In this document: positions 1 through 64,000 of the stretch, in pieces
Layout: each line of letters starts with the position of its first letter
How positions within the stretch are numbered: the stretch's first letter is position 1
From: Saccharibacillus sacchari DSM 19268
Lineage (GTDB): Bacteria > Bacillota > Bacilli > Paenibacillales > Paenibacillaceae
Length of the DNA stretch: 64,000 nucleotides
Assembly: GCF_000585395.1 (NCBI RefSeq)
Contig: NZ_KK073875.1
Coordinates: forward strand, 5,384,274-5,448,273
Direction: 5' to 3'
Program-made: the position numbers and the translations under genes
The notes under the pieces: generated by a model
Databases searched by the model: none
What the model saw: only the letters and a program-made list of their open reading frames with translations
What the model was told of the DNA's origin: nothing

Positions 1-1673
1 AGATCGCAGATTTCGGAAATTTCGTATTCGCCCGACAGCCCCAATGATCCGGCGCCGTTCAAACGCAAAGCGTTCCGATCCCGGTCATGCAGTCCTTCCA
101 GCTCTTCGGACCAGATGCCCAGCACTTTGCGCAACGGTCCGGGGAATCCGCCCAAGAAGCACAGATCGGTCTCGTTCACGATGCCCGACCAATACGTGAC
201 CACCAAAGTACCGCCGTTTTCGACGAACTTTTCCAGCCTTTCTCCGACGCCTTCGCGTACCATGTACAACATCGGAGCCACGATCAACTTATACTTGGAA
301 AAATCGACATCCATACTGATTACGTCCGTCGGCACGCCGAGCTTCCACAGCGCTTCGTGATGCTTTTGCGCGGTCTCCTCATACTTGACGCCCTTGTTGC
401 GAGGTCCTTGCGAGTCGTTGACCGCCCAGCGGTTTTCCCAATCGAAGATCACGGCGGCTTCCGCAGGCACGGACGTCCCGACGATCCGGTCCATGCCTTC
501 GAGCGCCCGACCTACGTCCGTAACGTCCGAGAACACGCGGGTATGCTCATGACCCACATGATCGACTACCGCGCCATGCAGCTTTTCGCTCGAACCTCGG
601 CTTTTGCGCCATTGGAAATATTGCACGCTATCCGAACCATGCGCCACGGCTTGCAGAGAAGACAGCAGGTGCATGCCCGGACGCTTGAGCTTGCTCACGT
701 CCTGCCAGTTGGTCAAGCTCGGCGTGCTCTCCATCAGCAAGAACGGACGGCCCCCTTTGATCGAACGCACGATGTCGTGCATCATGGCGATCTTCGCCGC
801 TTGATTGGAATCTTCGTCGGCGTCATGCCAGGTCGGGTAGCTGTCCCATGAAACGAAATCAAGCGCATCGGCGAACTTCCAGTAATCCAATCCCTCATAA
901 AACTCCATGAAGTTGGTCGTTACCGGAAGATCGGGATTGATCTCGCGCAGCGGCGCCGTCTCGTGATTGATAAAATCGACCGTGCGCTGCGTAATGAACC
1001 GGCGCCAATCCAGGTTCATGGCGTGCACCTGCGTCTCGCCGTGCGGCGCCGGAGACTCCACTTGCGACCAATCCGTCACCGTATGGCTCCAGAACGTCGT
1101 CCACCACGCATGGTTCAGTTCGTCCAGCGTACCGTACTTGTTTTGCACGAATTTGCGGAACTCCGCTTGACACAATTCGCAATGGCAGTCGCCGCCGAAT
1201 TCGTTGGAGATATGCCACCCGATAACGGCCGGATGATCCGAATAGCGCTCGGCCAACTTGCGGTTGATGATTCCCGTCTTCTCGCGGTACGCCGGCGACG
1301 TCGGACAATGGTTATGCCGGAATCCGAACAGATTGCGGACGCGGTTCTGCTCGGTGCGCAGCACCTCCGGGTACTTCTGCGCCAACCAAGCCGGACGCGC
1401 CGCGCTCGGCGTGGCGAGCAGCGCATAAATGCCGTTTGCCGCAAAACGATCCAGCACCTGGTCCATCCATTCGAACGTGAACACGCCTTCTTCGGGTTCG
1501 AGCATGGCCCACGAGAAAATCCCGACGGACATCACATTACACTTCGCCAGTTTCATCAAACGGATATCTTCTTCCAACACTTCCGGGTAACGGAGCCACT
1601 GCTCCGGATTATAGTCGGCTCCATGCAGCATATGAGGCACCTTTTCGCTCACGGGCGGGTAAACATACGTCAA
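1..1673 (-). CDS. GH42 beta-galactosidase, C-terminal part outside the window
   Basis: Hydrolyses terminal beta-galactosides, probably on short galacto-oligosaccharides taken up by the transporter encoded upstream. I translated the minus strand directly; 557 codons are visible and the frame is open to base 1. The GH42 TIM barrel is clear: a GADYNPEQW start, general acid/base Glu about residue 158 in HISNEFGG, and nucleophile Glu about 315 in LLMESTPS. Four Cys (about 123, 163, 165, 168) match the family zinc cluster. Residues from about 400 on look like the trimerisation domain. The start is a TTG at 1673, ten bases after AAGGAG; an in-frame GTG at 1682 lies too close to it. No signal peptide, so cytoplasmic. 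It is the last gene of the YesMN/ABC locus and is separated from the permeases by two large hairpins. Long plus-strand ORFs over it are antisense shadows. Confidence 0.95.
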   Translation of the reverse strand, partial: MTYVYPPVSEKVPHMLHGADYNPEQWLRYPEVLEEDIRLMKLAKCNVMSVGIFSWAMLEPEEGVFTFEWMDQVLDRFAANGIYALLATPSAARPAWLAQKYPEVLRTEQNRVRNLFGFRHNHCPTSPAYREKTGIINRKLAERYSDHPAVIGWHISNEFGGDCHCELCQAEFRKFVQNKYGTLDELNHAWWTTFWSHTVTDWSQVESPAPHGETQVHAMNLDWRRFITQRTVDFINHETAPLREINPDLPVTTNFMEFYEGLDYWKFADALDFVSWDSYPTWHDADEDSNQAAKIAMMHDIVRSIKGGRPFLLMESTPSLTNWQDVSKLKRPGMHLLSSLQAVAHGSDSVQYFQWRKSRGSSEKLHGAVVDHVGHEHTRVFSDVTDVGRALEGMDRIVGTSVPAEAAVIFDWENRWAVNDSQGPRNKGVKYEETAQKHHEALWKLGVPTDVISMDVDFSKYKLIVAPMLYMVREGVGERLEKFVENGGTLVVTYWSGIVNETDLCFLGGFPGPLRKVLGIWSEELEGLHDRDRNALRLNGAGSLGLSGEYEISEICD

Positions 1674-1714
1674 TGTTGTCACTCTCCTTAAAAATGGTGG
1701 GGGGATTGGGGATT

Positions 1715-1872
1715 GGCGGTTGGGTGGCGCTACGGACAAAGGGGGCTTCGATCGCTGTTGAAAACCGATTCCCTCTGATTGTGTAAAACATTGCTGGGGG
1801 TAGGGAATCCATTTTCAAAGGCGAGCGCTGGCGCTTCTTCGCCTCCCTTTGTCCTCCGCTTGGGCAACCGCC
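1715..1872. repeat. Intergenic hairpin repeat, copy 1
   Basis: Long imperfect hairpin in the 700-base gene-free stretch upstream of the GH42 gene. Outer arms GGCGGTTG / CAACCGCC, then GGACAAAGGG / CCCTTTGTCC, then an inner stem pairing about 1760-1775 with 1801-1816 (GATTCCCT / AGGGAATC). It is a divergent member of the family described at 2203-2349 and 26653-26813. The rest of 1880-2200 is AT-rich with nothing I can name. Confidence 0.65.
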
Positions 1873-2202
1873 GGGGTGGGGGTAAAAGGTCAAAAGCAAA
1901 GATCAAAAGAAAAAATCCAGTACGAAGATCAAGTATGAAGATCAAGTACTAAAGAATACTTACAAAGATTAGTCATGCAAGAATATAACGAATCGGTTAA
2001 AGATCATCCCAGTCTAAACCTTCGCTTCATTTCTAATAATATCCTTTAATATCACTCAATATCTGCTAACATCATTCCTACTTCACCTTCGAGCTTCCCT
2101 TCAAAACCAGCTGTTGTTCGTCTGTCTCTGGCGAATAACAGCCCTGCCCCTCCCTTAGAGGCGAGGGGCAAGGCTGAATGAGTCCTCCGTTTTCCAGCGC
2201 GC

Positions 2203-2349
2203 CCTTCGCAAAAGCAGCGCGCACGTGCGTACCAGCGGAGGGGTGAAGGGTCTGAGGTCGCCTTTGAACGCCAGTGAGACAGCGACCGAAGACTCTTCAC
2301 CCCGCAGCGCCCCCGTACGCACGAACCCCGCGCCCTCCTTTTGCGAAGG
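2203..2349. repeat. Intergenic hairpin repeat, copy 2
   Basis: A 147-base hairpin beginning 28 bases beyond the stop of the LplC-type permease gene. Outer arms CCTTCGCAAAAG / CTTTTGCGAAGG are a perfect 12 bp pair. Inside are GTGCGTAC / GTACGCAC, then GGGGTGAAG / CTTCACCCC, then GGTCGC / GCGACC around the family consensus CTTTGA and GAGACAGCG. It may end or stabilise the transporter mRNA, but no clear U tract follows. Confidence 0.75.
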
Positions 2350-2377
2350 CAAGCGCGGAATCCCGAGCGACGTTCGG

Positions 2378-3256
2378 TCAGCCTTTCACCGAGCCCACCG
2401 TCATACCTTTGACGAAATATTTTTGCAGGAACGGGTACACGATCAGGATCGGAGCGCTGCCGATAAAGATCTGGGCGGCTTTGACCGTGGTTTGCGAGAT
2501 AAGTTCCATCTCTTTCGGATTCACGCTCATGGAGCTCATGTCCTGCTGAATGATGACCGTTTGCAGGAACGTTGCCAGCGGGAAGTCTTTGGCGTTGTTC
2601 AGGTACAGCAAACCATCGAACCAGGAGTTCCAGTGGAACACCATGCTGAACAGCGCAACGGTGGCGATCGAAGGGAGCGAGATCGGCAGGAAGATGCTGA
2701 ACAGCGTCCGAAAATGTCCGGCTCCGTCGATCAGCGCGGCTTCTTCCAGCTCTTTCGGAATGCCGCGGAAGAAGTTCAGCATCAGGATGACCAAGAAGGT
2801 GTTAACCGCGCCTGGCAGGACCAATACCCAGAACGAGTTGATCAGGCCGAGCTTTTGAATCACGATGTAGAACGGAACCAAGCCACCGTTGAAAATCATG
2901 CTGAAGACGAAAATCCAAGAGTAGACGTTGCGGCCTTTGAATACGCTGTTTTCCTTGGACAATGCGTAGGAAGCCAGGAACGTGATCAGCAGCGTGATCG
3001 CCGTGCCGACGACGGTACGCATGACGGATACCCATAACGAGTGCAGGAACAGCGGATTGGCGGCAGTCTTTTTATACGCTTCGAGCGAAAATCCTACCGG
3101 CCAAAGTCCGACCAGATTGGCATCGGCCGCGGCTTTGGTACTGAACGATACGGCCAGCACGTGCACGAGCGGAATGATGCAGAGTACGGCAAGGAAGATC
3201 AGAAAAATCGTATTGAAGACGTTGAATATGCGATAACCTGTCGTTTTATGATACAT
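2378..3256 (-). CDS. Carbohydrate ABC transporter permease (LplC/COG0395 type)
   Basis: Inner-membrane permease of a CUT1-type oligosaccharide importer. 292 residues, normal for the family. About six hydrophobic segments are visible, from residue 13 on, and the cytoplasmic EAA loop that contacts the ATPase is present near residues 190-210 (ELEEAALIDGAG). ATG start at 3256. It follows the other permease gene by 51 bases and forms a transporter with it and the binding protein at 4383-6071. No ATP-binding protein is encoded in the locus; in Bacillota such systems commonly borrow a shared MsmX-type ATPase, which is an inference here. The gene is followed by a long hairpin repeat at 2203-2349. The substrate is not known from sequence, but the GH42 enzyme next door suggests galactosyl oligosaccharides. 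Confidence 0.93.
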   Translation of the reverse strand: MYHKTTGYRIFNVFNTIFLIFLAVLCIIPLVHVLAVSFSTKAAADANLVGLWPVGFSLEAYKKTAANPLFLHSLWVSVMRTVVGTAITLLITFLASYALSKENSVFKGRNVYSWIFVFSMIFNGGLVPFYIVIQKLGLINSFWVLVLPGAVNTFLVILMLNFFRGIPKELEEAALIDGAGHFRTLFSIFLPISLPSIATVALFSMVFHWNSWFDGLLYLNNAKDFPLATFLQTVIIQQDMSSMSVNPKEMELISQTTVKAAQIFIGSAPILIVYPFLQKYFVKGMTVGSVKG

Positions 3257-3307
3257 GCGGTTCCCTCTTTCCCCGAAAGACGACCGCGCGATCGCGCGGC
3301 ATCCGGA

Positions 3308-4198
3308 TTAGAAAATGCGATACCCGGCCCATTTGTAGGCGAGACGGTACGAGATCAGGATCAGGACCATGCTAATGACCGATTTGAACAATCCGATAGC
3401 GGTACCGAAGCCCATTTCCCCGTTGAGGATGGCGGTGCGGTACACGAAGGTATCGATGATATCGCCTTTTTCGTACACGAGCGGATTGTACAGGTTGAAG
3501 ATTTGGTCGAAGCCAGCGTTAAGCACGTTGCCGAGCGCGAGCGTACCGACGACCATCAGGATCGGGATCAGCGAAGGAACGGTAATGTGCAGCGTTTGCT
3601 TCAAGCGGGTCGCGCCGTCGATCTCGGCCGCTTCGTACTGCGACGGGTCGATGCCCGCCAGCGCGGCGAGGAAGATGATCGTGCTGTAGCCGAATTCTTT
3701 CCAGATGTCCGACACGATGACGGTGAAGCGGAACCAGTCGTTATCGCCGAGGAAGAAATACGGTCCGAGCCCGAAGACTCCCAGCACCCGGTTGACCAGA
3801 CCGCCGGTTGCGAGCAAGTCGATCAGAATGCCGCCGAGGATAACCCACGACAGAAAGTGAGGCAGATAAACGAGCGTCTGAATGCCGCGTTGGAGAGCCG
3901 TTTTGCGAATTTCGTTCAGCAGAATGGCGAACACGAACGGGACGATCAGGTTGAAGACTAATTTCAGAACGGCGATAAACAGCGTATTCCAGATAACTTG
4001 AACGCTGTCCTCGCGCTCGAACAGGTAACGGAAGTTATCCAGCCCGACCCACTCGGAGCCGCTGATGCCCAGCCACGGCTTGTAATCCTGAAACGCCATC
4101 ACGATGCCGCCCATCGGGATGTAGCTGAAGATAATCAGGAAGATCATTGCCGGCAGCAGCATCACGTGGAACGGCCAGGTTTTTTTTAATGTTTTCAA
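3308..4198 (-). CDS. Carbohydrate ABC transporter permease (LplB/COG4209 type)
   Basis: Partner permease of the same oligosaccharide importer. 296 residues with about six transmembrane segments; the first follows a short KTWPF N-terminus, as is usual for LplB/YtcP proteins. The EAA loop appears as EYEAAEIDGATR near residue 187. ATG start at 4198 is preceded by GGAGGAG. In gene order it follows the solute-binding protein after a 184-base gap with two stem-loops, and precedes the LplC-type permease. This binding protein / LplB / LplC order is typical of Paenibacillus sugar loci controlled by YesMN-like pairs. A long plus-strand ORF across it is antisense and not considered real. Confidence 0.93.
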   Translation of the reverse strand: MKTLKKTWPFHVMLLPAMIFLIIFSYIPMGGIVMAFQDYKPWLGISGSEWVGLDNFRYLFEREDSVQVIWNTLFIAVLKLVFNLIVPFVFAILLNEIRKTALQRGIQTLVYLPHFLSWVILGGILIDLLATGGLVNRVLGVFGLGPYFFLGDNDWFRFTVIVSDIWKEFGYSTIIFLAALAGIDPSQYEAAEIDGATRLKQTLHITVPSLIPILMVVGTLALGNVLNAGFDQIFNLYNPLVYEKGDIIDTFVYRTAILNGEMGFGTAIGLFKSVISMVLILISYRLAYKWAGYRIF

Positions 4199-4244
4199 AC
4201 GCTTCTCCTCCTTCGATTACTGAAAAAGGGCATGGGAAAGCAAA

Positions 4245-4273
4245 GGCCGCAGGGAAGGTCTCCCCCTGCCGCC
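4245..4273 (-). promoter_or_regulatory. Intercistronic stem-loop
   Basis: GGCCGCAGGG / CCCTGCCGCC with a short loop, between the binding-protein gene and the permease genes. Together with the stem-loop at 4332-4365 it probably limits read-through or protects the upstream mRNA, giving more binding protein than permease. The function is inference; the pairing is seen. Confidence 0.5.
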
Positions 4274-4331
4274 TTCGATTTCCGCGGCTGCCGCAGAACG
4301 CTTTGGTGTTTGTTGACGATTCCGCGCTGCG

Positions 4332-4365
4332 TTCGGCTCGAGTGTTCAACACCGTGCGAGCCGAA
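4332..4365 (-). promoter_or_regulatory. Intercistronic stem-loop after binding-protein gene
   Basis: TTCGGCTCG / CGAGCCGAA arms located 17 bases beyond the stop of the solute-binding protein gene. No T tract follows in the direction of transcription, so it looks more like a partial terminator or an mRNA 3'-end stabiliser than a full stop. Confidence 0.55.
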
Positions 4366-4382
4366 CGATCGCGGATCGAAGC

Positions 4383-6071
4383 TTATTTTTTAACCTGGTC
4401 GTACCATGCGTTGACTTCCGTCGTGATCTGGTCGCCGCCGCCCGCTTTCCAAGTGCTTACGAATTCGTCGAAAGCATCAGCCGTTTTTTTGCCGTAGATG
4501 ATTTCGTTGAACGTTTGGTTTTCCATTTTGTTCAGATAGTCCATTTTGCTCTTCATCGTTTCGGTCGTCGGACCGGAGAACATGTTTTTGTACGAGATAG
4601 CATCCTGCTTCAACAGAACCTGAGCCGCGGCCGGCGTTTCTTTGCCGTAGTTGACCGCTACGTCTTTTTCCAGCTTGGTCTTCGGTTCGTTGCCTTCGGC
4701 CAGGCTTTGCAGAGCTTTCATCTGAGCATCCGGGATACGGGCGCCGTCGCGAACGAGCAGGTAACGCACCACGTTTACGTAACCGCCGTCGATCTCTTCG
4801 ATCGGAAGCTGTTTGCCGTCGGCATCGAGCTGGTAATCATAGCCTGCGAACAGGCCGTTGTCGTACTGGCTGCCCGGTTCCGGGTTGGCGTAGTTGTCGA
4901 ACAGATAGTTTTGGTAAGTGAAGAACGCTTCAGGGTGTTCCATGCCTTTTTTGATCAGCGTCACGCCGTTGGTGAACTGCGTGCCGTGTCTCATTGCTTT
5001 ACCGTCCGGTCCGGCCGGGATTTCGATCGGAGCCCAAACGGCGTCAGGCGAGTTTTGCACCGTGTCTTTCAACGGCCAGCCGCTCATCCAGTAAGGTCCG
5101 GGAATGATGCCCGCCGTGCCTGCAACGGCCGGTTCTGCGGTTTTGTTTTCGTCCCACAGCGCGGCTTCTTGCGGAATGTAGCCTTTTTTCAGCCAATCGC
5201 TCAGCTTTTGCAGACCTTCTTTCATCCCTGGTTGGATCGAGCCGTAGGCGAGTTTGCCGTCCGCGTCGACATTCCATTGCTGCGGCAGCGTGCCGTAAGC
5301 GCCGAAGATCCAGGACGGATCGCCCATCCAGGTGTTCATCGAGGTCTTGAAGCCGATGCTCAAAGGAACGACTTGATCCGGGGAAAGGCCGTCCGGATTT
5401 TGGTTTTTGAACGCGTCCATGACTTTTTCCATCTCGTCGATCGTGGTTGGAGCTTTCAGGTTCAGCTTATCCAGCCAGTCTTGGCGAATCCAGAGCAGAT
5501 AGTCGTGGTTGTAGGCGTAATCGAGGACAGGGATGCCCATCTTTTTGCCGTCTCTCATATAAGCGTTCCAGACGTTAGGATCTTGGTCGATCGCGGCTTT
5601 CCAAGTGTCGGAAGCGTATTTGTCGAACAGCGGTCCGACTTCTTCGTACATGCCGGAGTCGATCAGATCCTGCGCGATTTGGTTGTCGGCCGTGCCGATC
5701 GTCAGAATATCCGGCATTTCTTGCCCGGACGACATTGCGAGACGCAGCTTGGTGCCGAATGCGCCGTTGGTGTCGGTTACCGACCAGAGCGACTTGATGT
5801 CGATGCCGAATTGGTCTTTAGCCCATTTGGTTGCGACGCTATTTTCGATCGTTTCGCCGTTTTTGAAAGTCAGTGTCGGATCCACGCCCCAAGCGGTCGA
5901 GATCGTCACGGGCGGATCGTATTTTTCTTTGTATACGTTTTCAGCGCTTGGCGTCGCACTTGCCGCGCTTTCGTCTGTTTTGCCTCCGCCGGAACATCCT
6001 GCGAGTGTCGTAGCCAGCATAGCGCCAGCAGCCAAGAGCGGCAGCCATCTTTTGCGGGATATCGCTTTCAT
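4383..6071 (-). CDS. Extracellular solute-binding lipoprotein (LplA type)
   Basis: Captures the oligosaccharide outside the cell for the two permeases downstream. 562 residues, the long class of binding protein typical of LplA/YtcQ. Signal peptide with positively charged start (MKAISRKRW), hydrophobic core and lipobox LAGC with lipidated Cys26, followed by a Gly/Ser/Ala-rich linker and the bilobal binding fold. ATG at 6071 with AGGGGG upstream. A TATAAT hexamer lies about 35 bases upstream of the start, but I could not find a convincing -35. The large plus-strand ORF (4515-6179) is an antisense shadow. Expression probably depends on the YesMN-like pair transcribed just upstream. Confidence 0.94.
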   Translation of the reverse strand: MKAISRKRWLPLLAAGAMLATTLAGCSGGGKTDESAASATPSAENVYKEKYDPPVTISTAWGVDPTLTFKNGETIENSVATKWAKDQFGIDIKSLWSVTDTNGAFGTKLRLAMSSGQEMPDILTIGTADNQIAQDLIDSGMYEEVGPLFDKYASDTWKAAIDQDPNVWNAYMRDGKKMGIPVLDYAYNHDYLLWIRQDWLDKLNLKAPTTIDEMEKVMDAFKNQNPDGLSPDQVVPLSIGFKTSMNTWMGDPSWIFGAYGTLPQQWNVDADGKLAYGSIQPGMKEGLQKLSDWLKKGYIPQEAALWDENKTAEPAVAGTAGIIPGPYWMSGWPLKDTVQNSPDAVWAPIEIPAGPDGKAMRHGTQFTNGVTLIKKGMEHPEAFFTYQNYLFDNYANPEPGSQYDNGLFAGYDYQLDADGKQLPIEEIDGGYVNVVRYLLVRDGARIPDAQMKALQSLAEGNEPKTKLEKDVAVNYGKETPAAAQVLLKQDAISYKNMFSGPTTETMKSKMDYLNKMENQTFNEIIYGKKTADAFDEFVSTWKAGGGDQITTEVNAWYDQVKK

Positions 6072-6264
6072 GTTGTTTCCCCCTTGTTTCGTCTACCTTG
6101 CCTCTTTATTATAGGGGCGGATCGCGGGGCGGCCTATGTCGCGATTGCAACATTCCTGCACCTTTGGCAAGCAAGGTGAAGAATGGTTGTTCCGATTAAT
6201 CAAGTTCGGGGCGAGTGCAGCAGCCGTTCAAAATAAAGAAACTCCCGCGCCAATTTTCGAGAGG

Positions 6265-6470
6265 CGGTTGTAACGGATCGCATATCCGTTACACGTCTGT
6301 TTTGCTCGCTTTTGCGAATATAGCGGATCGTGGAGACACTTAGAAGTCGAAATGCAATAAAATCAGTGGGAAAATCGACTTTTTATCCCGCTAAGCGTCG
6401 TCTCGTTCCGTTAAAAATCATGAAGCTTCGATTTTCGGCTTTAAGCGTTGTGTCGATCCGTTAGAAATGG
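6265..6470. repeat. Cluster of small inverted repeats
   Basis: Within the 515-base gap between the binding-protein and regulator genes. A palindrome GTAACGGAT / ATCCGTTAC sits at about 6270-6292. It is followed by three related units of about 25 bases: one forward (near 6321, with GCGGATCGTGGAGACA) and two reversed (near 6390 and 6440, ending CGTTCCGTTA and CGATCCGTTA). Opposite-facing units could pair. No coding potential seen. Confidence 0.5.
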
Positions 6471-6538
6471 GACGGAAGAGAACATGCGAAGTTGAAGGTT
6501 GTTGTTTGCATGTTTGAAGGCAAGACCGTCGTTGAAAC

Positions 6539-6587
6539 AAACGGAGGCGAAGAAAAGGGTGTGCCCTCCTTTTCTTCGCCTCCGTTT
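6539..6587 (-). terminator. Rho-independent terminator of the yesN-like gene
   Basis: A perfect 20 bp stem: AAACGGAGGCGAAGAAAAGG at 6539-6558 pairs with 6568-6587, loop 9 bases. The stem begins within the stop codon of the response regulator gene. A T-rich stretch (GTTTGTTTC) follows on the minus strand. It separates regulator from transporter transcription. Confidence 0.85.
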
Positions 6588-8242
6588 CAGCTATCTCTAA
6601 ATTCATTCGGCGTCATGCCGTATTGTTTTTTGAACATCTTGCTGAAATACTGCGGATTCTGGTAACCCAACTCGCTCGTAATCTCATAAATCTTTTTCCC
6701 CGAATTTTTCAGCAGATGAGCGGCGCGTTCCATGCGCATGCGGATGATATAATCGCCCAACGCTTCGCCGGTTTCGGCTTTGTAGATTTTCGACAGGTAT
6801 ACGGGATGCAGATACACTTGATCGGCCAGCGTTTTGACGGACAGGTCGCCGTCCAACCCGGTGCCGACCAGTTGGCGGACGCGGCTGACGACTTTGCTGC
6901 GGCCGTCGCCCGCTCCGGCCGAAGTTTGTTCGGCCAAGCCGTCTAGCAACCGAAGTCCCCAGGTTCGCAGGCGCTGCGGCTGTTGAACCAGGCCGCGCGC
7001 CAATACGGGATCGAAGCCTTCTTCGCCGCCCAACTCGCCTACGGGCTGGCCTTCGCGGTGCGAGATAAACAGGAACGCGTTGGTCATCCACAAATAAATC
7101 TCGTACATCGGCGGACCGGCCAAGCCGGCCCGTTCCGCCGCGTCGAATACACCGGAGATTTTTGTTCGGACTTCGTCCCACTGATGCGATTCCAGCAGAT
7201 GCAGCAGCGTAGGCGGCGCGTACATCAACTCGGTGACGCTGCCCCGGCCTTCGGTTGCGGGCGAAAGCGCATCGGATACCGAAGCTCCCGAAGCCGCGGC
7301 TTGCGGATCGACGTACACGGTTCGTCCGCTGTTTCCGGCCGCATACAGCGAACCGAGCGTGCGCCGGTAAGCCGCTCCCGGATGGCTGCCGCCAAGTTCG
7401 AACACGGTGGATACCGAGAGCGAAATTTCCCCTTTTAAATACAACCGCACATGCTCTTGCAGCTTCTCCAAACGCAGGTCGAGACCGCGCGCGGTCTGCT
7501 CCAATGTAGGCTCGCCACCGGAATCGCCTGGCTGAAGCAGCAGGACGAGACAGCCGTGCGGACCGCTTCCGTACCACAGCGGCTGACCGCGCAGCACCTC
7601 TTCGGCAATGTTGCCCGCTGCGAAGTCCATCAATTCCAACGAAGACTCATCCATTGTCGCAAAGCGACCTTCCAGACGAGCCAACAGCATGAGCGTAGGC
7701 CGTCCGGCTTGCAACGGCAGCTCGTACGCGCGAAGCTGCTCGCTAAGCGCTTGCGGATTCATTTCCCGCCCCAGCAGCAGCTCATGCAGCAGGTTTTCCC
7801 GCAGCACTTTGTAATCCGATTTCCGGCTGTACAGCAAGCGGTGAACCTTATCAAACTCGTCCCACTCTTCCCGCAGCGAATCGAGAGCTTCGGACACGGC
7901 CGCGACAAACTCGTCATCGTCCACCGGCTTCAGCACGTAATCGCTCGCCCGCAGCTGAAGCGCCTTTTTCGCATACGTAAAATCACTGTGCCCGGTCAGC
8001 AAAATGCAGCGTACCCCCGGCCAACGCCGACCGATCTCTTCGATCAGTTGAAGCCCGTCCATGCCCGGCATCCGAATATCGGTAACGACCAGGTCGATCG
8101 CTTCCTCTTCCATAATCGCCAGCGCCTCCGCTCCCGAAGCGGCGCGGCGTACCGTACTGACTCCGATCTCTTCCCAAGGAATCGTCAGCTCCAAACTTTC
8201 CGTTACATAAGTCTCGTCATCCACGAGCAGCACTTCGATCAT
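6587..8242 (-). CDS. Response regulator, CheY + AraC type (YesN-like)
   Basis: Transcription factor that likely activates the adjacent sugar transporter and GH42 genes after phosphorylation by the kinase encoded just upstream. 551 residues. Receiver domain at residues 1-125 with the acidic pair in LLVDDE, phospho-acceptor Asp55 in VVTDIRMPG, and a conserved Lys in VLKPV. A long variable middle region covers about 140-440. The C-terminal AraC/XylS double helix-turn-helix covers about 455-551, ending with the signature GYQNPQYFSKMFKKQYG. ATG at 8242 with AAAGGAG upstream; 27 bases from the kinase stop, so one operon. Such YesN proteins in Paenibacillus usually regulate their neighbouring ABC operon. 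Confidence 0.94.
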   Translation of the reverse strand: MIEVLLVDDETYVTESLELTIPWEEIGVSTVRRAASGAEALAIMEEEAIDLVVTDIRMPGMDGLQLIEEIGRRWPGVRCILLTGHSDFTYAKKALQLRASDYVLKPVDDDEFVAAVSEALDSLREEWDEFDKVHRLLYSRKSDYKVLRENLLHELLLGREMNPQALSEQLRAYELPLQAGRPTLMLLARLEGRFATMDESSLELMDFAAGNIAEEVLRGQPLWYGSGPHGCLVLLLQPGDSGGEPTLEQTARGLDLRLEKLQEHVRLYLKGEISLSVSTVFELGGSHPGAAYRRTLGSLYAAGNSGRTVYVDPQAAASGASVSDALSPATEGRGSVTELMYAPPTLLHLLESHQWDEVRTKISGVFDAAERAGLAGPPMYEIYLWMTNAFLFISHREGQPVGELGGEEGFDPVLARGLVQQPQRLRTWGLRLLDGLAEQTSAGAGDGRSKVVSRVRQLVGTGLDGDLSVKTLADQVYLHPVYLSKIYKAETGEALGDYIIRMRMERAAHLLKNSGKKIYEITSELGYQNPQYFSKMFKKQYGMTPNEFRDS

Positions 8243-8269
8243 GATGAGGACTCCTTTCTTTTTTAAAAA

Positions 8270-10039
8270 TTATATCGAACGCCGCAGCGTCTCTTCATCA
8301 TGGTCATCCTTCGGATGCTCGTTCCAGACCAACATCACCGTCAAACCGCCAAGCGGCGAATCTTCGGTTCGAACCCCGGCCTCCCGGGCGCTGCGCAGTT
8401 GCAGCCGCTGGTTGACGTTCCATAATCCGCAGCCCGTTTCTTCGCTCATCGGCTCGGCCAGACGCCGCTTCAGCTTTTCGCGCCCGACTTCGTCCAGTCC
8501 GCCGCCGTTGTCTTCGACGCGGATGATCACGGTTCCGTCTTCGCCCAGTTCTCCGGAAATCCGAATCAACCCGGATTCCGCATGCGGTTCGATTCCGTGA
8601 ATGACGGCATTTTCCACGAGCGGTTGAAGAATAAGCGGCGATACATATAGGTCCAATAACTCTTCCGGCAATTCGATCACGTAATCGAGACGATTCATGC
8701 GCATCTTCTGAATCTCCAGATAGTGGCGCACGAACTCGACTTCTTCTTTTAAAGGAACCAGTTCCCGCTCCTGCCGCGTCGTGTACCGGTAGTACCTCGA
8801 CAGGCTGTGCGACATCGCCACGACCGCGTCCATCCGTCCAAGCTTCGCCATGCTGGTCACGAACGACAGGCAATTATAGAAGAAATGCGGATTGATCTGC
8901 GATTGCAGCTGCTTCAGCCTCGCTTCTTTGACATGCAGCTGCTCCAAATACACGTGTTCGAACAGGTTCTGTATTTTGTCGACCATCTGATTGAAGCGCT
9001 CCGACAGAAAACTGAACTCGTTGCGGCCTTTCGGCTTGATGCGCACCGAATAATCTTCCTGCTGAAGACGCTGGAAACCCCGAATCAACTGGCGGATCGG
9101 GATCTGCACTTGCACATACAGCAGATAAGCCGCTACCGAGCCCATGACGAGCAGCGTGAGGATGGAAAAGTAGAACAGCAGATTGGATTTTTGGATCGGC
9201 GCCAGCATATCGGCCATCGGCATGTAATCGATCAAGTACCAACCGGTTTCTTTGGATAGCACGATGCTTACCATATAAGGTTCCCCGTCGATATTGACCG
9301 TGAGATTATCGCTTTCCGGCAGCGGCGATACGTTAAGCTTCTCCATCATTTTCTCCGTCAAATCGCGATCCGACGTCCGGTTGTAAATCACGCCCATGTC
9401 CTCTCTATAGTAAAAAGGATCATGCCGACCGTCGTCTTTGAACTTGTCGAGCATGTTCTGGATATTGCGGCTGTCGAATTCAAGCTCCACGATCGTCTCG
9501 GCTTTCAACGCGGGATCGGCGATGCCGTAAGGCGCAACCGTGAACCAGGAGAACAAGAAAATCTCTTCGTTGCCCTCTTTCGCCCGAGTCACCTGCCAGC
9601 CGGGCTTGATCGTGGCTTGCAGCAAAGCCGGATCGTAAGCGCGGGCATCATTCTCCGACACGACGCGGCGCAGCGACGGGGAATAGAGATGCAGGCGGCT
9701 TTTCCAATTCGACGAACTCTCCTGAATGCTCAGCTTGTTCTGAATGCGCTTGACCAGATTGATCTCGTCCAGATTAAAATAACCGCCGTTCGTATATAGT
9801 TTGCGGAAGCTTTCGATGTCCGGATCATGAATCAGCAGATTCGGCCAGGAAGCCAGCATTTCGATATTGGTATTGACCTGACTTTGGAAAAAGGCTAATT
9901 GGTTCTGATTCGATTCGCCGAGTTCCGCGCGCAGCACGTCGGTTGTCGTCTTGTTCGAATACCCGTAGAGCAGAGCCACCGGAATCCACATCAGGGTCAG
10001 AATCAGCATCATTTTCGCAAAAAGATTAGCGCGTGGCAT
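8270..10039 (-). CDS. Membrane sensor histidine kinase (YesM-like)
   Basis: Senses an extracellular sugar signal and phosphorylates the YesN-like regulator. 589 residues from the ATG at 10039, chosen because GGGAGGAG lies just upstream; a longer frame to 10162 would run through the cre-like site. First membrane segment is near residues 8-28, an extracellular sensor region follows to about 280, the second segment is near 290-310, then HAMP. The His_kinase domain carries INPHFFYN with the phospho-His, and the HATPase has the N-box LVENAVIHG and G-box VEDNGGG. This LytS/YesM family phosphorylates on the His of the NPHF motif. It overlaps nothing and is cotranscribed with the regulator gene. Confidence 0.93.
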   Translation of the reverse strand: MPRANLFAKMMLILTLMWIPVALLYGYSNKTTTDVLRAELGESNQNQLAFFQSQVNTNIEMLASWPNLLIHDPDIESFRKLYTNGGYFNLDEINLVKRIQNKLSIQESSSNWKSRLHLYSPSLRRVVSENDARAYDPALLQATIKPGWQVTRAKEGNEEIFLFSWFTVAPYGIADPALKAETIVELEFDSRNIQNMLDKFKDDGRHDPFYYREDMGVIYNRTSDRDLTEKMMEKLNVSPLPESDNLTVNIDGEPYMVSIVLSKETGWYLIDYMPMADMLAPIQKSNLLFYFSILTLLVMGSVAAYLLYVQVQIPIRQLIRGFQRLQQEDYSVRIKPKGRNEFSFLSERFNQMVDKIQNLFEHVYLEQLHVKEARLKQLQSQINPHFFYNCLSFVTSMAKLGRMDAVVAMSHSLSRYYRYTTRQERELVPLKEEVEFVRHYLEIQKMRMNRLDYVIELPEELLDLYVSPLILQPLVENAVIHGIEPHAESGLIRISGELGEDGTVIIRVEDNGGGLDEVGREKLKRRLAEPMSEETGCGLWNVNQRLQLRSAREAGVRTEDSPLGGLTVMLVWNEHPKDDHDEETLRRSI

Positions 10040-10078
10040 CGGAGTCTCCTCCCTTTCGGTGTTTGCAAGCTCACTAAT

Positions 10079-10092
10079 TGTAAGCGGTAACA
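10079..10092 (-). promoter_or_regulatory. Catabolite-responsive element (cre-like)
   Basis: TGTAAGCGGTAACA fits the published cre consensus TGWAANCGNTNWCA at every position. It lies 40 bases upstream of the kinase start, where CcpA bound to the DNA would lower transcription of the two-component operon in the presence of a preferred sugar. CcpA itself is not in the window. Confidence 0.65.
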
Positions 10093-10204
10093 ATAAAGTC
10101 GGCAAGAGCATTCTCGCAACATTTCGGTTGTTTTCATAACGAAAAAAGGCTGCCTCGGCCATCGATGCGGCATTCGGGGCAGCCTTTATACGGAAAAGAA
10201 TAGA

Positions 10205-11938
10205 TTAAATCTTGAATTTAGCGATCAATTTGCTGAGTTCCAACGCGATCCCGTTCACTTCTTCCGAAGAAGCGGACACGATATCCAGCGATTCGCGTTG
10301 AAGCTGCGAGGCCTGCGTCACTTCAATCGCGCTGCCCGACGATTCTTTGGCGATTCCCGCCAGTTCATTCACCGAAGCGGCTACCTCTTCGGAGCTGGCC
10401 GACATTTGCTCCGTGACCGCCGACATGTCTTCCGTCTGCGTGGACACGTTGCCGATCGCCGCTTCGATCCGTCGGAACGCTTCGCCCGAACGCTGTGACA
10501 GCGTAAGGCCTGTTTCTACCTCGTGCATCCCCTCTTGCATTAACACGACCGCTTCATCCGTTTCCCGAATCATCAAGCCGAGAATGCCCGAAATTTGGTT
10601 CGCCGAAGTCGCTGACTGGTCGGCAAGTTTGCGCACCTCTTCCGCGACGACCGCGAAGCCTTTGCCGTGATCGCCGGCTCTTGCCGCCTCAATCGCGGCG
10701 TTGAGCGCCAGCAGATTCGTTTGCGAAGCAATGCCGGAGATAAGCCCCGCGATGCCTTCGATCTCGCGCGAACGCTCCTGAAGCTCGCGAATCCGCTCCG
10801 AGGAACGTCCGACCGACGTGCTGATGGCCGACATCTGGTCGCCGACGCGATCAATCGACTCCCCGCCCGCCGTCGCTTCCGTTTTCATCTCGGAAGCCGC
10901 TTCGGATACCTGATAAGCCGTTTGCGCGATCTCCTGAATGGCACGCGACATCTCTTCCATGACTCTCGACGTCTCTTCGGCCGAACTTTCCTGCGTGCGG
11001 GCTCCGACGCTCATGCGATCCGCGCTTTCCGTCACGCCGTTTTGAATGCGTACGTTTTTCTCGACTTCTTCCTGCAATGCGGCCGAAGAGTCGGCGGCTT
11101 GCTGCGCACGGCTTTGGACGCCCGAAATAATGGTTTTGATCTCAAGCGCCATCTCGGAAAACTTGCGGTTCAAATCGCCGAAGTCGTCTTTTCGATCCGT
11201 ATGCAGCTGCACGTTCAGGTCGCCGTCGTTCATTTGGCCGATCGCTCCGAACAATTCGCGAATCGGCTTCATCATGCGGCGCATCACGAAATATTGAAGC
11301 GCAAGCACGCCGATGAAGCAGAGCGCCATGGCAAGCAGCGAAGTCAGTAAAATGTCCTTTGTATTTTGGGCAATATCCAGCGCATTGATGTCCAGTCCCA
11401 TCACGGCGATCAGATTGCCCGAGTCGTCCAGGATCGGCTGAAGCATCGTGACCCAAGTTCCGTAGTCGTCGGTAAAAGCATTGGTGGTCGTCGCTTGTTT
11501 GCTCGCGATAATCGCCTGCATGGCTTTGAGCATCTCCGGAGGATTTTCATAGCGGGTACCCGGTACCATGCCGTCCGCCGTCAGATGGGTCGGCGAAGCC
11601 ACGACGGTCTGCGTTCCGTTTTCCAGATCCGCGCCGAATACGTAAGCTTGCGCGACGTTCGGGTTCAAGTCCGACACTTGATCCAGCATCGGAGTCAGTT
11701 TTTTCCCTATTTCATTATCCGGAGCCGGATCGGCGACTGCTTCCGCAATCAGCGGATTGCCGATTTGGGCTCTTACGTAATCCGTTACGCCCAAGTATTG
11801 ACTGCGAAGGCTGTCGAGCGCCATCTTCTGCTGCAATTTGACGGTGATACCCGTTAACAAACCCCCTACCAGCAAAATACCGAACGCGATCATGATCATA
11901 TTTTTCGCAAAAAAGGTCAGTCTGAATTTGTTTCTCAT
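10205..11938 (-). CDS. Methyl-accepting chemotaxis protein with HAMP
   Basis: Transmembrane chemoreceptor signalling to CheA/CheW. 577 residues from the ATG at 11938, preceded by GGGGGAAA; the frame could extend 40 codons further upstream but without a ribosome site. Transmembrane segment 1 is about residues 9-30, an extracellular ligand-binding region (dCACHE-like by appearance, my inference) runs to about 230, segment 2 is about 235-255, and HAMP follows with the MKPIRELF start. The cytoplasmic coiled coil has the invariant hairpin tip, with [20 protein letters not shown] and [16 protein letters not shown]. It stands alone between the kinase and the amino-acid transporter genes, with no shared operon evident. 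Confidence 0.93.
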
Positions 11939-12045
11939 GCGTTTCCCCCGTTTCTTCCGTTTCATCGCTTTATTTAGCGCCATATCTTTTTTTCGACAAA
12001 AAACCCGCCCTTTTAAATAGCTATATGTATAAAAATCAAAATAAA

Positions 12046-12072
12046 AGCCGCCGATCATAGTCTCGGCGGCTT
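12046..12072 (-). terminator. Terminator of the TcyABC-type operon
   Basis: Stem GCCGCCGA / TCTCGGCGGC around a short TCATAG loop, followed on the minus strand by TTTTATTTTGATTTTT. It begins about 26 bases beyond the stop of the ATP-binding protein gene. Confidence 0.8.
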
Positions 12073-12097
12073 TCTTGAGTCTGATTCATGTTCCGAT

Positions 12098-12847
12098 TCA
12101 TTCTTTGGACGTCAGCACATTCAAAAATTGGGAGGCGCGCTCGCTGGACGGGTTCTGAAGCACCTTCTGCGGCGGTCCTTGCTCCAAGATAACGCCGCCG
12201 TCCATCAGGACGACCTTATCCGCCGCTTCCGCAGCAAACTTCATTTCATGAGTCACGACAACCATCGTCATTCCCTCGGCAGCCAGCTCCTTCATGACCT
12301 TCAGCACCTCGCCGACCAGCTCGGGATCAAGCGCTGAGGTCGGTTCGTCGAACAGCATCACCTCGGGATCGGTAGCCAGCGCACGGGCGATGCCGACACG
12401 CTGCTGCTGACCTCCCGAGAGCTGGTGCGGGTATGCGTCTTCCTTGCCGCTCAAGCCGACTTTCGCCAGCAGCTCCAAGGAACGCTTGCGCGCCGCCTCC
12501 TTATCGCGCTTTTGAACCACGATCTGAGCTTCCATGACATTCTCCAGTGCGGTCTTATGCGGGAAAAGGTTATACGATTGAAAGACCATTCCGGTGCTCT
12601 GACGCAGCTTCAGCACTTTTTGCTTGTCCATTTTACGTCGCCCATTGAATTCTAGGGTAGTCTCTCCCAGTTGAAGCGATCCGGCATCCGGCGTCTCCAA
12701 GAGGTTCAGACAGCGCAGCAACGTCGTTTTCCCCGAGCCGGAAGGGCCGATGATCACGAGCACTTTCCCTTTTTCCAACGATAAATCAATGCCGTTAAGC
12801 ACTTGCAGCGATCCGAACGATTTATGCAAATTACGAATTTCGATCAT
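12098..12847 (-). CDS. Polar amino-acid ABC transporter ATP-binding protein (TcyC/GlnQ type)
   Basis: Powers uptake of an amino acid, probably cystine given the binding protein of the same operon. 249 residues, full length for the family. Walker [10 protein letters not shown] at about 34-42, Q-loop in [15 protein letters not shown] signature LSGGQQQR, Walker [15 protein letters not shown], and switch His in [10 protein letters not shown]. Start ATG at 12847 with AAAGGAG upstream. It is the third gene of a three-gene transcript (binding protein, permease, ATPase) and is followed by a terminator at 12046-12072. The family is certain; the substrate assignment is inferred from sequence resemblance of the binding protein to B. 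subtilis TcyA. Confidence 0.93.
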
Positions 12848-12872
12848 GGGATCTGACTCCTTTCCGGTCGGT

Positions 12873-13541
12873 TTATTGAGCGGAGAATCGGGATAACCGC
12901 TTCTCCATCACACTTTGCAGAGCATTCAATATCGTACAAATCGCGAGATAGATCACGGCCGCTTCCGTATAGAGCAGCAGCGGCTCATAAGTGGTTGCCG
13001 TAATCTGCTTCGCAACCTGGAACAGCTCGACCACCGTTATCGTATAAGCGAGCGACGTGTCTTTGACCAAGCTGATAAAAGAGTTCGATAGCGGCGGTAC
13101 CGATACGCGTGCAGCCTGCGGAAGAATAACACGCCAGAGAGCCTGACCGCGCGTCATGCCGAGCGAATAGGCAGCCTCCCATTGTCCGTTCGAGATCGAT
13201 TGGATCGCGGCACGGACAATCTCGGAATTATACGCGCCCATGTTGAGCGTAAAGGCGATAACCGCGGCCGGGAACGGATCGAATTCGATTCCGACGCTCG
13301 GCAGTCCGAAGAAAATGATAAACAGCTGCACGAGCAGCGGCGTCCCCCGAATTACCCATACATAAAAAATCGCGATTTGGTTGAGCACGGGGATTTTCCA
13401 CACCCGTACCAATGCAACCAATACCGCTAGGATCAGCCCCAAAACGAACGAGATCAGCGCGAGCGTAATCGTGTATTGCAGCGCAGCCTTGATCATCGGC
13501 CATAAGGAATCGATCACAATTTGAATTTTACGATCATCCAT
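12873..13541 (-). CDS. Polar amino-acid ABC transporter permease (TcyB type)
   Basis: Membrane channel of the amino-acid importer. 222 residues from ATG 13541, preceded by GGAAGGGG; the frame could open at 13598 but the MDDRKIQI start fits the family. About five hydrophobic segments, with the HisM/GlnP-family motif [18 protein letters not shown] near residues 120-140 (the EAA-type loop). The gap to the ATPase gene is 25 bases. The gap to the upstream binding-protein gene is 221 bases and holds a stem-loop at 13731-13753. Both permease subunits are probably this one protein as a homodimer, as in TcyB. Confidence 0.92.
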
Positions 13542-13730
13542 GCTTCTTGTACCCCTTCCGCCGCTATCGGCATTCTTTTTCGCTATGAAGTCGGGCAAAA
13601 CGTTCGTACTTCACTTTTACACGTAAATGCCTGCCATTGAACAAACAAAACGAGGCTGCTCCAGGACCCGCTTCGCGAATCCGGGATAGCCCCGCTTCCG
13701 TTGAAACCGTGAGCGGCTTCTTCCGTATCA

Positions 13731-13753
13731 GTAATGCGGCGTAACCGCGTTAC
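13731..13753 (-). promoter_or_regulatory. Intercistronic stem-loop after binding-protein gene
   Basis: GTAATGCGG / CCGCGTTAC hairpin ten bases past the stop of the TcyA-like gene, without a T tract. It parallels the stem-loops found after the sugar-binding protein at 4245-4365 and likely favours higher expression of the binding protein. Confidence 0.5.
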
Positions 13754-13762
13754 GGATCATCA

Positions 13763-14605
13763 TTATTTCGATACGTCTTCGCCGAAGTATTTCTCGGAGA
13801 TCGTCGCGTACGTTCCGTCGCTGTGCATATCAGCCAGTGCTTTGTTCACGGCTTCGACGAGTTCCGGCTGGTTTTTCGCGAATACGCCGCCGCTTTGGGA
13901 AGCGTCTTCGGCTTCGGCAACGACTTTCAGCGCCAGATCCGGTTTTTGCTTTTTCAAATCGAGGAACGACAGGTTGTCGTTGATCGTCGCATCCGCACGG
14001 TTGGAATTTAGCAGATCGATCGCTTGCTGGAAGCCTTCGATCGCCACGATCTCCGCGCCGTTTTCCCGTGCGATATCGGCCAGGTTGCTGGTCAGCGATT
14101 GAGCGGACTTTTTGCCTTTCAGATCAGCTAGCGATTTGATGTCCGTATTGTCTTCGCGCACGATCAGCACCGCGCCGGAAGAGATGTACGGATCGGAGAA
14201 GTCATACTTTTCTTTGCGGTCGTCGCGGATCGAGACTTCGTTGAACACGGAGTCGAAGCGTCCCGCGTCGATACCCGCAAGCAGGCTGTCCCACGGTGCT
14301 TCTTCGAACTGAACTTCAACGCCGAGGCGTTTTGCGACTTCGCGAGCGATTTCCACGTCGAATCCGGTCAACTCGCCGCTTGCGTCATGGTAAGTGAACG
14401 GCGGATACGTGCCTTCCGTACCGATGACGATCTTATCGGCAGCTTTAATCTTTTCCAAAGAATTCGTTGCGGCAGCCGTGCTTTCTTCCGACGTGCCTGC
14501 GTTATTCGTAGCGGCTGTGTTGCTGCTCCCGTTATTGCTGCCGCAAGCGGCGAGCATCAAGGTCATCAGGATCGCAACAAGGCCGAGCATGGTCGCTTTT
14601 TTCAT
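13763..14605 (-). CDS. Amino-acid ABC transporter substrate-binding lipoprotein (TcyA-like)
   Basis: Extracellular receptor for an amino acid. 280 residues; signal peptide with lipobox LAAC and lipidated Cys21, a low-complexity Asn/Thr/Ser/Ala linker to about 48, then the SBP family 3 fold. The stretch IGTEGTYPPFTYHDASG, the motif IRDDRKEKYDFSDPY and the late segment INDNLSFLDLKKQKP closely follow the B. subtilis cystine-binding protein TcyA as I remember it, so cystine is the best guess; other polar amino acids cannot be excluded. ATG 14605 with GGAGGAA upstream. A good vegetative promoter lies about 95 bases upstream. Confidence 0.9.
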   Translation of the reverse strand: MKKATMLGLVAILMTLMLAACGSNNGSSNTAATNNAGTSEESTAAATNSLEKIKAADKIVIGTEGTYPPFTYHDASGELTGFDVEIAREVAKRLGVEVQFEEAPWDSLLAGIDAGRFDSVFNEVSIRDDRKEKYDFSDPYISSGAVLIVREDNTDIKSLADLKGKKSAQSLTSNLADIARENGAEIVAIEGFQQAIDLLNSNRADATINDNLSFLDLKKQKPDLALKVVAEAEDASQSGGVFAKNQPELVEAVNKALADMHSDGTYATISEKYFGEDVSK

Positions 14606-14697
14606 AAATGGTTTCCTCCGATTGGTTCTAAGATGATTGGACGATATTTCCAGCAGGACGCAACCCGCTGGCGGACATTTAGGTCGTGCAAGATTGA

Positions 14698-14726
14698 ATT
14701 TTACGACCTGTCGGGCGGAAAGTCAA
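14698..14726 (-). promoter_or_regulatory. Vegetative promoter of the TcyABC-type operon
   Basis: On the minus strand TTGACT, a 17-base spacer and TAAAAT, a near-consensus SigA promoter. The leader to the start codon is about 90 bases and shows no riboswitch I can recognise. The rest of the 386-base divergent gap (14606-14991) has no coding potential visible to me. Confidence 0.7.
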
Positions 14727-14991
14727 TAGATTTTCGGTTAATTCCAATTAAATTTATCGGTTTTAAAAAAAACAATCGCGAAGCGCTATGTTTGCCCGTT
14801 TAGCCAAGCCTTGGCGCGCGCGGCGTGAACATCTCGTTTTTCGTTTAATATATAGAAGTGCATTTGCTTGCTAGGGCCGTAGATCATACATAGTTCATTG
14901 CCCAGTCTGCGCAAATCGCCCGGCTGACCGTTTTTGCGGCATTGCCGCTCATCGAAGCTCCGGGCACATTCATATCAGTAGGAGGACACAT

Positions 14992-16086
14992 ATGTTCAAG
15001 AATCGCTTTTTCGTCATAGGTGCGGGGGTCGCCCTTATTCTGCTGATTATATTCCTTGGCACGCTGGTTAAGTTCCTTTTCACGCCAGTCGTGTCGTTGG
15101 TCAGCTCCCTGGTGGTCCCGTTACTGATCGCCGCATTTTTCTATTACCCGTTACGTCCTCTTGTGCGCTTCCTGGAACGCAAAAAGTGGAAACGCTCCTG
15201 GTCCGTAATGTTGATCTTCGTGGTGTTTATTCTGCTTATCGTAGGCGCTTCTCTATGGGTATGGCCTACGCTGCGCGATCAGGTTGAAAGCTTCGTTACC
15301 AATGCGCCTCAGCTTGCGCAGGATGCGGTCTACCAACTTCAGCAGTTGCAAAACAACCCGACTATCAGCCGATTCATTCCGGCCGACTCGGCCCAGAACC
15401 AAGAACTGCTCGACCGCTTGTCGGGAGTGCTGGATACTTCGCTGACATGGCTGTCGGATAACATCACGAACATGTTCTCGTTCGTTTCGAGCTTCGTGCT
15501 GGTTATCGCGACCTTCCCGATCCTGCTCTACTTCCTGCTGCGCGACGATTATAAGCTGCCGGGTTATCTGCTGAAGATCTTCCCGAACGAACAGAAAGAC
15601 GACGGAAAAGTAATGCTGGGCGAAATGGACGACGCGCTGAACGGCTTCATCGCCGGACGGGTTATCGTCAACCTGATGCTCTGCGTGCTGCTCTATATCG
15701 GCTTCCTGATCATCGGACTGCCGTATTCGCTGCTTCTGGTCATCATCTCGTTCTTCTTAAACTTCATTCCGTTCATCGGAGCGTTCCTCGCCGGAGTCCC
15801 TGTAGGCATCGTCGGCCTGATCGAATCGCCGAGCATGGCCATCTGGTCGATCGTCATCGTGATCGTGGCGCAGTTGATCCAAAACAACCTGCTGGAACCG
15901 CTCGTGTTCGGCAAACAGCTGGACATGCACCCGCTGACCGTCATCGTCCTGCTGCTCGTCGGCGGCGACATCATGGGCATCCTGGGCATGCTGATCTGCA
16001 TCCCGATCTACATGGTGGTCAAGATCGGCATCCGTCATATTTATCAAATGTATTTGAAAAGCAAGATCAAAGGCACGATCAGCTAA
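14992..16086 (+). CDS. AI-2E family transporter (YtvI/PerM type)
   Basis: Multi-pass membrane protein; family members have been linked to export of signalling molecules or Na+/H+ exchange, and the substrate of this one is unknown. 364 residues. Two or three N-terminal hydrophobic segments (about 7-65), a soluble stretch of about 95-155 with a DQVESFVTNAPQLAQ-type helix, and four or five C-terminal segments. The conserved C-terminal region includes LLRDDYKLPGY and LLEPLVFGKQLDMHPLTVIV, a family signature. ATG at 14992 with AGGAGGA upstream. It appears monocistronic and is followed by two large hairpin repeats. Confidence 0.92.
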   Translation: MFKNRFFVIGAGVALILLIIFLGTLVKFLFTPVVSLVSSLVVPLLIAAFFYYPLRPLVRFLERKKWKRSWSVMLIFVVFILLIVGASLWVWPTLRDQVESFVTNAPQLAQDAVYQLQQLQNNPTISRFIPADSAQNQELLDRLSGVLDTSLTWLSDNITNMFSFVSSFVLVIATFPILLYFLLRDDYKLPGYLLKIFPNEQKDDGKVMLGEMDDALNGFIAGRVIVNLMLCVLLYIGFLIIGLPYSLLLVIISFFLNFIPFIGAFLAGVPVGIVGLIESPSMAIWSIVIVIVAQLIQNNLLEPLVFGKQLDMHPLTVIVLLLVGGDIMGILGMLICIPIYMVVKIGIRHIYQMYLKSKIKGTIS

Positions 16087-16149
16087 TAGCTTGACCCGTC
16101 TTAATCAGACAGGCGTAACCTTACATTCAACTGGCTCAAACTACTAGTC

Positions 16150-16375
16150 GGGCATTTAAATGCCTTGAAGCTGCCCTCGAAAGTTACGCATGCGGGGGGA
16201 AACGAGAAGACTGCGAGAGAAATTCGTTCAAGACGCTGTCTCACTCGGAAAACTGGATCAGAATTTTATTGGTTGTTTTCCAAGTTCAAAGGCGTCTTGA
16301 ACTGAATTTCTCTCTACGTCTTCTCGTTTCCAGTTACGTTGGATTTTCTCGACATGTGCAGGCATTTGAATGCCC
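16150..16375. repeat. Intergenic hairpin repeat, copy 3
   Basis: The largest copy, about 226 bases, 63 bases past the AI-2E gene. Outermost arms GGGCATT / AATGCCC, then GGAAACGAGAAGAC / GTCTTCTCGTTTCC, then GAGAGAAATTC / GAATTTCTCTC, then TTCAAGACGC / GCGTCTTGAA, with an apical stem GGAAAAC / GTTTTCC. The 611-base gap 16087-16697 is almost wholly occupied by this and copy 4. Confidence 0.8.
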
Positions 16376-16390
16376 CTTTCATTCTCAAAA

Positions 16391-16564
16391 AAGGTCTTTT
16401 CGTTGCCCCAAGCTTCAGCGGAGGGGGAAATTCAGTGAGAGACGCCTTTGAGCCTGAGAATTGTAGAGTTGACCACAGGTTCAATTCTACAATTCTCAGG
16501 CGAGACAGTGACTCGAACGAATTTCTCCCGCAGCGCCCGCGCTTGTTCCAACGAACAGGACTTC
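16391..16564. repeat. Intergenic hairpin repeat, copy 4
   Basis: Outer arms around AAGGTCTTTTCGTTG and CAACGAACAGGACTT, inner arms GGGGGAAATTC / GAATTTCTCCC, and a perfect 15 bp apical stem CCTGAGAATTGTAGA / TCTACAATTCTCAGG. The apical sequence is unlike that of any other copy although fully paired. Confidence 0.8.
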
Positions 16565-16697
16565 CATCTCGTCAAGTCGTTCTCCTCCACTGGAAGAGAG
16601 CGGCTTTTTATTAGGCTCAAACGCGTATGCTTCCTCGCGGCGATATTCGTCACGCCTACACGCATTTTGATTTCGCAGACAGGAGATGATTGATCGC

Positions 16698-18308
16698 ATG
16701 AATTTCGATCCGCTATATCAACCCTATCCCTCCCACCGTCTCCCCACCTATGCCCGCAACGGCATGGTGGCCACTTCTCAGCCTTTGGCTGCGCAAGCCG
16801 GATTGGATATTCTGAAAGCTGGCGGAAACGCGATCGATGCGGCGATTGCCACGGCCGCTGCGCTTACGGTGCTGGAGCCTGCTTTTAACGGAATCGGAGG
16901 CGACGCGTTCGCGCTGGTCTGGACCAACGGCGAGCTGCACGGCTTGAACGCCAGCGGTCCGGCTCCGGCTTCTTTGTCCATCGACGCGCTGAAAGAACGG
17001 GGAATCGAGGATATGCCGAAATACGGCGTCGTACCGATCACCGTCCCCGGTGCGCCTTCCGCCTGGGCCGAACTCTCCCGTCGATTCGGACGCTTGTCCC
17101 TTGAACAAACGCTTGCGCCTGCGGCGCGCTATGCCGAAGAAGGCTACCCGGTCCCTGCAAGCCTGGCTTATTTCTGGAATCGAGCTTACCGGATCTTCAG
17201 CAGTCAGCTTCAGGGTGAAGCCCATGCCGAATGGTTCCGTACCTTCGCGCCCGATGGCCGCGCTCCGAAAGCCGGCGAAATGTGGAACTCCCCTAATCAC
17301 GCCGCTTCGCTGCGGGAGATTGGTCGAACCAACGCCGAATCGTTCTATCGCGGCGAGTTGGCGGCGAAGATCGTCCGGCATCTCAAGGAACATGGCGGAT
17401 TTTTGACGGCTGAAGATCTGGCCGGTTATCAACCGGAATGGGTGAATCCCGTCTCTGCGCGCTATCGAGATTACGAGGTGTGGGAGATTCCGCCGAACGG
17501 CCAGGGAATGATCGCTTTGATGGCCCTGAATATTCTGGACGGCTTTGCTGCCGGAGAAAAAGACAGCGTTCCGACGCTGCATCGCCAGTTGGAAGCGATG
17601 AAGCTGGCTTTTGCCGACGGAGAAGCCTATATCGCGGATTCCAAGCATATGCGAATGTCCGTCGAAGGGTTATTGTCCCGAGAATATGCGGAAGAACGCC
17701 GTAAGCTCATTTCCGACGAGGCCGCTTTCCCCGGTCCCGGCACGCCGCCTTCGGGCGGAACCGTCTATCTCGCCACCGCCGACGGCGAAGGCAATATGGT
17801 CTCCTTCATTCAAAGCAACTACATGGGATTCGGTTCGGGAATCGTTGTGCCCGGAACCGGCATCGCGCTGCAAAATCGGGGACATAGCTTCTCCATGGAT
17901 CCTCGGCACGACAACGCGCTTGGTCCCGGCAAACGAAGTTATCATACGATTATCCCCGGCTTCCTGACCCGCGCCGGCGAAGCCGTAGGCCCGTTCGGCG
18001 TCATGGGCGGCTTCATGCAGCCTCAAGGCCATGTCCAGCTCGTCATGAACACCGTCGACTTCAACCTGAACCCTCAAGCCGCCCTCGATTCCCCCCGCTG
18101 GATGTGGGAACACGGCAAAAGCGTTCAAGTCGAGCCGGATTTCCCTATTCATCTGGCACAAGCCCTCATGCGCAAAGGCCACGAAATTAAAATCGCGCCC
18201 GACAAAGGAGTGTTCGGACGCGGACAAATTATATGGCGCGATCCCGCAACTGGGGTTCTTTGCGGCGGAACCGAGACGCGAACCGACGGCTCGATTGCGG
18301 CGTGGTAG
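16698..18308 (+). CDS. Gamma-glutamyltransferase family protein (YwrD-like)
   Basis: N-terminal nucleophile hydrolase that would transfer or hydrolyse gamma-glutamyl groups. 536 residues from ATG 16698, which follows AGGAG by 11 bases; the in-frame ATG at 16686 overlaps that ribosome site. No signal peptide, unlike secreted GGT. The precursor would be cleaved before the Thr in SGGTVYLAT at about residue 357, which starts the small subunit and is the catalytic residue. The oxyanion and glycine loop appear as GFGSGIVVPGTGIALQNRG. These features match YwrD rather than classical Ggt. The N-terminal half has the usual GGNAIDAAIA motif. It sits between hairpin repeats with no operon partner. The physiological substrate is unknown. 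Confidence 0.92.
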   Translation: MNFDPLYQPYPSHRLPTYARNGMVATSQPLAAQAGLDILKAGGNAIDAAIATAAALTVLEPAFNGIGGDAFALVWTNGELHGLNASGPAPASLSIDALKERGIEDMPKYGVVPITVPGAPSAWAELSRRFGRLSLEQTLAPAARYAEEGYPVPASLAYFWNRAYRIFSSQLQGEAHAEWFRTFAPDGRAPKAGEMWNSPNHAASLREIGRTNAESFYRGELAAKIVRHLKEHGGFLTAEDLAGYQPEWVNPVSARYRDYEVWEIPPNGQGMIALMALNILDGFAAGEKDSVPTLHRQLEAMKLAFADGEAYIADSKHMRMSVEGLLSREYAEERRKLISDEAAFPGPGTPPSGGTVYLATADGEGNMVSFIQSNYMGFGSGIVVPGTGIALQNRGHSFSMDPRHDNALGPGKRSYHTIIPGFLTRAGEAVGPFGVMGGFMQPQGHVQLVMNTVDFNLNPQAALDSPRWMWEHGKSVQVEPDFPIHLAQALMRKGHEIKIAPDKGVFGRGQIIWRDPATGVLCGGTETRTDGSIAAW

Positions 18309-18346
18309 TGTTTTCAAGAAGGCTGAAAGCATTACGTATCCGCTAG

Positions 18347-18410
18347 CGAATTTCTCTCGCAGTCTTCTCTCTTCCCCCGCCTGCGCAACTTTCTCGACAT
18401 GTCAAAGCCC
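18347..18410. repeat. Partial hairpin repeat (single arm)
   Basis: The stretch CGAATTTCTCTCGCAGTCTT through TTCTCGACATGT matches an arm of copy 3 (16150-16375), including its outer segment, but I find no matching opposite arm. It looks like a decayed copy downstream of the GGT gene. Confidence 0.5.
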
Positions 18411-18453
18411 TAAAAGCTTTTCATTCCCTTTCACGTTTCTATTTCAGGCGGAG

Positions 18454-18477
18454 GTTTAAATATGTGACGTATGGTAT
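18454..18477 (+). promoter_or_regulatory. SigB-type promoter
   Basis: GTTTAA, 12-base spacer, TGGTAT. This is the SigB consensus (GTTTAA, 12-15 bases, GGGTAT) with one mismatch. It is 42 bases upstream of the start of the first stress-protein gene, whose family is typically under SigB. Confidence 0.65.
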
Positions 18478-18518
18478 TTCGGTTCATCATCCTAATCCAT
18501 CATGAGGAGGGCATAGAC

Positions 18519-19202
18519 ATGAACAGAAAAATTATCGGTATATTTGCCACGGAGCAGGAAGCTTCGCGAGCGATCGAAGCCTTGAAACAAAGCGGCTATA
18601 ACTCGGACGATATCTCGGCGGTCACCCGCAGTGCCGAAGAAGCGCGAAAATTCGAAGACGAAACCGTGACGCTCGCGCAGGAAGGCGCGACGGGCGGCGC
18701 CGCAACCGGCGGCGTCATCGGAGGCATCGGCGGACTGTTGGCCGGACTCGGCGCGTTGGCGATTCCCGGCATCGGCCCTTTGCTTGCCGCAGGACCGATC
18801 GCAGCAACACTGGCAGGCGCGGCCGTCGGAGCCGCTAGCGGAGGGTTAATCGGAGGATTGATCGGACTCGGAATCCCCGAACACGAGGCGAAAGAATACG
18901 AAGCCCTCGTAGGCGAAGGAAGAATTCTGGTCATCGTGGATACCGAAGAAACCAACCGAAGCGAAATTTATCGCATTTTCCATGAAAATAATTCACTGAA
19001 TAGACGTTACGACGAAGAGTTTGCGGACATCCATGCGACGACGACGGATGATCCCTTGTATCGGGAGACGCCTGCAATGGGCGCAACCAACATGGATGCC
19101 AACCGCATGGACGGCACGCCTGTCGGCAATCGGGGATTAGCGAGCCCGGCTGACTTGGAGAGCGACCCGAACAACCCGCTCGACCGCAAGCGCAGATCCT
19201 GA
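18519..19202 (+). CDS. General stress protein, YflT domain plus glycine zipper
   Basis: Probable SigB-controlled stress protein; biochemical role unknown. 227 residues from ATG 18519, preceded by GAGGAGGG. Residues 1-40 (IGIFATEQEASRAIEALK) are the YflT / general-stress-protein-17M fold. Residues about 55-125 are extremely Gly/Ala-rich with GxxxG spacing (GGVIGGIGGLLAGLGALA, then two more similar helices), able to insert into or pack against a membrane. After about 128 a short alpha/beta segment with a LVIVDT strand completes the first domain, and the last 60 residues are polar and probably disordered. A second copy follows 47 bases downstream. A SigB-like promoter precedes it. Confidence 0.85.
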   Translation: MNRKIIGIFATEQEASRAIEALKQSGYNSDDISAVTRSAEEARKFEDETVTLAQEGATGGAATGGVIGGIGGLLAGLGALAIPGIGPLLAAGPIAATLAGAAVGAASGGLIGGLIGLGIPEHEAKEYEALVGEGRILVIVDTEETNRSEIYRIFHENNSLNRRYDEEFADIHATTTDDPLYRETPAMGATNMDANRMDGTPVGNRGLASPADLESDPNNPLDRKRRS

Positions 19203-19249
19203 TTTTTCGAGCACAGCGATCTATTTTTATTTCTAAGGAGGACGACCGC

Positions 19250-19909
19250 ATGATGCAAAAGATGGTAGGCGTATTTCTGACCGAACGGGAGGCCGCGGAA
19301 GCGGTCGAAGAGTTAAAAAGTCATGGATATCAAACAGGCGATATCTCCATCGTGACGCGTAACCGCGAGCATGCCGAGGAGATTCTGGATCAACATCACA
19401 ATAAGGCTCCCGAAGGCGCCGCAGGCGGCGCGGCAGCCGGGGGAATCCTGGGCGGCGTCGGGGGGCTTCTGGTAGGACTCGGCGCGTTGGCTATTCCGGG
19501 GATCGGCCCTCTGTTGGCGGCAGGTCCGATCGCGGCAGCCTTAGCCGGCATTGCCGTCGGAGCTACAGGAGGCGGCCTCGTCGGCGGACTAATCGGGCTG
19601 GGCATTCCCGAAGATGAGGCGAAAGCTTATGACGAGCACGTCGGAGGCGGACGCGTTTTGCTCATCGTGGAAGCAAACAGCGAATCACGCCCCGAAGTCG
19701 AAGCCATTTTCCGCAATCAGTACGCGCTGAATCATACCCGACTTGGCGGATCTGATGATCGAACGGACAATCTGCAGCCGACGAAGACTCACGGAGTCAA
19801 CACTCCCGTAGATACAGAGAATTCCGTCAACCCATCCGTTAATCCCGGACTCGAGACTCCTTCTTCACCGATCGACGACCCAACTCTTCCTCCCCGCGCT
19901 CAACGGTAA
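19250..19909 (+). CDS. General stress protein, YflT domain plus glycine zipper (second copy)
   Basis: Tandem paralogue of the preceding gene with the same architecture: MVGVFLTEREAAEAVEELK at residues 5-23, glycine-zipper segment from about 57 to 125 (with the identical block LGALAIPGIGPLLAAGPIAA), a closing strand LLIVEA, and a disordered polar tail ending in PRAQR. 219 residues; AAGGAGG precedes the ATG at 19250. The gap to the first copy is 47 bases without a terminator, so both are probably on the SigB-dependent transcript. The tails of the two copies are unrelated in sequence, whereas the zipper is nearly identical, which suggests selection or conversion on the hydrophobic part. Confidence 0.85.
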   Translation: MMQKMVGVFLTEREAAEAVEELKSHGYQTGDISIVTRNREHAEEILDQHHNKAPEGAAGGAAAGGILGGVGGLLVGLGALAIPGIGPLLAAGPIAAALAGIAVGATGGGLVGGLIGLGIPEDEAKAYDEHVGGGRVLLIVEANSESRPEVEAIFRNQYALNHTRLGGSDDRTDNLQPTKTHGVNTPVDTENSVNPSVNPGLETPSSPIDDPTLPPRAQR

Positions 19910-20049
19910 CACCTGATGGACGACGGGACTCCACAGCGCATTCCGCAAAGATTTTCATCGCAAACGTTTTCTGTTTAGCCGAATTCCAAAATCAGGAATT
20001 GTGCAGCTGTTCTCGCTTTCATTTCAAAAAAATCGACATTAATTTTCGC

Positions 20050-20079
20050 AAAAAGCCCCTACACGCTTAGGGGCTTTTT
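20050..20079 (+). terminator. Terminator downstream of the stress genes
   Basis: AAAAAGCCCCT / AGGGGCTTTTT, a strong symmetrical hairpin able to work in both directions. It lies 140 bases past the second stress gene and 65 bases before the chemoreceptor start. Confidence 0.8.
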
Positions 20080-20143
20080 GACGATAATGGAAGTAGGTCT
20101 TACGTACTGCGCAAATTATCATATAGACGGGGGAAGTGAGCAC

Positions 20144-21706
20144 TTGAGCAATTTCGAACGTGTTATGTACCAACGCAATAAAATCATCATGTGGATCTTG
20201 TGGGCTCTTTTCCTGCTGCTGGGCATCACCAGCCTCAACCTTACGCTGCAAACGCAAATCGGTGCGGGGGCATTGGGCGTTTTCGCTGCCGGGTTCACTT
20301 GGCTTACGCTCAGTAAAAAAGGCCTGCATATTCTTCCTTACGCCGCCGCTTTATTTTTCTCTATTACTTATGCAGCCGTTTTCGCGTCAACGATCAATGT
20401 GTTGATTGCACTTGTTCCGGTCGTGTTGCTGCTGCTGTATCCACGTTACCGCTACGTCTTGCTCTATTCGGCAATCGCCGTTATCGCATTACTGGTCTCC
20501 TGGATTCGCGGTGCCGATGTCTTCGTGCCCGAAGGCAGTACCATGGTGCTGGTCTTTACCGTTGTCTTGTTCGCGGCGATCGCGGCGATCGCCGTACTGA
20601 TCGGATTCGTGAATGAAAAGCTGTTTGCCGACTTGGCTGCCCAAAGGGAAAAAAGCAAAGCCGACGCGGCTCAAATCGACCTTGTTTTATCCCAGGTGAA
20701 ATCTTCGGTGGACGAACTCAGTAAATTTGCCCGTAAATCGAAGGAAAACGTAACCTTGAACGAACTGATTACCGGAGAGATCACCAATGCCTTTACCCAA
20801 GTCGCGCAAGGTGCCGAGAGCCAAGCCGACAGCGTATCCGATATTTCAGACAAAATGTCCGCGAGCGACCTGGAGATCGAAGGCGTCGTGCAGAACTCCT
20901 CGATGATGCGCGATCTGTCCGAGCATACGGCCAATGTGACGCAAGAAGGTTCCGGTCGAATGACCGAGCTGCGTTCGCATATCGATCAGGTGTACTCCGT
21001 CATGAACGATACCGCGAATGACATGGAATTGTTCCGCGAGCAAAATCAACAGATTGCCCAGATCCTGTCGACCATCTCCGAGATCGCCAGCCAGACCAAT
21101 CTCTTGGCACTGAATGCGGCGATCGAAGCAGCCCGTGCAGGTGAAGCGGGACGCGGCTTTGCGGTCGTCTCCGACGAAGTTCGCAAACTGGCCGAGCACT
21201 CGCGCGAATCGGCCGAACAGATCAGCGGCATTCTCGGCGAGTTGCAGCACGGTACCGAGCGTCTGATGAATCAGGTGATACGCGGTCGCGAAGCTGCGGA
21301 GAACAGCCTTGGCGCTGCCCAACGCTCCGAACAGGCGTTGACGGAAATCAACGAAAATACGCATAAACTGCTGGACCAAGCCGGCGAAGTCGAACACCGT
21401 TCCGAGAAAATGAAGACCGCTTCTTCGGAAGTCTCGGTACAAGCCGTCGCCATCTCGGCCGTCACCCAGCAAACCAATGCCGCGATGGAAGAGATTCTGG
21501 CCGGCATGGGCGAGCAAAAATACATCACGGGTCAGATGACCAACAGCTTCAACCAATTGGAGCAATTGATCGGTAATCTCCAGGAGCTCACTGCATTGAA
21601 GATCGAGACCCAAGAGATCGACGCAACTCCCGAAACGAAAAGCCGCAAGAAAAAACGTCGGGCCGAAGAAGATCCGTCAAACGGCGAAAAGCCTATTGCA
21701 GGGTGA
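20144..21706 (+). CDS. Chemoreceptor-like protein, multi-pass, without HAMP
   Basis: Signalling protein of the MCP family, 520 residues. I chose the TTG at 20144 because GGGGGAAGTGAG stands directly before it. The N-terminal 165 residues are about six closely spaced hydrophobic segments with hardly any extracellular loop and no HAMP domain; the coiled coil follows directly. The tip is canonical ([20 protein letters not shown], then [16 protein letters not shown]), so it should couple to CheA/CheW. The C-terminus is basic (KSRKKKRR). Such receptors may sense membrane state or an intramembrane ligand, which is inference. It is flanked by terminators at 20050-20079 and 21784-21830 and so is monocistronic. 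Confidence 0.88.
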
Positions 21707-21783
21707 TAAGTTCAAGCCGGACAATCAGGGCGGATCGGCGCTTTGACCGGTGCACTTTGGATTAGCTTTGATTAGCCTATAGG

Positions 21784-21830
21784 AAAAGCCGTTCCACGCC
21801 GCGTTTTTGCGGTATCGGAACGGCTTTTTT
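21784..21830. terminator. Bidirectional terminator between convergent genes
   Basis: AAAAGCCGTTCC / GGAACGGCTTTTTT. It lies between the chemoreceptor (plus) and the M23 peptidase gene (minus). Confidence 0.88.
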
Positions 21831-21841
21831 TCTATTCCGGA

Positions 21842-22921
21842 TTACTCAATCGAGAATGCCCGCGAAGCCGCATCCGCTTTTGCCGAAGATGCCGCATACA
21901 ATACGCGGTCCGGCTGCTTGTAAAACTGCGGCCATAGTCCGTGACGGTACGCGGCGGAATTCGGGAACGTCGGATCGTTGGCACGAATCGCAGCCGCGTA
22001 GACGTAGACCTTTTGTCCTTTGACCGCTCCGGTCGCTTTTTTCAGATCGATTCGATAACGAAGCGTGTTCGCATCGTACAGGCTAAATCGGGTCGTCGAC
22101 ATTTTCCATTTGCCGCTCGAACCGATCTTGTAATGCAGCTGGATCTCCGCCGGGCGATTGCGATCATATTGATTAGTCTGCGGATTATCCGTTCCGGCAT
22201 ACGCCGTCAGATAGAGCAGATTGCCATCCTGCCAATCCGCGGATACATAGTCGAGATCCGAGCCGGCATTCCAGGTCTCCAATGAAGCATGTCGATAGAA
22301 CAAATACATCGGCATCGTCTGGATATCCGCAGCTCCGCTTCGTCCCCGGCTCACCTGCTGAATATGCAAATGCGGGTTGTAGCGTTTGGCGCGATCAATC
22401 GTGCCGATCACGGTCGTCTCCGTCACGTAGTCGCCGACCCGAATCCCCGATGCGCCTGAACCGGCCGGATCGATATGCACATACTGCACATAGACACCGT
22501 CCGGCGTTCCGTCTCCATCCGTATCCTGATCGATAATCACGCTGCCGAGCTGAGCGGAGGTATCGTGCTTAACCTCGGTCACTTTTCCCGGCAAAACGGC
22601 ATACACCCGATCTCCCGACGCCATCGCCAGGTCAGCGCCGTTATGCGGATTGGTTCCGCTGACGACGTTACGCGGCTGGTTCGTCTTGCTCTCGACCGGC
22701 GAATAACGCTCGAACAAACCGTCCGCGTCGCTTCTGGCCGGCGTCATGGCAGGAGCGATCGACGCTTTAACGCCGTATTGTTGCAGGAATCTCGCGCCGT
22801 AATCGGCTGCCGACGCTGATGTTGCGGCTCCCAGCACGAGCAAAAGACCCGCGGTTAACCCGATTTTCCGCCCGATACGGCTTCGCGCTCCCGCGCCTTT
22901 TTTCCCAAGATCAAGTTTCAT
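21842..22921 (-). CDS. Secreted M23 (LytM-type) peptidase with calcium-type loop
   Basis: Probable zinc endopeptidase acting on peptidoglycan cross-links. 359 residues. Basic N-terminus and a hydrophobic signal segment at about 22-38 ending ASA. The catalytic domain spans about 80-215: zinc His and Asp in NPHNGADLAM, a His in YVHID, and the HxH in HLHIQQ, so all expected ligands are present. Between two strands it carries DQDTDGDGTPDG, a DxDxDGxxD calcium-binding type motif unusual inside this fold. The C-terminal 140 residues are of unknown function. The start ATG overlaps the stop of the upstream gene (ATGA at 22918-22921), so the two are translationally coupled. Confidence 0.87.
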   Translation of the reverse strand: MKLDLGKKGAGARSRIGRKIGLTAGLLLVLGAATSASAADYGARFLQQYGVKASIAPAMTPARSDADGLFERYSPVESKTNQPRNVVSGTNPHNGADLAMASGDRVYAVLPGKVTEVKHDTSAQLGSVIIDQDTDGDGTPDGVYVQYVHIDPAGSGASGIRVGDYVTETTVIGTIDRAKRYNPHLHIQQVSRGRSGAADIQTMPMYLFYRHASLETWNAGSDLDYVSADWQDGNLLYLTAYAGTDNPQTNQYDRNRPAEIQLHYKIGSSGKWKMSTTRFSLYDANTLRYRIDLKKATGAVKGQKVYVYAAAIRANDPTFPNSAAYRHGLWPQFYKQPDRVLYAASSAKADAASRAFSIE

Positions 22922-24075
22922 GGTTTCACCTCTTTGGCGATGTCGATGACGTAGGTCGATTCTCCCGCTGTCGTCCGGTTACGCGTCTGGACGAGCAGCG
23001 TCTGTTCATCCTGCCAGGAAACGCCGATGATCGAACTGCCCGCCGGCTCCTCGAACGCCTGGCTTTTGAGCGTTTTGGCGTTAAGCAGGATCAGGGTCGA
23101 TACTCGGCTCGAACGATCCGGCGCGTTCACCAAGGCAAACCAGGGTCCCTCATCTGAAGCCGCTATGGAGCGAAGATGATTGAGCCCTCCGCCACGGAAC
23201 GCCTGCTGTTTCCCCGTCGATAAATCGCGCACGTTCAACGAACCGTCCGTTGTCTGCGCCAGAAGGTGACTGCCGGATACGGCCGAGACGGAGAATCCCG
23301 AGACCAGCTTGGCCGAAGCTCCGCTTCCGCTGTCCACCTGCACGATCCCGCTATCGCCTAAATCCAGGTAAAAACGATTTTGCGCATCCCATCCCAGCAC
23401 CGTATATCCGGCTCCGTAGACCTTTTTTTCCGCGCCCGTACGCAAGTCTTTCACCCAGTTCTCGCCGTCTTCATTCCGGGTCGCCGTCATATTTCGAGTC
23501 GTCCAAAAGAGCAGCTTGGTCCCGTCGGGGCTGAGCGAAGCTCGTTGTCCCCAGACCACCATTTTCGCCGAACCGCCGGATGCAGCCGTTTTGCGAGTTG
23601 TACCGGTTTGCCCTTTTAAAAAGACGGATAATGTGCGCTTCTCGGGATCAAGCCTGTAAATGGACGCCGCAACCTCAACCAGCACCCGGCCGTCCGGGAG
23701 CGTAAGCAGTTCGTACCCGAGATCCGGCGAAGGCAGGACGTTAATCTGATCTCCCGATTTTATGTAACGGAAAGTGAGCGTATCGTTTAACCCATCAACA
23801 GCCAGCTTGGCCGTGAACGTTCTCGTCTGGCCTTCGGCCGCTGTTGTTCCTGCACGCTTCCCTACTCGGCTTGTCGCCGGATCGATCGAAGATGCAGCTT
23901 GCTGCTTTTCCGCATACCCCGGCATTTCCAACCTGAGTCCTCGCTCCGCAACCTGTCGTCCCGCTTCCTTCCCCGCTCGCGTCCACACTGCCGAATCCGC
24001 CAATGCAGCGCCTGTAGCAAGTCCAAGTACAAGCGTAAGTGTGCCTATAGCCGCAATTTTAACTGTTCTGCGCAT
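22918..24075 (-). CDS. Secreted beta-propeller-like protein
   Basis: Unknown function; exported. 385 residues with a signal peptide (MRRTVKIAAIG, hydrophobic to about 26, ALA cleavage). From about 85 on the sequence shows repeated four-strand units with WD/TolB-like features (SLSPDGTKLLFW, VLGWDAQNRFYL, ISVSWQDEQ-type blades), suggesting a six- or seven-blade propeller. This is structural inference, not a family match. It overlaps the M23 gene by four bases and is the first gene of that pair. It may be a substrate-recognition or regulatory partner of the peptidase. Confidence 0.7.
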   Translation of the reverse strand: MRRTVKIAAIGTLTLVLGLATGAALADSAVWTRAGKEAGRQVAERGLRLEMPGYAEKQQAASSIDPATSRVGKRAGTTAAEGQTRTFTAKLAVDGLNDTLTFRYIKSGDQINVLPSPDLGYELLTLPDGRVLVEVAASIYRLDPEKRTLSVFLKGQTGTTRKTAASGGSAKMVVWGQRASLSPDGTKLLFWTTRNMTATRNEDGENWVKDLRTGAEKKVYGAGYTVLGWDAQNRFYLDLGDSGIVQVDSGSGASAKLVSGFSVSAVSGSHLLAQTTDGSLNVRDLSTGKQQAFRGGGLNHLRSIAASDEGPWFALVNAPDRSSRVSTLILLNAKTLKSQAFEEPAGSSIIGVSWQDEQTLLVQTRNRTTAGESTYVIDIAKEVKP

Positions 24076-24439
24076 GCTGTTCCCACCGTTCCTTTCCCTC
24101 CTGAAGTTGTGGAATGAATCGTTGCGCCCAATGTACCTGAAAAAACCTCGGTATGCAATAAATCGGTCAATTTGGAAAAGGTTATTGAAAAATAGGTCTA
24201 AAGGTATTATTCTATTCAGTGAAAAAGACTTATTTTTTTGTTATGCCTACTTTAATTTTAGTAATTTTCTTAATAAATCATATCCATAGTCCTAGGGCGT
24301 GTTCTTTGAACGTCAGATGCTATATTTACTCCAATCCTCCCGACAGGTACCTTGTCAATTCTTAATCAGAGGTGTTCACCAAACTGGGTACTTGCTGTCA
24401 TGCCGCCTAATTATCATCATCTAGAGGAGGTCTTTTCGT
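24076..24439. other. Gene-free divergent stretch with insertion-like end
   Basis: 364 AT-rich bases between divergent genes. CTAGGGCGTGTTCTTTGAAC at 24292-24311 resembles the terminal repeat of the element at 46292-46483, but no second end is visible. Promoters for both genes must lie here; I could not assign them with confidence. Confidence 0.45.
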
Positions 24440-26260
24440 ATGCCGGAATCACGCTCTGTGTCAGAAAATGAAGATACCGGATTCGTTGACGTCGCTCTGC
24501 TTTCGAATCGGGATTCCGTTATGTCAGACGGAAGCATCGCTATTCGCGAAAGCAAGTTGCACGTTACCGATCCGCACGGAGACGGCGCGTTTGCAATCCT
24601 GATTCCGATTCAGCCGCTTCGTCTATGGCTGAACGGAATGGAACTGACCGAAGCTTTGCCGGTTCGTTCAAGCGATCGTATCGAGTGGGAACGCCCCGCA
24701 GAACCTTTATACCGGATCGAAGTTTCGCCGGATCGGATGGAGGCGACTATACGCGTATTCGCGGACGTCGAATATGCCTGGAAGCTTGAAGACTGCGTCG
24801 CGGCTTCATCGCTGGCGCCGAAATGCATTCCTGATCCGGAAAAGATCGTGCGCAAATTGGAAATTACGGAGATCATGGCCGAAGTCGGAGCGCTGGGAAT
24901 TCGCAAAAACCTGAATGTTTCCGCTATCGTGGAAGCGCTTCAAGAAGCTGCGGACCAGGTCGTTCGTTTTGCTTTCGGGCAAGCCCCGTTACCTGGTACG
25001 GACGCTCGGCTCGACTTGCTTTTCGAGCAAAAAATCGAAAATGCTTTCGAAGAAGTCGGCGGTTCGCTGGACTATCGCAATCATCTTCGCATCCCTTCCG
25101 TGCAAGCAGGTGACCTGCTCGCGCGGCTTCAACCTTCCGAACCGGGAGTGGCCGGCTTCGACGTGTACGGAGAAATCATCCAGCCTTTACCTGTCCGGGA
25201 GATCGACCTGCGTGCCCGGCAGCATGTCGAAGCACGGGAGAACGGCACCTTTGTTGCGCTCAAAGCGGGCCGTCCCTGTATCGCGGAAGGCGCGATTCAT
25301 TACCTGGACGTCTCGGACGCTTATGTGGTCTCGGGCGACGTCGATCTGAAAACCGGACATATCATCTTCTCCGGCGATGTGACCGTACACGGAAACATCA
25401 CCGACAATATGATCGTGGAATCGCTCGGGAACGTATACGTATCCGGCGGCGTGTATAATTCCACCATTACGGCGGCAGGCAGCATTATCGTGCAAGGCAG
25501 CATTATCGGCAGCCGTCTGTACTCGGGAAGCTTCGGACTGTCCTTCAATCGGCTGTACCATCTGTCGCAAAAGTTGAAGGATGAAGTCGGCATGCTGCTC
25601 CAAGCCACCCGCACCTTATACGCCGAAGTCGGCAAACGCGGACAATCTGCACGCTTCGGCCAAGTAGCTCTACTTTTACTTAAAAGCAAGTTCAAAGAGA
25701 TTCAACCGGAGATCCGGGAACTGCTTCAGGTGCTGGTTACGGTCCAACGGGGAACAGGCGGTGCTTCGAACGAGTTCGCCGACGCGCTCAATCTGATGCT
25801 TTCGCCGACGCAAATGATCGAATCCCTCAGCGAAGAGCTGCTGACGCGCCTTCAGATCAATTTGGATCGGGAAAACTCTTTCGTGAACGATATGCAAAAA
25901 GGCGACTCCCAAATCGAATTGTCCCGCTGCCAGACCAGCACGATCAAGTCCAACGGCAACATCCTGATCCATAAGGAAGGCGTCCTGCAAAGCGATCTTT
26001 ATGCCACGGGTTTTATCAAATTCGCTCATCCTTCCTCCGTCTGCCGCGGTTCCTGCCTGGAATCGGAGGATCGCATCGACGCCAGAACCGTCGGCAGCGC
26101 CGGAGGCGCCCCGTGCATTCTTCGGGCTAAACGAACGATACACGTATACCGCATGTTCGAAGGCAAAATCTCCGCCGGCGGCCTGCACCGCGAGATTCTG
26201 TCTCCGATTCAAGACTGCACCTTCGGCTGTATCGAGGGTGAAATCGCGATCTCGAATTGA
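24440..26260 (+). CDS. DUF342 / FapA family protein
   Basis: Polymer-forming-type protein of unknown cellular role; family members are annotated as flagellar assembly protein A, and some are linked to motility or cell surface functions. 606 residues. An N-terminal alpha/beta region (1-250) includes GFDVYGEIIQPLP and LKAGRPCI, both characteristic of DUF342. A central right-handed beta-helix of short repeats with GDV/GNI turns runs from about 290 to 370 (HGNITDNMIVESLGNVYVSG). A helical hairpin (370-480) follows, then a further beta-helical segment. GAGGAGG precedes the ATG at 24440. No flagellar genes lie nearby, and the gene is alone between promoter-rich DNA and two hairpin repeats. Confidence 0.85.
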   Translation: MPESRSVSENEDTGFVDVALLSNRDSVMSDGSIAIRESKLHVTDPHGDGAFAILIPIQPLRLWLNGMELTEALPVRSSDRIEWERPAEPLYRIEVSPDRMEATIRVFADVEYAWKLEDCVAASSLAPKCIPDPEKIVRKLEITEIMAEVGALGIRKNLNVSAIVEALQEAADQVVRFAFGQAPLPGTDARLDLLFEQKIENAFEEVGGSLDYRNHLRIPSVQAGDLLARLQPSEPGVAGFDVYGEIIQPLPVREIDLRARQHVEARENGTFVALKAGRPCIAEGAIHYLDVSDAYVVSGDVDLKTGHIIFSGDVTVHGNITDNMIVESLGNVYVSGGVYNSTITAAGSIIVQGSIIGSRLYSGSFGLSFNRLYHLSQKLKDEVGMLLQATRTLYAEVGKRGQSARFGQVALLLLKSKFKEIQPEIRELLQVLVTVQRGTGGASNEFADALNLMLSPTQMIESLSEELLTRLQINLDRENSFVNDMQKGDSQIELSRCQTSTIKSNGNILIHKEGVLQSDLYATGFIKFAHPSSVCRGSCLESEDRIDARTVGSAGGAPCILRAKRTIHVYRMFEGKISAGGLHREILSPIQDCTFGCIEGEIAISN

Positions 26261-26320
26261 AAATTTGGAAGCGTTAACTTGGTTGCTCGCTGAGAGACGA
26301 GGGAAACATTGTTTGGGAAA

Positions 26321-26465
26321 GAAGCTTGGCTGCGCTGCGGGGGAAATTCGTTTCGGTCGCGTGTTGCATTTGGGAAGCTGAATTGGATTTTATAAGGAAG
26401 CTTCCCAAATACAAAGGCGAACGCTGACGCTCCTTCACTGAATTTCCCCCTCCGCTTGTCGCTTC
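26321..26465. repeat. Intergenic hairpin repeat, copy 5
   Basis: Outer GAAGC / GCTTC, arms GGGGGAAATTC / GAATTTCCCCC, and apical stem ATTTGGGAAGC / GCTTCCCAAAT. It lies 60 bases past the DUF342 gene in the 577-base convergent gap 26261-26837, which also holds copy 6. Confidence 0.8.
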
Positions 26466-26539
26466 GTTCAAGATCGGATTCCCTCAACCCTCTGTTTTTG
26501 GCGCAGCCAAAAACAATTTTCACTTCTCGCTGCGCATTG

Positions 26540-26610
26540 AAGTGAAAATAAAAAACAAAAAGAAAGAGCCTGCGAAGAATAATTTCGCAGGCTCTTTCTT
26601 TTAAAATCTT
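26540..26610. terminator. Possible terminator between convergent genes
   Basis: AAAGAGCCTGCGAA / TTCGCAGGCTCTTT at about 26569-26604, with T-rich flanks. Likely terminates the DUF342 transcript, and it could serve both directions. Confidence 0.75.
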
Positions 26611-26652
26611 TTTAAAAACCCCTCATGGACGAGCCCGACTTTAAGTTGTCGG

Positions 26653-26813
26653 GACGGCCCTATCCCCGAGCGAAGCGCCGGGGGGCGGAGGGAGAAATTC
26701 AGTGAGGGACGCCTTTGAACTCGGAAAGCCGTAGGCTTTCTGAGTGAAACAGCGTCCCGAACGAATTTCTCCCTCCGCCGCCCCTCCCGCTTCCGAAGCG
26801 AATAGGACCTTCC
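26653..26813. repeat. Intergenic hairpin repeat, copy 6 (best consensus)
   Basis: Arms GGCGGAGGGAGAAATTC (26684-26700) and GAATTTCTCCCTCCGCC pair over 17 bp, then GGGACGC / GCGTCCC, and an apical GAAAGCC / GGCTTTC. It sits immediately downstream of rdgB. This copy shows the family consensus most clearly. Confidence 0.85.
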
Positions 26814-26837
26814 AGCGACCATTCAAAGTCGCGCGAA

Positions 26838-27473
26838 TCAATGAAGCTTCGCGATTAGGCGGGTCAAAGCCACGCCGCGGTGGCTGATGCTTTGTTTTTC
26901 TTCGACGCTGAGTTCGGCCATGGTGCGCTCGAATTGCGGGACGTAGAAGAGCGGGTCGTAGCCGAAGCCGCCGGCTCCGGCGGTCTCGGACGTGATCCAG
27001 CCTTCGACGTCGCCTTCGGATTCGAGGCTGCGGCCTGTGGCCGGATCGTACAGGACCAAGGCGCAGACGAAGCGTGCTGCGCTAAGCAGCGGCTGCTCGG
27101 TATCGTCGCCTTGGCGCAGACGCATCAATTCGTCAAGCAGCTTGGCGTTATTGGCCGAATCGTCGCCGTGCTCTCCGGCGTAGCGAGCGGAATAGATGCC
27201 GGGCTCGCCGTCCAACAGGTCGACGCACAGACCGGAATCGTCTGCCAACACGGGCAGGTTCAAGAAATCTCCGATTTCTTTGGCCTTTTTAAACGCATTT
27301 TCCGCAAAAGTGTTGCCGTCCTCCACGACTTCCGGAGCGTCCGGGTATTCGTGCAGGCTGTGGACTTCTTTGCCGAACGGAGCCAAGGCATGCCGGAACT
27401 CCCGAACCTTTCCCATGTTGCGGGTTGCCACTACGACGATCTGCTTGTTGTCGCCGCTCATTCCTTCGATCAT
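26838..27473 (-). CDS. rdgB: Non-canonical purine NTP pyrophosphatase
   Basis: Hydrolyses XTP, ITP and dITP to the monophosphates, keeping damaged purines out of nucleic acids. 211 residues, family Ham1/RdgB. The nucleotide site [13 protein letters not shown] is at about 12-24. The catalytic loop [25 protein letters not shown] (in parts) carries the conserved DDSG with the general base Asp. The C-terminal signature [11 protein letters not shown] and the closing SHRGVAL are present. Its ATG overlaps the rph stop by four bases, so the two are cotranscribed in the order rph-rdgB, the common Bacillota arrangement. Confidence 0.96.
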
Positions 27474-28228
27474 GCCAATCCCCCGATCTCATGGTTGCCG
27501 ATCTTCAATGCGCCTGCACCCAGAACCTGCTTCTGAACAGCGATCATTTGCTTCACGCCGATCTCGCCCAATTCCAGCATCTGATTCAATTCAGCGCGAC
27601 TAAACGGCCGATCCTCGCCCGTGCCTTGCAGCTCGACGAATTCGCCGGATCCGGTCATGACTACATTCATATCGACGGCAGCGGTGCTGTCTTCATCGTA
27701 ACGCAAATCCAGCAGCGCCTCGTTTTCCACGACGCCCACGCTGACCGAAGCCAGGAAATCGGTAATCGGGTAGCGCTTAAGCTTCCCTTGCTCTTCCAGC
27801 TTGTTCACGGCCAGGCACATCGCGACAAAAGCACCGGTGATCGATGTCGTTCGCGTGCCGCCGTCCGCCTGAATCACGTCGCAATCGACGGTGATCGTCC
27901 GCTCGCCGAGCGCTTGCAGATCGACGACCGAACGCAAAGCGCGTGCAATCAGACGCTGGATTTCCATCGTGCGCCCGCCCAGCTTGCCTTTAGCCGATTC
28001 GCGGATGTTGCGCGTATGCGTGGCACGAGGCAGCATCGAATATTCAGCCGTTACCCAACCGCGGCCTTGTCCTTTCATAAAAGGAGGAACCTTCTCCTCG
28101 ACCGTCGCGTTGCAAATGACTTTCGTGTCGCCGACTTCAATCATCACCGAACCTTCGGCGTATTTGTTCGTATTAATCTCAAGCTTGACCGGGCGAATCT
28201 CGTCCGGCTTTCTGTCATTCCTGCTCAC
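27470..28228 (-). CDS. rph: Ribonuclease PH
   Basis: Phosphorolytic 3'-5' exoribonuclease that trims tRNA 3' ends. 252 residues from a GTG at 28228, chosen because GGGAGG stands eight bases before it and the protein then begins [14 protein letters not shown] as in the family; the open frame extends further to a TTG at 28252. Conserved blocks: [34 protein letters not shown], and [18 protein letters not shown] with the catalytic Asp residues. The C-terminus ends in the helix that carries [11 protein letters not shown]. First gene of the rph-rdgB operon. Confidence 0.96.
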
Positions 28229-28420
28229 TTCGTTGTCCTCCCGTATCCGCAATATGAGGTTAACCTTTTAGGCAACGTCATAGTTGTCGCTTTGTTCCCC
28301 TCATTTTAGCAAACTGGGACGCCAAACGCACGGTCATTCGCTTTTTTGGGGGGATTTTGATTCAGTGACGCCGAATATGTACAGATGTTAGGTATATTTT
28401 ATAAATCTGAGGTGAATCTT

Positions 28421-29017
28421 ATGCAAACTCCAGAGAGACCCACTCCGAAAGAAGAACAAATGGGCATACCCGAACGTCAGGCTTACTCGCTCAACAGCCG
28501 CAAGGTCGCGGAAGCGACAAGAAGCTGGCTGGAAAAGCGCGGCATCAAGATCGAAGAAATTGCCGAACTCGTTCTCTTTTTGCAGAAAAAATATTATCCG
28601 GGCCTGACGATGGAAGAATGCGTGCATAATGTGGAAAAAGTGCTGGAAAAGCGCGAAGTCCAAAATGCCGTGTTGACGGGCATTCAGCTCGATGTGCTTG
28701 CGGAAGAAGGCAAACTGCTCTCTCCGCTGCAAGAAATGATCAAAAACGACGAAGGCTTGTACGGTGTCGACGAAATACTGGCTTTATCCATTGTTAACGT
28801 CTACGGCAGCATCGGGCTGACCAACTTCGGTTATGTCGACAAGTTGAAGCCCGGCGTGCTGGAACGTTTGAACGATAAAAGCTTGGGACCGGTACACACC
28901 TTCTTGGACGACATCGTGGGCGCAATCGCCTCGGCTGCCAGCAGCCGCATTGCCCACAACAAGCAAAGCGAGCGCGAGGTGGAAATCGAACTACCGAAAG
29001 AACCGGGAGACGATTAA
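28421..29017 (+). CDS. PgpA family protein (phosphatidylglycerophosphatase A-like)
   Basis: Soluble homologue of PgpA/YutG, a hydrolase that could remove phosphate from phosphatidylglycerophosphate. 198 residues from ATG 28421, eight bases after GAGGTG. Core from about residue 25: LNSRKVAEATRSWLEKRGI and IEEIAELVLFLQ. The helical domain includes LYGVDEILALSIVNVYGSIGLTNFGYVDK and ends FLDDIVGAIASAASSRIAH, the DD pair being a typical metal-site feature. Unlike Gram-negative PgpA it has no membrane segments, as is usual for the Bacillota members. Divergent from rph; followed by a strong terminator. Confidence 0.85.
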   Translation: MQTPERPTPKEEQMGIPERQAYSLNSRKVAEATRSWLEKRGIKIEEIAELVLFLQKKYYPGLTMEECVHNVEKVLEKREVQNAVLTGIQLDVLAEEGKLLSPLQEMIKNDEGLYGVDEILALSIVNVYGSIGLTNFGYVDKLKPGVLERLNDKSLGPVHTFLDDIVGAIASAASSRIAHNKQSEREVEIELPKEPGDD

Positions 29018-29029
29018 GCGACCGACGGC

Positions 29030-29059
29030 ATGAAGCCGGATCACCCGATCCGGCTTCAT
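29030..29059. terminator. Bidirectional terminator
   Basis: ATGAAGCCGGATC / GATCCGGCTTCAT with a four-base loop, a 13 bp perfect stem between the converging PgpA-like and SseB-like genes. Confidence 0.88.
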
Positions 29060-29060
29060 T

Positions 29061-29834
29061 TTACGATTTGGCAAACAGTCCTTTGCGTCTGCGCTTTCGA
29101 TAAAAAGGCGTACAGTCCGATTCAAAATACGTTTCAAGTCCACTCGTTCCGTCGAGCCGAAGAAAGTCGACGGGCGGGTCGGGCACCGGCGCAGAAGAAG
29201 CACGCCCGCCGGCTGCCCGAACAACCTCGTTCCAATCCCCATCCGCTTCTACGGCAATCAACGTATGCGGCGGATCACCCGTTTCCGGATTATAGTAATT
29301 TACATTATAGGCCAGCTTGACGTTCGGCAGCGCATGAAAAACTTCCGCCAGCTCATTCAACAATTCGTCCGGCTCTTTGGTCGGGCGTCCCAACATGACC
29401 TGCGTTTCCCGATCGACCGTGTAGCTTTGCGGAGAACCGAAAATACGACCATCCAGAATCGACTCGATCTCCGAAGCCGGGAATTCTTTCGCAAACTCTC
29501 CTCCGGGATTCAACCAGACATCCGATCCCCGCACCAAACCGAATAAATCGATCGCATTCATGGACAGATAACGCATTTCCCGATCGATGAATAGCTGCAG
29601 CATCGGCAGAGAGCTGAATACGGGCAGATAGGATTTTCCTTCAATCTCTACACTAGGTAATCTCACGGTCGTTTTCTCCTGCAGAACCCCTTGTTCCGCA
29701 GGCACGTCGCCGCCCATGTGCAGAGTGTACAACTCCGAGCGCTGAAGCTCCTCGTAAAACTCCCTTCTTCGCGAGGGATCTTCCACTGCGGCAGACAGAA
29801 CTCGCTCCAGTTCGTTTTGAGGTTTGAAAATCAT
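29061..29834 (-). CDS. SseB family protein
   Basis: Homologue of E. coli SseB (enhanced serine sensitivity), function not established. 257 residues from ATG 29834 with AAGGAGGAGG before it; the frame runs 20 codons further upstream without a ribosome site. An N-terminal SseB domain (about 1-120) includes LERVLSAAVEDPSRR, LYTLHMGG and the hydrophobic LPVFSSLPMLQLF. The C-terminal SseB domain (about 130-240) has VMLGRPTKEPDELL and AYNVNYYNPETGDPPHTLIAVE. The basic tail KRRRKGLF may bind nucleic acid or membrane. Single gene. Confidence 0.85.
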   Translation of the reverse strand: MIFKPQNELERVLSAAVEDPSRRREFYEELQRSELYTLHMGGDVPAEQGVLQEKTTVRLPSVEIEGKSYLPVFSSLPMLQLFIDREMRYLSMNAIDLFGLVRGSDVWLNPGGEFAKEFPASEIESILDGRIFGSPQSYTVDRETQVMLGRPTKEPDELLNELAEVFHALPNVKLAYNVNYYNPETGDPPHTLIAVEADGDWNEVVRAAGGRASSAPVPDPPVDFLRLDGTSGLETYFESDCTPFYRKRRRKGLFAKS

Positions 29835-30040
29835 AGTCCTCCTCCTTTTCGTGCCCGATCGCTTGATTGAAATCCAGGCTGCATCTCCTGTCACATTTTC
29901 GCCAAAAAAAGGTTAAAAAACGTTTCATTGGATATTTATACCCGTTTGTTGCCTAAATCAAAAAGAAGGAACGCCCGAATTCGGGAATTCCTCCTTATGT
30001 CCTGCTCAAATCGTGCCTTGAGTCCTGAACGAAGCCTGCT

Positions 30041-30193
30041 TCAAACCGAACTTTTCTCCGCTTCTTCGTCCTCGCGATTGCTGACTTCCTCGAACCCCTC
30101 GTCTCTAGGGCCTACATAGCCGCGAAGCACGTCATCGTAATAGTCGTCGTAATCATACCAGTCTTCATAAAGGTTGGATTTCTTCCCGAACAT
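30041..30193 (-). CDS. Small acidic hypothetical protein
   Basis: 50 residues, MFGKKSNLYEDWYDYDDYYD start, very rich in Asp, Glu and Tyr. The ATG at 30193 is preceded by AAAGGGG at a good distance, which supports translation. No family recognised. It stands alone between the SseB gene and the stalk-domain gene on the same strand. Confidence 0.6.
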   Translation of the reverse strand: MFGKKSNLYEDWYDYDDYYDDVLRGYVGPRDEGFEEVSNREDEEAEKSSV

Positions 30194-30308
30194 CGAGAAC
30201 GCCCCTTTCTTCTGATGGATATGAAGTATTCCTATCGTTAGCGTATCAACCCATGCCAATATCGTCAAAAAGATTCCGGCGCGTTGAGAAATGCTGAAAC
30301 GACATAAA

Positions 30309-30343
30309 GCCGCGATGCCCGCAAAAGAAGCAGGCACCGCGGC
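30309..30343 (-). terminator. Terminator of the stalk-domain protein gene
   Basis: GCCGCG..TGCC / GGCA..CGCGGC with a loop of about 13 bases, followed on the minus strand by TTTATGTC. 58 bases past the stop. Confidence 0.65.
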
Positions 30344-30400
30344 GAATTATAGCTTTTTGCGTTCTTATTCTTTGGATGGCGCGGTTTCGAAACGGAAAGC

Positions 30401-32134
30401 TTACATCGATTTCGTCAGCGTAATCATCCAGTTGTTCGTGTTGACGTTAAAGTCCCAGCCCAGCAGGCCCGTGATAAAGCGAAGCGGTACGACCGTACGG
30501 CCGTTTTCGTCCGCGAATACTTTGGCTCCTACGGCTTGTCTCTTACCGTTGACTTCCATGAAGTCTTTGCCCAACCAGAATTTCAGCGTGTCGTTGCCGG
30601 CCATGACCGTAACTTCGTTCGCTTTTTTATTCCATTTCACTTGGGCGCCGATGCCTTCGCTCAGGAAGCGCAGCGGTACATAAGTGGTGTTGTTCCAAAC
30701 GCGCGGCATCGTATCCATTTTGGTCGTTTTGCCGTTCAGCGTCAGGTTCGGGCTGCCGATCTGCATCATAACGGTCATCATGTTACCCGGCGTAGGCGCA
30801 GGCGTCGTCGGTGCAGGCGTAGTCGGAGCCGGTGCTGCCGGTTCTTGGAATTTCGCGTTGAACTGGTCGACGATCGCGCCGCTCAGCAGTTTGCCCACGT
30901 CGAACATCAGGGCATAGCCTTCACGTTCCGTTTTGTACGAACCGGCGTAGTTCTTAGCCGCGTATTGGTCCAGTACTTGTTGAACTTGGTTTTCGTGCGC
31001 CGTCAATCCTGCCAGCGCTCCGGCTTCAGGAATACGGTTTTCGGTCGCCGCGCTCAGGAACGCCGCCATTTCTTTGGTGAACTTCGTAATTTGAGCCTTG
31101 GCTGCCGTGATCGCGGCTTGGTCTCCGCTCTTCACTGCCGCTACGTACTGCGCTTGCACGTTGATGTGGTCAGTCGTCCAAAGCTTCTCGAACTGATCCG
31201 CTCCCGCATTGCCGTAGACCGAAGCGATTGCCGCTTTGAAGTCTTTGGTATTGCCGGCTTCAGCCGTTACCAACGCATTGCTGCTGGCAGTCATGCCGTC
31301 GTATTGCTCCTGCATTTGCAGCGTAGCCAGAGCGAAGTGTTCCGCGAACAGGTAGTTCAGCGCCGATCTCAGATCGCCTGCAGGCGTGTCGGATTTGGTA
31401 TTCTGGAATTTCTCCGGCATTTGAGTCACGATTGCCGTCGAGAGTGCTTCACTGATGGTGAACATGGTGTTCAGACCTGTACGGTAAGACATGTATGCAC
31501 CCGCGTAGTCGCCTGCCACGTATTTATCGAACGCTTCTTGTACTTGGTCTTCATGCAGTCGAATCGCTTTCTCGGCTGCTGCTTGCGGAAGTTTGCCGCC
31601 TGTCGCCGTTCCCAGGAAAGCGGAGAATTCTTTGACGAATTTCTCGACTTCGGCTTTTGCCGTTTGAACGCCTGCCGCATTACCGGCCTTTTGCGCTTTT
31701 ACCAGATCGTCTGTCGCTTTGTTGTGGGCGCTGAAGATACGGCCGAACTCGGCTGCGCCTTCTTTGCCGTACAGCGATTCGATCGCCGGGAGCATGTCGC
31801 TTGCGTTCTGATTCAATGCCGCGAACGAGGCTGCCGCGTCGGGCGACCCTTCGTAGGTTTTGATCATCGAATCGACAGCCAGTTGATAATGTTCGGAGAG
31901 CAGATGGTCAAGTGCCGATCTCAGTTCGACCGCCGGAGTTGTCGTCGATGCCTTCATCGTGGTCATGGTAGCTGCCGTTGCTGCGATATTCGTCGGTGCT
32001 GCGCTTGCTGCATTTGCCGGAGCGGCCCCCGCCACTGTCGGAACAACCAAAGCCAGGCCGAGTACCGGTACCATAATCTTCTTGGCATTGAACTTCTTCG
32101 AATCGAGATTCTTCACATTGAACATTTTAAACAT
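30401..32134 (-). CDS. Secreted two-repeat protein with copper-amine-oxidase-N (stalk) domain
   Basis: Exported, probably cell-surface associated; role unknown. 577 residues. Signal peptide to about 45 (hydrophobic MVPVLGLALVVPTVAGA, then ANAA). Two homologous helical repeats follow at about 70-245 and 253-430, each beginning LRSAL..L..EH..LA, containing a KxEVxKFxKEFxAFL-type helix and ending with a DY/NYAGxY block. A Pro/Thr linker (about 433-450) joins them to the C-terminal stalk domain of about 120 residues (LNGKTTKMDTMPRVWNNTTY, VPLRFLSEGIGAQVKWNKKA). This stalk domain is common in Paenibacillus exoproteins. GGAGGG precedes the ATG. Conserved His in each repeat could bind metal, but this is speculation. 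Confidence 0.85.
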   Translation of the reverse strand: MFKMFNVKNLDSKKFNAKKIMVPVLGLALVVPTVAGAAPANAASAAPTNIAATAATMTTMKASTTTPAVELRSALDHLLSEHYQLAVDSMIKTYEGSPDAAASFAALNQNASDMLPAIESLYGKEGAAEFGRIFSAHNKATDDLVKAQKAGNAAGVQTAKAEVEKFVKEFSAFLGTATGGKLPQAAAEKAIRLHEDQVQEAFDKYVAGDYAGAYMSYRTGLNTMFTISEALSTAIVTQMPEKFQNTKSDTPAGDLRSALNYLFAEHFALATLQMQEQYDGMTASSNALVTAEAGNTKDFKAAIASVYGNAGADQFEKLWTTDHINVQAQYVAAVKSGDQAAITAAKAQITKFTKEMAAFLSAATENRIPEAGALAGLTAHENQVQQVLDQYAAKNYAGSYKTEREGYALMFDVGKLLSGAIVDQFNAKFQEPAAPAPTTPAPTTPAPTPGNMMTVMMQIGSPNLTLNGKTTKMDTMPRVWNNTTYVPLRFLSEGIGAQVKWNKKANEVTVMAGNDTLKFWLGKDFMEVNGKRQAVGAKVFADENGRTVVPLRFITGLLGWDFNVNTNNWMITLTKSM

Positions 32135-32593
32135 CTTAATCCCTCCAGTTGTGTGTTTGTATCTTGTTGGTGTGGCTGGGTCTTCTTCTGTTTTGTTGTC
32201 TGTTCTTGCGTCTCTCGCTTACATTGGGTGAAACGCAGGGTTCGGAAGTTTGGATCACATGATTTTAAATTTTTTTGAAAATTGTTTTTCGAGCCTGATC
32301 CTTCGGCCGTATTCGGCAGGCTCGAGCATCACGCAGAATTGAATTTTTATCCATTTGATCTATTCATTTAGATTTCCAAAAATCTGTTTGAGGCAAATCT
32401 AGTTGTCGACTCTCTTAATATAAACAGGGTTCTTAAGAACTAACCAAGCGAAATCCGATATTTCAAATTTTATTTTTTACGGACCTTGGATGCATGAAAA
32501 AAGCCCTGAGTCTTATCCGATGGCAAGCCAAGCAAAAAGCTTCCAAAACCCGATCGGGCTTCGAAAGCTTTCTTTGCCGGTTATGCGATTGAT
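32135..32593. other. Gene-free AT-rich leader region
   Basis: 459 bases upstream of the stalk-domain gene. It contains the perfect inverted repeat AGATTT / AAATCT around CCAA (32370-32385), a possible operator, and a terminator of the MBL gene at 32534-32572. No ORF with a ribosome site was found. The promoter of the downstream gene must lie here but I cannot assign it. Confidence 0.4.
32534..32572 (-). terminator. Terminator of the MBL/histidine-kinase operon
   Basis: AAAGCTTCCAAAACCCG / CGGGCTTCGAAAGCTTT with few mismatches, followed on the minus strand by TTTTTG. It begins about 22 bases past the stop of the MBL-fold gene. Confidence 0.75.
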
Positions 32594-33601
32594 TCATTTC
32601 AAGCCGAAACGGACTTCCCGTTCTCCGTGTCTCGTCGCTCTGCCCCGGTCTTCCAGTTCAACCAGATGCGCGATCGTCTCCGATAGCGCAAAGCGCAGCT
32701 GATGGATGCCGAGAGAGTCGCCGAACAGCGAAACGCAGATTTCATAAGCGCTCTTCGGCTCGCCCTCCAGCAATTCCGCCATACGATCCAGCCGCTGCTC
32801 ATGATGCTCCAGCAATTGCACTGTACGCTCCGAGAAGTTTTGGAACGGATCGCGATGGCCGGGAAACGCTTGGGTGACGTTGAACGCCCCGAGCGTTCGC
32901 AATCCGTTCAGATAAGAACGCAGCGGGTGCTCGTCGCCTCCGGGGCTGTACGAGATATTCGGCGAAATGCGCGGCAGCACCGCGTCTCCGCATAGAATCC
33001 CCCCTGTCGCTTCCTCGTAAAAAGACAGATGCCCCTCCGCATGGCCGCCCGTCTCGATCGGATGCCACAGTCTTCCGCCGAAGCGGATCGGCAATCCGGG
33101 TTCGATCACGGAAATTTCCGGCTGCGGCTCGACTTGCGGCAAAAATCCTTCCAAATGCGCAGGCAGCTGCGCCAACCGTTCAGGCTCCATGCCATGCAGG
33201 CGACACAACGCAATCGATGCTTCGACAAACGCATTCGCGCCGGACTCTTGCTGCGCGCCGCCCCAATTGCGCCAAGCCGCCTCGCTCGCCGCTTTTGACA
33301 TCCAGACCTGCGCGCCGCTCTGCTGTTGCAGCCAACCGGACAAGCCGTAATGATCCGGATGATGATGCGTTAGCACGATCGAAGAGAGATCTGTCGCGCG
33401 AATGCCCAGCTCGCGAAAAGCTTCGTCCCACGCCGCTTCGTTTTCCGGCGAGCGCGGACCCGGATCGACGACGGTCCAGCCGTCTTCGCCTTGCAGCACG
33501 TAACTGTTTTCCCAACGCAGCGGAAAAGCCATCTCCATCCGCACGCGGATAAATTCGCCGTACGCGGTTATTCTTGATTTGCTCATTTGGCTTTGCGTCA
33601 T
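32594..33601 (-). CDS. MBL-fold metallo-hydrolase
   Basis: Zinc hydrolase of the metallo-beta-lactamase superfamily, substrate unknown. 335 residues from the ATG at 33601; a TTG at 33610 would overlap the kinase stop by four bases and an ATG at 33586 is also possible. The metal motif is intact: THHHPDHYGLSG at about 78-90, further His in GHAEGHLSFY, Asp in ILCGDAVLP, and His in FPGHRDPF. The C-terminal 70 residues form a helical extension seen in the RNase J/glyoxalase-II-like subgroup with a winged-helix-like tail. It directly follows the histidine kinase gene and is therefore its operon partner. Confidence 0.87.
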   Translation of the reverse strand: MTQSQMSKSRITAYGEFIRVRMEMAFPLRWENSYVLQGEDGWTVVDPGPRSPENEAAWDEAFRELGIRATDLSSIVLTHHHPDHYGLSGWLQQQSGAQVWMSKAASEAAWRNWGGAQQESGANAFVEASIALCRLHGMEPERLAQLPAHLEGFLPQVEPQPEISVIEPGLPIRFGGRLWHPIETGGHAEGHLSFYEEATGGILCGDAVLPRISPNISYSPGGDEHPLRSYLNGLRTLGAFNVTQAFPGHRDPFQNFSERTVQLLEHHEQRLDRMAELLEGEPKSAYEICVSLFGDSLGIHQLRFALSETIAHLVELEDRGRATRHGEREVRFGLK

Positions 33602-33606
33602 TCCTT

Positions 33607-34839
33607 TCAATCCTGAACGTTCTTATCCATGGCCAGAATCGCGTTCAGAAGGTGAAGTTTGCGAATGGGCTTCGTAATGATCGAACGGAAGCGGCTTCTT
33701 TCTTCATCCTCCACCTTTTCGCCCAGACGCGCAAGCAAAAATACGTTCGCGCCTTTGATATTCGAAAGCAAACGGAAATCTTCGTCTTCGCTGACCGTGA
33801 CGCGATCGGCAAGCACGATATCGAATTCGTGTTCCTGAACGCGCGCGATCTGACCGGCAATTGCTTCCTTCGCGCATTCCACCGAAGCCCCCCACCCTTC
33901 CAGCATTGAAGCGATCACGTTTCGGGACACCGGTTCTTGTTCGATCAACAAAAAACGCATCCCGTTCAGCACGTCGTCCTCGAACGGAATTGAAGGAATA
34001 TTGGTATAACGTTCGAACGACATGGCGATCTCGATCGAAGTTCCCTCGTCTTTTCGGCTGGATACTTCGATTCTTCCGTCCAGCAGCTCGATCAGATTTT
34101 TCGTGATCGCCAGCCCGAGGCCGCTTCCTCCGTAATGATGATTCGACGCTTCGTGCACCTGCGAGTACACGTCGAAAATTCGGGCTGCCTGCTCTTCGGT
34201 CATGCCGATTCCGGTATCCCGGACGGCGAAGCCGACATTGATTCGGTCTTCGTGCAGCGACGGCAGCCGTCTCAGCTCGAACACGATCTGTCCCTCGTGC
34301 GTGAACTTGATCGCGTTCTGCACGAGATTAAGAAAGATTTGACGCAGCTTCAGCGAGTCGCCGACGACGAACAGCGGAATTTCGGATTCGACGTCAAGCA
34401 CAACCTCAACGCCTTTTTGAAAAGCCTGCGGTGCGAGCGTGTACATCAAATCCTCGATCGTGTTGATCAGGTCGAACGGATTGCTCGTTACGAGCATTTT
34501 CCCCGCTTCCAGACGGCTCATGTCCAGAATCCCGTTAATCAGTTCCATCAACGATTCGTTGCTGGTCTGAAGGATATCCAAATAGCTTCGCTGTTCCTGA
34601 TTTAGGTCCGTCCCGTCCAACAGATCGCTCATGGCAATGATGCCGTTGGCCGGGTTACGGATTTCATGGCTGAGAAACGCGACAAAATTCGCTTTATTTT
34701 TCGACTCCTGCTCCGCCTTTTTTCGAGCTTCGATTTCTTGGTCCAGCAGCAAGCGAAGTTGTTCCTGCTCAGTCAAGGAATCGGCGTACCTCGTTTCGAG
34801 CCGTTCTATTCTTTGCTTCCAATGTTGTTCGTTTGTCAT
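33607..34839 (-). CDS. Soluble hybrid histidine kinase with atypical receiver domain
   Basis: Signalling kinase without membrane segments. 410 residues. A short coiled coil (about 8-50) leads to HisKA with phospho-His about residue 58 in FLSHEIRNPANG, and the HATPase follows with NLVQNAIKFTHEG, VRDTGIGM and GSGLGLAITKNL. The C-terminal receiver-like domain (about 290-405) keeps the phospho-Asp position (FDIVLADR) and the Lys (IITKP), but its acidic pair is LLIEQEP where DD is expected, so phosphorylation is doubtful. No sensor domain is present. ATG at 34839. The partner gene downstream is the MBL-fold hydrolase, an unusual companion for a kinase. Confidence 0.88.
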   Translation of the reverse strand: MTNEQHWKQRIERLETRYADSLTEQEQLRLLLDQEIEARKKAEQESKNKANFVAFLSHEIRNPANGIIAMSDLLDGTDLNQEQRSYLDILQTSNESLMELINGILDMSRLEAGKMLVTSNPFDLINTIEDLMYTLAPQAFQKGVEVVLDVESEIPLFVVGDSLKLRQIFLNLVQNAIKFTHEGQIVFELRRLPSLHEDRINVGFAVRDTGIGMTEEQAARIFDVYSQVHEASNHHYGGSGLGLAITKNLIELLDGRIEVSSRKDEGTSIEIAMSFERYTNIPSIPFEDDVLNGMRFLLIEQEPVSRNVIASMLEGWGASVECAKEAIAGQIARVQEHEFDIVLADRVTVSEDEDFRLLSNIKGANVFLLARLGEKVEDEERSRFRSIITKPIRKLHLLNAILAMDKNVQD

Positions 34840-34956
34840 GGATAAACACCTCTAAAGGCTTTCGAGTATATGCCTGTTGTGATAGGTCTATATACCCTCA
34901 CCTTGCCTGCTCATAACCTTTTTCCGACAAATCATTCTTGCCGAGCCGTATGCCCG

Positions 34957-34998
34957 AAAAAAAGAAGACGGCGATTTCCGACATACGGAAACCCCGCC
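34957..34998 (-). terminator. Terminator of the DUF429 operon
   Basis: GGCGATTTCCG / CGGAAACCCCGCC followed on the minus strand by seven T. It lies 25 bases past the DUF429 stop. Confidence 0.8.
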
Positions 34999-35022
34999 TG
35001 ACTGCTTTGCAAAACTTGTCTT

Positions 35023-35835
35023 TTAAACGTAAACGATGTTCATTTCCAGCCTGCCTTCGTAATCAAACTGCCTGCGTTCTCCTTCAGTCACATGCTTGAC
35101 CGGCGAACGTCCCGAAACGATCCGATACGCCGCAACCGCCAACGCAGCCGCATCGAGCAGATCGTCTTTGGCAGCCTGCTTTCTCGCAAAAAGAGTGAAC
35201 AGTTTCTCCGTCTCCGCATTCGGCAATCCGGCTCTGTGCAAGATGCCCGACCGCTCGCGCTGCCCTTCGGCTTCCTTTTTCCCGTATAGGGGCGCTTCGT
35301 CGGCATTATCGTTCAATCTTAGAAAAACAAGCTCCGGGTGCGACTCTTCGATAAACCCGGATACGGGCAACCCTTTGTTCAATCGTGCGGCTAAAAAGTC
35401 GTCCGTTTCCCTGATCTTGGGCAAAATGTTGATCGTCTGGCGGCTTAGCTTGCGCCCCGTCGCTTGCGCGTTGGCAGACGACGGATCTTCCGCATGCAGC
35501 GCTTGACGCGCCGGAACCGGAAACACGCTCGACTTGCGGCGCTTGGGCAGCAGCTTCCGGCAGTCCCGGTCGCAATTCCGGTCCGCAACGCGGTTTTGAA
35601 CTCCGTTTGCGCCTTCGGCCAGTCCGATCGGGATATCGATCAGGATACGGTCGGATAACGGATTCGGCGACAGGTCTTCCCATAATGCCGATAACGTCGG
35701 GTAGACGGCCGCCTGGCAGATCTGCAATCGTCCTTCTTCGGGCAACGCTTCGAGCACGACGGCTGCCCAGCCTCCAGGGCAGCTGTCGATGCCGATTCCG
35801 CGATACACGGCGTCTGAGTACGGGGACACGCTCAC
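35023..35835 (-). CDS. DUF429 domain protein
   Basis: Family of predicted RNase H-fold nucleases; function of this one unknown. 270 residues. The opening GIDSCPGGWAAVVLE has the catalytic-type Asp, ILIDIPIGLAEG gives the second acidic strand, and a conserved KLSRQTINILPKIRETDDFL helix follows. ESHPELVFLRLN carries an acidic/His motif typical of the family, and the C-terminal KDDLLDAAALAVAA holds the last Asp pair. Begins four bases inside the stop of the membrane protein gene upstream. Confidence 0.85.
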   Translation of the reverse strand: MSVSPYSDAVYRGIGIDSCPGGWAAVVLEALPEEGRLQICQAAVYPTLSALWEDLSPNPLSDRILIDIPIGLAEGANGVQNRVADRNCDRDCRKLLPKRRKSSVFPVPARQALHAEDPSSANAQATGRKLSRQTINILPKIRETDDFLAARLNKGLPVSGFIEESHPELVFLRLNDNADEAPLYGKKEAEGQRERSGILHRAGLPNAETEKLFTLFARKQAAKDDLLDAAALAVAAYRIVSGRSPVKHVTEGERRQFDYEGRLEMNIVYV

Positions 35836-36179
35836 TTGGGTTCTCCTTCAGTTATTTGCTGCTCGGATTCTGCACGGCGTGCATTGAATTCTTGGTCACG
35901 TCGGCGGATATCGTTCATATTACTATGCCAAATCCCGTTGAACCGATCGAACAGGGCGGCGACAAGCACCAGCACCCCCAAGCCGATCAGAATGATGGCC
36001 AGCCAAAGCATCCAGTATCCTCCGCTGTCCCTCAATGCGCTTCCATAATGACCTGGCGGGGTCTGCCAACCGTGAACATCGGGCATATGCAGCACCGCTG
36101 CGATATGAACGCCCAGGTACAATAGGATTCCTGCGAGCAGCAATATGCCGCCGATCGCGGTTGTCGCGAATTTATTCAT
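35832..36179 (-). CDS. Small two-segment membrane protein
   Basis: 115 residues, two hydrophobic helices at about 8-32 and 56-80 with an extracytoplasmic loop between them containing VHGWQTPPGHYGSALRDSG, and a charged C-terminal tail (NDIRRRDQEFNARRAESEQ). No family recognised. It overlaps the DUF429 gene by four bases (ATGA) and is its upstream operon partner. ATG 36179 follows AAGGAGCG. Confidence 0.75.
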   Translation of the reverse strand: MNKFATTAIGGILLLAGILLYLGVHIAAVLHMPDVHGWQTPPGHYGSALRDSGGYWMLWLAIILIGLGVLVLVAALFDRFNGIWHSNMNDIRRRDQEFNARRAESEQQITEGEPK

Positions 36180-36231
36180 GCGTAAACGCTCCTTTTTTCA
36201 GCATACGACTACTCATCTGGCCCGCTTCGAA

Positions 36232-37224
36232 CTAATTCAGGTAAGCACGCAGAATCGCCAGATCGCGACAACGGATAAAATGCCCCGAATAGCTCTTGGG
36301 TTGATCGTTCTCCATCAAACTCAGTGCTTCGTCCGGCTTTACCCACATCGCCGCAAATCCGCCTGCCTGCTCTTCCTCGGTAAACGCAGACTCGCCCGGC
36401 GATCCGACAAGCTCGGCCGAATAGGCATACGAAAACTGCTTGAGCTTATATTCCGCAATATACTCCGCCGTCATGCCGATCGTCCCCGTTACTTCGATCT
36501 CCGCACCGGACTCTTCGCGCATTTCGCGGCGAAGCGCCGAATAGACGTCTTCGCCCGGTTCGATTCCGCCGCCCGGCAGCTTATGGTAGCCGTCTTTGGC
36601 AACATGCATCAGCGCCATCCGACCTGCTCCGTCCGTTAGCACGGCCCGAGCCGCTTGTCGCAGGGCAAAGCCATGTTCGTCCGCGGGCTTATCGGGGTTC
36701 CGGTCAGCGAACAGTTCCGCATCCCGAATCTCGACGAGGAGTTCCGGCTTCGCGTAATCGAACAGACAAAAGTCCGAGTCCTGCACGGGATAGCTTTCTC
36801 CTACTTTTACATATCCGGCATGGGCATAAAATCGTTGATTGCGCGTGCTTCCGGCAGGCGTATCAAGCGACCACGTCCGAGCCTGCGGATAATAACGCTC
36901 AATAGCCTCCATCGCCTGCTTACCGATGCCCCGGCCATGCAGTGCAGGATCGATAAACAGCGAGCCCAATCGAAACGTTCCATCACCCAAGTCGAATATC
37001 CGGGCTCCGCCCGCAACTCTTTGTTGCGATTCGATCACAAGATAACTTCCGTCACCAAGCCCTTCTTCGTGCCATTCTATCGTTTCAATACCCTCCGGCA
37101 TCATTCCGTAACGGCGAAGGTCTTCCGCGAACGCAGCGATCGCGATTCGGCGTAATTCCTCCAGTTGAAAAGATTGAACGGGAGATACGGTTACGATCTG
37201 TTTGGCTTCTTTTTGCACGGACAT
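36232..37224 (-). CDS. GNAT acetyltransferase fused to Nudix hydrolase
   Basis: Two enzymes in one chain, substrates unknown. 330 residues from ATG 37224 after AAGGAGCG. The GNAT domain spans about 10-150, with the acetyl-CoA loop LFIDPALHGRGIGKQAMEAI and the C-terminal strand pair YAHAGYVKVGESY. The Nudix domain is at about 190-325 with a full Nudix box GGGIEPGEDVYSALRREMREESGAEI (G, E, RE, EE and G all in place), so it should be active. The two parts may act on the same metabolite or couple nucleotide clean-up with acetylation. A small membrane gene lies upstream on the same strand. Confidence 0.88.
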   Translation of the reverse strand: MSVQKEAKQIVTVSPVQSFQLEELRRIAIAAFAEDLRRYGMMPEGIETIEWHEEGLGDGSYLVIESQQRVAGGARIFDLGDGTFRLGSLFIDPALHGRGIGKQAMEAIERYYPQARTWSLDTPAGSTRNQRFYAHAGYVKVGESYPVQDSDFCLFDYAKPELLVEIRDAELFADRNPDKPADEHGFALRQAARAVLTDGAGRMALMHVAKDGYHKLPGGGIEPGEDVYSALRREMREESGAEIEVTGTIGMTAEYIAEYKLKQFSYAYSAELVGSPGESAFTEEEQAGGFAAMWVKPDEALSLMENDQPKSYSGHFIRCRDLAILRAYLN

Positions 37225-37265
37225 TAGAATCGCTCCTTGGTTCGATATAAGTATCAAGCGCAGCC

Positions 37266-37406
37266 CTATAGACGTCTAAGTTCTTTCAAAATCTGATCCA
37301 GCTTGTGCGCAATCTGTTCGTCCGCTTCGGCTTTTCTTTTCAACCTGGATTCGATAATCGAGATCTCGATCGCGACGAACACTAATATGACGAAGATCAA
37401 AAACAT
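37266..37406 (-). CDS. Small single-span membrane protein (DUF4083-like)
   Basis: 46 residues, read directly from the sequence: MFLIFVILVFVAIEI forms one membrane helix, followed by a basic stretch and an amphipathic helix QIAHKLDQILKELRRL. GGGAGG stands seven bases before the ATG. The shape matches small Bacillota membrane peptides of the DUF4083 type as I recall them. It lies 41 bases before the GNAT-Nudix gene and is likely on the same transcript. Confidence 0.7.
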   Translation of the reverse strand: MFLIFVILVFVAIEISIIESRLKRKAEADEQIAHKLDQILKELRRL

Positions 37407-37737
37407 GATGCAACCTCCCTTTTCTCACCTTTATAAAAAGAACGAGTGTTTGAAAGGAATGGTTACGCGCATCGGTTCGTTCGATCTGATCGGGCAAGCT
37501 TAACCTGGAGACGCTGATTTATAACAGAATGAGAAAACCCTTAGTGATGAAAAATCCGCAAAATGAACTCTGCATCCGGCACGTCGAGTTCATGATAAGC
37601 GCAATAGTACTCAAGTTTCCCTGCCTGACAGACTTCGCTTGCACCGCCAATCCTCCACCTTCCTATCTCACGTCACCTTCCAACGCACATCTGCCAATTT
37701 CTCTCTATTATATCTAACGTCCTTTTTTTAAGCAGAG
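37407..37737. other. Gene-free stretch
   Basis: About 330 bases between the small membrane gene and the metallophosphoesterase terminator. The short frames here lack ribosome sites. It must hold the promoter of the GNAT-Nudix transcript; I cannot assign it. Confidence 0.4.
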
Positions 37738-37772
37738 AAAAAAAGCACCTGCCGAATGACTTCGGCAGATGC
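37738..37772 (-). terminator. Terminator of the metallophosphoesterase gene
   Basis: GCACCTGCCGAA / TTCGGCAGATGC followed on the minus strand by seven T. 22 bases past the stop. Confidence 0.85.
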
Positions 37773-37793
37773 TTCATAAATTCGTGATTCAGA

Positions 37794-38984
37794 TTAAGCC
37801 TGCGGGACGGAAGCTGGAAGGCTCACCTCGTATTCCGCACCGGCGATCCAGGAACGCTTCACAAAGTCACGACCGCGAACGACAATCCGATCCTCGTAAA
37901 TCTCGACCTGCAGCCCTTCGCTTCCGGTCAGATGCTCGTCTTGGTCCGTCCAGAGGTAGGCGACTGATGAGGCATTGAACATGGACGGCATCGCGCCTTG
38001 TCCATCGAACATCATCCGCTCGGCTTCCAACTGCCAGTGCGTGTGTCCGGTGAACAGAATGGCTTGCGGATAACCGGACAGCACTTCCTTCAAAGCTGCA
38101 TCCTGATTCACTCCATACCAGCCCTGCTCGCTCATGGAACCCGCCACGGTATCGCGAAGCGGTTGATGCAAAAAGATGAAGATCGGTCGATCCGACGCAG
38201 CCTCTTCGGCCAATCGATCCTGCAACCAAGTCAATTGAGCTTCGGACAGATCGCAATCCTTCGGATGCGGGCTCTCGCTGCCCAAGAAAATAAAGTGATA
38301 CCCGCCGATCCAATGGTCGTGGTAAGGCGCCGCTTCTCCCGTCCCGTCGGCAAAACGACGCATGCGACGCTCCCACAATTCCCGCGCCCGGCCCGAAGTT
38401 GCATCGGATCCGCCCAGGCGCTCGGCCATGCCTGCCAGATCCAATCCCATCTCGGCAGCCGCTTCAGCCAGAGACTCCGCCGCGTTTGGCGGTTGTGCGG
38501 CCTGCTGCTCACCGTTCGCTGATTCAACCCGGTTTGCGTCAATCGTATCGTTTTGTTGATCGGCTTGCTTTTCTTCGACCGCTGTCCGATCTGCCCGATC
38601 CGGAAAATGACCGTCCAAGGCATCCTCCACTTTAAAGTCAGGCAAAGCGCTCAGATCGACAGGCGTTCCGCCTTCTTCCCACAACACAGCCCCGATATCA
38701 TGATTGCCGAGCGTCACATATAGCTCAGGCAAATTTGCCGGACGCCCGTTCCAAATTCGACGAAACTCGGCGTACTCGCGTGCCAATCCGCGATCCGTCA
38801 CATCTCCCGCGTGCATAATCCCCAGGCTTCTTTCGCAGTACGAAGAAATATCCTGCAACGCTTCTTCGAAATGCCGGTTGTGGATATGACCAGCCTCATC
38901 CCGAACATGCGTATCCGTGATCACCTGAAATGTCGCCAGCAGTCGTTGAGCGCTTCCCGCACCCTGTTGTTCCTTTTGCGTCAT
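37794..38984 (-). CDS. Metallophosphoesterase
   Basis: Calcineurin-like phosphoesterase, substrate unknown. 396 residues. Metal motifs in order: ITDTHVRD (about residue 22), MHAGDVTDRG, TLGNHDIG, then a His in FLHQPL and the pair GHTHW. Between residues about 140 and 205 there is an inserted polar, Ala/Glu-rich segment (DRTAVEEKQADQQ, NGEQQAAQPPNAAE) absent from most relatives and probably a disordered loop. No signal peptide. GGAGGG precedes the ATG. Next on the same strand upstream is the SMR/HAD pair, separated by 32 bases. Confidence 0.88.
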   Translation of the reverse strand: MTQKEQQGAGSAQRLLATFQVITDTHVRDEAGHIHNRHFEEALQDISSYCERSLGIMHAGDVTDRGLAREYAEFRRIWNGRPANLPELYVTLGNHDIGAVLWEEGGTPVDLSALPDFKVEDALDGHFPDRADRTAVEEKQADQQNDTIDANRVESANGEQQAAQPPNAAESLAEAAAEMGLDLAGMAERLGGSDATSGRARELWERRMRRFADGTGEAAPYHDHWIGGYHFIFLGSESPHPKDCDLSEAQLTWLQDRLAEEAASDRPIFIFLHQPLRDTVAGSMSEQGWYGVNQDAALKEVLSGYPQAILFTGHTHWQLEAERMMFDGQGAMPSMFNASSVAYLWTDQDEHLTGSEGLQVEIYEDRIVVRGRDFVKRSWIAGAEYEVSLPASVPQA

Positions 38985-39016
38985 ATCAATTCCCTCCGGT
39001 TCTCTCTATTATTGAA

Positions 39017-39352
39017 TCAAGATTCGCTCCACTTCAGCCCGACGATTCCGATCAGAATAAATCCTATCCAGACCAAAGAATTCAATTTCAACCGCTCTCC
39101 GAAAAAGTAATGCCCGACCACCCCGATCAAAGTGATGCCGACGCCTGACCAGATCGCATAAGCCACGCCCAGCGGAATATGCTTCACCGAGAAATTCAGC
39201 AGCGTGAAGCTCGCACCGTAGCAGACAAACATAAGTATGGAAGGCCACAGTCTGGAAAATCCGTCGGAAGCTTTCATCAGGACGGTACCGCTCAGCTCCA
39301 GCGCAATAGCTACGGCGAGCAGCCCCCATCCGATCGACGAATTCTGATTCAC
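39017..39352 (-). CDS. SMR family multidrug efflux protein (EmrE/QacC type)
   Basis: Small proton-coupled drug or guanidinium exporter subunit working as a dimer. 111 residues, four transmembrane helices. The essential Glu is present in the first helix (AIALELSGTVLMKAS), and the substrate-helix motif AYAIWSGVG is intact. SMR proteins of this length can be efflux pumps or Gdx-type guanidinium exporters; the sequence alone does not decide. The start overlaps the HAD gene stop by four bases, so both are translated from one message. Confidence 0.88.
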   Translation of the reverse strand: MNQNSSIGWGLLAVAIALELSGTVLMKASDGFSRLWPSILMFVCYGASFTLLNFSVKHIPLGVAYAIWSGVGITLIGVVGHYFFGERLKLNSLVWIGFILIGIVGLKWSES

Positions 39353-40122
39353 GGCTTCACCGCGCCTTCAAGCAGCCATTCGAACGAAGGGACCGTCAAG
39401 TCCGCCAGCTTAAGCACACCGTGCTCGCCGATGCCGATCTTCAGCGCGGCCCCCGCCGCTCGCGCCATTTCCATGTCTCCGTCCGTATCTCCGATCACGA
39501 TCGTCCGTTCCGGCGGAACGCCCAGACGCTCGCACGCAAGCAGGCACAAATCCGGATACGGCTTGCCCCGCTCCGCCATATCCGTGCCGATCACAACCTT
39601 GAAATAATCCTCAATGCCGAGCCAGCGCAAATGCAATCGCGCACTGTCCGTATCGTCCGCGGTGACGACAGCCATCGGGATTCCCTGCAATCGGCAGCGA
39701 TCCAAAAAGGCTTGTACGCCTGGCAGCAGCCGTGCAGGACGCACCAACTCCATCTCGTCATCGGCATGCCGCAAGCAGTCCCGCACGATCATTTTGGATT
39801 CGGCCCAAGATAGCCCCGCCCGATAACCATGCCAGACGAGAATCGCGTACATCTCATCCATCGTGCCCATCGCCAAAGGTCCGCGCTTGTCATAACCGGA
39901 TGTCCAGCCTGCCGCATCATGCTGCGTTCCCCAGATGCCCGGAATATCTTCCTGCAACATGATTAACCCGCGTTCAGCCAACAACCCGCGGAACATATCG
40001 ATCACCACATCCGCCCAAAATCCCCACATATGCGTAAAATCGAGCAGCGTGCCGTCTTTATCAAACAAAATCGCGTCCGCGCGCAGCACGTCGCGCTCTC
40101 CCTCAAGCTTCCACCCTTCCAT
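39349..40122 (-). CDS. HAD family phosphatase
   Basis: Haloacid-dehalogenase-fold hydrolase, likely a small-molecule phosphatase of the Gph/YbiV-like subgroup. 257 residues. Motif I DKDGTLL near residue 21, motif II in VVTADDTD, motif III Lys in GKPYPDL, motif IV GDTDGDMEMA, so all catalytic residues are present. A helical cap lies between motif I and II (about 35-110) with a WGTQHDAAGW segment. It is the first gene of the HAD-SMR-metallophosphoesterase group; GGAGGG precedes the ATG at 40122. Confidence 0.88.
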   Translation of the reverse strand: MEGWKLEGERDVLRADAILFDKDGTLLDFTHMWGFWADVVIDMFRGLLAERGLIMLQEDIPGIWGTQHDAAGWTSGYDKRGPLAMGTMDEMYAILVWHGYRAGLSWAESKMIVRDCLRHADDEMELVRPARLLPGVQAFLDRCRLQGIPMAVVTADDTDSARLHLRWLGIEDYFKVVIGTDMAERGKPYPDLCLLACERLGVPPERTIVIGDTDGDMEMARAAGAALKIGIGEHGVLKLADLTVPSFEWLLEGAVKP

Positions 40123-40153
40123 GTCGCGCCCTCCCGTACTCCTATAATGAGTG

Positions 40154-40197
40154 TAAAAAAAACCGCAGGACGGCGCAGCTTGCGCCCCTCCTGCGGT
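40154..40197 (-). terminator. Terminator of the UgpB-type operon
   Basis: ACCGCAGGA / TCCTGCGGT plus GGCGCA / TGCGCC inside, followed on the minus strand by a run of eight T. 35 bases past the binding-protein stop. Confidence 0.88.
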
Positions 40198-40231
40198 CGG
40201 TTTGTTCGATGCAAGTTCGGGTAGCGTACCT

Positions 40232-41617
40232 TTACTTCGAGATACGATCCAGTTCGCTTTGCGCTTTTGCTTGGGCTTCTTTCAATGCTTGCTCAGCAGG
40301 TACATTGTTGATCTGAACCTGGTCAGCCGCGACTTTCAGCGCATCCGTGATCTTGCTTCCGGTCGGGTCCTGGAACGGAACCGACGCGTGCGAAGCTTGT
40401 TGCAGCGGAACGCTGATTTGCGGGTTCTTTTCGCTGAATTCCTTGAATGCCGGATCTTCGAGCGCCGACTGGCGAACCGCGATGTAGCCTGTGTTCATCG
40501 ACCAATCCGCCGTGTTTTCCGGCTGCATGAAGTACGTGAACCATTTGAACGCCGCTTGCTGCTGTTCAGGGCTTGCTTTGGCTACGATACCGGCTTGAAT
40601 CGCGTTTGCGACCGGTTTGCCTTCGCCGACGCCTTCCCAACCCGGTTGTTCCATTGCCGCTACGATGCTAAAGTCCAGGTCGCCTTGGTCGCCGCTGGAA
40701 CCCGTGTAACCAGCCGCTTTGTTTTTCATCACGTCATCAATCGTTTTGTACCAATACTCCCAGCCTTGGCCGCCGGAGTGGATACGCATGATCTGATCTT
40801 CGTGAATCCATTTGCGGAAATGCTCCCAAGTCTCGATCCATTCCGGAGAATCGATCGTAACCGTCTTGCCGTCTTCGCTCAGCACGCTGCCGCCGCGGCT
40901 CAGCGCCGCGTCGATCATGTTGCCTTCGCCCCACATCGGTTCCCAGCCGTAGAAGGTCGTCTTGTCGCCTTCCTTCTTCGTCATCTTCGCCGCAGCGTCG
41001 GCCAGAGATTCCCATGTCTTTAAGCTCGCCGGATCAATTCCTGCCGCTTCCAACGCGTCTTTACGGTAATACATCACTTGCGTCGTTCCGTACATCGGCA
41101 GGAAATATTGTTTGCCGTCCACTTTGCCTTGGTTGAGGAATGTTTGCACGAAGTCTTCCGCCTTGAAGTTGCTGTCGGCTGCGATCATATCATCCAATTC
41201 CGCATAGTAGCCTTTGCGTGCCCAGTCGATGTTCGAGCTGAGTACGGCTGCGGGTACGTTGTTCGACGCGATGGCCGCTTGCAGCTTTTGCTCCGTTTCC
41301 GTGTAATCCGCTTGAGCGATGCCCTTTACGATTACTTCGTCTTGCGAAGCGTTGAACGCCTCGATCTTCGCCTTCATGTTATCGCCCAGATTGCCGCCCA
41401 GGCCGTACCAGAACTCGATCTCGACCGGCTTGGCCGATTCGGTTGCGGCAGGTGTCGGGCTTGCGGCAGCCGTTGGCGTCTCGCCTGTCGACGAGCCGCA
41501 AGCTGCAAGCAGCGTGAAGCTTGCCGCGAGCAGCATGGACATGCCGCCCTTCCAGCTCAATTTTTTGACACCCGATTTTTTCATCGCAAAGCGCGCTGCG
41601 TTCAGACCTTGTTTCAT
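40232..41617 (-). CDS. ABC transporter substrate-binding lipoprotein (UgpB type)
   Basis: Extracellular receptor of a CUT1-type importer for a sugar or glycerol-phosphate compound. 461 residues; lipobox LAAC with Cys40, then a Thr/Pro/Ala linker, then the binding fold from about 68 (EIEFWYGLGGNLGD). The N-terminal lobe and the LYYRKDAL-like segment MYYRKDALEAAGIDP resemble UgpB and other family 1 binding proteins. GGAGGAG precedes the ATG. It is the last gene of the operon permease-permease-binding protein and is followed by a strong terminator. No ATPase is encoded here either. The substrate cannot be read from the sequence. Confidence 0.92.
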   Translation of the reverse strand: MKQGLNAARFAMKKSGVKKLSWKGGMSMLLAASFTLLAACGSSTGETPTAAASPTPAATESAKPVEIEFWYGLGGNLGDNMKAKIEAFNASQDEVIVKGIAQADYTETEQKLQAAIASNNVPAAVLSSNIDWARKGYYAELDDMIAADSNFKAEDFVQTFLNQGKVDGKQYFLPMYGTTQVMYYRKDALEAAGIDPASLKTWESLADAAAKMTKKEGDKTTFYGWEPMWGEGNMIDAALSRGGSVLSEDGKTVTIDSPEWIETWEHFRKWIHEDQIMRIHSGGQGWEYWYKTIDDVMKNKAAGYTGSSGDQGDLDFSIVAAMEQPGWEGVGEGKPVANAIQAGIVAKASPEQQQAAFKWFTYFMQPENTADWSMNTGYIAVRQSALEDPAFKEFSEKNPQISVPLQQASHASVPFQDPTGSKITDALKVAADQVQINNVPAEQALKEAQAKAQSELDRISK

Positions 41618-41710
41618 TCTTTGTTCTCCTCCAATGGGTGTGGGATGTCCCTCTTTTTATGAATGAATGGGTTGGATCAAAAGGTTGGGCGAAGCTAGAA
41701 ATCGGATCGA

Positions 41711-42634
41711 TCAGCTCTTGTTGACGCCAGCCGACATGTTGACGCTCTGCATGATCGTCTTCTGCGCAAAAGCGAACAGGACCAATAGCGGGGCGATCGT
41801 GAATGCGCTAGCAGCCATAATCTGCGGCCAAGCCAATCCGTAAGCGCCGCCTTCGACGAAGAATCCGCGGAGTCCGGCAGACACGAGTCTCAAATCCGGA
41901 TCTTTGGTAATCAGCATCGGCCAGAAGTAGTTGTTGTACTGTTCGATGAAGGTGATCAGGATCATGACCGCGAACGACGAACGAATCAGAGGCGACATGA
42001 TCGTCCACAGGATTCGGAAGTGCGATGCTCCGTCCAATTGCCCCGCTTCGACCAACTCATGCGAGACCTGCATGAACGCCTGACGCAGCAGGAAGATCGA
42101 GAACACGCTGACGCTGTTGGAGATAATCAATCCGGCGTACGAATCCAGCAGATGCAATTCGTTCAGGATCATGTAACTCGGCAGATAGACGGCGGTGCTC
42201 GGAATCATGTAGCCGACCAGCACCATCGCGGTAAAAGGTCCTTTGAGGCGGAATTTCATATGGGTCAGCGCGTAAGCCATCATGCTGGCGTTGATCACTT
42301 GGATCACGCAGATGCAGACCGCCACGAAGATACTATTGAACATGTACCGGGCAAAAGGCGCCGAATTCCAGGCATCCGCATAATTGCTCCAGTTGATCGA
42401 TTCCGGCCAGAAGGTTGGCGGGAACTGCCAAATCTCGTCGTTCGTTTTCAAGCCGCTTGTGACCATCCAATAGAAGGGAAAGGCCATTGCCAAGCTGATC
42501 AGCGCCAACAGGACGTAACGGATCGTGCGGCCGAGACGCTCGCCGACGGGAACAAATTTGCTGCTGCGTTCGCGTTTATTTCCGCGACCGAGTTCCCGTT
42601 TTTGCTCTACTTTTCTTGCTTCGGTTATGTTCAT
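41711..42634 (-). CDS. Carbohydrate ABC transporter permease (MalG/UgpE type)
   Basis: Inner-membrane permease paired with the next gene upstream. 307 residues with a 40-residue basic, soluble N-terminus (KRERSSKFVPVGERLG) and about six membrane helices. The EAA loop appears as ELVEAGQLDGASHFRILWTI near residue 192. It overlaps the upstream permease gene by four bases (ATGA at 42631-42634), so the two are translationally coupled. 93 bases separate it from the binding-protein gene. Confidence 0.92.
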   Translation of the reverse strand: MNITEARKVEQKRELGRGNKRERSSKFVPVGERLGRTIRYVLLALISLAMAFPFYWMVTSGLKTNDEIWQFPPTFWPESINWSNYADAWNSAPFARYMFNSIFVAVCICVIQVINASMMAYALTHMKFRLKGPFTAMVLVGYMIPSTAVYLPSYMILNELHLLDSYAGLIISNSVSVFSIFLLRQAFMQVSHELVEAGQLDGASHFRILWTIMSPLIRSSFAVMILITFIEQYNNYFWPMLITKDPDLRLVSAGLRGFFVEGGAYGLAWPQIMAASAFTIAPLLVLFAFAQKTIMQSVNMSAGVNKS

Positions 42635-43509
42635 GAGTAGTGCACCAGGCGTCGGCTGAGCAGGAACGACAGTCCCGACAACAGTACGCAGATCAGAATG
42701 ATGATAACGGCGATCGCCGAAGCTTCACCGACGTTAAACGACTCAAAGGCCGATTGGTAATACATATACAACAAGGTACGCGTCGATCCGGCCGGACCGC
42801 CCTGCGTCATGACGTTGATCTGGTCATACGCTTGCAGCGATTGAATCGTCAGGATGATCGACAAGAACAGCGTCGTCGGCGAGATCAGCGGCAGCGTGAT
42901 GCCGCGGAACTTGTCCCATGCGTTCGCCCCGTCCATCGCGGCGGCTTCCATCAGATCCTGAGGCAGATTGCGCAGCGCAACCAGATAGAATACCATCGAC
43001 CAACCGATCGACTTCCAGACGGTTACGATCATGACGGCTACCAGCGCCCAGGTCGAATCCTGCAACCAACCGACAGGCGAGACTCCGATCCAGCCGAGCA
43101 CCAGATTGGCAAGTCCCACATCCGGTTCGAAGATCCATGACCAAGCAATCGAGACAGCAACGGTCGGCGTGACCCACGGCGAGAACATCATGGCTCGGAA
43201 CAATCCGGTAGAGCGCAGTTTGCTGTTCATCAGCAGCGCGAGCGCCAAGCCGCCCACAATAATCGGGATCACTGTGCCGAAGCCGAACAACAACGTGACT
43301 TTAAGGGCTTGATAGAAATCAGCGTGCGTCAGCAGATATGTATAGTTTTCCAATCCGACGAACAATTTCTCCGGACTCATAAAGTCCCACTCGGTAAAGC
43401 TCAGGTAGACGATATAACCGAGAGGACCGAACCAGAAAACCAGCAGCGGCACGAGAGCCGGCAGCGTGAAAAGAACCGCTTCCCCTTCTCTAAATGCTTT
43501 CAAACGCAA
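42631..43509 (-). CDS. Carbohydrate ABC transporter permease (MalF/UgpA type)
   Basis: First gene of the importer operon. 292 residues if the start is the TTG at 43509, which I prefer because GAGGAG stands eight bases before it and the protein then begins LRLKAFREGEAVLF as in the family. The frame is open further to 43605, but that part would overlie the promoter. About six membrane helices; EAA loop DLMEAAAMDGANAWDKFRGI. The operon faces the GbsR-type regulator at 43719, which is a good candidate controller. Confidence 0.88.
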   Translation of the reverse strand: MRLKAFREGEAVLFTLPALVPLLVFWFGPLGYIVYLSFTEWDFMSPEKLFVGLENYTYLLTHADFYQALKVTLLFGFGTVIPIIVGGLALALLMNSKLRSTGLFRAMMFSPWVTPTVAVSIAWSWIFEPDVGLANLVLGWIGVSPVGWLQDSTWALVAVMIVTVWKSIGWSMVFYLVALRNLPQDLMEAAAMDGANAWDKFRGITLPLISPTTLFLSIILTIQSLQAYDQINVMTQGGPAGSTRTLLYMYYQSAFESFNVGEASAIAVIIILICVLLSGLSFLLSRRLVHYS

Positions 43510-43595
43510 AACTCCAACTCCTCTATGTTCAATTTTTTTTGATGACTGCTTAATTTCGGCGTTTTGATGTCTGTACTTGCGATCCGTACAAACAT

Positions 43596-43607
43596 GATTG
43601 TACAATC
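43596..43607. promoter_or_regulatory. Perfect palindrome, candidate operator
   Basis: GATTGTACAATC, a perfect 12-base palindrome in the divergent region between the importer operon and the GbsR-type regulator gene. Its position fits a repressor site acting on one or both transcripts. This is inference. Confidence 0.4.
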
Positions 43608-43718
43608 GAATTGAAAAACGCAGATTATCCCAATGTTAAATCTTTAGGCAGTCTTGTAAACATTGAATATGTAAGAAGCGGGCGTATGACGTCCGAATTT
43701 CCGTTCAGGGGTGACATT

Positions 43719-44279
43719 GTGGAAAAGGAATGGATTGAGACGACACCGACGGCTTCCGTATCGCCACAGCGGAGCGAGCTGCGGAAGAAAGTGATCGAAT
43801 CTATTGCAACAACCATGGATTTGTACGGCGTGAACCATTCGTTCGGTCAGCTCTACGGCATCATGTATTTCGAAGACCGACCGATGACGCTGGAAGAAAT
43901 GAAAGATTACATGAACATGAGCAAAAGCAATATGAGCTATGCCGTGCGTTCATTAACCGAGTCGCAGATGATTTACAAACTCGACGAGAAACGCGATCGC
44001 AAAGATCAATATGTCGCCGAGACCGACTTTTTCCGCACGTTCCGAAACTTCTTCGGGGCCAAGCTGCAAAGAGAAGTGGACGTGATGCTGGAGAGCATTC
44101 GCGAGGTCACGCCGGACCTATCGGAGATCGTGCTGTCGGCGAAAACGTCGGCTGACGAACGGGAGGAAGCACTGCGGGATTTGCACAAGATGCGGCATGC
44201 GGAACAGTATTATGTATGGCTGCAAGGGTTCGTGGATCGGCTGCAAGGCGGAGATGCGTTTTTTGAAGAGAGTAGGTGA
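43719..44279 (+). CDS. GbsR/MarR family transcriptional regulator
   Basis: Winged-helix regulator. 186 residues from a GTG at 43719, preceded by AGGGGTG; the open frame reaches back to 43611, but the shorter product has the usual length for GbsR, OpcR and OpuAR. The DNA-binding region is residues about 30-95: QLYGIMYFEDRPMTLEEMKDYM then SKSNMSYAVRSLTESQMI. A helical dimer region follows. GbsR relatives in B. subtilis respond to choline or repress osmoprotectant transporters; the ligand here is unknown. It is divergent from the UgpB-type operon and probably controls it. Confidence 0.85.
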   Translation: MEKEWIETTPTASVSPQRSELRKKVIESIATTMDLYGVNHSFGQLYGIMYFEDRPMTLEEMKDYMNMSKSNMSYAVRSLTESQMIYKLDEKRDRKDQYVAETDFFRTFRNFFGAKLQREVDVMLESIREVTPDLSEIVLSAKTSADEREEALRDLHKMRHAEQYYVWLQGFVDRLQGGDAFFEESR

Positions 44280-44280
44280 A

Positions 44281-44426
44281 GGTCCTATTCGTTGTAGGAA
44301 GCTGGGGCGCTGCGGGAGAAATTCGTTCAATACGCTGTCTCGCGCATAAAGCCTCCGGCTTTATGCGCTCAAAGGCGTCTTTCACTGAATTTCTCCCTCC
44401 GCTATTAGCTTCATTTTGAATAGGAG
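44281..44426. repeat. Intergenic hairpin repeat, copy 7
   Basis: Starts two bases past the stop of the GbsR-type gene. Outer GGTCCTATTC / GAATAGGAGC, arms GGGAGAAATTC / GAATTTCTCCC, and a perfect 10 bp apical stem GCATAAAGCC / GGCTTTATGC. Confidence 0.85.
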
Positions 44427-44479
44427 CTTTTGTGGGTATGAGAAAGCCGGGCATCCGCCCGGCTTTTGCTAGTCAATAA

Positions 44480-44680
44480 GATCAAATAAATGCGAATATC
44501 CATTTATTTCGTTTATATCTTCATTTTTCGAGCGAATACATGCATATATCCATTTAATTTCTGATTTTTTCGCTTATTTTCGCCTATTCACTCCGAATAA
44601 CTGTATATATGCAGGTAATCGAAACGAATAAAGCAAGCTTCGTCAAATAACTGGATATCCGTATTTATTCCGACTCCATC
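44480..44680. repeat. AT-rich palindromic repeat cluster
   Basis: At least three or four imperfect palindromes of about 25-30 bases in the convergent gap 44280-44779. The first, AAATAAATG / CATTTATTT, is perfect in its arms; the last is AAATAACTGGATATCC then TATTTATT. The units share the words CGAATA, ATATCC and ATTTATT. Not coding. Confidence 0.5.
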
Positions 44681-44779
44681 GAAGCTGCTGCTACCTTGTC
44701 AAAGCTAAAAGTAAGATCAAGCCCGTCCGATCAAGAGCCAACAAGATACGATTACATGGATTTATTCGCAGGGTACGAA

Positions 44780-45151
44780 TTATCGATACTGCCTCGGATC
44801 ATTCGGCTTCGGGATCGGTTCGGGACGGCTTTTGCACCATTCGACGGCGTAATCGCTCAGTTCATCGAATAACTCATAATTACGGTAAGCAATATGCGGT
44901 TGGCGCATACGATTCAGGATGATCTCGATCCGTTCACGGTCGTGGTTATTCAGCCTCATCGGGTCAAATGTGATCTCGATAAAGTCGCAAAACAATTCAT
45001 GACCTTCGTCCCAATTGGCATTGCCGTTGCGTTCGGCTTCGTCGCGCAGGCGCCCTACCGAGCGAATCAATTCTCCCTGCACCGTAGAAGCTTGACCGCC
45101 GTCGGGAACCAGGCTTTCCCACAATCTTTTAAATTCTTCCGCATGCTTCAT
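44780..45151 (-). CDS. Hypothetical protein
   Basis: 123 residues from ATG 45151, preceded by GAGGAG at seven bases. Mostly helical and acidic, no signal peptide and no membrane segment. MKHAEEFKRLWESLVPDGGQ opens it; a central NHDRERIEIILNRMRQPHIAYRNYELFD segment looks like a small helical bundle. No family recognised. Its neighbour downstream in the minus direction is the AT-rich repeat cluster, and it seems to be monocistronic. Confidence 0.75.
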   Translation of the reverse strand: MKHAEEFKRLWESLVPDGGQASTVQGELIRSVGRLRDEAERNGNANWDEGHELFCDFIEITFDPMRLNNHDRERIEIILNRMRQPHIAYRNYELFDELSDYAVEWCKSRPEPIPKPNDPRQYR

Positions 45152-45234
45152 AAGGTTCTCCTCTCGCATCTATACCCTCAGACTCTCTTTGGATATAACC
45201 TATTACTCTATACTCGATAAACACAGGGCTTTCG

Positions 45235-45558
45235 CTAAAAAATCCCCAGCTCGTTCGCAGTCACCCGACTGAGCTGTGCTTCAAAATTTTCGCTCGCCGC
45301 GATCTCGGATACAAGATGCCAGCGGCCGCCGCTGTCGAGTCCGTACACGCGCCAGCCTCCGGCGTCCAGTCGGAACTGCGCGACGGGCAGCTCGATCCAG
45401 CGCGTGCCGTCTTTCGAGGGGCGCTGTTCGACCAGAGTCAATTCGTCGCCTTCGAGCGCATAGCCGATGCTCCGACGATTGCGCAATTGTTCTTCGGCGG
45501 TACTCTCCATATAATGCCGCATAACCTTTTCGATCCGTCTTTTCGTAAAATCATCCAT
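45235..45558 (-). CDS. DUF3024 family protein
   Basis: 107 residues from ATG 45558 (the frame continues 8 codons further). MDDFTKRRIEKVMRHYMEST, VEQRPSKDGTRWIELPVAQFR and the closing WRVYGLDSGGRWHLVSEI fit DUF3024 as I recall it. Function unknown. It lies 41 bases from the ASCH-domain gene on the same strand and may share its transcript. Confidence 0.75.
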   Translation of the reverse strand: MDDFTKRRIEKVMRHYMESTAEEQLRNRRSIGYALEGDELTLVEQRPSKDGTRWIELPVAQFRLDAGGWRVYGLDSGGRWHLVSEIAASENFEAQLSRVTANELGIF

Positions 45559-45598
45559 TGCCGCTAAGCCTCTCTTCTCCAAGTTCTACTCTGCCTAT

Positions 45599-46030
45599 TT
45601 AGGGTCGGATCTCCAATTTCTTGTTCAATTCCTGCTCAAGCGGCGATCCGTCTTCTACGCGACGATAAGAAAGTGGCGGCCGGAAGCCGAACGTATCGCG
45701 AAGTTCGGTAAGCGGCATCGGTTCGATCTTCTGCAGCGACAGCAAAGGAAGCGCATATCCTTTCGACGCGCCTTTGAAATAAGCGAGCGTATCCGCATAG
45801 GAACCGGCCTCGTCTTTTTCCGCAATCGCGGCCAGTTCTTCGGGCGTTCCGATGATCGGACGGCCGAATTCGGCATAAGCCGCGACAGCCGAGACCGGCG
45901 CAGCCAGATACAAAAAGGCCGAGGTCGCTTCGTCCGGAAAACGCCGCCGGAATTCGTGCCGCTTCGTCCCTTCGATCAAGCGCGCATACGGACCCGGACG
46001 AAGACTGAGAATCAACGGCGCGCCGCTCAT
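45599..46030 (-). CDS. ASCH domain protein
   Basis: 143 residues; PUA-like ASCH fold, usually RNA-binding or a deaminase-like hydrolase in other proteins. The opening LILSLRPGPYARLIEGTKRHEFRRRF contains the typical G-x-K-x-x-E-x-R pattern, followed by LYLAAPVSAVAAYAEFG. AAGGAG precedes the ATG at 46030. It may form an operon with the DUF3024 gene. Confidence 0.78.
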   Translation of the reverse strand: MSGAPLILSLRPGPYARLIEGTKRHEFRRRFPDEATSAFLYLAAPVSAVAAYAEFGRPIIGTPEELAAIAEKDEAGSYADTLAYFKGASKGYALPLLSLQKIEPMPLTELRDTFGFRPPLSYRRVEDGSPLEQELNKKLEIRP

Positions 46031-46291
46031 CGCAGACTCCTTTTGATCGATTGCCGATCACTTTCGTTCACATATCGCGCCATGGCAAACCCTCCGTTTT
46101 CGCTATCGAATTCTTCTACATGCTTCAGGATACCACTTCGCTCCGCACGATTCGCGTACGTTCACCGATTTGTGACAAGGTTACGGACGTTGACAATTTT
46201 CATTCTTCGATTTTATAATGAATACCGCAAGCAAACGACATACTAAAATCGAACGGTCGTGGATTTTTCTAGGGACGCTTCCCTATTTTCG

Positions 46292-46483
46292 CCACACGAA
46301 TGCCTTAGGACGTGTCTTCAAACCTACTGACGTGTATCTTTTACTGCCTTTTCGCCCTCAGCTGCGTCACTTTCCCTTGACGTGCCCCGGCACGCCTGCG
46401 GAAAAGTTCCTTGCCGAGAACGAAAATTCAGTAAAATCTACGTCCGTCGAGGTTTGAAGACACGCCCTAGGGCGTTCGTGTGG
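46292..46483. mobile_element. MITE-like inverted-repeat element
   Basis: 192 bases, no ORF. About 50-base inverted repeats: the left arm includes GGACGTGTCTTCAAACCT and the right arm, reverse complemented, GGGCGTGTCTTCAAACCT, both continuing into a TTTTACTG..TTTTCG block. An outer CCACACGAA / TTCGTGTGG extends the pairing. A small GTGCC / GGCAC hairpin is in the centre. No transposase is present. It lies just upstream of the EamA gene and its right end, followed by six T, may also act as a terminator or leader structure. The gap 46031-46514 is otherwise featureless. Confidence 0.65.
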
Positions 46484-46514
46484 CTTTTTTGCATTCATTT
46501 CAAGGAGGATTTTG

Positions 46515-47396
46515 ATGAAAACCTGGCAGTACTCGTTGATCGTTTTTCTCGGAGGTTGTTGTTACGGTATTCTCTCCACATTCGTGAAGTTGGCTTACAG
46601 CGCCGGTTTTTCTTCGCCTGAAGTCACGGGCGCGCAATATTTTTTCGGCGCGGTGCTGAGTTGGATCGGCGTGCTGTTTATCCAAAAGAAACGCCTTGAT
46701 CCGAAAACAATCGTCAAGCTCCTATTGTCCGGCATCCCTTTCGGTCTTACCGGAATCTTTTACTATCTATCCTTGCAGACGCTGAACGCTTCGCTGGCGA
46801 TCGTGCTTCTGTTTCAGTTCATTTGGATCGGGAGCTTGTACGAGTGGCTGTTCCATAAGAAAAAGCCGACCCGTCGCAAGCTCGTCTTGATCGGCATTCT
46901 GCTCGTCGGCTCGCTGCTCGCGGCCAATGTGTTTTCTCAAGAAGACTTTTCCGTATCCTGGCAAGGAACGCTATGGGCCTTGTTGGCGGCTTCGACGTTC
47001 GCCTTGTTCTTGCTGCTCAGCGCCTCTGTCGGGAAAAGCGCTTCGCCGGTGTTAAAAAGCGCCTTTCTCTCGACCGGAGCCACGATTACCGTATTCATCT
47101 GCTTCCCTCCGATCTTTTTGCTCGACCCGGACAGGCTCTTTGCGTTAAGCCCTTACGGTCTGGTGCTCGGAATCTTCGGCGTGTTGCTCCCGCCTTTGCT
47201 GTATTCGATCGGCATGCCGCATATCGGTTCGGGAACAGGCTCGATCATGACGTCGTCCGAGCTTCCGATAGCGGTTCTGATGTCTTCGATCGTGTTGGGC
47301 GAAGCGGTAAACGGGTATCAATGGATAGGGATCATCGTGATTTTATGCAGCATCGCGCTTGGAAGCTGTACACCGAAGGAGGAGACGGGATCATGA
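46515..47396 (+). CDS. EamA family metabolite exporter
   Basis: Ten-helix drug/metabolite transporter, substrate unknown. 293 residues from ATG 46515 with AAGGAGG six bases upstream. Two EamA halves: helices of about 5-130 with LRKL-type turn and FVKLAYSAGFSSPEV, and about 155-290 with the terminal IGTGSIMTSSELPIAVLMSSIVLGEAV pattern. It overlaps the downstream deaminase gene by four bases (ATGA at 47393-47396), so the export of a deaminated or related base is thinkable, though unproven. Confidence 0.87.
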   Translation: MKTWQYSLIVFLGGCCYGILSTFVKLAYSAGFSSPEVTGAQYFFGAVLSWIGVLFIQKKRLDPKTIVKLLLSGIPFGLTGIFYYLSLQTLNASLAIVLLFQFIWIGSLYEWLFHKKKPTRRKLVLIGILLVGSLLAANVFSQEDFSVSWQGTLWALLAASTFALFLLLSASVGKSASPVLKSAFLSTGATITVFICFPPIFLLDPDRLFALSPYGLVLGIFGVLLPPLLYSIGMPHIGSGTGSIMTSSELPIAVLMSSIVLGEAVNGYQWIGIIVILCSIALGSCTPKEETGS

Positions 47397-47875
47397 TTTC
47401 GAAAAAAGACATGGAGCACTTGGAACGCTGCGTGGAACTTGCGCGGGAAGGATTGGCCGACGGCAACGATCCTTTCGGCTCTTTGCTGGTCGATCGGCAA
47501 GGCCGCGTGCGCAAAGAAGACTACAACCGGGTATCCGGCGGCGATCCGACGCAGCACCCGGAATTCGCGTTGGCGCGTTGGGCGGCCGAGCACATGACGC
47601 CGGACGAACGCGCGCAAGCTACCGTCTATACTTCAGGCGAACATTGCCCAATGTGCGCCGCGGCTCATGCCTGGGTCGGATTAGGAAGAATCGTTTACGC
47701 GAGTTCTTCGGCCCAATTATCGCAATGGATGCAAGAACTCGGCGCCGCGCCGTCGCCGGTTTGCAATTTATCGATTCCGGATGTGATTCGCGATGCGCAA
47801 GTAGACGGACCCGCGCCTGCGTTGTCCGATTCGATCAAGGCTTTGCAGGTCGAAGCGTATCGCCGAAACAAGTAA
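47393..47875 (+). CDS. Nucleoside/cytidine deaminase family protein
   Basis: Zinc hydrolase of the tRNA-adenosine / guanine deaminase type. 160 residues, start ATG 47393 inside the end of the EamA gene. Zinc His and proton-shuttle Glu appear as HPEFALARW (usual form HAE), and the Cys pair is in EHCPMCAAAHAW. The N-terminal half has DPFGSLLVD, the usual substrate-side segment. Guanine deaminase-like by length; the substrate is not certain. A terminator follows at 47910-47969. Confidence 0.88.
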   Translation: MISKKDMEHLERCVELAREGLADGNDPFGSLLVDRQGRVRKEDYNRVSGGDPTQHPEFALARWAAEHMTPDERAQATVYTSGEHCPMCAAAHAWVGLGRIVYASSSAQLSQWMQELGAAPSPVCNLSIPDVIRDAQVDGPAPALSDSIKALQVEAYRRNK

Positions 47876-47909
47876 TCATTCGCTTCATGCCGACGATACG
47901 CGATAGACG

Positions 47910-47969
47910 AAAATCTCTCCCCAAACAGACGATGCGGCAAAAGGCCGCTCGCTGCAAGGAGAGATTTTT
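47910..47969. terminator. Bidirectional terminator
   Basis: AAAATCTCTCC / GGAGAGATTTTT with an inner GCGGC / GCCGC pairing. Between the convergent deaminase and GNAT genes. Confidence 0.8.
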
Positions 47970-47979
47970 CGGTTGCGCA

Positions 47980-48483
47980 TCATAAATCCGCGACCATCGT
48001 CATCGAGGTTCCTTCCCACCCGACTTCCTGGAATCCGAAACGCCGATACAGCTTTACGGCAGCCGCGTTATCCGGATCTACGCTGAGCGACGCCCGCTTC
48101 ACGCCTTGCGCCCGCAGTCCGTCCAGCAAATGGCTCATCAAAGCACTGCCGATTCCTTTTCCCCGGCTGGCTTCCGTAAGCGCCATACCCAACTCCGGCA
48201 CGTCCGGCGCGACGTAGCCGTAACCCCGGTCGCTTTCCGGAAAAATCCGCGCCGTAGCCGATCCGAGCGGCACACCTTCGGGGGTTTCGGCGATCACGCC
48301 GAAGTCGCCTTCGCGTCCCCAACCTTCCATATACTTGCGCATAAACGGCTCTTCCAAAATGCTGCGCTCGAACGGCTTTTCGTCTTTTTTGACATACAGC
48401 GATTCGAACAGCATATCCCACAAAAAAGGAATATCTTTTTCCTCTGCGGCGCGAATCCGGTATTCGGTCGATAATCGTTCCAT
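47980..48483 (-). CDS. GNAT family N-acetyltransferase
   Basis: 167 residues from ATG 48483 with AAGGAGG before it; the open frame extends 19 codons further into the neighbouring gene. The acetyl-CoA binding loop is EASRGKGIGSALMSHLLDGL at about 108-127, the C-terminal part VDPDNAAAVKLYRRFGFQEVG is characteristic. The N-terminus IRAAEEKDIPFLWDMLFESLY gives the usual first strand and helix. Acceptor unknown. It follows the NTR-like gene by 26 bases and may be its operon partner. Confidence 0.88.
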   Translation of the reverse strand: MERLSTEYRIRAAEEKDIPFLWDMLFESLYVKKDEKPFERSILEEPFMRKYMEGWGREGDFGVIAETPEGVPLGSATARIFPESDRGYGYVAPDVPELGMALTEASRGKGIGSALMSHLLDGLRAQGVKRASLSVDPDNAAAVKLYRRFGFQEVGWEGTSMTMVADL

Positions 48484-48509
48484 GCTTATCCTCCTTATGA
48501 TGCTTCTTG

Positions 48510-49106
48510 TTAATTCTTTCGGCCGCGAACGGCAATCCATCCTCCGACGACGATCACGATCAGAGCGACGCCTCCGAGCGTGACGGGAAGCCAGGACAAC
48601 CCTCTTGTTCGTTCCGGTTCCGCTGCGGCTGATTCTTCAGCGTTCGCGCGATCCGGCGGATCCTCGAATTTCGTGCCCGCCCCAAGCTCCTGCAAGTCCT
48701 TCATGACGTCCGCGTTCGCCTGCGTCACTTCGCCGGATCGGCTGCAATTGACGACTTCGTATCGACCGTCATGCTCGTACGGATACAGCAGATACGTTTT
48801 CCCTTTTTCAAAATCGAACTGGCAGCTGCTCCAGCTCGTATATACGACCGTTTCCGGTTCGTCCATGCCTTTCCAGCTTTCGTTCACGCTCAAGGTTGCG
48901 GCATAATAAGCCTCTTTTCGATCGCTTTTAAATTCCCCGATGCTTTGGACCGTCCCCGTAAACGTCGCAGCCGATCTTTCTTTGGCTTCCGTTGCGTTTT
49001 CCGGTAACAAACAGCTGCAAGCCGCGGCTTTTTGTATCGGAAAAGCGACCGACAGCGTCATCAGCAAAAGCGCGATAGCGATTGCAAGTTTCCATACTTT
49101 TCGCAT
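48510..49106 (-). CDS. NTR/TIMP-like secreted protein with C-terminal anchor
   Basis: 198 residues. Signal peptide to about 29 (hydrophobic, ending AAA), then the mature start CSCLLPENATEAKERSAATF, which with its CxC and the strand TGTVQSIGE is the hallmark of the tissue-inhibitor-of-metalloproteinase (NTR) fold as seen in bacterial homologues. A third and fourth Cys occur in SSCQFDFEKG and EVVNCSRSG. A Glu/Ala-rich segment leads to a C-terminal helix at about 172-194 with a basic tail, so it is displayed outside on a membrane anchor. Whether it inhibits a protease is unknown. GGAGGG precedes the ATG. Confidence 0.8.
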   Translation of the reverse strand: MRKVWKLAIAIALLLMTLSVAFPIQKAAACSCLLPENATEAKERSAATFTGTVQSIGEFKSDRKEAYYAATLSVNESWKGMDEPETVVYTSWSSCQFDFEKGKTYLLYPYEHDGRYEVVNCSRSGEVTQANADVMKDLQELGAGTKFEDPPDRANAEESAAAEPERTRGLSWLPVTLGGVALIVIVVGGWIAVRGRKN

Positions 49107-49354
49107 CTTTTTCCCTCCTTCGAATCGATCGATAAGCAGAGTCTTCTTTATAGACGCACGTTTTTGGAAAAAAGTTCCACGGACTCCATAATGGCGACAC
49201 TTATTCGATCTATCCTTTACGCATTTGCGTCTCGACGGTCCATTTCGGGTAATAACTGAAGAATTGTTGAAAACCGCGCATTTATTTCACTCATTTTTTC
49301 AACGCGTTTTTTTATCCCACATTGATTATCCAAGAAGGAGAGCTGGTCCATCCT

Positions 49355-51574
49355 ATGAGTAAAACGATTTTCGTATCCAACCGCCTTCCCGTCACCGTCT
49401 CCAAGAACGAATCCGGCCTGGACTACAAAGAAAGCATAGGCGGTCTGGCTACCGGGCTTAAAAATTACCATGAACAAGGCGACACGATCTGGGCAGGTTG
49501 GCCCGGCGTCTCGCAGGACGACCTGAGCGAGGAAGAAGCGTCTTCGATCGCTTCCACGTTGAAAAGCGACTACAAATGCTTGTCGGTTCCGCTTACGTCC
49601 GACGATATCGAAGAATACTACCACGGCTTCTGCAACGAAACGATCTGGCCCCTTTTCCATTACTTCACGAGCGCGGTCGAATACAAAGCCGAGACGTGGG
49701 AAGCGTACAAACGCGTCAACCGCAAGTTCTTCGAAGCCGTCGATCCGCTGATTAAAGAAGACGACACGATCTGGATTCACGACTACCAACTCATGCTGCT
49801 GCCGCAGATGATCCGGGAAAAGCATCCTGACGTCAAAATCGGTTTTTTCCTGCATATTCCGTTCCCTTCCTACGAGATTTACCGTCAAATGATCTGGCGC
49901 ACCGAGATTCTCGAAGGCTTGATGGGCGCGAACCTGATCGGTTTCCATACGTACGATTACGTGCGCCACTTCCTGAGCAGCGTGCGCCGTTTGCTCGGAC
50001 ACGAACATAGTCTGTATAAAATGCAGCTGGAGTCGCATATCGTGCAAGTGGACGCGTTCCCGATGGGCATCGACTACGACTACTTCGCCAACACGCCGAC
50101 CCGCGAGAACGCGTCGCAGGAAACGATGGATTTCGTGAAAAGCACGAAAGACGTGCGCAACATCATCTCGGTCGACCGCCTGGATTACACCAAAGGCATT
50201 CCGGACCGCATCAAGGCGTTCAAAGCCTTCCTCGCCAACTATCCGGAATATCGGGAAAAGGTGCGCCTCAACCTGATTATCGCCCCGTCCCGCGTCGGCA
50301 TCGAAAAATACGACAACCTGAAGCGGGAGATCGAGGAGCTTGTCAGCGAAGTGAACGGCGAATACGGCACATTCAACTGGATGCCGGTCTGGTTCTTTTT
50401 CCGCACGGTATCCCAAGACGACCTGATCGCCTTCTATCGGCATAGCGACGTGCTGCTCGTCACGCCGCTGCGCGACGGCATGAATCTGGTCGCCAAGGAA
50501 TACGTCGCGTCGCGCAACGATTACAAAGGCATGCTCGTCATGAGCGAAACGGCCGGAGCGGCCAGCGAACTGGGCGAAGCCGTAATCGTCAATACGAACG
50601 ATCACGAAGCGATTGCCGCGGGGATCAAGATGGCGCTCGAAATGCCGGAAGACGACAAAATGGACCGCAACAAAAACATGCACCGCCGCATCTCCCGCTA
50701 CAACGTCAAGTTCTGGGCGGAAGAGTTCTTGAACACGCTGCAAGGTTCGCCGGAGGAGAAGATCCATACCGAGCCGCTGGACCGCCTGACTTCCGCTTCG
50801 TCGGAACTCGATCTGGCGTATCGGACCGCGGAGAAGCGCGTGCTGTTCCTGGATTACGACGGAACGCTCGTCGGCTTCAAGCCGACGCCGGATCAAGCGC
50901 GTCCGGACCGCGAACTCAAGCAGCTTTTGACCACGCTGACCGAAGATCCAAAAAATACGGTCGTTATCATCACGGGACGCGATCGTTTCACGGCGGAAAA
51001 GTGGTTGGGCGACCTGAATCTCAGCATCGTTGCCGCGCACGGACTTTGGTTCCGTCCGGCGGGCGGCGAATGGACGATGACGCTCAATATCGACAACGAG
51101 TGGAAAGAATCGATCCGTCCGATCATGGAGACGTATACCGACCGGACGCCGGGCTCCCTGATCGAAGAAAAAGATTATTCGATCGCTTGGCACTACCGCC
51201 AATCCGAACCGGATATCGCGGCCGTAAAACGCAATGAGCTGAAAGAAGCGCTCATGTCGATCACCCAATCCATGACAGTCGGCGTGCTGGACGGCAACAA
51301 AGTCATCGAAGTGAAAGACACGCGAGTCAACAAAGGCCACGGCGCGCATTTGGTATTGAGCCAAGGTCATTACGACTTCGTATTCGGCGCCGGCGACGAC
51401 CGGACCGACGAAGACATGTTCGCGGCACTGCCGGAAGATGCCTATTCCGTGAAAATCGGCAAAGAAGTGACGGCGGCCCGGTACCGCCTGAAATCTTCGA
51501 GCGATATCCGCGCATTGTTGGGACGCTTCACGCAAGTATCCGGCGAAGTCGCGGAAGAACAGGCAAAACGTTAA
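49355..51574 (+). CDS. Trehalose-6-phosphate synthase fused to trehalose-phosphatase
   Basis: Makes trehalose from UDP-glucose and glucose-6-phosphate in two steps within one chain, for osmotic or desiccation protection. 739 residues from the ATG at 49355; AAGGAG stands 14 bases upstream, rather far, and the frame continues upstream to 49322. OtsA (GT20) part at about 1-470: SNRLPVTV, IGGLATGL, HDYQLMLLP, the glucose-phosphate region GFHTYDYVRHFL, VDRLDYTKGIPDRI and LVTPLRDGMNLVAKE. OtsB (HAD) part at about 500-735: FLDYDGTLVGF, ITGRDRFT, KDTRVNKGHGA and GAGDDRTDEDMF. All catalytic residues are there. An antisense frame of 772 codons over it is not a gene. Confidence 0.95.
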   Translation: MSKTIFVSNRLPVTVSKNESGLDYKESIGGLATGLKNYHEQGDTIWAGWPGVSQDDLSEEEASSIASTLKSDYKCLSVPLTSDDIEEYYHGFCNETIWPLFHYFTSAVEYKAETWEAYKRVNRKFFEAVDPLIKEDDTIWIHDYQLMLLPQMIREKHPDVKIGFFLHIPFPSYEIYRQMIWRTEILEGLMGANLIGFHTYDYVRHFLSSVRRLLGHEHSLYKMQLESHIVQVDAFPMGIDYDYFANTPTRENASQETMDFVKSTKDVRNIISVDRLDYTKGIPDRIKAFKAFLANYPEYREKVRLNLIIAPSRVGIEKYDNLKREIEELVSEVNGEYGTFNWMPVWFFFRTVSQDDLIAFYRHSDVLLVTPLRDGMNLVAKEYVASRNDYKGMLVMSETAGAASELGEAVIVNTNDHEAIAAGIKMALEMPEDDKMDRNKNMHRRISRYNVKFWAEEFLNTLQGSPEEKIHTEPLDRLTSASSELDLAYRTAEKRVLFLDYDGTLVGFKPTPDQARPDRELKQLLTTLTEDPKNTVVIITGRDRFTAEKWLGDLNLSIVAAHGLWFRPAGGEWTMTLNIDNEWKESIRPIMETYTDRTPGSLIEEKDYSIAWHYRQSEPDIAAVKRNELKEALMSITQSMTVGVLDGNKVIEVKDTRVNKGHGAHLVLSQGHYDFVFGAGDDRTDEDMFAALPEDAYSVKIGKEVTAARYRLKSSSDIRALLGRFTQVSGEVAEEQAKR

Positions 51575-51604
51575 AATAAATATAATCTTCGCTTAAAACA
51601 TGAA

Positions 51605-51645
51605 AAGGAGTTCGCGCCGCATATGGCGCGAACTCCTTATTTATT
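51605..51645 (+). terminator. Terminator of the trehalose synthesis gene
   Basis: AAGGAGTTCGCGCC / GGCGCGAACTCCTT followed by ATTTATT. 31 bases past the stop. Confidence 0.85.
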
Positions 51646-51784
51646 CGACTTCATACTGAAAGGCGCAAAATATTAGAGGCATAACTAGTAGTTTAACTGG
51701 ATTCCATATTCATTAAACCTTACAATAAAAAGGAATTATTTCAATAGGTATTGCATGTACCTTTGCAGAAAGGAGAACTGCGTC

Positions 51785-52444
51785 ATGAATCGAAAAAAAG
51801 CTGCGTTCGTGATCTTATCCGTGTTGATTGCGTGCGTATTCGCGATTGTCGGAGGGCGATACTTCGTAACCGGAAGCCTACCTTTTCACTCAACGAACAT
51901 CCAATCCGCGATCCTTCTACCTGACCCATTGATCAAAGAAAAGCAAATCGTCCAGTACGGATTTCCGAAATTCAATCGTGATGCCAGCTATATCGGCTTC
52001 GCCGAACTCGACGCTTTAGAGGAGCACTCGGATATTATTGCGGTCGGCACGCCGGTTCTTCCTTTTGAAGAACGCGAAAATACGACAAGCCGTTATGAAG
52101 ACGGAGTCATGCAGGATTTCGCGACCCTCACCGAATTTGCGGTCGAGACCGTACTGAAAGATCCCGGGGAGGTTGTTCAAAACGGACAAGTCAGCTTCTA
52201 TGAACCGATCGCTTTTGCCAACAACATGCAGGGTTCCAAAGTCCTTTTCTCGATCGCTAACTATCGGGAACTTCAGTATGGAGAACGGTATATCGTATTC
52301 TTGTCCGATAACGGGCAGGGCGGCTACAGCGTCATTAACATGAGCAACGGAACTTTTAATATGAACAAGACGGATCGAACCTCGGGCGACCCGACGCACC
52401 GTCGATTAATGACGCAGATTTGGGACAAGTATGATTTGGAATGA
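51785..52444 (+). CDS. Membrane-anchored hypothetical protein
   Basis: 219 residues from ATG 51785 with AAAGGAG before it. One N-terminal membrane helix (about 7-25, FVILSVLIACVFAIVG), then an extracytoplasmic domain. Recognisable elements are HSDIIAVGTPVLPF, an AVETVLKDPGEVVQNGQVSFYEP strand pair and the later RELQYGERYIVFLSDNG. These resemble small beta-barrel domains of Bacillota surface proteins, but I recognise no family. Single gene between a terminator and the RidA pair. Confidence 0.7.
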   Translation: MNRKKAAFVILSVLIACVFAIVGGRYFVTGSLPFHSTNIQSAILLPDPLIKEKQIVQYGFPKFNRDASYIGFAELDALEEHSDIIAVGTPVLPFEERENTTSRYEDGVMQDFATLTEFAVETVLKDPGEVVQNGQVSFYEPIAFANNMQGSKVLFSIANYRELQYGERYIVFLSDNGQGGYSVINMSNGTFNMNKTDRTSGDPTHRRLMTQIWDKYDLE

Positions 52445-52461
52445 ATCCATGCGGCACATGT

Positions 52462-52851
52462 TCAGTCTTCCGGCACGATCGCCTGAACTTCGATCTCTAC
52501 CAATAGCTCCGGATCGATCAGCGCTTTGACCTCGACCATCGTCGCCACGGGCCGAATATCGCGGAAGACTTCGCCGTGGGCGCGGCCGATTTCTTCCCAT
52601 TGCGAGATGTCGGTCACGAACATGCGGGTGCGCACGACATGTTCCAGCTTGGCTCCGACATGCGCCAAGGCTTCTTCGATCGTTTTGAGAATTTCCGCCG
52701 TCTGCCCATATGGATCGCCGACGCCGACCACTTGTCCGTCCTTCATCGCGGTCGTTCCGGCGACTTCCACCGTATTCCCTACACGCACTGCCCGGCTATA
52801 GCCCACGATCGGTTCCCAAGGGGAGCCCGTTTCGTATCTTTTGCGTTCCAT
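52462..52851 (-). CDS. RidA family protein (first type)
   Basis: 129 residues, YjgF/RidA fold, trimeric. Canonical RidA removes reactive enamine/imine intermediates from PLP enzymes; the Arg required for that (about residue 104 in RPVATMVEVKAL) is present. The opening YSRAVRVGNTVEVAGTTA and the trailing PELLVEIEVQAIV agree with the family. It begins one base after the stop of the second RidA gene upstream (TGA G ATG) and is therefore translated with it. Confidence 0.88.
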   Translation of the reverse strand: MERKRYETGSPWEPIVGYSRAVRVGNTVEVAGTTAMKDGQVVGVGDPYGQTAEILKTIEEALAHVGAKLEHVVRTRMFVTDISQWEEIGRAHGEVFRDIRPVATMVEVKALIDPELLVEIEVQAIVPED

Positions 52852-52852
52852 C

Positions 52853-53305
52853 TCACTCCACCTCGAAAATCGAATCCACGATAATCGGCAAGTTATCGCG
52901 TACCGATACCGCCCCGAAAACGGATCTTGCATGCGAACCGCTTTCGCCGAACACGTCGAGCATCAGCTGCGAGCAGCCGTCCAACACTTTATGATGCTCT
53001 TCGAATTCAGGTGTCGTGTTAACGAACCCTTGCAGCTTAACCACGCGTTTCACCCGATCCAGCGATCCCAATTCGCTTTTGAGCACGGCCAAAATCTCGA
53101 TGCCGGTTTGCCGCGCGAATTCGTATCCCTGCTGCGTCGTATACGCGTCTCCCAACTTGCCTTTCGGACCTCCAGTCGGCCCTTTGCCCGCTACGAACAT
53201 CAAGCCGTTCACGGTAACCGCATTGGCATAAGCTGCGGCGGGCGCGCTTCCTTCCGGCAGTTCGATCCCCAGACTTTTCAGACGCGCTTCGATTTCTTTA
53301 GCCAT
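52853..53305 (-). CDS. RidA family protein (second type)
   Basis: 150 residues. Another RidA-fold protein but of a divergent subgroup: MFVAGKGPTGGPKGKLG, FARQTGIEILAVLKSELGSLDRV and the end GESGSHARSVFGAVSVRDNLPIIVDSIFEVE. The catalytic Arg in the last strand is present as HARSVFG. Its tandem arrangement with a distant paralogue suggests either a heterotrimer or two metabolic roles. Start ATG 53305. Confidence 0.88.
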   Translation of the reverse strand: MAKEIEARLKSLGIELPEGSAPAAAYANAVTVNGLMFVAGKGPTGGPKGKLGDAYTTQQGYEFARQTGIEILAVLKSELGSLDRVKRVVKLQGFVNTTPEFEEHHKVLDGCSQLMLDVFGESGSHARSVFGAVSVRDNLPIIVDSIFEVE

Positions 53306-53403
53306 AAAAGCTTACCTCCACTCTACTTGTTACTCCTTGCTCGCCAACGATCTACAATTTATAATGAATATACTTATTTCATGTAAAGCGGCAAAGGAGT
53401 ACG

Positions 53404-53964
53404 GTGATACTGATCATGAACAACAACATTCCGCTCAATCAAAAAAACATCATCCTGATCGGCTTCATGGGCGCGGGCAAAACGACGATCGGCCAACTGC
53501 TGGCAGAAAAGCTCGGCCGCGATTTCCTCGATGCCGATCAAGAGATCGAACGCAAACACGGCATGCCCGTCACGGAAATTTTCAAGTCGATGGGCGAACC
53601 CGCTTTTCGGCAGATGGAAAAAGACTACATCGTCGAACTGTGCCGCGAGTCGCGCGAGAAGGTCGTGTCGCTCGGCGGCGGATCGTTCATGCAGGACGAG
53701 ATCCGAAGCGCCTGTCTCGACAACGGCATCGTGTACCATCTGGATTTGACCTGGGAATCGTGGAAAGAACGCTTTGAAGACTTGATCGATACCCGTCCGA
53801 TTCTGCAAAGCCGTTCGCTGGAAGAGATCGAAGAACTATTCAACAGCCGGAAACGGGTTTACGCCGATAATCATCGCACCGTGGCTGTCGATACGCTGAC
53901 CCCCGAGCAAATTACCGACATTATGGTCGAGCAGATTCGGGCGAGTTGGGAAAACGAAGCTTAA
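53404..53964 (+). CDS. aroK: Shikimate kinase
   Basis: Phosphorylates shikimate with ATP in the aromatic amino acid pathway. 186 residues from the GTG at 53404, four bases after AAAGGAG; an ATG at 53416 is the alternative. Walker A GFMGAGKTTIG at about 23-33, shikimate-binding DADQEIERKHG with the Asp and a downstream Arg, and the GGG motif in SLGGGSF. The lid region carries TRPILQSRSLEE and the adenine-side R appears in NSRKRVYAD. It is the last ordinary chromosomal gene before the AT-rich defence island. Confidence 0.93.
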   Translation: MILIMNNNIPLNQKNIILIGFMGAGKTTIGQLLAEKLGRDFLDADQEIERKHGMPVTEIFKSMGEPAFRQMEKDYIVELCRESREKVVSLGGGSFMQDEIRSACLDNGIVYHLDLTWESWKERFEDLIDTRPILQSRSLEEIEELFNSRKRVYADNHRTVAVDTLTPEQITDIMVEQIRASWENEA

Positions 53965-53972
53965 TTCAAAAG

Positions 53973-54013
53973 AGCGGAACCGCGCAGTTTTACGCGCAGT
54001 GCCGCTTTTTTTT
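53973..54013 (+). terminator. Terminator of aroK
   Basis: AGCGGAACCGCGC / GCGCAGTGCCGCT with a loop of eight bases and then eight T. It marks the last normal chromosomal sequence before base composition drops. Confidence 0.88.
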
Positions 54014-54322
54014 ACGTTCAAGTCAAACTTGTCGCTTAAATCTTCTTTTCACCGTTTTAATGATCTTTCTCATAGCCAGCAATGTTAAGGTTTTTCGCGA
54101 GACTAGCCACACATTCATATGGTTTACGCTTTCGATCTTACGATCTCTCATGAATAACATAGATAATTGTTAGAGTAATATAGGAGGCGAATTACCACAC
54201 TCAGATATAAAGATCAAAGATCCAATTTAAATTTTTCCCAAAATACTATAGATCCTCTCTTCAGGTAAATTGTTTTGGATATTATCTTAAAACAGCAGTT
54301 CACAACGAAAATGTGTTGAGTG
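54014..54322. other. Gene-free left flank of the AT-rich island
   Basis: 309 bases with high A+T. No ORF with a ribosome site; AGGAGG at 54182 is not followed by a start. I found no direct repeat with the right flank near 58160, no integrase and no tRNA gene. The remaining part of the truncated GNAT gene is not here. Confidence 0.5.
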
Positions 54323-56206
54323 TTAAGCTTTTAACTCCAACACAAATCTAGAGGGGAACTGTCGCTTAATTCCCCAAGGAGTATTTTTAACTAGTGGATA
54401 AGTTAAATAACAAAGCCTCTTTGATCGTGTTACTGCAACAAACATATTATGTCTTTCTTCAATAATTTGTTTTGTATCTCTTGAACCATTGGATGCTCTT
54501 ACAGCCCTATAATCAGGGAAAACTCCTTCATTTAATCCCATTATAAATATAACATCGTATTCTAATCCCTTAGACATGTGTACAGTTGTTAAAATTACAC
54601 CTTTATCGCTGGTTGACTGTGTACTTCCTAGAGAAACAGTCCTCACAAAATTCCCTAACGATCGTTCACCAGAAGAAGAATTTTTCACATAAATATCCCA
54701 ATTATTTTCCCATGCTTTGATATCTTCACTAATAAGTATTTTTTCATGCTCATCAATTTGAGTTTCTGATAGATCAATAAAAGTTCTCAATACTTTTAAT
54801 GCTGTATGAAATTTTATTTCCTTTTCATTTTTTAATAGTAGATTCCAAGCATCAGTTAAAGCAGTCATTAAATTTTTCCAATAAACAGATAATTCATCAC
54901 TATTTATTAAATCATCAAAATTAATATCACTTTTGGGATAATTAATCAATTTGCGCAACTCTATTAAATGTATCTTATCCTTCTTATTTACTAACAGTCT
55001 GATTCCTAATTCAAATGCCTTCATGAAATCAGATTCACTTGAAAAAGAGCCTTTTGCTGAAACTTTGAGTGTATAATCCAAATTATTATCTTCAAGTAAT
55101 TCTTTCAATTTACTAAATACATATCGATTTCTAGCTATGACAGCAATCTGTTCAAGTGTAATCGTTTGATTTTCTACATCAGGATGTCCATTTTTCACTA
55201 AAAACATAATTTTAGAAACAATATATTCTGCTTCTAGATATTCATTTTGAAAGTCATGTATCTCAAACTCTCCTTTGTACATGCATTTTCCATATGCTTT
55301 GAAAGACTTCTCAATTCTATGTGCGGCCTCTATGACTAATTGTGATGAACGAAAGTTCTCAAAAAGTTGCATTCTGTGAGCATTAAACTCATTTACGAAA
55401 AAATTATTAATATAATCGTTTGAAGCTCCGCTAAAACCATAAATAGATTGGTTAGGATCTCCAACCATCGTAATACCGATTTCTTTTCCTGCAAGTGCCT
55501 TAATCACTTCATACTGAGCTTTATTTAAATCTTGAGCTTCGTCAATACAAATATACTTATAAACTTTTCTATACAATCGAGCTATACTATCTCGTTCGGT
55601 TAATATTTGGTACGTATATCTAAGTATATCATCAAAATCAATGACTCCCTGCTGCAGTAACATATTATCGTATTCTTCAAATAAAGTCTGGATTAACGGA
55701 TTGTCAGTATAATCATCTGAAAACTTCAGATTTCTTTTGGCAGTACTTAAATCATCAAGAAATTTTTTTATGATTATTTGATTATCTTTAGCAACTCCAC
55801 TTAAATATTTAGTCTTAAAAGAAGGAATAGTTTCAATTGCTTCTTTTAAAATATGAAGCCTATCATTATAAGATTCACAAATATGAAGGTCATCAGGCAA
55901 TCCAATTACACTTCCCCTAGAAGTTACGATATCTAAACAAAAACTATGAATCGTACCTATATAGGCATATTCTTTTAGTTTTTGTTTTCCTAATAAGGAA
56001 ATAAGTCTTTCTTTTAATTCTTCCGCAGCTTTATTACTAAAAGTAATAGCCAAAATTTTCTCGCCTTTTTTTAAATTTGAAATTAATTTATTAATTCGTT
56101 CCGTAAGAACTCTAGTTTTCCCACTACCTGCTCCGGCTATTACTAACAGGTTACCATCGGAGAAGTCAACAACTGCTTGTTGAGATTTAGATAAGGTGAT
56201 AGTCAT
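54323..56206 (-). CDS. gajB: UvrD/Rep-type helicase of a Gabija-like defence system
   Basis: Superfamily 1 helicase that in Gabija works with the nuclease GajA against phage DNA. 627 residues, longer than the roughly 500 of the reference GajB as I recall it. Motifs intact: I AGAGSGKTRVL (about 24-34), II YICIDEAQDLNKA, III MVGDPNQSIYGFSGA, IV FENFRSSQ, V LTTVHMSKGLEYDVIF and VI HNMFVAVTRSK. The start ATG overlaps the stop of the nuclease gene by one base (TAATG), so tight coupling is expected. Both genes are very AT-rich and codon use is unlike the rest of the window, indicating horizontal acquisition. A stand-alone UvrD-like helicase with an OLD partner is the alternative label. Confidence 0.85.
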   Translation of the reverse strand: MTITLSKSQQAVVDFSDGNLLVIAGAGSGKTRVLTERINKLISNLKKGEKILAITFSNKAAEELKERLISLLGKQKLKEYAYIGTIHSFCLDIVTSRGSVIGLPDDLHICESYNDRLHILKEAIETIPSFKTKYLSGVAKDNQIIIKKFLDDLSTAKRNLKFSDDYTDNPLIQTLFEEYDNMLLQQGVIDFDDILRYTYQILTERDSIARLYRKVYKYICIDEAQDLNKAQYEVIKALAGKEIGITMVGDPNQSIYGFSGASNDYINNFFVNEFNAHRMQLFENFRSSQLVIEAAHRIEKSFKAYGKCMYKGEFEIHDFQNEYLEAEYIVSKIMFLVKNGHPDVENQTITLEQIAVIARNRYVFSKLKELLEDNNLDYTLKVSAKGSFSSESDFMKAFELGIRLLVNKKDKIHLIELRKLINYPKSDINFDDLINSDELSVYWKNLMTALTDAWNLLLKNEKEIKFHTALKVLRTFIDLSETQIDEHEKILISEDIKAWENNWDIYVKNSSSGERSLGNFVRTVSLGSTQSTSDKGVILTTVHMSKGLEYDVIFIMGLNEGVFPDYRAVRASNGSRDTKQIIEERHNMFVAVTRSKRLCYLTYPLVKNTPWGIKRQFPSRFVLELKA

Positions 56207-58005
56207 TAAATCCCACCTTCTTCCATATTTTCTTTTATTTTATTAAAAAGTTCTTTTAGCTTTTGAGGTACTCTCCTTGATTTTGTTCTTATTTTACATA
56301 TCTCTTCTGCAATTGCTGTCGGATATTTGGTTTTATTAGACATAATACAATCTTTTGTAGCTCTATAATACCCTCCATCAGCATCGGCTTTATAGTTTCG
56401 AATTATTCCATGTTTACCCTTTTGATCGTTATAATGATCAATGTAGTAGCTCATATAGTTTGTATTACTTTCAACCTGACAAATCGCCTTTCTTATTTCT
56501 TTAATGTAACCTTGAGATAAACAATATGTTTCAAAACATTCATTATTTTCAATTATAAATATGTTTTCAAAATCAGTAAGATTAGGCTGACTTGACGCAC
56601 CTGTTAATTTTTTCAAACAGGCCCTTAAATCACTTAATGGCTGAGGTTCCCCGTCGCTAAATACATACCACTTTATATTTAGACGATCCAGAATCCTCAT
56701 GAATGGTGTATAATTATTACCACCTACTCCAATAATATTAATGCCTAATTCGAAAGGCTCCTTATTAAAAAACTCTCTTAGAAATACAGTTAATGCTTGT
56801 TCCTCGGTTTCTCCCTCTGCTAAAATAACAGCATTCGCATATAAAATTTCTCCCCTAGTGCTCATAACAGTTCTTCTTATTTTCTGTATATCTTCTTCAG
56901 TCAGCCCTTCCATTAAAAGAGGCAGTGCTTCAGATTGTGCTCCAACCTTTCTGACATATCTTATTTTTTCTAGATCGATTTGTGATAAAATATATGGTGA
57001 GTGTGTAGTAATGACCTTTTGCCCATTCATTTCATTAATATTGGAAAACAATTGTCTTTGTGCTTGAGGATGCACATGCGCTTCTGGTTCTTCTACGAGT
57101 ATTAGCGGTAAATATGCTAAATCATCTAGTGTTCTCTTTGTTATCTTGCTACTAATTTCTGCTTTTACAGTGGAAAATACTGCCCAACTACGCACACCTA
57201 GACCTAAATTTTCTACAGATGTAGGCAGCGAGTTCTTGTTTGTATAGTAGATATTTATTCCCCTATAGAGAGATTCTATATCTCTTGTAATCGGACTTAT
57301 ATCCACAATGCTCTCTTTATCTGCTGTTGTTACTTTTAGTTCACGACTGATTGATTTTAATATTTCACTTTCTCGAACGATTTTTTTATTCAATCTTTGT
57401 AATTGTGTTTCAATATTTCCTCTCACATTATCCGAAACTTTTATATTAGACGTTAACCTTCCCCACATCGATCCTCTGTCTCTAATATCTAACGAAATAT
57501 CTCTTTGAGCATTGACTAAAATATTCTCGATACCTTCCAACGTTTCTCTCCTAACAGAATTGCCAACTTGTGAGTTCCCTTCGTACTCCCAATTATCTAT
57601 TTTATATTTAAAATTAGTGTATATTTCTTTATCACTATCAAAAGATATCTCTGTTCGAAATGCAAAATATTCTTTATCTGTTGCGAGATCCAATGATACG
57701 CTATCTCCGAAAGCTCTTGACCACTGATCGTTAAAGGTGTCCTGTATATTACCATCCTCATCTATAGGTAATATTCTAATATCAATCCATATTTTTTTAG
57801 ATTCATTGTAAGGTTCATCAGCCGAAATATAAATGTCGTCCCTAAATACTGATGAGAAATCAAATGCTAAGTTTATAGCTTGAATAATATTTGATTTTCC
57901 TGAATTATTTTTACCGACGATCACAGTATACTTATCAAGCTTTAATGATATATTCTTTAGTGAGCGAAAATTATTTATGTACAAGTCACTTACAAGTATA
58001 CTCAC
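56206..58005 (-). CDS. gajA: OLD-type ATPase/TOPRIM nuclease of a Gabija-like defence system
   Basis: First gene of the pair. 599 residues, near the 578 of the reference GajA. The ATPase part has Walker A VGKNNSGKSN at about 30-39, Walker B LPLILVEEPEAHVHPQAQ and the switch His in TTHSPYIL. The C-terminal TOPRIM part begins at about 395 with VILAEGETEEQAL (catalytic Glu) and continues with a FSDGEP motif where OLD proteins usually have DxD. In Gabija this protein is a nucleotide-sensitive DNA endonuclease. GTG start at 58005 with AGGAGG seven bases upstream; a promoter lies at 58090-58119. Its base composition marks it as acquired DNA. Confidence 0.85.
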   Translation of the reverse strand: MSILVSDLYINNFRSLKNISLKLDKYTVIVGKNNSGKSNIIQAINLAFDFSSVFRDDIYISADEPYNESKKIWIDIRILPIDEDGNIQDTFNDQWSRAFGDSVSLDLATDKEYFAFRTEISFDSDKEIYTNFKYKIDNWEYEGNSQVGNSVRRETLEGIENILVNAQRDISLDIRDRGSMWGRLTSNIKVSDNVRGNIETQLQRLNKKIVRESEILKSISRELKVTTADKESIVDISPITRDIESLYRGINIYYTNKNSLPTSVENLGLGVRSWAVFSTVKAEISSKITKRTLDDLAYLPLILVEEPEAHVHPQAQRQLFSNINEMNGQKVITTHSPYILSQIDLEKIRYVRKVGAQSEALPLLMEGLTEEDIQKIRRTVMSTRGEILYANAVILAEGETEEQALTVFLREFFNKEPFELGINIIGVGGNNYTPFMRILDRLNIKWYVFSDGEPQPLSDLRACLKKLTGASSQPNLTDFENIFIIENNECFETYCLSQGYIKEIRKAICQVESNTNYMSYYIDHYNDQKGKHGIIRNYKADADGGYYRATKDCIMSNKTKYPTAIAEEICKIRTKSRRVPQKLKELFNKIKENMEEGGI

Positions 58006-58089
58006 GTTTTTTCCTCCTAATATTTTAGAATATCAAACAATCATCTTAAACCTTTCCTTCGACAGCATTATGTCGTATACCTCTTAGCT

Positions 58090-58119
58090 TTTATAAAAAT
58101 CGAAACAATTAGCTTTCAA
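58090..58119 (-). promoter_or_regulatory. Promoter of the Gabija-like pair
   Basis: On the minus strand TTGAAA, an 18-base spacer, and TATAAA. It is about 85 bases upstream of the nuclease start and inside the acquired AT-rich DNA, so the island appears to carry its own vegetative promoter. Confidence 0.5.
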
Positions 58120-58156
58120 ATGAAGTTATTTTCCCAATAAAAAATACATTTTTTTC

Positions 58157-58321
58157 TTATTCTCCGTAAAAGTCTTCCTGTACCCGCTCCGCGTCATACG
58201 GATGATCGCGTCCCTCGTACCATTCCAAAACAGCCGGGTCGGTCAACCATTTGAGCAGCAGCGGTGCATCTTCCGGCTCAAGCGTGCGCAGCGCAATATC
58301 CTCGTGTTCGAGTAAACGCAT
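58157..58321 (-). pseudogene. Truncated GNAT acetyltransferase (N-terminal fragment)
   Basis: 54 codons read directly from the sequence: MRLLEHEDIALRTLEPEDAP, then LLLKWLTDPAVLEWYEGRDH and PYDAERVQEDFYGE, then TAA. This is the N-terminus of an RimJ/AAC(6')-type acetyltransferase, which is normally about 170-180 residues; the acetyl-CoA loop is missing. G+C-rich normal codon use ends exactly at the stop, where the AT-rich island begins. GGGGG stands seven bases before the ATG, so the stub may still be translated. The lost 3' part is not found on the other flank at 54016-54322. Confidence 0.8.
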
Positions 58322-58351
58322 ATGAACCCCCTTTTATGTAAAAAAACTCGG

Positions 58352-58666
58352 TCAATGTTCGATTGCAATATGTAAAACTGCTCGCCCGGCTGCTTCCATG
58401 TAGACGTGTGCTCCTCCGATATCGGCAGACGTAACCTCCATCCAATTGGCATTCGTCAGGTCCGCCGCATAGAAACGCACGACGATGCAATCCCGGCCTT
58501 GATAACGGTCTTTGCGCATGGAGATATGAACGCGGTTCAAGTCGTAGCTGTTCACCCAATTCGTGCGCTTCACGGCTTCGATGGCTTTAAGCAGGAACGG
58601 CGTATAAGCTTTATCGATTTTCAAAAATGCGGGTTCTTCCGTATCGAGGTCATTCGACGAATCCAT
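58352..58666 (-). CDS. Hypothetical protein
   Basis: 104 residues from ATG 58666, ten bases after AAGGAGG. An alpha/beta protein without signal or membrane segment. It opens MDSSNDLDTEEPAFLKIDKA and contains DLNRVHISMRKDRYQGRDCIVVRFYA, which may form a small antiparallel sheet. No family recognised. Its ribosome site is inside the 3' end of the upstream phospholipase-like gene (stop at 58671), so both are on one message. Confidence 0.7.
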   Translation of the reverse strand: MDSSNDLDTEEPAFLKIDKAYTPFLLKAIEAVKRTNWVNSYDLNRVHISMRKDRYQGRDCIVVRFYAADLTNANWMEVTSADIGGAHVYMEAAGRAVLHIAIEH

Positions 58667-58670
58667 TGGG

Positions 58671-59336
58671 CTAAGCCTCCTTTGCGCCATGAATCATTTC
58701 AACATTCCGTCGAATGATTGGCGTAACTCCCCACTCCGCAAACAATCGGCGAAGGTCTTGTCCGTTTGCGAGAATAAACTGTTCCAGTCTTTCGGGCGAC
58801 AACACCTCAAGCGAGACTTTCGATTCGTCAGCCGGTTCTTCCTGTAAGCCGAGCAGCTTCATATCCCGATAGGCATGTACTTCTTTCGCGGACAACCCGC
58901 CGAATTCGAAAGCACGATCCGATTGGAGTTGACGCAGCCATGCCCGAGCATCCGGCCTTTCTTGCAGCAGCATGAACTCGATCCGCTTCACTTCCCGGTG
59001 ATACTGTTTGCGACCGTCCGAACGGGCTTCGTAGCCGGGATAAATCTCGAACGTCCAGCGTCGATCCGTATAGATGTGGGCGATGTAGCCAAGCAGATAA
59101 TGCAGGAACGCCGGATCGGCTTCGATGTGCTCGGCGTTGGCTTTGAATACGTCGTGCAGCTGCTCATCCGTCAAAAACTCGCCTTCGACGATCATCAGAT
59201 GCGTTTTTGCTTTTTCGCCGCGATCGTTGCTGCGCACATGCACGGCATCCGGCGCCAAGCTTCCTATCAATAGTTCGGCGGAAGGTTCGGGCATGATAAC
59301 CGCTGCAACGGCCAGGTGAACCATGGGCCAAGGCAT
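58671..59336 (-). CDS. Zinc-dependent phospholipase C-like protein
   Basis: 221 residues from ATG 59336 with AAGGAGG before it; the frame extends 32 codons upstream without support. The start MPWPMVHLAVA carries a His near the N-terminus, then SLAPDAVH, and a helix LHYLLGYIAHIYTDRRW with two His and an Asp. That spacing matches the zinc-dependent phospholipase C family (all-helical, metal-binding His). No signal peptide is evident, which makes a secreted lipase unlikely; the substrate is unknown. Paired with the small gene downstream. Confidence 0.7.
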   Translation of the reverse strand: MPWPMVHLAVAAVIMPEPSAELLIGSLAPDAVHVRSNDRGEKAKTHLMIVEGEFLTDEQLHDVFKANAEHIEADPAFLHYLLGYIAHIYTDRRWTFEIYPGYEARSDGRKQYHREVKRIEFMLLQERPDARAWLRQLQSDRAFEFGGLSAKEVHAYRDMKLLGLQEEPADESKVSLEVLSPERLEQFILANGQDLRRLFAEWGVTPIIRRNVEMIHGAKEA

Positions 59337-59430
59337 AACAAGTTCCTCCTTTTGAGCAGGACTTCTACCTATGATCATACCATCGGGAGAAAATAATGGC
59401 ATCTTCCGATCAAGGCGCTGCGATCCATGC

Positions 59431-59461
59431 AAAAGAAGACCCTCCGTTTAGACAGAGGGTC
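59431..59461 (-). terminator. Terminator of the 5'-nucleotidase gene
   Basis: GACCCTC / GAGGGTC (59438-59461) followed on the minus strand by TTCTTTTG. A second hairpin, CAGGAAGCC / GGTTTCCTG, lies between it and the gene at about 59489-59511. Confidence 0.75.
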
Positions 59462-59519
59462 AACGTATCGAGAAGATCACGCAGATGCAGGAAGCCTTCC
59501 GGTTTCCTGCTGCGTTGGA

Positions 59520-61790
59520 TTATTTGGACAAACTCACGTATTTCGCGTACACGTAAGCGGTCCGTCCATCCAGTTTGACTTTCAGCCAACCGGACTTCTC
59601 TTGGCCGATCACTTCAAGCATCGTGCCTTTCGGTACGGCTTTGATGATCTTGGCCTTGGAGGAAGGAGCAGTCCGAACATTCAAGTAATCTGCGGTAACT
59701 TTGGCCCGTTGAACGGCAGTGTCTTTCCCGGCTGCCGGCTTGGACGGTACCGGCTGCGGTCTAGGCTGTGCGGGAACCACGGGTTTTTCCGGCAGCGGTT
59801 TTGTTGCGCCTGTCGCCGGTTTGCGGGCCGCATTCAATTTCCGGTAAAATTCGCCTTTGTTCTTCGCGCCGGAAAATTGAGCCGCATCCACGTTTGCTTT
59901 GGCGGATAACGCTTCGATCTCTTCTTGAGTAACGGCATCCCGGATATTGATCGACGCAATATTGGTGTATTTGCCGTCTTCGGTAGTCGGAACGGACAGA
60001 ATGCCTTCGTTAATCAGTTCCACGACATCCGCGCGTTCCGGCGCATCGAAGTCGACGCCGGTGATTTTCCAGTTGTTTTGAAGCGTCGGCTCGTATACGC
60101 CGTTCTTTTCTTCTTTGAGGTAAGCGATGGACAGATTGCGGATCGTGCCTTGAATCTCGCCGAATGCCGAAGCGTCTTTGGAAGACCAAAGCTGCTTGAA
60201 TTCGCGTCCTTCCAGCGGTCCGCCTTTCGCGATCAACGCTTCCATCCGGTAAGCGTTCATGCCGAGCTTGAGCGTGTCTTTCTCATTGACGGCATCGCCG
60301 TTCTTGTACTTGAGGTTCGCGATCCGGCTGCCGTAAGGCTTGGTAAGATCGATCTCGTAGGTCACGCCGCCGAAGAAATCGTTGGTGCTGTACTTGGAAG
60401 CGCGGCGTTTCGGATCGAAGCTGACCGTCACGTCTCCGGGACGCGTCGAGTTGAAGTAGCCTGCCGACCATTCCATGTAGTCTTTGAGATCCCGGCCGGT
60501 GACTTCGTACACCGTGACTTCGCCGAACGTGTATTGGTAGTTGAACGCGATGTCTTTTTTCTTGATCGGCCCGATATCCAATTTGGCTTTGTCGTTATCG
60601 ATCTGGTGCGCGACCACGTCCGCATCGCTGTAATGGATCATGACTTCGGTGAAGAAGTCGGATAACGGAGTTTCTTGAACCTGCACGGCAGGAATGCCTT
60701 TGATCTCGTCGTCAGGCACCAGATCAGTTCCTTTCAATTCCGCGACTTCGATATTGGCGTCCGCGCGGGCGAACTCATGGAACGGATGCAGCGTTTTTTC
60801 CAACTCCGCGTCCGACACCTCGTAACTGCCGTCTGCCGCTTTTACGGCCAGGGCTTGCGCTTCTTTGCTTTTCAACACGACGCGGTCGCCCTCTTTCTCG
60901 AAAGTCAGGTCGATTCGCGAGATGTGCGATCCGTATTTGTTCGGCTCGGAGATTAGTACGCCGTTTACCGTCTGCGACTCGATCAACGTATGCATATGTC
61001 CGGCGAAGATCGCTGCAAGCTCCGGGTTGGCGTTGGCGATATCGGTGACTCCGGTTCCCGGATTCCCGTTCTCGTTATCCAGACCCATATGCATAAGCCC
61101 GACCATCACGTCGACTTTGCCTTTCAACTCGGCAACCGCTTTTTTCGTTTCTTCGACAGGATCTTTCACGATCACGCCGTCCAGATGGTCGGTGCCTTTC
61201 TCGAACTCGGTAATCATCGGCGTGTTCATTCCGATCACGCCGACTTTGATTCCGTCTTTTTCGATAATCGTGTACGCAGGCATGTAGCGGTCGCCGTTTT
61301 CTTTGAAAATATTGCCGACGAGGGGCTGCCCGTTGAACTGGGAAGATATTTTCTCCAACACGTCCAAGCCGAAGTTGAACTCATGGTTGCCCATGACCCA
61401 GGCGTCATAGTTCATTTCGTTCATCGCCACCATCATCGGAGATTGAGGTTGGTCGTTGAACAATTCGGCCGAGTTGTCCTGAATCATGTCGCCGGCGTCC
61501 AGCAAAATCGTATTCGGATTTTCCGCGCGGACTTTTTTGACGATCGTGTACAGCTGCGTCATGCTTCCGGTCGGATTCGGTCCGTCCAATGCGTAATCCC
61601 AAGGCATGAATCGGCCGTGAATATCCGACGTGCCGAGCAGCGTAATTTTGGTTTCGTCGGCCGACTCCGCGGCTTTAGCCGCTTCTTTCGCTTCTGCACG
61701 AACAGAAGCAAAAGGAGAAAATAAAATCGAAGCTCCCAAAAAGAAGGATAAAGCCCCTCCCGCGAAACGTTTTTTCGAAAATTCGCGCAT
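59520..61790 (-). CDS. Secreted bifunctional UDP-sugar hydrolase / 5'-nucleotidase with SH3b domain
   Basis: Exported phosphohydrolase that releases nucleosides and phosphate from nucleotides. 756 residues from ATG 61790, with GGGGGAG before it. Signal peptide to about 32 (GGALSFFLGASILF, cleaved after VRA). The metallophosphatase domain spans about 40-290: ITLLGTSDIHGRF, DAGDMIQD, MGNHEFNFG and IFAGHMHTLI. The 5'-nucleotidase C-terminal domain covers about 350-560 and includes GDVTVSFDPKRRAS. A Pro-rich linker leads to a bacterial SH3 domain at the end (about 690-756: YLNVRTAPSSKAKII, GWLKVKLDGRTAYVYAKYV), which should bind the cell wall. Alone in its operon. Confidence 0.92.
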   Translation of the reverse strand: MREFSKKRFAGGALSFFLGASILFSPFASVRAEAKEAAKAAESADETKITLLGTSDIHGRFMPWDYALDGPNPTGSMTQLYTIVKKVRAENPNTILLDAGDMIQDNSAELFNDQPQSPMMVAMNEMNYDAWVMGNHEFNFGLDVLEKISSQFNGQPLVGNIFKENGDRYMPAYTIIEKDGIKVGVIGMNTPMITEFEKGTDHLDGVIVKDPVEETKKAVAELKGKVDVMVGLMHMGLDNENGNPGTGVTDIANANPELAAIFAGHMHTLIESQTVNGVLISEPNKYGSHISRIDLTFEKEGDRVVLKSKEAQALAVKAADGSYEVSDAELEKTLHPFHEFARADANIEVAELKGTDLVPDDEIKGIPAVQVQETPLSDFFTEVMIHYSDADVVAHQIDNDKAKLDIGPIKKKDIAFNYQYTFGEVTVYEVTGRDLKDYMEWSAGYFNSTRPGDVTVSFDPKRRASKYSTNDFFGGVTYEIDLTKPYGSRIANLKYKNGDAVNEKDTLKLGMNAYRMEALIAKGGPLEGREFKQLWSSKDASAFGEIQGTIRNLSIAYLKEEKNGVYEPTLQNNWKITGVDFDAPERADVVELINEGILSVPTTEDGKYTNIASINIRDAVTQEEIEALSAKANVDAAQFSGAKNKGEFYRKLNAARKPATGATKPLPEKPVVPAQPRPQPVPSKPAAGKDTAVQRAKVTADYLNVRTAPSSKAKIIKAVPKGTMLEVIGQEKSGWLKVKLDGRTAYVYAKYVSLSK

Positions 61791-61987
61791 GTAATAAACT
61801 CCCCCTGTTATGTATGATGTAAATAAATATCGCATCGGATTTAATACTAGTGAAACATTTGTAAAATGTAAACGCTAAGTTTGTAAAAAAGGTAGATATA
61901 CCTAACAAGAAAAGGAGTCTTCCTGTCATACCCTTCAAAAGAAAGGATAAACGGAAAACTCCTATGTAACGGTTTGCGCCTAATTCC

Positions 61988-62935
61988 TCACTTCTGTCCG
62001 CTTTTGCTGAAACAAAGCCGATAAATCTTCGTTTCCGCACCGTCGATGCCATATCCTTTTCCGATATGAATCCAGCCGTACCGCTCGTAATATCCTTCGA
62101 GATCGGTGCACAGATAAAGGCTGCCATATCCTTTGCCCCGTGCTTCTTCAGCCGCATGCTCAAGCAGTAAACGGCCCAAACTTAGGCTCCGCCAGTCCGG
62201 TTCCACATACAGGCAAGCCAACCACGGACACAGGTCCTGCCTGCTGTTCAAGTCGCTGCGCAGCAAGGCGTAACCTCCGGCGATCGATCCTTTTTCCCCG
62301 TCCGTCAACAGATAGAACCGCGGCAGGTCGGCTTCGGTATCGCAAGAGCGTTCGATGCAATCCCGGTAAAAGTCGAACGTCGACTCGTCGCCCCAGCGGC
62401 TCCAGAAGTAGTCCACGGCTTCAGCCGATCGTTCCGCATTTTCCCTCACAGGGGTGATTCTCAAGGAGGGAAGTTCATGCTGTCGATCTTCTATCCAACC
62501 TTCTACGCTGCGATGCCGCCCCAAATGAACCGTATCGAATTCATCGACGGCCTCCGCGGAACAAACGACGCCCAGCAGCTTCAACGCATGATTGATCGCC
62601 TTTTCCGTTCGTATTTCCCGCAGCCATTCTTTCCCTTTTTCCCATACCACGCAAGATTGATCGCCCGTGCCTCCGAAATAATCGGCTTCCGCGTAAGCCA
62701 CGATTCCGTGCCGGGACAATTCGCAGCCGACTGACGCGATCTTTTCCGTAAGAGTATCCCACGGTTCCAGGAGCTGCTCAGTGCCTTGATTAATCTCGTC
62801 TTGCAGGGCGTCATCCAACGGAACAAGCGCCAACTCATCCGATAAAGAAACGACCTTGGCTGTCAGAAAGCGGACGCCTAACGTTTTCAGTACAAGTGCC
62901 GAACCGATAAATCCTTGTAACGTATATCCCATCAT
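61988..62935 (-). CDS. Composite GNAT acetyltransferase with unknown N-terminal domain
   Basis: 315 residues from ATG 62935, which overlaps the stop of the small membrane gene (ATGA). The N-terminal 150 residues (MMGYTLQGFIGSALVLKTLG, then ELALVPLDDALQDEI) match nothing I know. The C-terminal GNAT domain begins about 158 and has LYVEPDWRSLSLGRLLLEHAAEEARGKGYGSLYL with the acetyl-CoA loop (in a RSLSLG form rather than RxxGxG) and GYYERYGWIHIGKGYGIDG. A longer frame to 63220 would read through the neighbouring gene and is not real. Acceptor unknown. Confidence 0.8.
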   Translation of the reverse strand: MMGYTLQGFIGSALVLKTLGVRFLTAKVVSLSDELALVPLDDALQDEINQGTEQLLEPWDTLTEKIASVGCELSRHGIVAYAEADYFGGTGDQSCVVWEKGKEWLREIRTEKAINHALKLLGVVCSAEAVDEFDTVHLGRHRSVEGWIEDRQHELPSLRITPVRENAERSAEAVDYFWSRWGDESTFDFYRDCIERSCDTEADLPRFYLLTDGEKGSIAGGYALLRSDLNSRQDLCPWLACLYVEPDWRSLSLGRLLLEHAAEEARGKGYGSLYLCTDLEGYYERYGWIHIGKGYGIDGAETKIYRLCFSKSGQK

Positions 62936-63297
62936 AAATGGCGCTGCCGATCTTTTTTGATCAGCAGATTTCGCAAAGGAACCAGCAGCATGGACGGAAG
63001 CAAGCAGAACGCGCCGTACAAAATGTAGGCAAACGGCAGCCAGGCCCGAGTCTCCCGCACGCTGCCCATCTGCATATAATCGACCTCCGTCACCCACAAG
63101 CCGATCGATAACGCGAGCAGCAGCCCATTCGACAGCAGCACGCAGCCGATATTTTTCCACAGCGCGCAGTAGACCAGCATCGTCGCGACCGCCAGCAGCC
63201 AAAACGCGGATTGCATCCATACGAAGAATATTCCGATCAGTACAGGGTACAGCACCGTCAATGCAAGCTGAATACGTTTGTTCGCGTGCAAGTTCAT
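62932..63297 (-). CDS. Small membrane protein
   Basis: 121 residues from ATG 63297 after AGGGGG. Four hydrophobic helices at about 10-30, 34-50, 55-75 and 88-110, short loops, basic ends (KKDRQRHL). No family recognised. It overlaps the composite GNAT gene downstream by four bases and is 21 bases after the Nudix gene, so the three probably form one operon. Confidence 0.75.
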   Translation of the reverse strand: MNLHANKRIQLALTVLYPVLIGIFFVWMQSAFWLLAVATMLVYCALWKNIGCVLLSNGLLLALSIGLWVTEVDYMQMGSVRETRAWLPFAYILYGAFCLLPSMLLVPLRNLLIKKDRQRHL

Positions 63298-63317
63298 AGC
63301 AATCCCCCTATTTTGCC

Positions 63318-63785
63318 TTAGTCTTCGCTGTTCGACCGTCTGCTCAAGTACGTATTCAATGCAGGCCGATCGGCCGGGTTCCACTCATGCACGGGCGGCA
63401 GCGCATCAACAGGGAAAAAATGCAATTCCGAGCCTTCTTCTCCGTCCGCAAAAGCTTCTCCCTGAGCATCCCGACAGCAATAAGCCGCGATTACATTATG
63501 TACTTCATCCCCGTTGGGATACCGATAATACAGCCCTTCGCCGGAAAAAATCTCCAGCAGCTCCAACTTGCCCGCTGCAAGCCCCGTCTCCTCCAACAGC
63601 TCGCGCCTCGCCACCTGTTCCATCGACTCGCCGGGCTCAAGCGCTCCGCCGGGGAGTCCCCAGAAGCCGTTGTCCGTCCTTTTTTGCAGTAAAATCGCCC
63701 CGCCTCGTTCCACGATCACGCACGCGCCGGCCATGATTAACGGTCGGTTGCCGACCAGCTTGCGCAACTCCGCGATATAGCCCAT
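63318..63785 (-). CDS. Nudix hydrolase
   Basis: 155 residues. Hydrolyses a nucleoside diphosphate linked to another moiety, substrate unknown. Complete Nudix box at about 41-63: GGALEPGESMEQVARRELLEETGLAAG with G, E, RE, EE and G in place. The N-terminal strand ACVIVERGGAILLQKRTDNGFW and the trailing PNGDEVHNVIAAYCC are typical of MutT-like proteins. The start ATG 63785 has only a weak GGGTGGG site. First gene of the Nudix-membrane-GNAT group within the window. Confidence 0.9.
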   Translation of the reverse strand: MGYIAELRKLVGNRPLIMAGACVIVERGGAILLQKRTDNGFWGLPGGALEPGESMEQVARRELLEETGLAAGKLELLEIFSGEGLYYRYPNGDEVHNVIAAYCCRDAQGEAFADGEEGSELHFFPVDALPPVHEWNPADRPALNTYLSRRSNSED

Positions 63786-63813
63786 TTTCCCACCCGCTTC
63801 TTCTTTTAAATGC

Positions 63814-64000
63814 TTACGTCCGCTTCACGGTTTCTTTCAATGTCGTATCCGTCTCCTGATCGTAAACGGCATACACCTCAAATGTGCCTTCGTCGAAAAA
63901 GAATGACAATCGCAGCTTGAACCAGTCCTGCATCGGATAGGTTGCCGCTTCGTTGATCGGAACCCATTTCAATTCGCCTTCCGGCGGATTTTCCAATAAC
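63814..64000 (-). CDS. C-terminal part of a second Nudix-type hydrolase
   Basis: The frame is open to the right edge; only about 61 residues are visible, so the Nudix box lies outside. GELKWVPINEAATYPMQDWF and the end LSFFFDEGTFEVYAVYDQET match the C-terminal part of MutT/8-oxo-dGTP-diphosphatase-like Nudix proteins, where the phrase EGELxWVPxxE is common. It lies 28 bases upstream of the Nudix gene at 63318, suggesting two successive Nudix genes in one operon. Confidence 0.7.
   Translation of the reverse strand, partial: LLENPPEGELKWVPINEAATYPMQDWFKLRLSFFFDEGTFEVYAVYDQETDTTLKETVKRT

What the first reader, a model, noticed from the sequence alone, without database searches (positions are those of the whole stretch)
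54323..58005. Gabija-like OLD nuclease plus UvrD helicase pair on an acquired AT-rich segment
The order nuclease then helicase, the one-base overlap, and intact ATPase, TOPRIM and helicase motifs match Gabija (GajA/GajB). The DNA is clearly much more AT-rich than the flanks. The helicase is about 130 residues longer than the reference GajB as I recall it, so this may be a distinct subtype.
Basis: partly seen in the sequence, partly recalled or inferred. Interest (0 to 1): 0.65.

Follow-up and report, generated by a model that had tools for sequence, protein, structure and literature searches.

The report
Acquired Gabija-type anti-phage gene pair
A two-gene anti-phage defence cassette of the known Gabija kind has landed in this chromosome; its branch of the family carries a fuller helicase and a slightly altered nuclease active site compared with the well-studied Bacillus cereus version.

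Summary
The pair is real: gajA-like 58005-56206 and gajB-like 56206-54323, both on the minus strand, one-base overlap. PADLOC's Gabija models match both over full length (575.6 and 712.2 bits). It lies in a 4.1-kb stretch of 31.6% GC against 53.7%, inserted between aroK and a small conserved gene; three relatives lack it there. Of 16 genus genomes only this one has it (E<=1e-40).

The helicase is not unusually long for the sampled relatives: it sits in a 33-member clade, the same set in both gene trees, with helicases of 604-655 aa. B. cereus-like helicases (502-506 aa, three stand-ins) are the short ones.

The published TOPRIM DxD is D-x-E in 26 of 33 clade members and 0 of 56 others. The UvrD separation-pin hairpin, reported missing in B. 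cereus GajB (PMC10681800), appears to be kept, though the GIG motif is not. A DNA-unwinding GajB is therefore plausible, but not shown.

The parts
56206..58005 (-). gajA-like OLD nuclease (ABC ATPase + TOPRIM), 599 aa, GTG start
   Evidence: (PDLC00067, 575.6 bits, residues 2-595)
54323..56206 (-). gajB-like UvrD-family SF1A helicase, 627 aa
   Evidence: (PDLC00132, 712.2 bits, residues 3-626)
58013..58018 (-). AGGAGG, ribosome-binding-site-like, seven bases before the gajA GTG
   Evidence: sequence
56647..56655 (-). codons of D451-G-E453, the TOPRIM motif that stands where DxD is expected
54344..54424 (-). codons of the separation-pin-like hairpin after helicase motif VI (residues 595-621; strands 595-604, 606-609, 612-615 in the model)
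54013..58159 (.). AT-rich inserted segment (about 4147 bases, GC 0.316); left end from the alignment with G071, right end judged from where the GNAT similarity stops
58166..58321 (-). remnant of a GNAT acetyltransferase gene (first 52 codons) at the upstream edge of the insert
53404..53964 (+). shikimate kinase gene (aroK), conserved flank
58352..58690 (-). small conserved flanking gene of unknown function, other side of the insert

Best explanation
This is a horizontally acquired Gabija-type (class 2 OLD) anti-phage system of a clade distinct from the B. cereus VD045 one. Inferred working: GajA forms an ATP-regulated multimer bearing TOPRIM nuclease sites, and GajB docks on it. GajB, which here keeps full-size 1B and 2B regions and an apparent separation pin, loads on free or unprotected DNA ends or single-stranded tracts of incoming phage DNA and translocates or unwinds using ATP. 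That, together with changes in nucleotide level, releases GajA to cut the DNA. Shown here: gene pair, intact ATPase and helicase motifs, family, joint inheritance of the two genes, acquisition. Inferred from the literature on other Gabija systems: complex formation, DNA cleavage, anti-phage effect, end sensing. Inferred from sequence and model alone: that this GajB can unwind DNA.
For: PADLOC full-length matches to GajA and GajB models. The nuclease model's best matches are B. cereus GajA chains over nearly the full length (Z 22.5, rmsd 5.0, 490 aligned; Foldseek ranks 1-4). The helicase model matches UvrD-DNA complexes (Z 46.3, rmsd 3.6, 583 aligned of 627). The same 33 members form the window clade in both gene trees, and the tree distances of the two genes correlate (r 0.896; 0 of 999 permutations as high). 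Acquisition: (0 of 15 other genus genomes). Nearest relative, 67% and 66% identical, on a predicted viral contig; clade members on plasmids. Mechanism taken from PMC10781630 and PMC10822852 (passages) and PMC12407980 (abstract and passages). The host has its own AddA (1168.6 bits, over the cut-off), so the end-protection logic proposed in PMC12407980 is possible here.
Against: No direct evidence of defence. Single-sequence similarity to B. cereus GajA and GajB is weak (45.8 and 50.8 bits). B. cereus GajB has no detectable unwinding (PMC10681800), and the GIG motif is missing here too. The TOPRIM motif is D-x-E, not DxD. The complex was not modelled.
Confidence: 0.85

Rival explanations
1. Same Gabija system, but GajB does not unwind DNA; as in B. 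cereus it is a structural subunit and nucleotide sensor that tightens GajA's substrate choice.
For: B. cereus GajB shows no helicase activity (PMC10681800, passages) and is proposed as a nucleotide sensor (PMC10822852, passages). The GIG motif is gapped in 33 of 33 clade members. Two clade members (G235 and a P. amylolyticus plasmid) have broken Walker A and DEAQD motifs and may work without helicase ATPase.
Against: The window helicase keeps its motifs, PcrA-sized 1B and 2B regions and a separation-pin-like hairpin.
Confidence: 0.4
2. A nuclease-helicase pair for chromosome repair or DNA maintenance, not defence.
For: The helicase is nearer in sequence to PcrA (195.5 bits) than to solved GajB (50.8 bits); a role in repair or replication was the first guess for class 2 OLD genes (PMC6755086, passages).
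Against: Absent at E<=1e-40 from 15 of 15 other genus genomes; rare in wider draws (1 of 398 phylum genomes at E<=1e-30; 2 of 299 class genomes at E<=1e-100; this genome included in both); foreign composition; relatives on plasmids and predicted viral contigs. The genome has its own PcrA (1055.2 bits) and AddA (1168.6 bits).
Confidence: 0.06
3. A decaying, inactive cassette.
For: Foreign DNA that truncated a host gene; TOPRIM residue change.
Against: Both frames are open at full length, catalytic residues and motifs are intact apart from the D-to-E change, and that form is shared by 26 of 33 clade members, so it is more likely selected than decay.
Confidence: 0.04

Closest known systems
Gabija of Bacillus cereus VD045 (GajA/GajB)
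   Same: Gene order nuclease then helicase, ABC ATPase + TOPRIM nuclease, SF1A helicase, overall fold of the nuclease.
   Different: Different clade in both trees, judged with three relatives of it as stand-ins; helicase about 120-130 aa longer, with larger 1B and 2B regions; separation-pin-like hairpin kept; TOPRIM D-x-E.
PADLOC Gabija subfamilies PDLC00067 (GajA) and PDLC00132 (GajB)
   Same: Best and full-length match of both proteins; the same two models are best for the relatives in G188 and G235.
   Different: No difference seen; the subfamily is already filed under Gabija. I found no biochemistry described for it.
Class 2 OLD nucleases of B. pseudomallei and X. campestris (PDB 6nk8, 6njv)
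   Same: TOPRIM with E397, E401, D451, E492 and K558 invariant in 31 aligned proteins, the window's included; matched by sequence.
   Different: The second aspartate of DxD is glutamate; that aspartate is described as absolutely conserved in class 2 (PMC6755086, passages).
UvrD/PcrA/Rep helicases
   Same: Whole-length fold and motifs; pin-like hairpin.
   Different: No GIG motif at the aligned place; ends soon after the hairpin; tied to a nuclease gene.
Hachiman (HamAB)
   Same: Two-gene nuclease plus sensor-helicase logic (PMC10925250, PMC12278908: starts of abstracts in the listing).
   Different: Recalled as a different nuclease family and a superfamily 2 helicase; not compared here.

Membership tests
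Gabija (class 2 OLD with UvrD-type partner) | OLD-type nuclease: ABC ATPase with C-terminal TOPRIM | tested here: met
   PF13175, PF13304, PF20469 above cut-off; PDLC00067 full length; fold
Gabija (class 2 OLD with UvrD-type partner) | Adjacent UvrD/PcrA/Rep-like helicase gene, often overlapping | tested here: met
   One-base overlap; PDLC00132 full length; PF00580, PF13361 above cut-off
Gabija (class 2 OLD with UvrD-type partner) | Both proteins inside one monophyletic GajA clade and one GajB clade | tested here: inconclusive
   Window clade is well supported (99 and 100) but lies apart from the B. cereus-like clade; OLD rows without a helicase in view fall among class 2 rows in a tree without an outgroup
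Gabija (class 2 OLD with UvrD-type partner) | GajA-GajB 4:4 complex | not testable with these tools
   No multimer prediction available
Gabija (class 2 OLD with UvrD-type partner) | Anti-phage activity | not testable with these tools
   Needs experiment
Gabija (class 2 OLD with UvrD-type partner) | Accessory, horizontally moved gene pair rather than core genes | tested here: met
   0 of 15 other genus genomes at E<=1e-40; insertion site and composition
Published class 2 OLD active-site consensus (not used here as a membership criterion) | TOPRIM glutamates, first aspartate of DxD, helical-domain acidic residue, catalytic lysine | tested here: met
   E397, E401, D451, E492, K558 invariant in 31 aligned proteins
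Published class 2 OLD active-site consensus (not used here as a membership criterion) | Second aspartate of DxD | tested here: not met
   E453 in the window; E in 26 of 33 clade members, D in 7 of 33; D in 56 of 56 others
UvrD-type helicase | SF1A motifs, Walker A and DExQD | tested here: met
UvrD-type helicase | Separation pin | tested here: met
   Aligned segment up to the PSRF end and beta strands in the model; a sequence and model inference only
UvrD-type helicase | GIG motif in 2B | tested here: not met
   Gapped in 33 of 33 clade members against the host PcrA in one MAFFT alignment
UvrD-type helicase | Gating helix | not tested
   Not examined

The most novel reading that the evidence does not exclude
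A cross-phylum branch of Gabija keeps a true DNA-unwinding, UvrD-like GajB and a D-x-E metal site in GajA. In this branch, helicase-driven scanning of DNA ends would be the sensor, whereas the B. cereus branch lost unwinding and kept GajB as a scaffold and nucleotide sensor; a sub-branch (G235, P. amylolyticus) has lost the helicase ATPase once more.
Probability: 0.4. Interest if true: 0.55.

Novelty: new variant of a known kind. Interest (0 to 1): 0.36.

Why it matters
Gabija is one of the commonest anti-phage systems, and whether its helicase subunit unwinds DNA is unsettled: the helicase tests in the passages read here used the B. cereus protein, which is reported to lack the UvrD elements needed for it. 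A clade whose GajB seems to keep one of these elements, has natural ATPase-defective members, and includes E. coli copies (13 of 5426 genomes hold a match; 11 of the 18 records are at least 99% identical to the query and 7 are 60-80%) would make that question directly testable. The D-x-E site also qualifies a statement of absolute DxD conservation in class 2 OLD nucleases. The locus itself would be called Gabija by existing profiles, so the surprise is modest.

Tried and rejected
Helicase extension as a peculiarity of this locus: rejected; 604-655 aa is the range in its clade. Core chromosomal gene: rejected. Signs of a mobile element at the insert ends: no tRNA in the window; besides the pair, the only open frame of 80 codons or more inside the insert is an antisense one; no evident target-site duplication in the repeats shown (20 of 34 direct families and 25 of 89 inverted pairs, minimum 10 bases), so shorter duplications are not excluded. 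The only inverted arms of that list lying just outside both ends (54002-54022 and 58331-58351) are 76% complementary and look like chance. Gene remnants in 54013-54322: no long open frame. Homologues in annotated phage records: 11 of 50,697 records match, none covering 80% of the query. Promoter and terminator scans: not above shuffles. Search of 398 phylum genomes at E<=1e-30 found only this genome; the profile search of 299 class genomes at E<=1e-100 found two, this one included. GajB chains do not appear among the 50 rows listed for the helicase model; that is not evidence that the folds differ.

Limits of the counts. Of 100 loci (L021-L120), 22 were dropped before the pair counts because one gene was not found or was cut at a contig end. 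The pin pattern was written from the clade: 29 of 33 clade rows pass both parts and 4 of 33 the end part only; of 58 rows outside, 2 pass both, 33 the end part only, 1 the tip part only, 22 neither. The host's own PcrA is among those that fail the tip part (its tip reads LFG). B. cereus GajA and GajB themselves are not in the trees; three plasmid relatives (55, 44 and 38% identical to the typed GajA stretch) stand for them. The 9 rows without a helicase rest on 1.5-kb flanks around the TOPRIM match; L161 ends near its contig end, so its label is unsure. Trees are quick searches with SH-aLRT support only, and several long branches were flagged. The papers named were seen as passages, abstracts or listings, none as a whole text; word searches for the clade traits showed no description of them, in a library of open-licence papers only.
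Full report
What is there. Two genes lie on the minus strand: a 599-codon nuclease gene (58005-56206, GTG) and a 627-codon helicase gene (56206-54323, ATG), overlapping by one base. An AGGAGG stands seven bases before the GTG. The nuclease has ABC-ATPase domains and an OLD-type TOPRIM above Pfam cut-offs, the helicase UvrD N- and C-terminal domains. In PADLOC the best models are GajA PDLC00067 (575.6 bits, residues 2-595) and GajB PDLC00132 (712.2 bits, residues 3-626). NCBIfam gives no match above its cut-offs.

Acquisition. The stretch 54013-58159 has GC 0.316 against 0.537 elsewhere in the window; the lowest of 259 equal-sized stretches is 0.502. Third-position GC is 0.24 and 0.205 in the pair against 0.575-0.73 in four nearby genes. 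At E<=1e-40 the nuclease is found in 3 of 295 family genomes, this one included, and in none of the 15 other genus genomes. Three relatives keep aroK and the small gene 58352-58690 side by side without the pair. G061 has fewer than 90 bases between them and no GNAT gene. G071, 90-97% identical in flanking DNA, has 94 bases holding an 11-residue match to the end of the GNAT gene. G091 has an intact 184-aa GNAT acetyltransferase gene there. The window keeps the first 52 codons of that GNAT gene (58166-58321, 81% identical) and then runs into the AT-rich DNA. The simplest reading is that the cassette replaced the rest of the gene, at a spot that varies between relatives. No tRNA and no evident target-site duplication was found.

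Where relatives live. The nearest relative, 67% (nuclease) and 66% (helicase) identical, is on a predicted viral contig of 16 kb and aligns at 69.7% DNA identity over the pair. Clade members are on plasmids of Paenibacillus, E. coli and Acinetobacter, with like hits in Klebsiella, Enterobacter and Aeromonas plasmids. The E. coli form matches in 13 of 5426 genomes; 11 of the 18 records are at least 99% identical and 7 are 60-80%.

Is the long helicase odd? Of 100 loci, 78 held a complete pair in the same order; helicases run from 455 to 688 aa, median 624.5. The B. cereus-like proteins (three plasmid relatives) are 502-506 aa. Motif spacing shows where the difference lies. Motif Ia to II is 167 residues in the window, 161 in the host PcrA and 113-132 in the B. 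cereus-like rows. Motif IV to V is 257, 277 and 195-207 (the host protein scores 1055.2 bits against the PcrA model). The B. cereus-like helicase therefore has smaller 1B and 2B regions; the window one has PcrA-sized ones.

Clade. Trees of 89 nucleases and 91 helicases (quick IQ-TREE, SH-aLRT) put the window pair in the same 33-member clade (support 99 and 100), apart from the B. cereus-like rows. Distances in the two trees correlate (r 0.896, none of 999 permutations as high; 33 and 33 members, no difference). The two genes have travelled together. In a 73-row tree with 9 OLD proteins that have no helicase in view, 7 of the 9 fell in a weakly joined group with the B. cereus-like rows, one on the window's side on a long branch, and one (L161, label unsure) elsewhere among class 2 rows. 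Class 2 as one clade is therefore not shown.

Active site. Paper numbers for B. cereus GajA are E379, E383, D432, D434, D511, D513 and K541 (PMC10822852, passages). The residues that stand in the places of E379, E383, D432, the helical-domain acidic residue and K541 are invariant in 31 aligned relatives, the window's included (E397, E401, D451, E492, K558). The second aspartate of DxD is glutamate: 26 of 33 clade members have E and 7 of 33 have D; 56 of 56 outside have D; the first D is in 89 of 89. Schiltz et al. (PMC6755086, passages) call these residues absolutely conserved in class 2, report that the second aspartate hydrogen-bonds waters that bind metal A, and found that single alanine changes had no discernible effect on cleavage. 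A working nuclease is thus the likely reading.

Structures. Helicase model: mean pLDDT 87.8, pTM 0.83; best matches are UvrD-DNA complexes (Foldseek E 8.6e-40; Z 46.3, rmsd 3.6, 583 aligned). Nuclease model: pLDDT 87.3, pTM 0.80; best matches are B. cereus GajA (Foldseek ranks 1-4; Z 22.5, rmsd 5.0, 490 aligned), ahead of Thermus OLD (Z 19.8, rmsd 6.2, 452 aligned). SMC heads reach Z 20.7, but over the ATPase part only.

Helicase or scaffold? The study of B. cereus GajB (PMC10681800, passages) reports that gating helix, GIG motif and separation pin are missing and that no unwinding is seen; the Nature study (PMC10781630, passages) notes instead that its helicase motifs are all there and that its 2B domain is partly rotated. 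Here the segment after motif VI aligns with that of PcrA, UvrD and Rep up to its PSRF end, the model shows strands 595-604, 606-609 and 612-615, and 29 of 33 clade members share an aromatic tip and the end motif. The three B. cereus-like rows have neither. That pattern was written from the clade, and the host PcrA fails its tip part, so it shows conservation within the clade more than identity with UvrD. The GIG motif is gapped in 33 of 33, and the gating helix was not examined. I put unwinding at somewhat better than even.

Mechanism. From other Gabija systems: GajA and GajB form a 4:4 octamer in B. cereus (PMC10822852, passages and abstract start; PMC10781630, passages), cleavage is held back by ATP, and in P. 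aeruginosa Gabija is proposed to act on linear DNA from which RecBCD is kept away (PMC12407980, abstract and passages). Cleavage may differ between systems: GajA of B. cereus is sequence-specific, that of Ligilactobacillus salivarius is reported as non-specific (PMC13304284, passages). The host here has AddA, the functional counterpart of RecB in this group (counterpart role recalled; 1168.6 bits), so the same logic is possible. All of this is inference for the present pair.

Verdict. An acquired Gabija-type system, ordinary as a find, from a branch with two features worth testing. The subfamily is already inside PADLOC's Gabija set; word searches of an open-licence paper library showed no account of the D-x-E form or of pin retention.

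Noticed in passing
L016 6920-12184 (same genome, about 1.018-1.023 Mb): A second Gabija-type locus: NERD-UvrD helicase, then GajA (PDLC00066), then a 545-aa GajB (PDLC00123), overlapping genes; the GajA-GajB part has GC 0.307 in a stretch of 0.459. A PLD/ResIII helicase and a Schlafen-AlbA protein follow.
   Followed up: partly
L015 4838-6712 and L125 6771-8639: GajB relatives in G235 and on a P. amylolyticus plasmid have broken Walker A (GTGKQ, QTGIQ) and FEAQD in place of DEAQD: natural ATPase-defective helicases beside nucleases that keep the TOPRIM residues.
   Followed up: partly
L127 534-3974 and L128 531-3968: Two Acinetobacter plasmids carry a large helicase gene (ResIII and HsdR-like domains found in the L127 copy; the L128 copy not scanned) immediately upstream of gajAB pairs that belong to two different clades.
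   Followed up: no
window 58166-58321: A GNAT acetyltransferase gene cut short at the insertion; the same gene is mostly deleted in G071, not found in G061 and intact in G091, so the aroK flank is a variable spot.
   Followed up: yes
L101 1-9791: The predicted viral contig with the closest relative also carries an AAA ATPase gene; its viral label was not checked.
   Followed up: no
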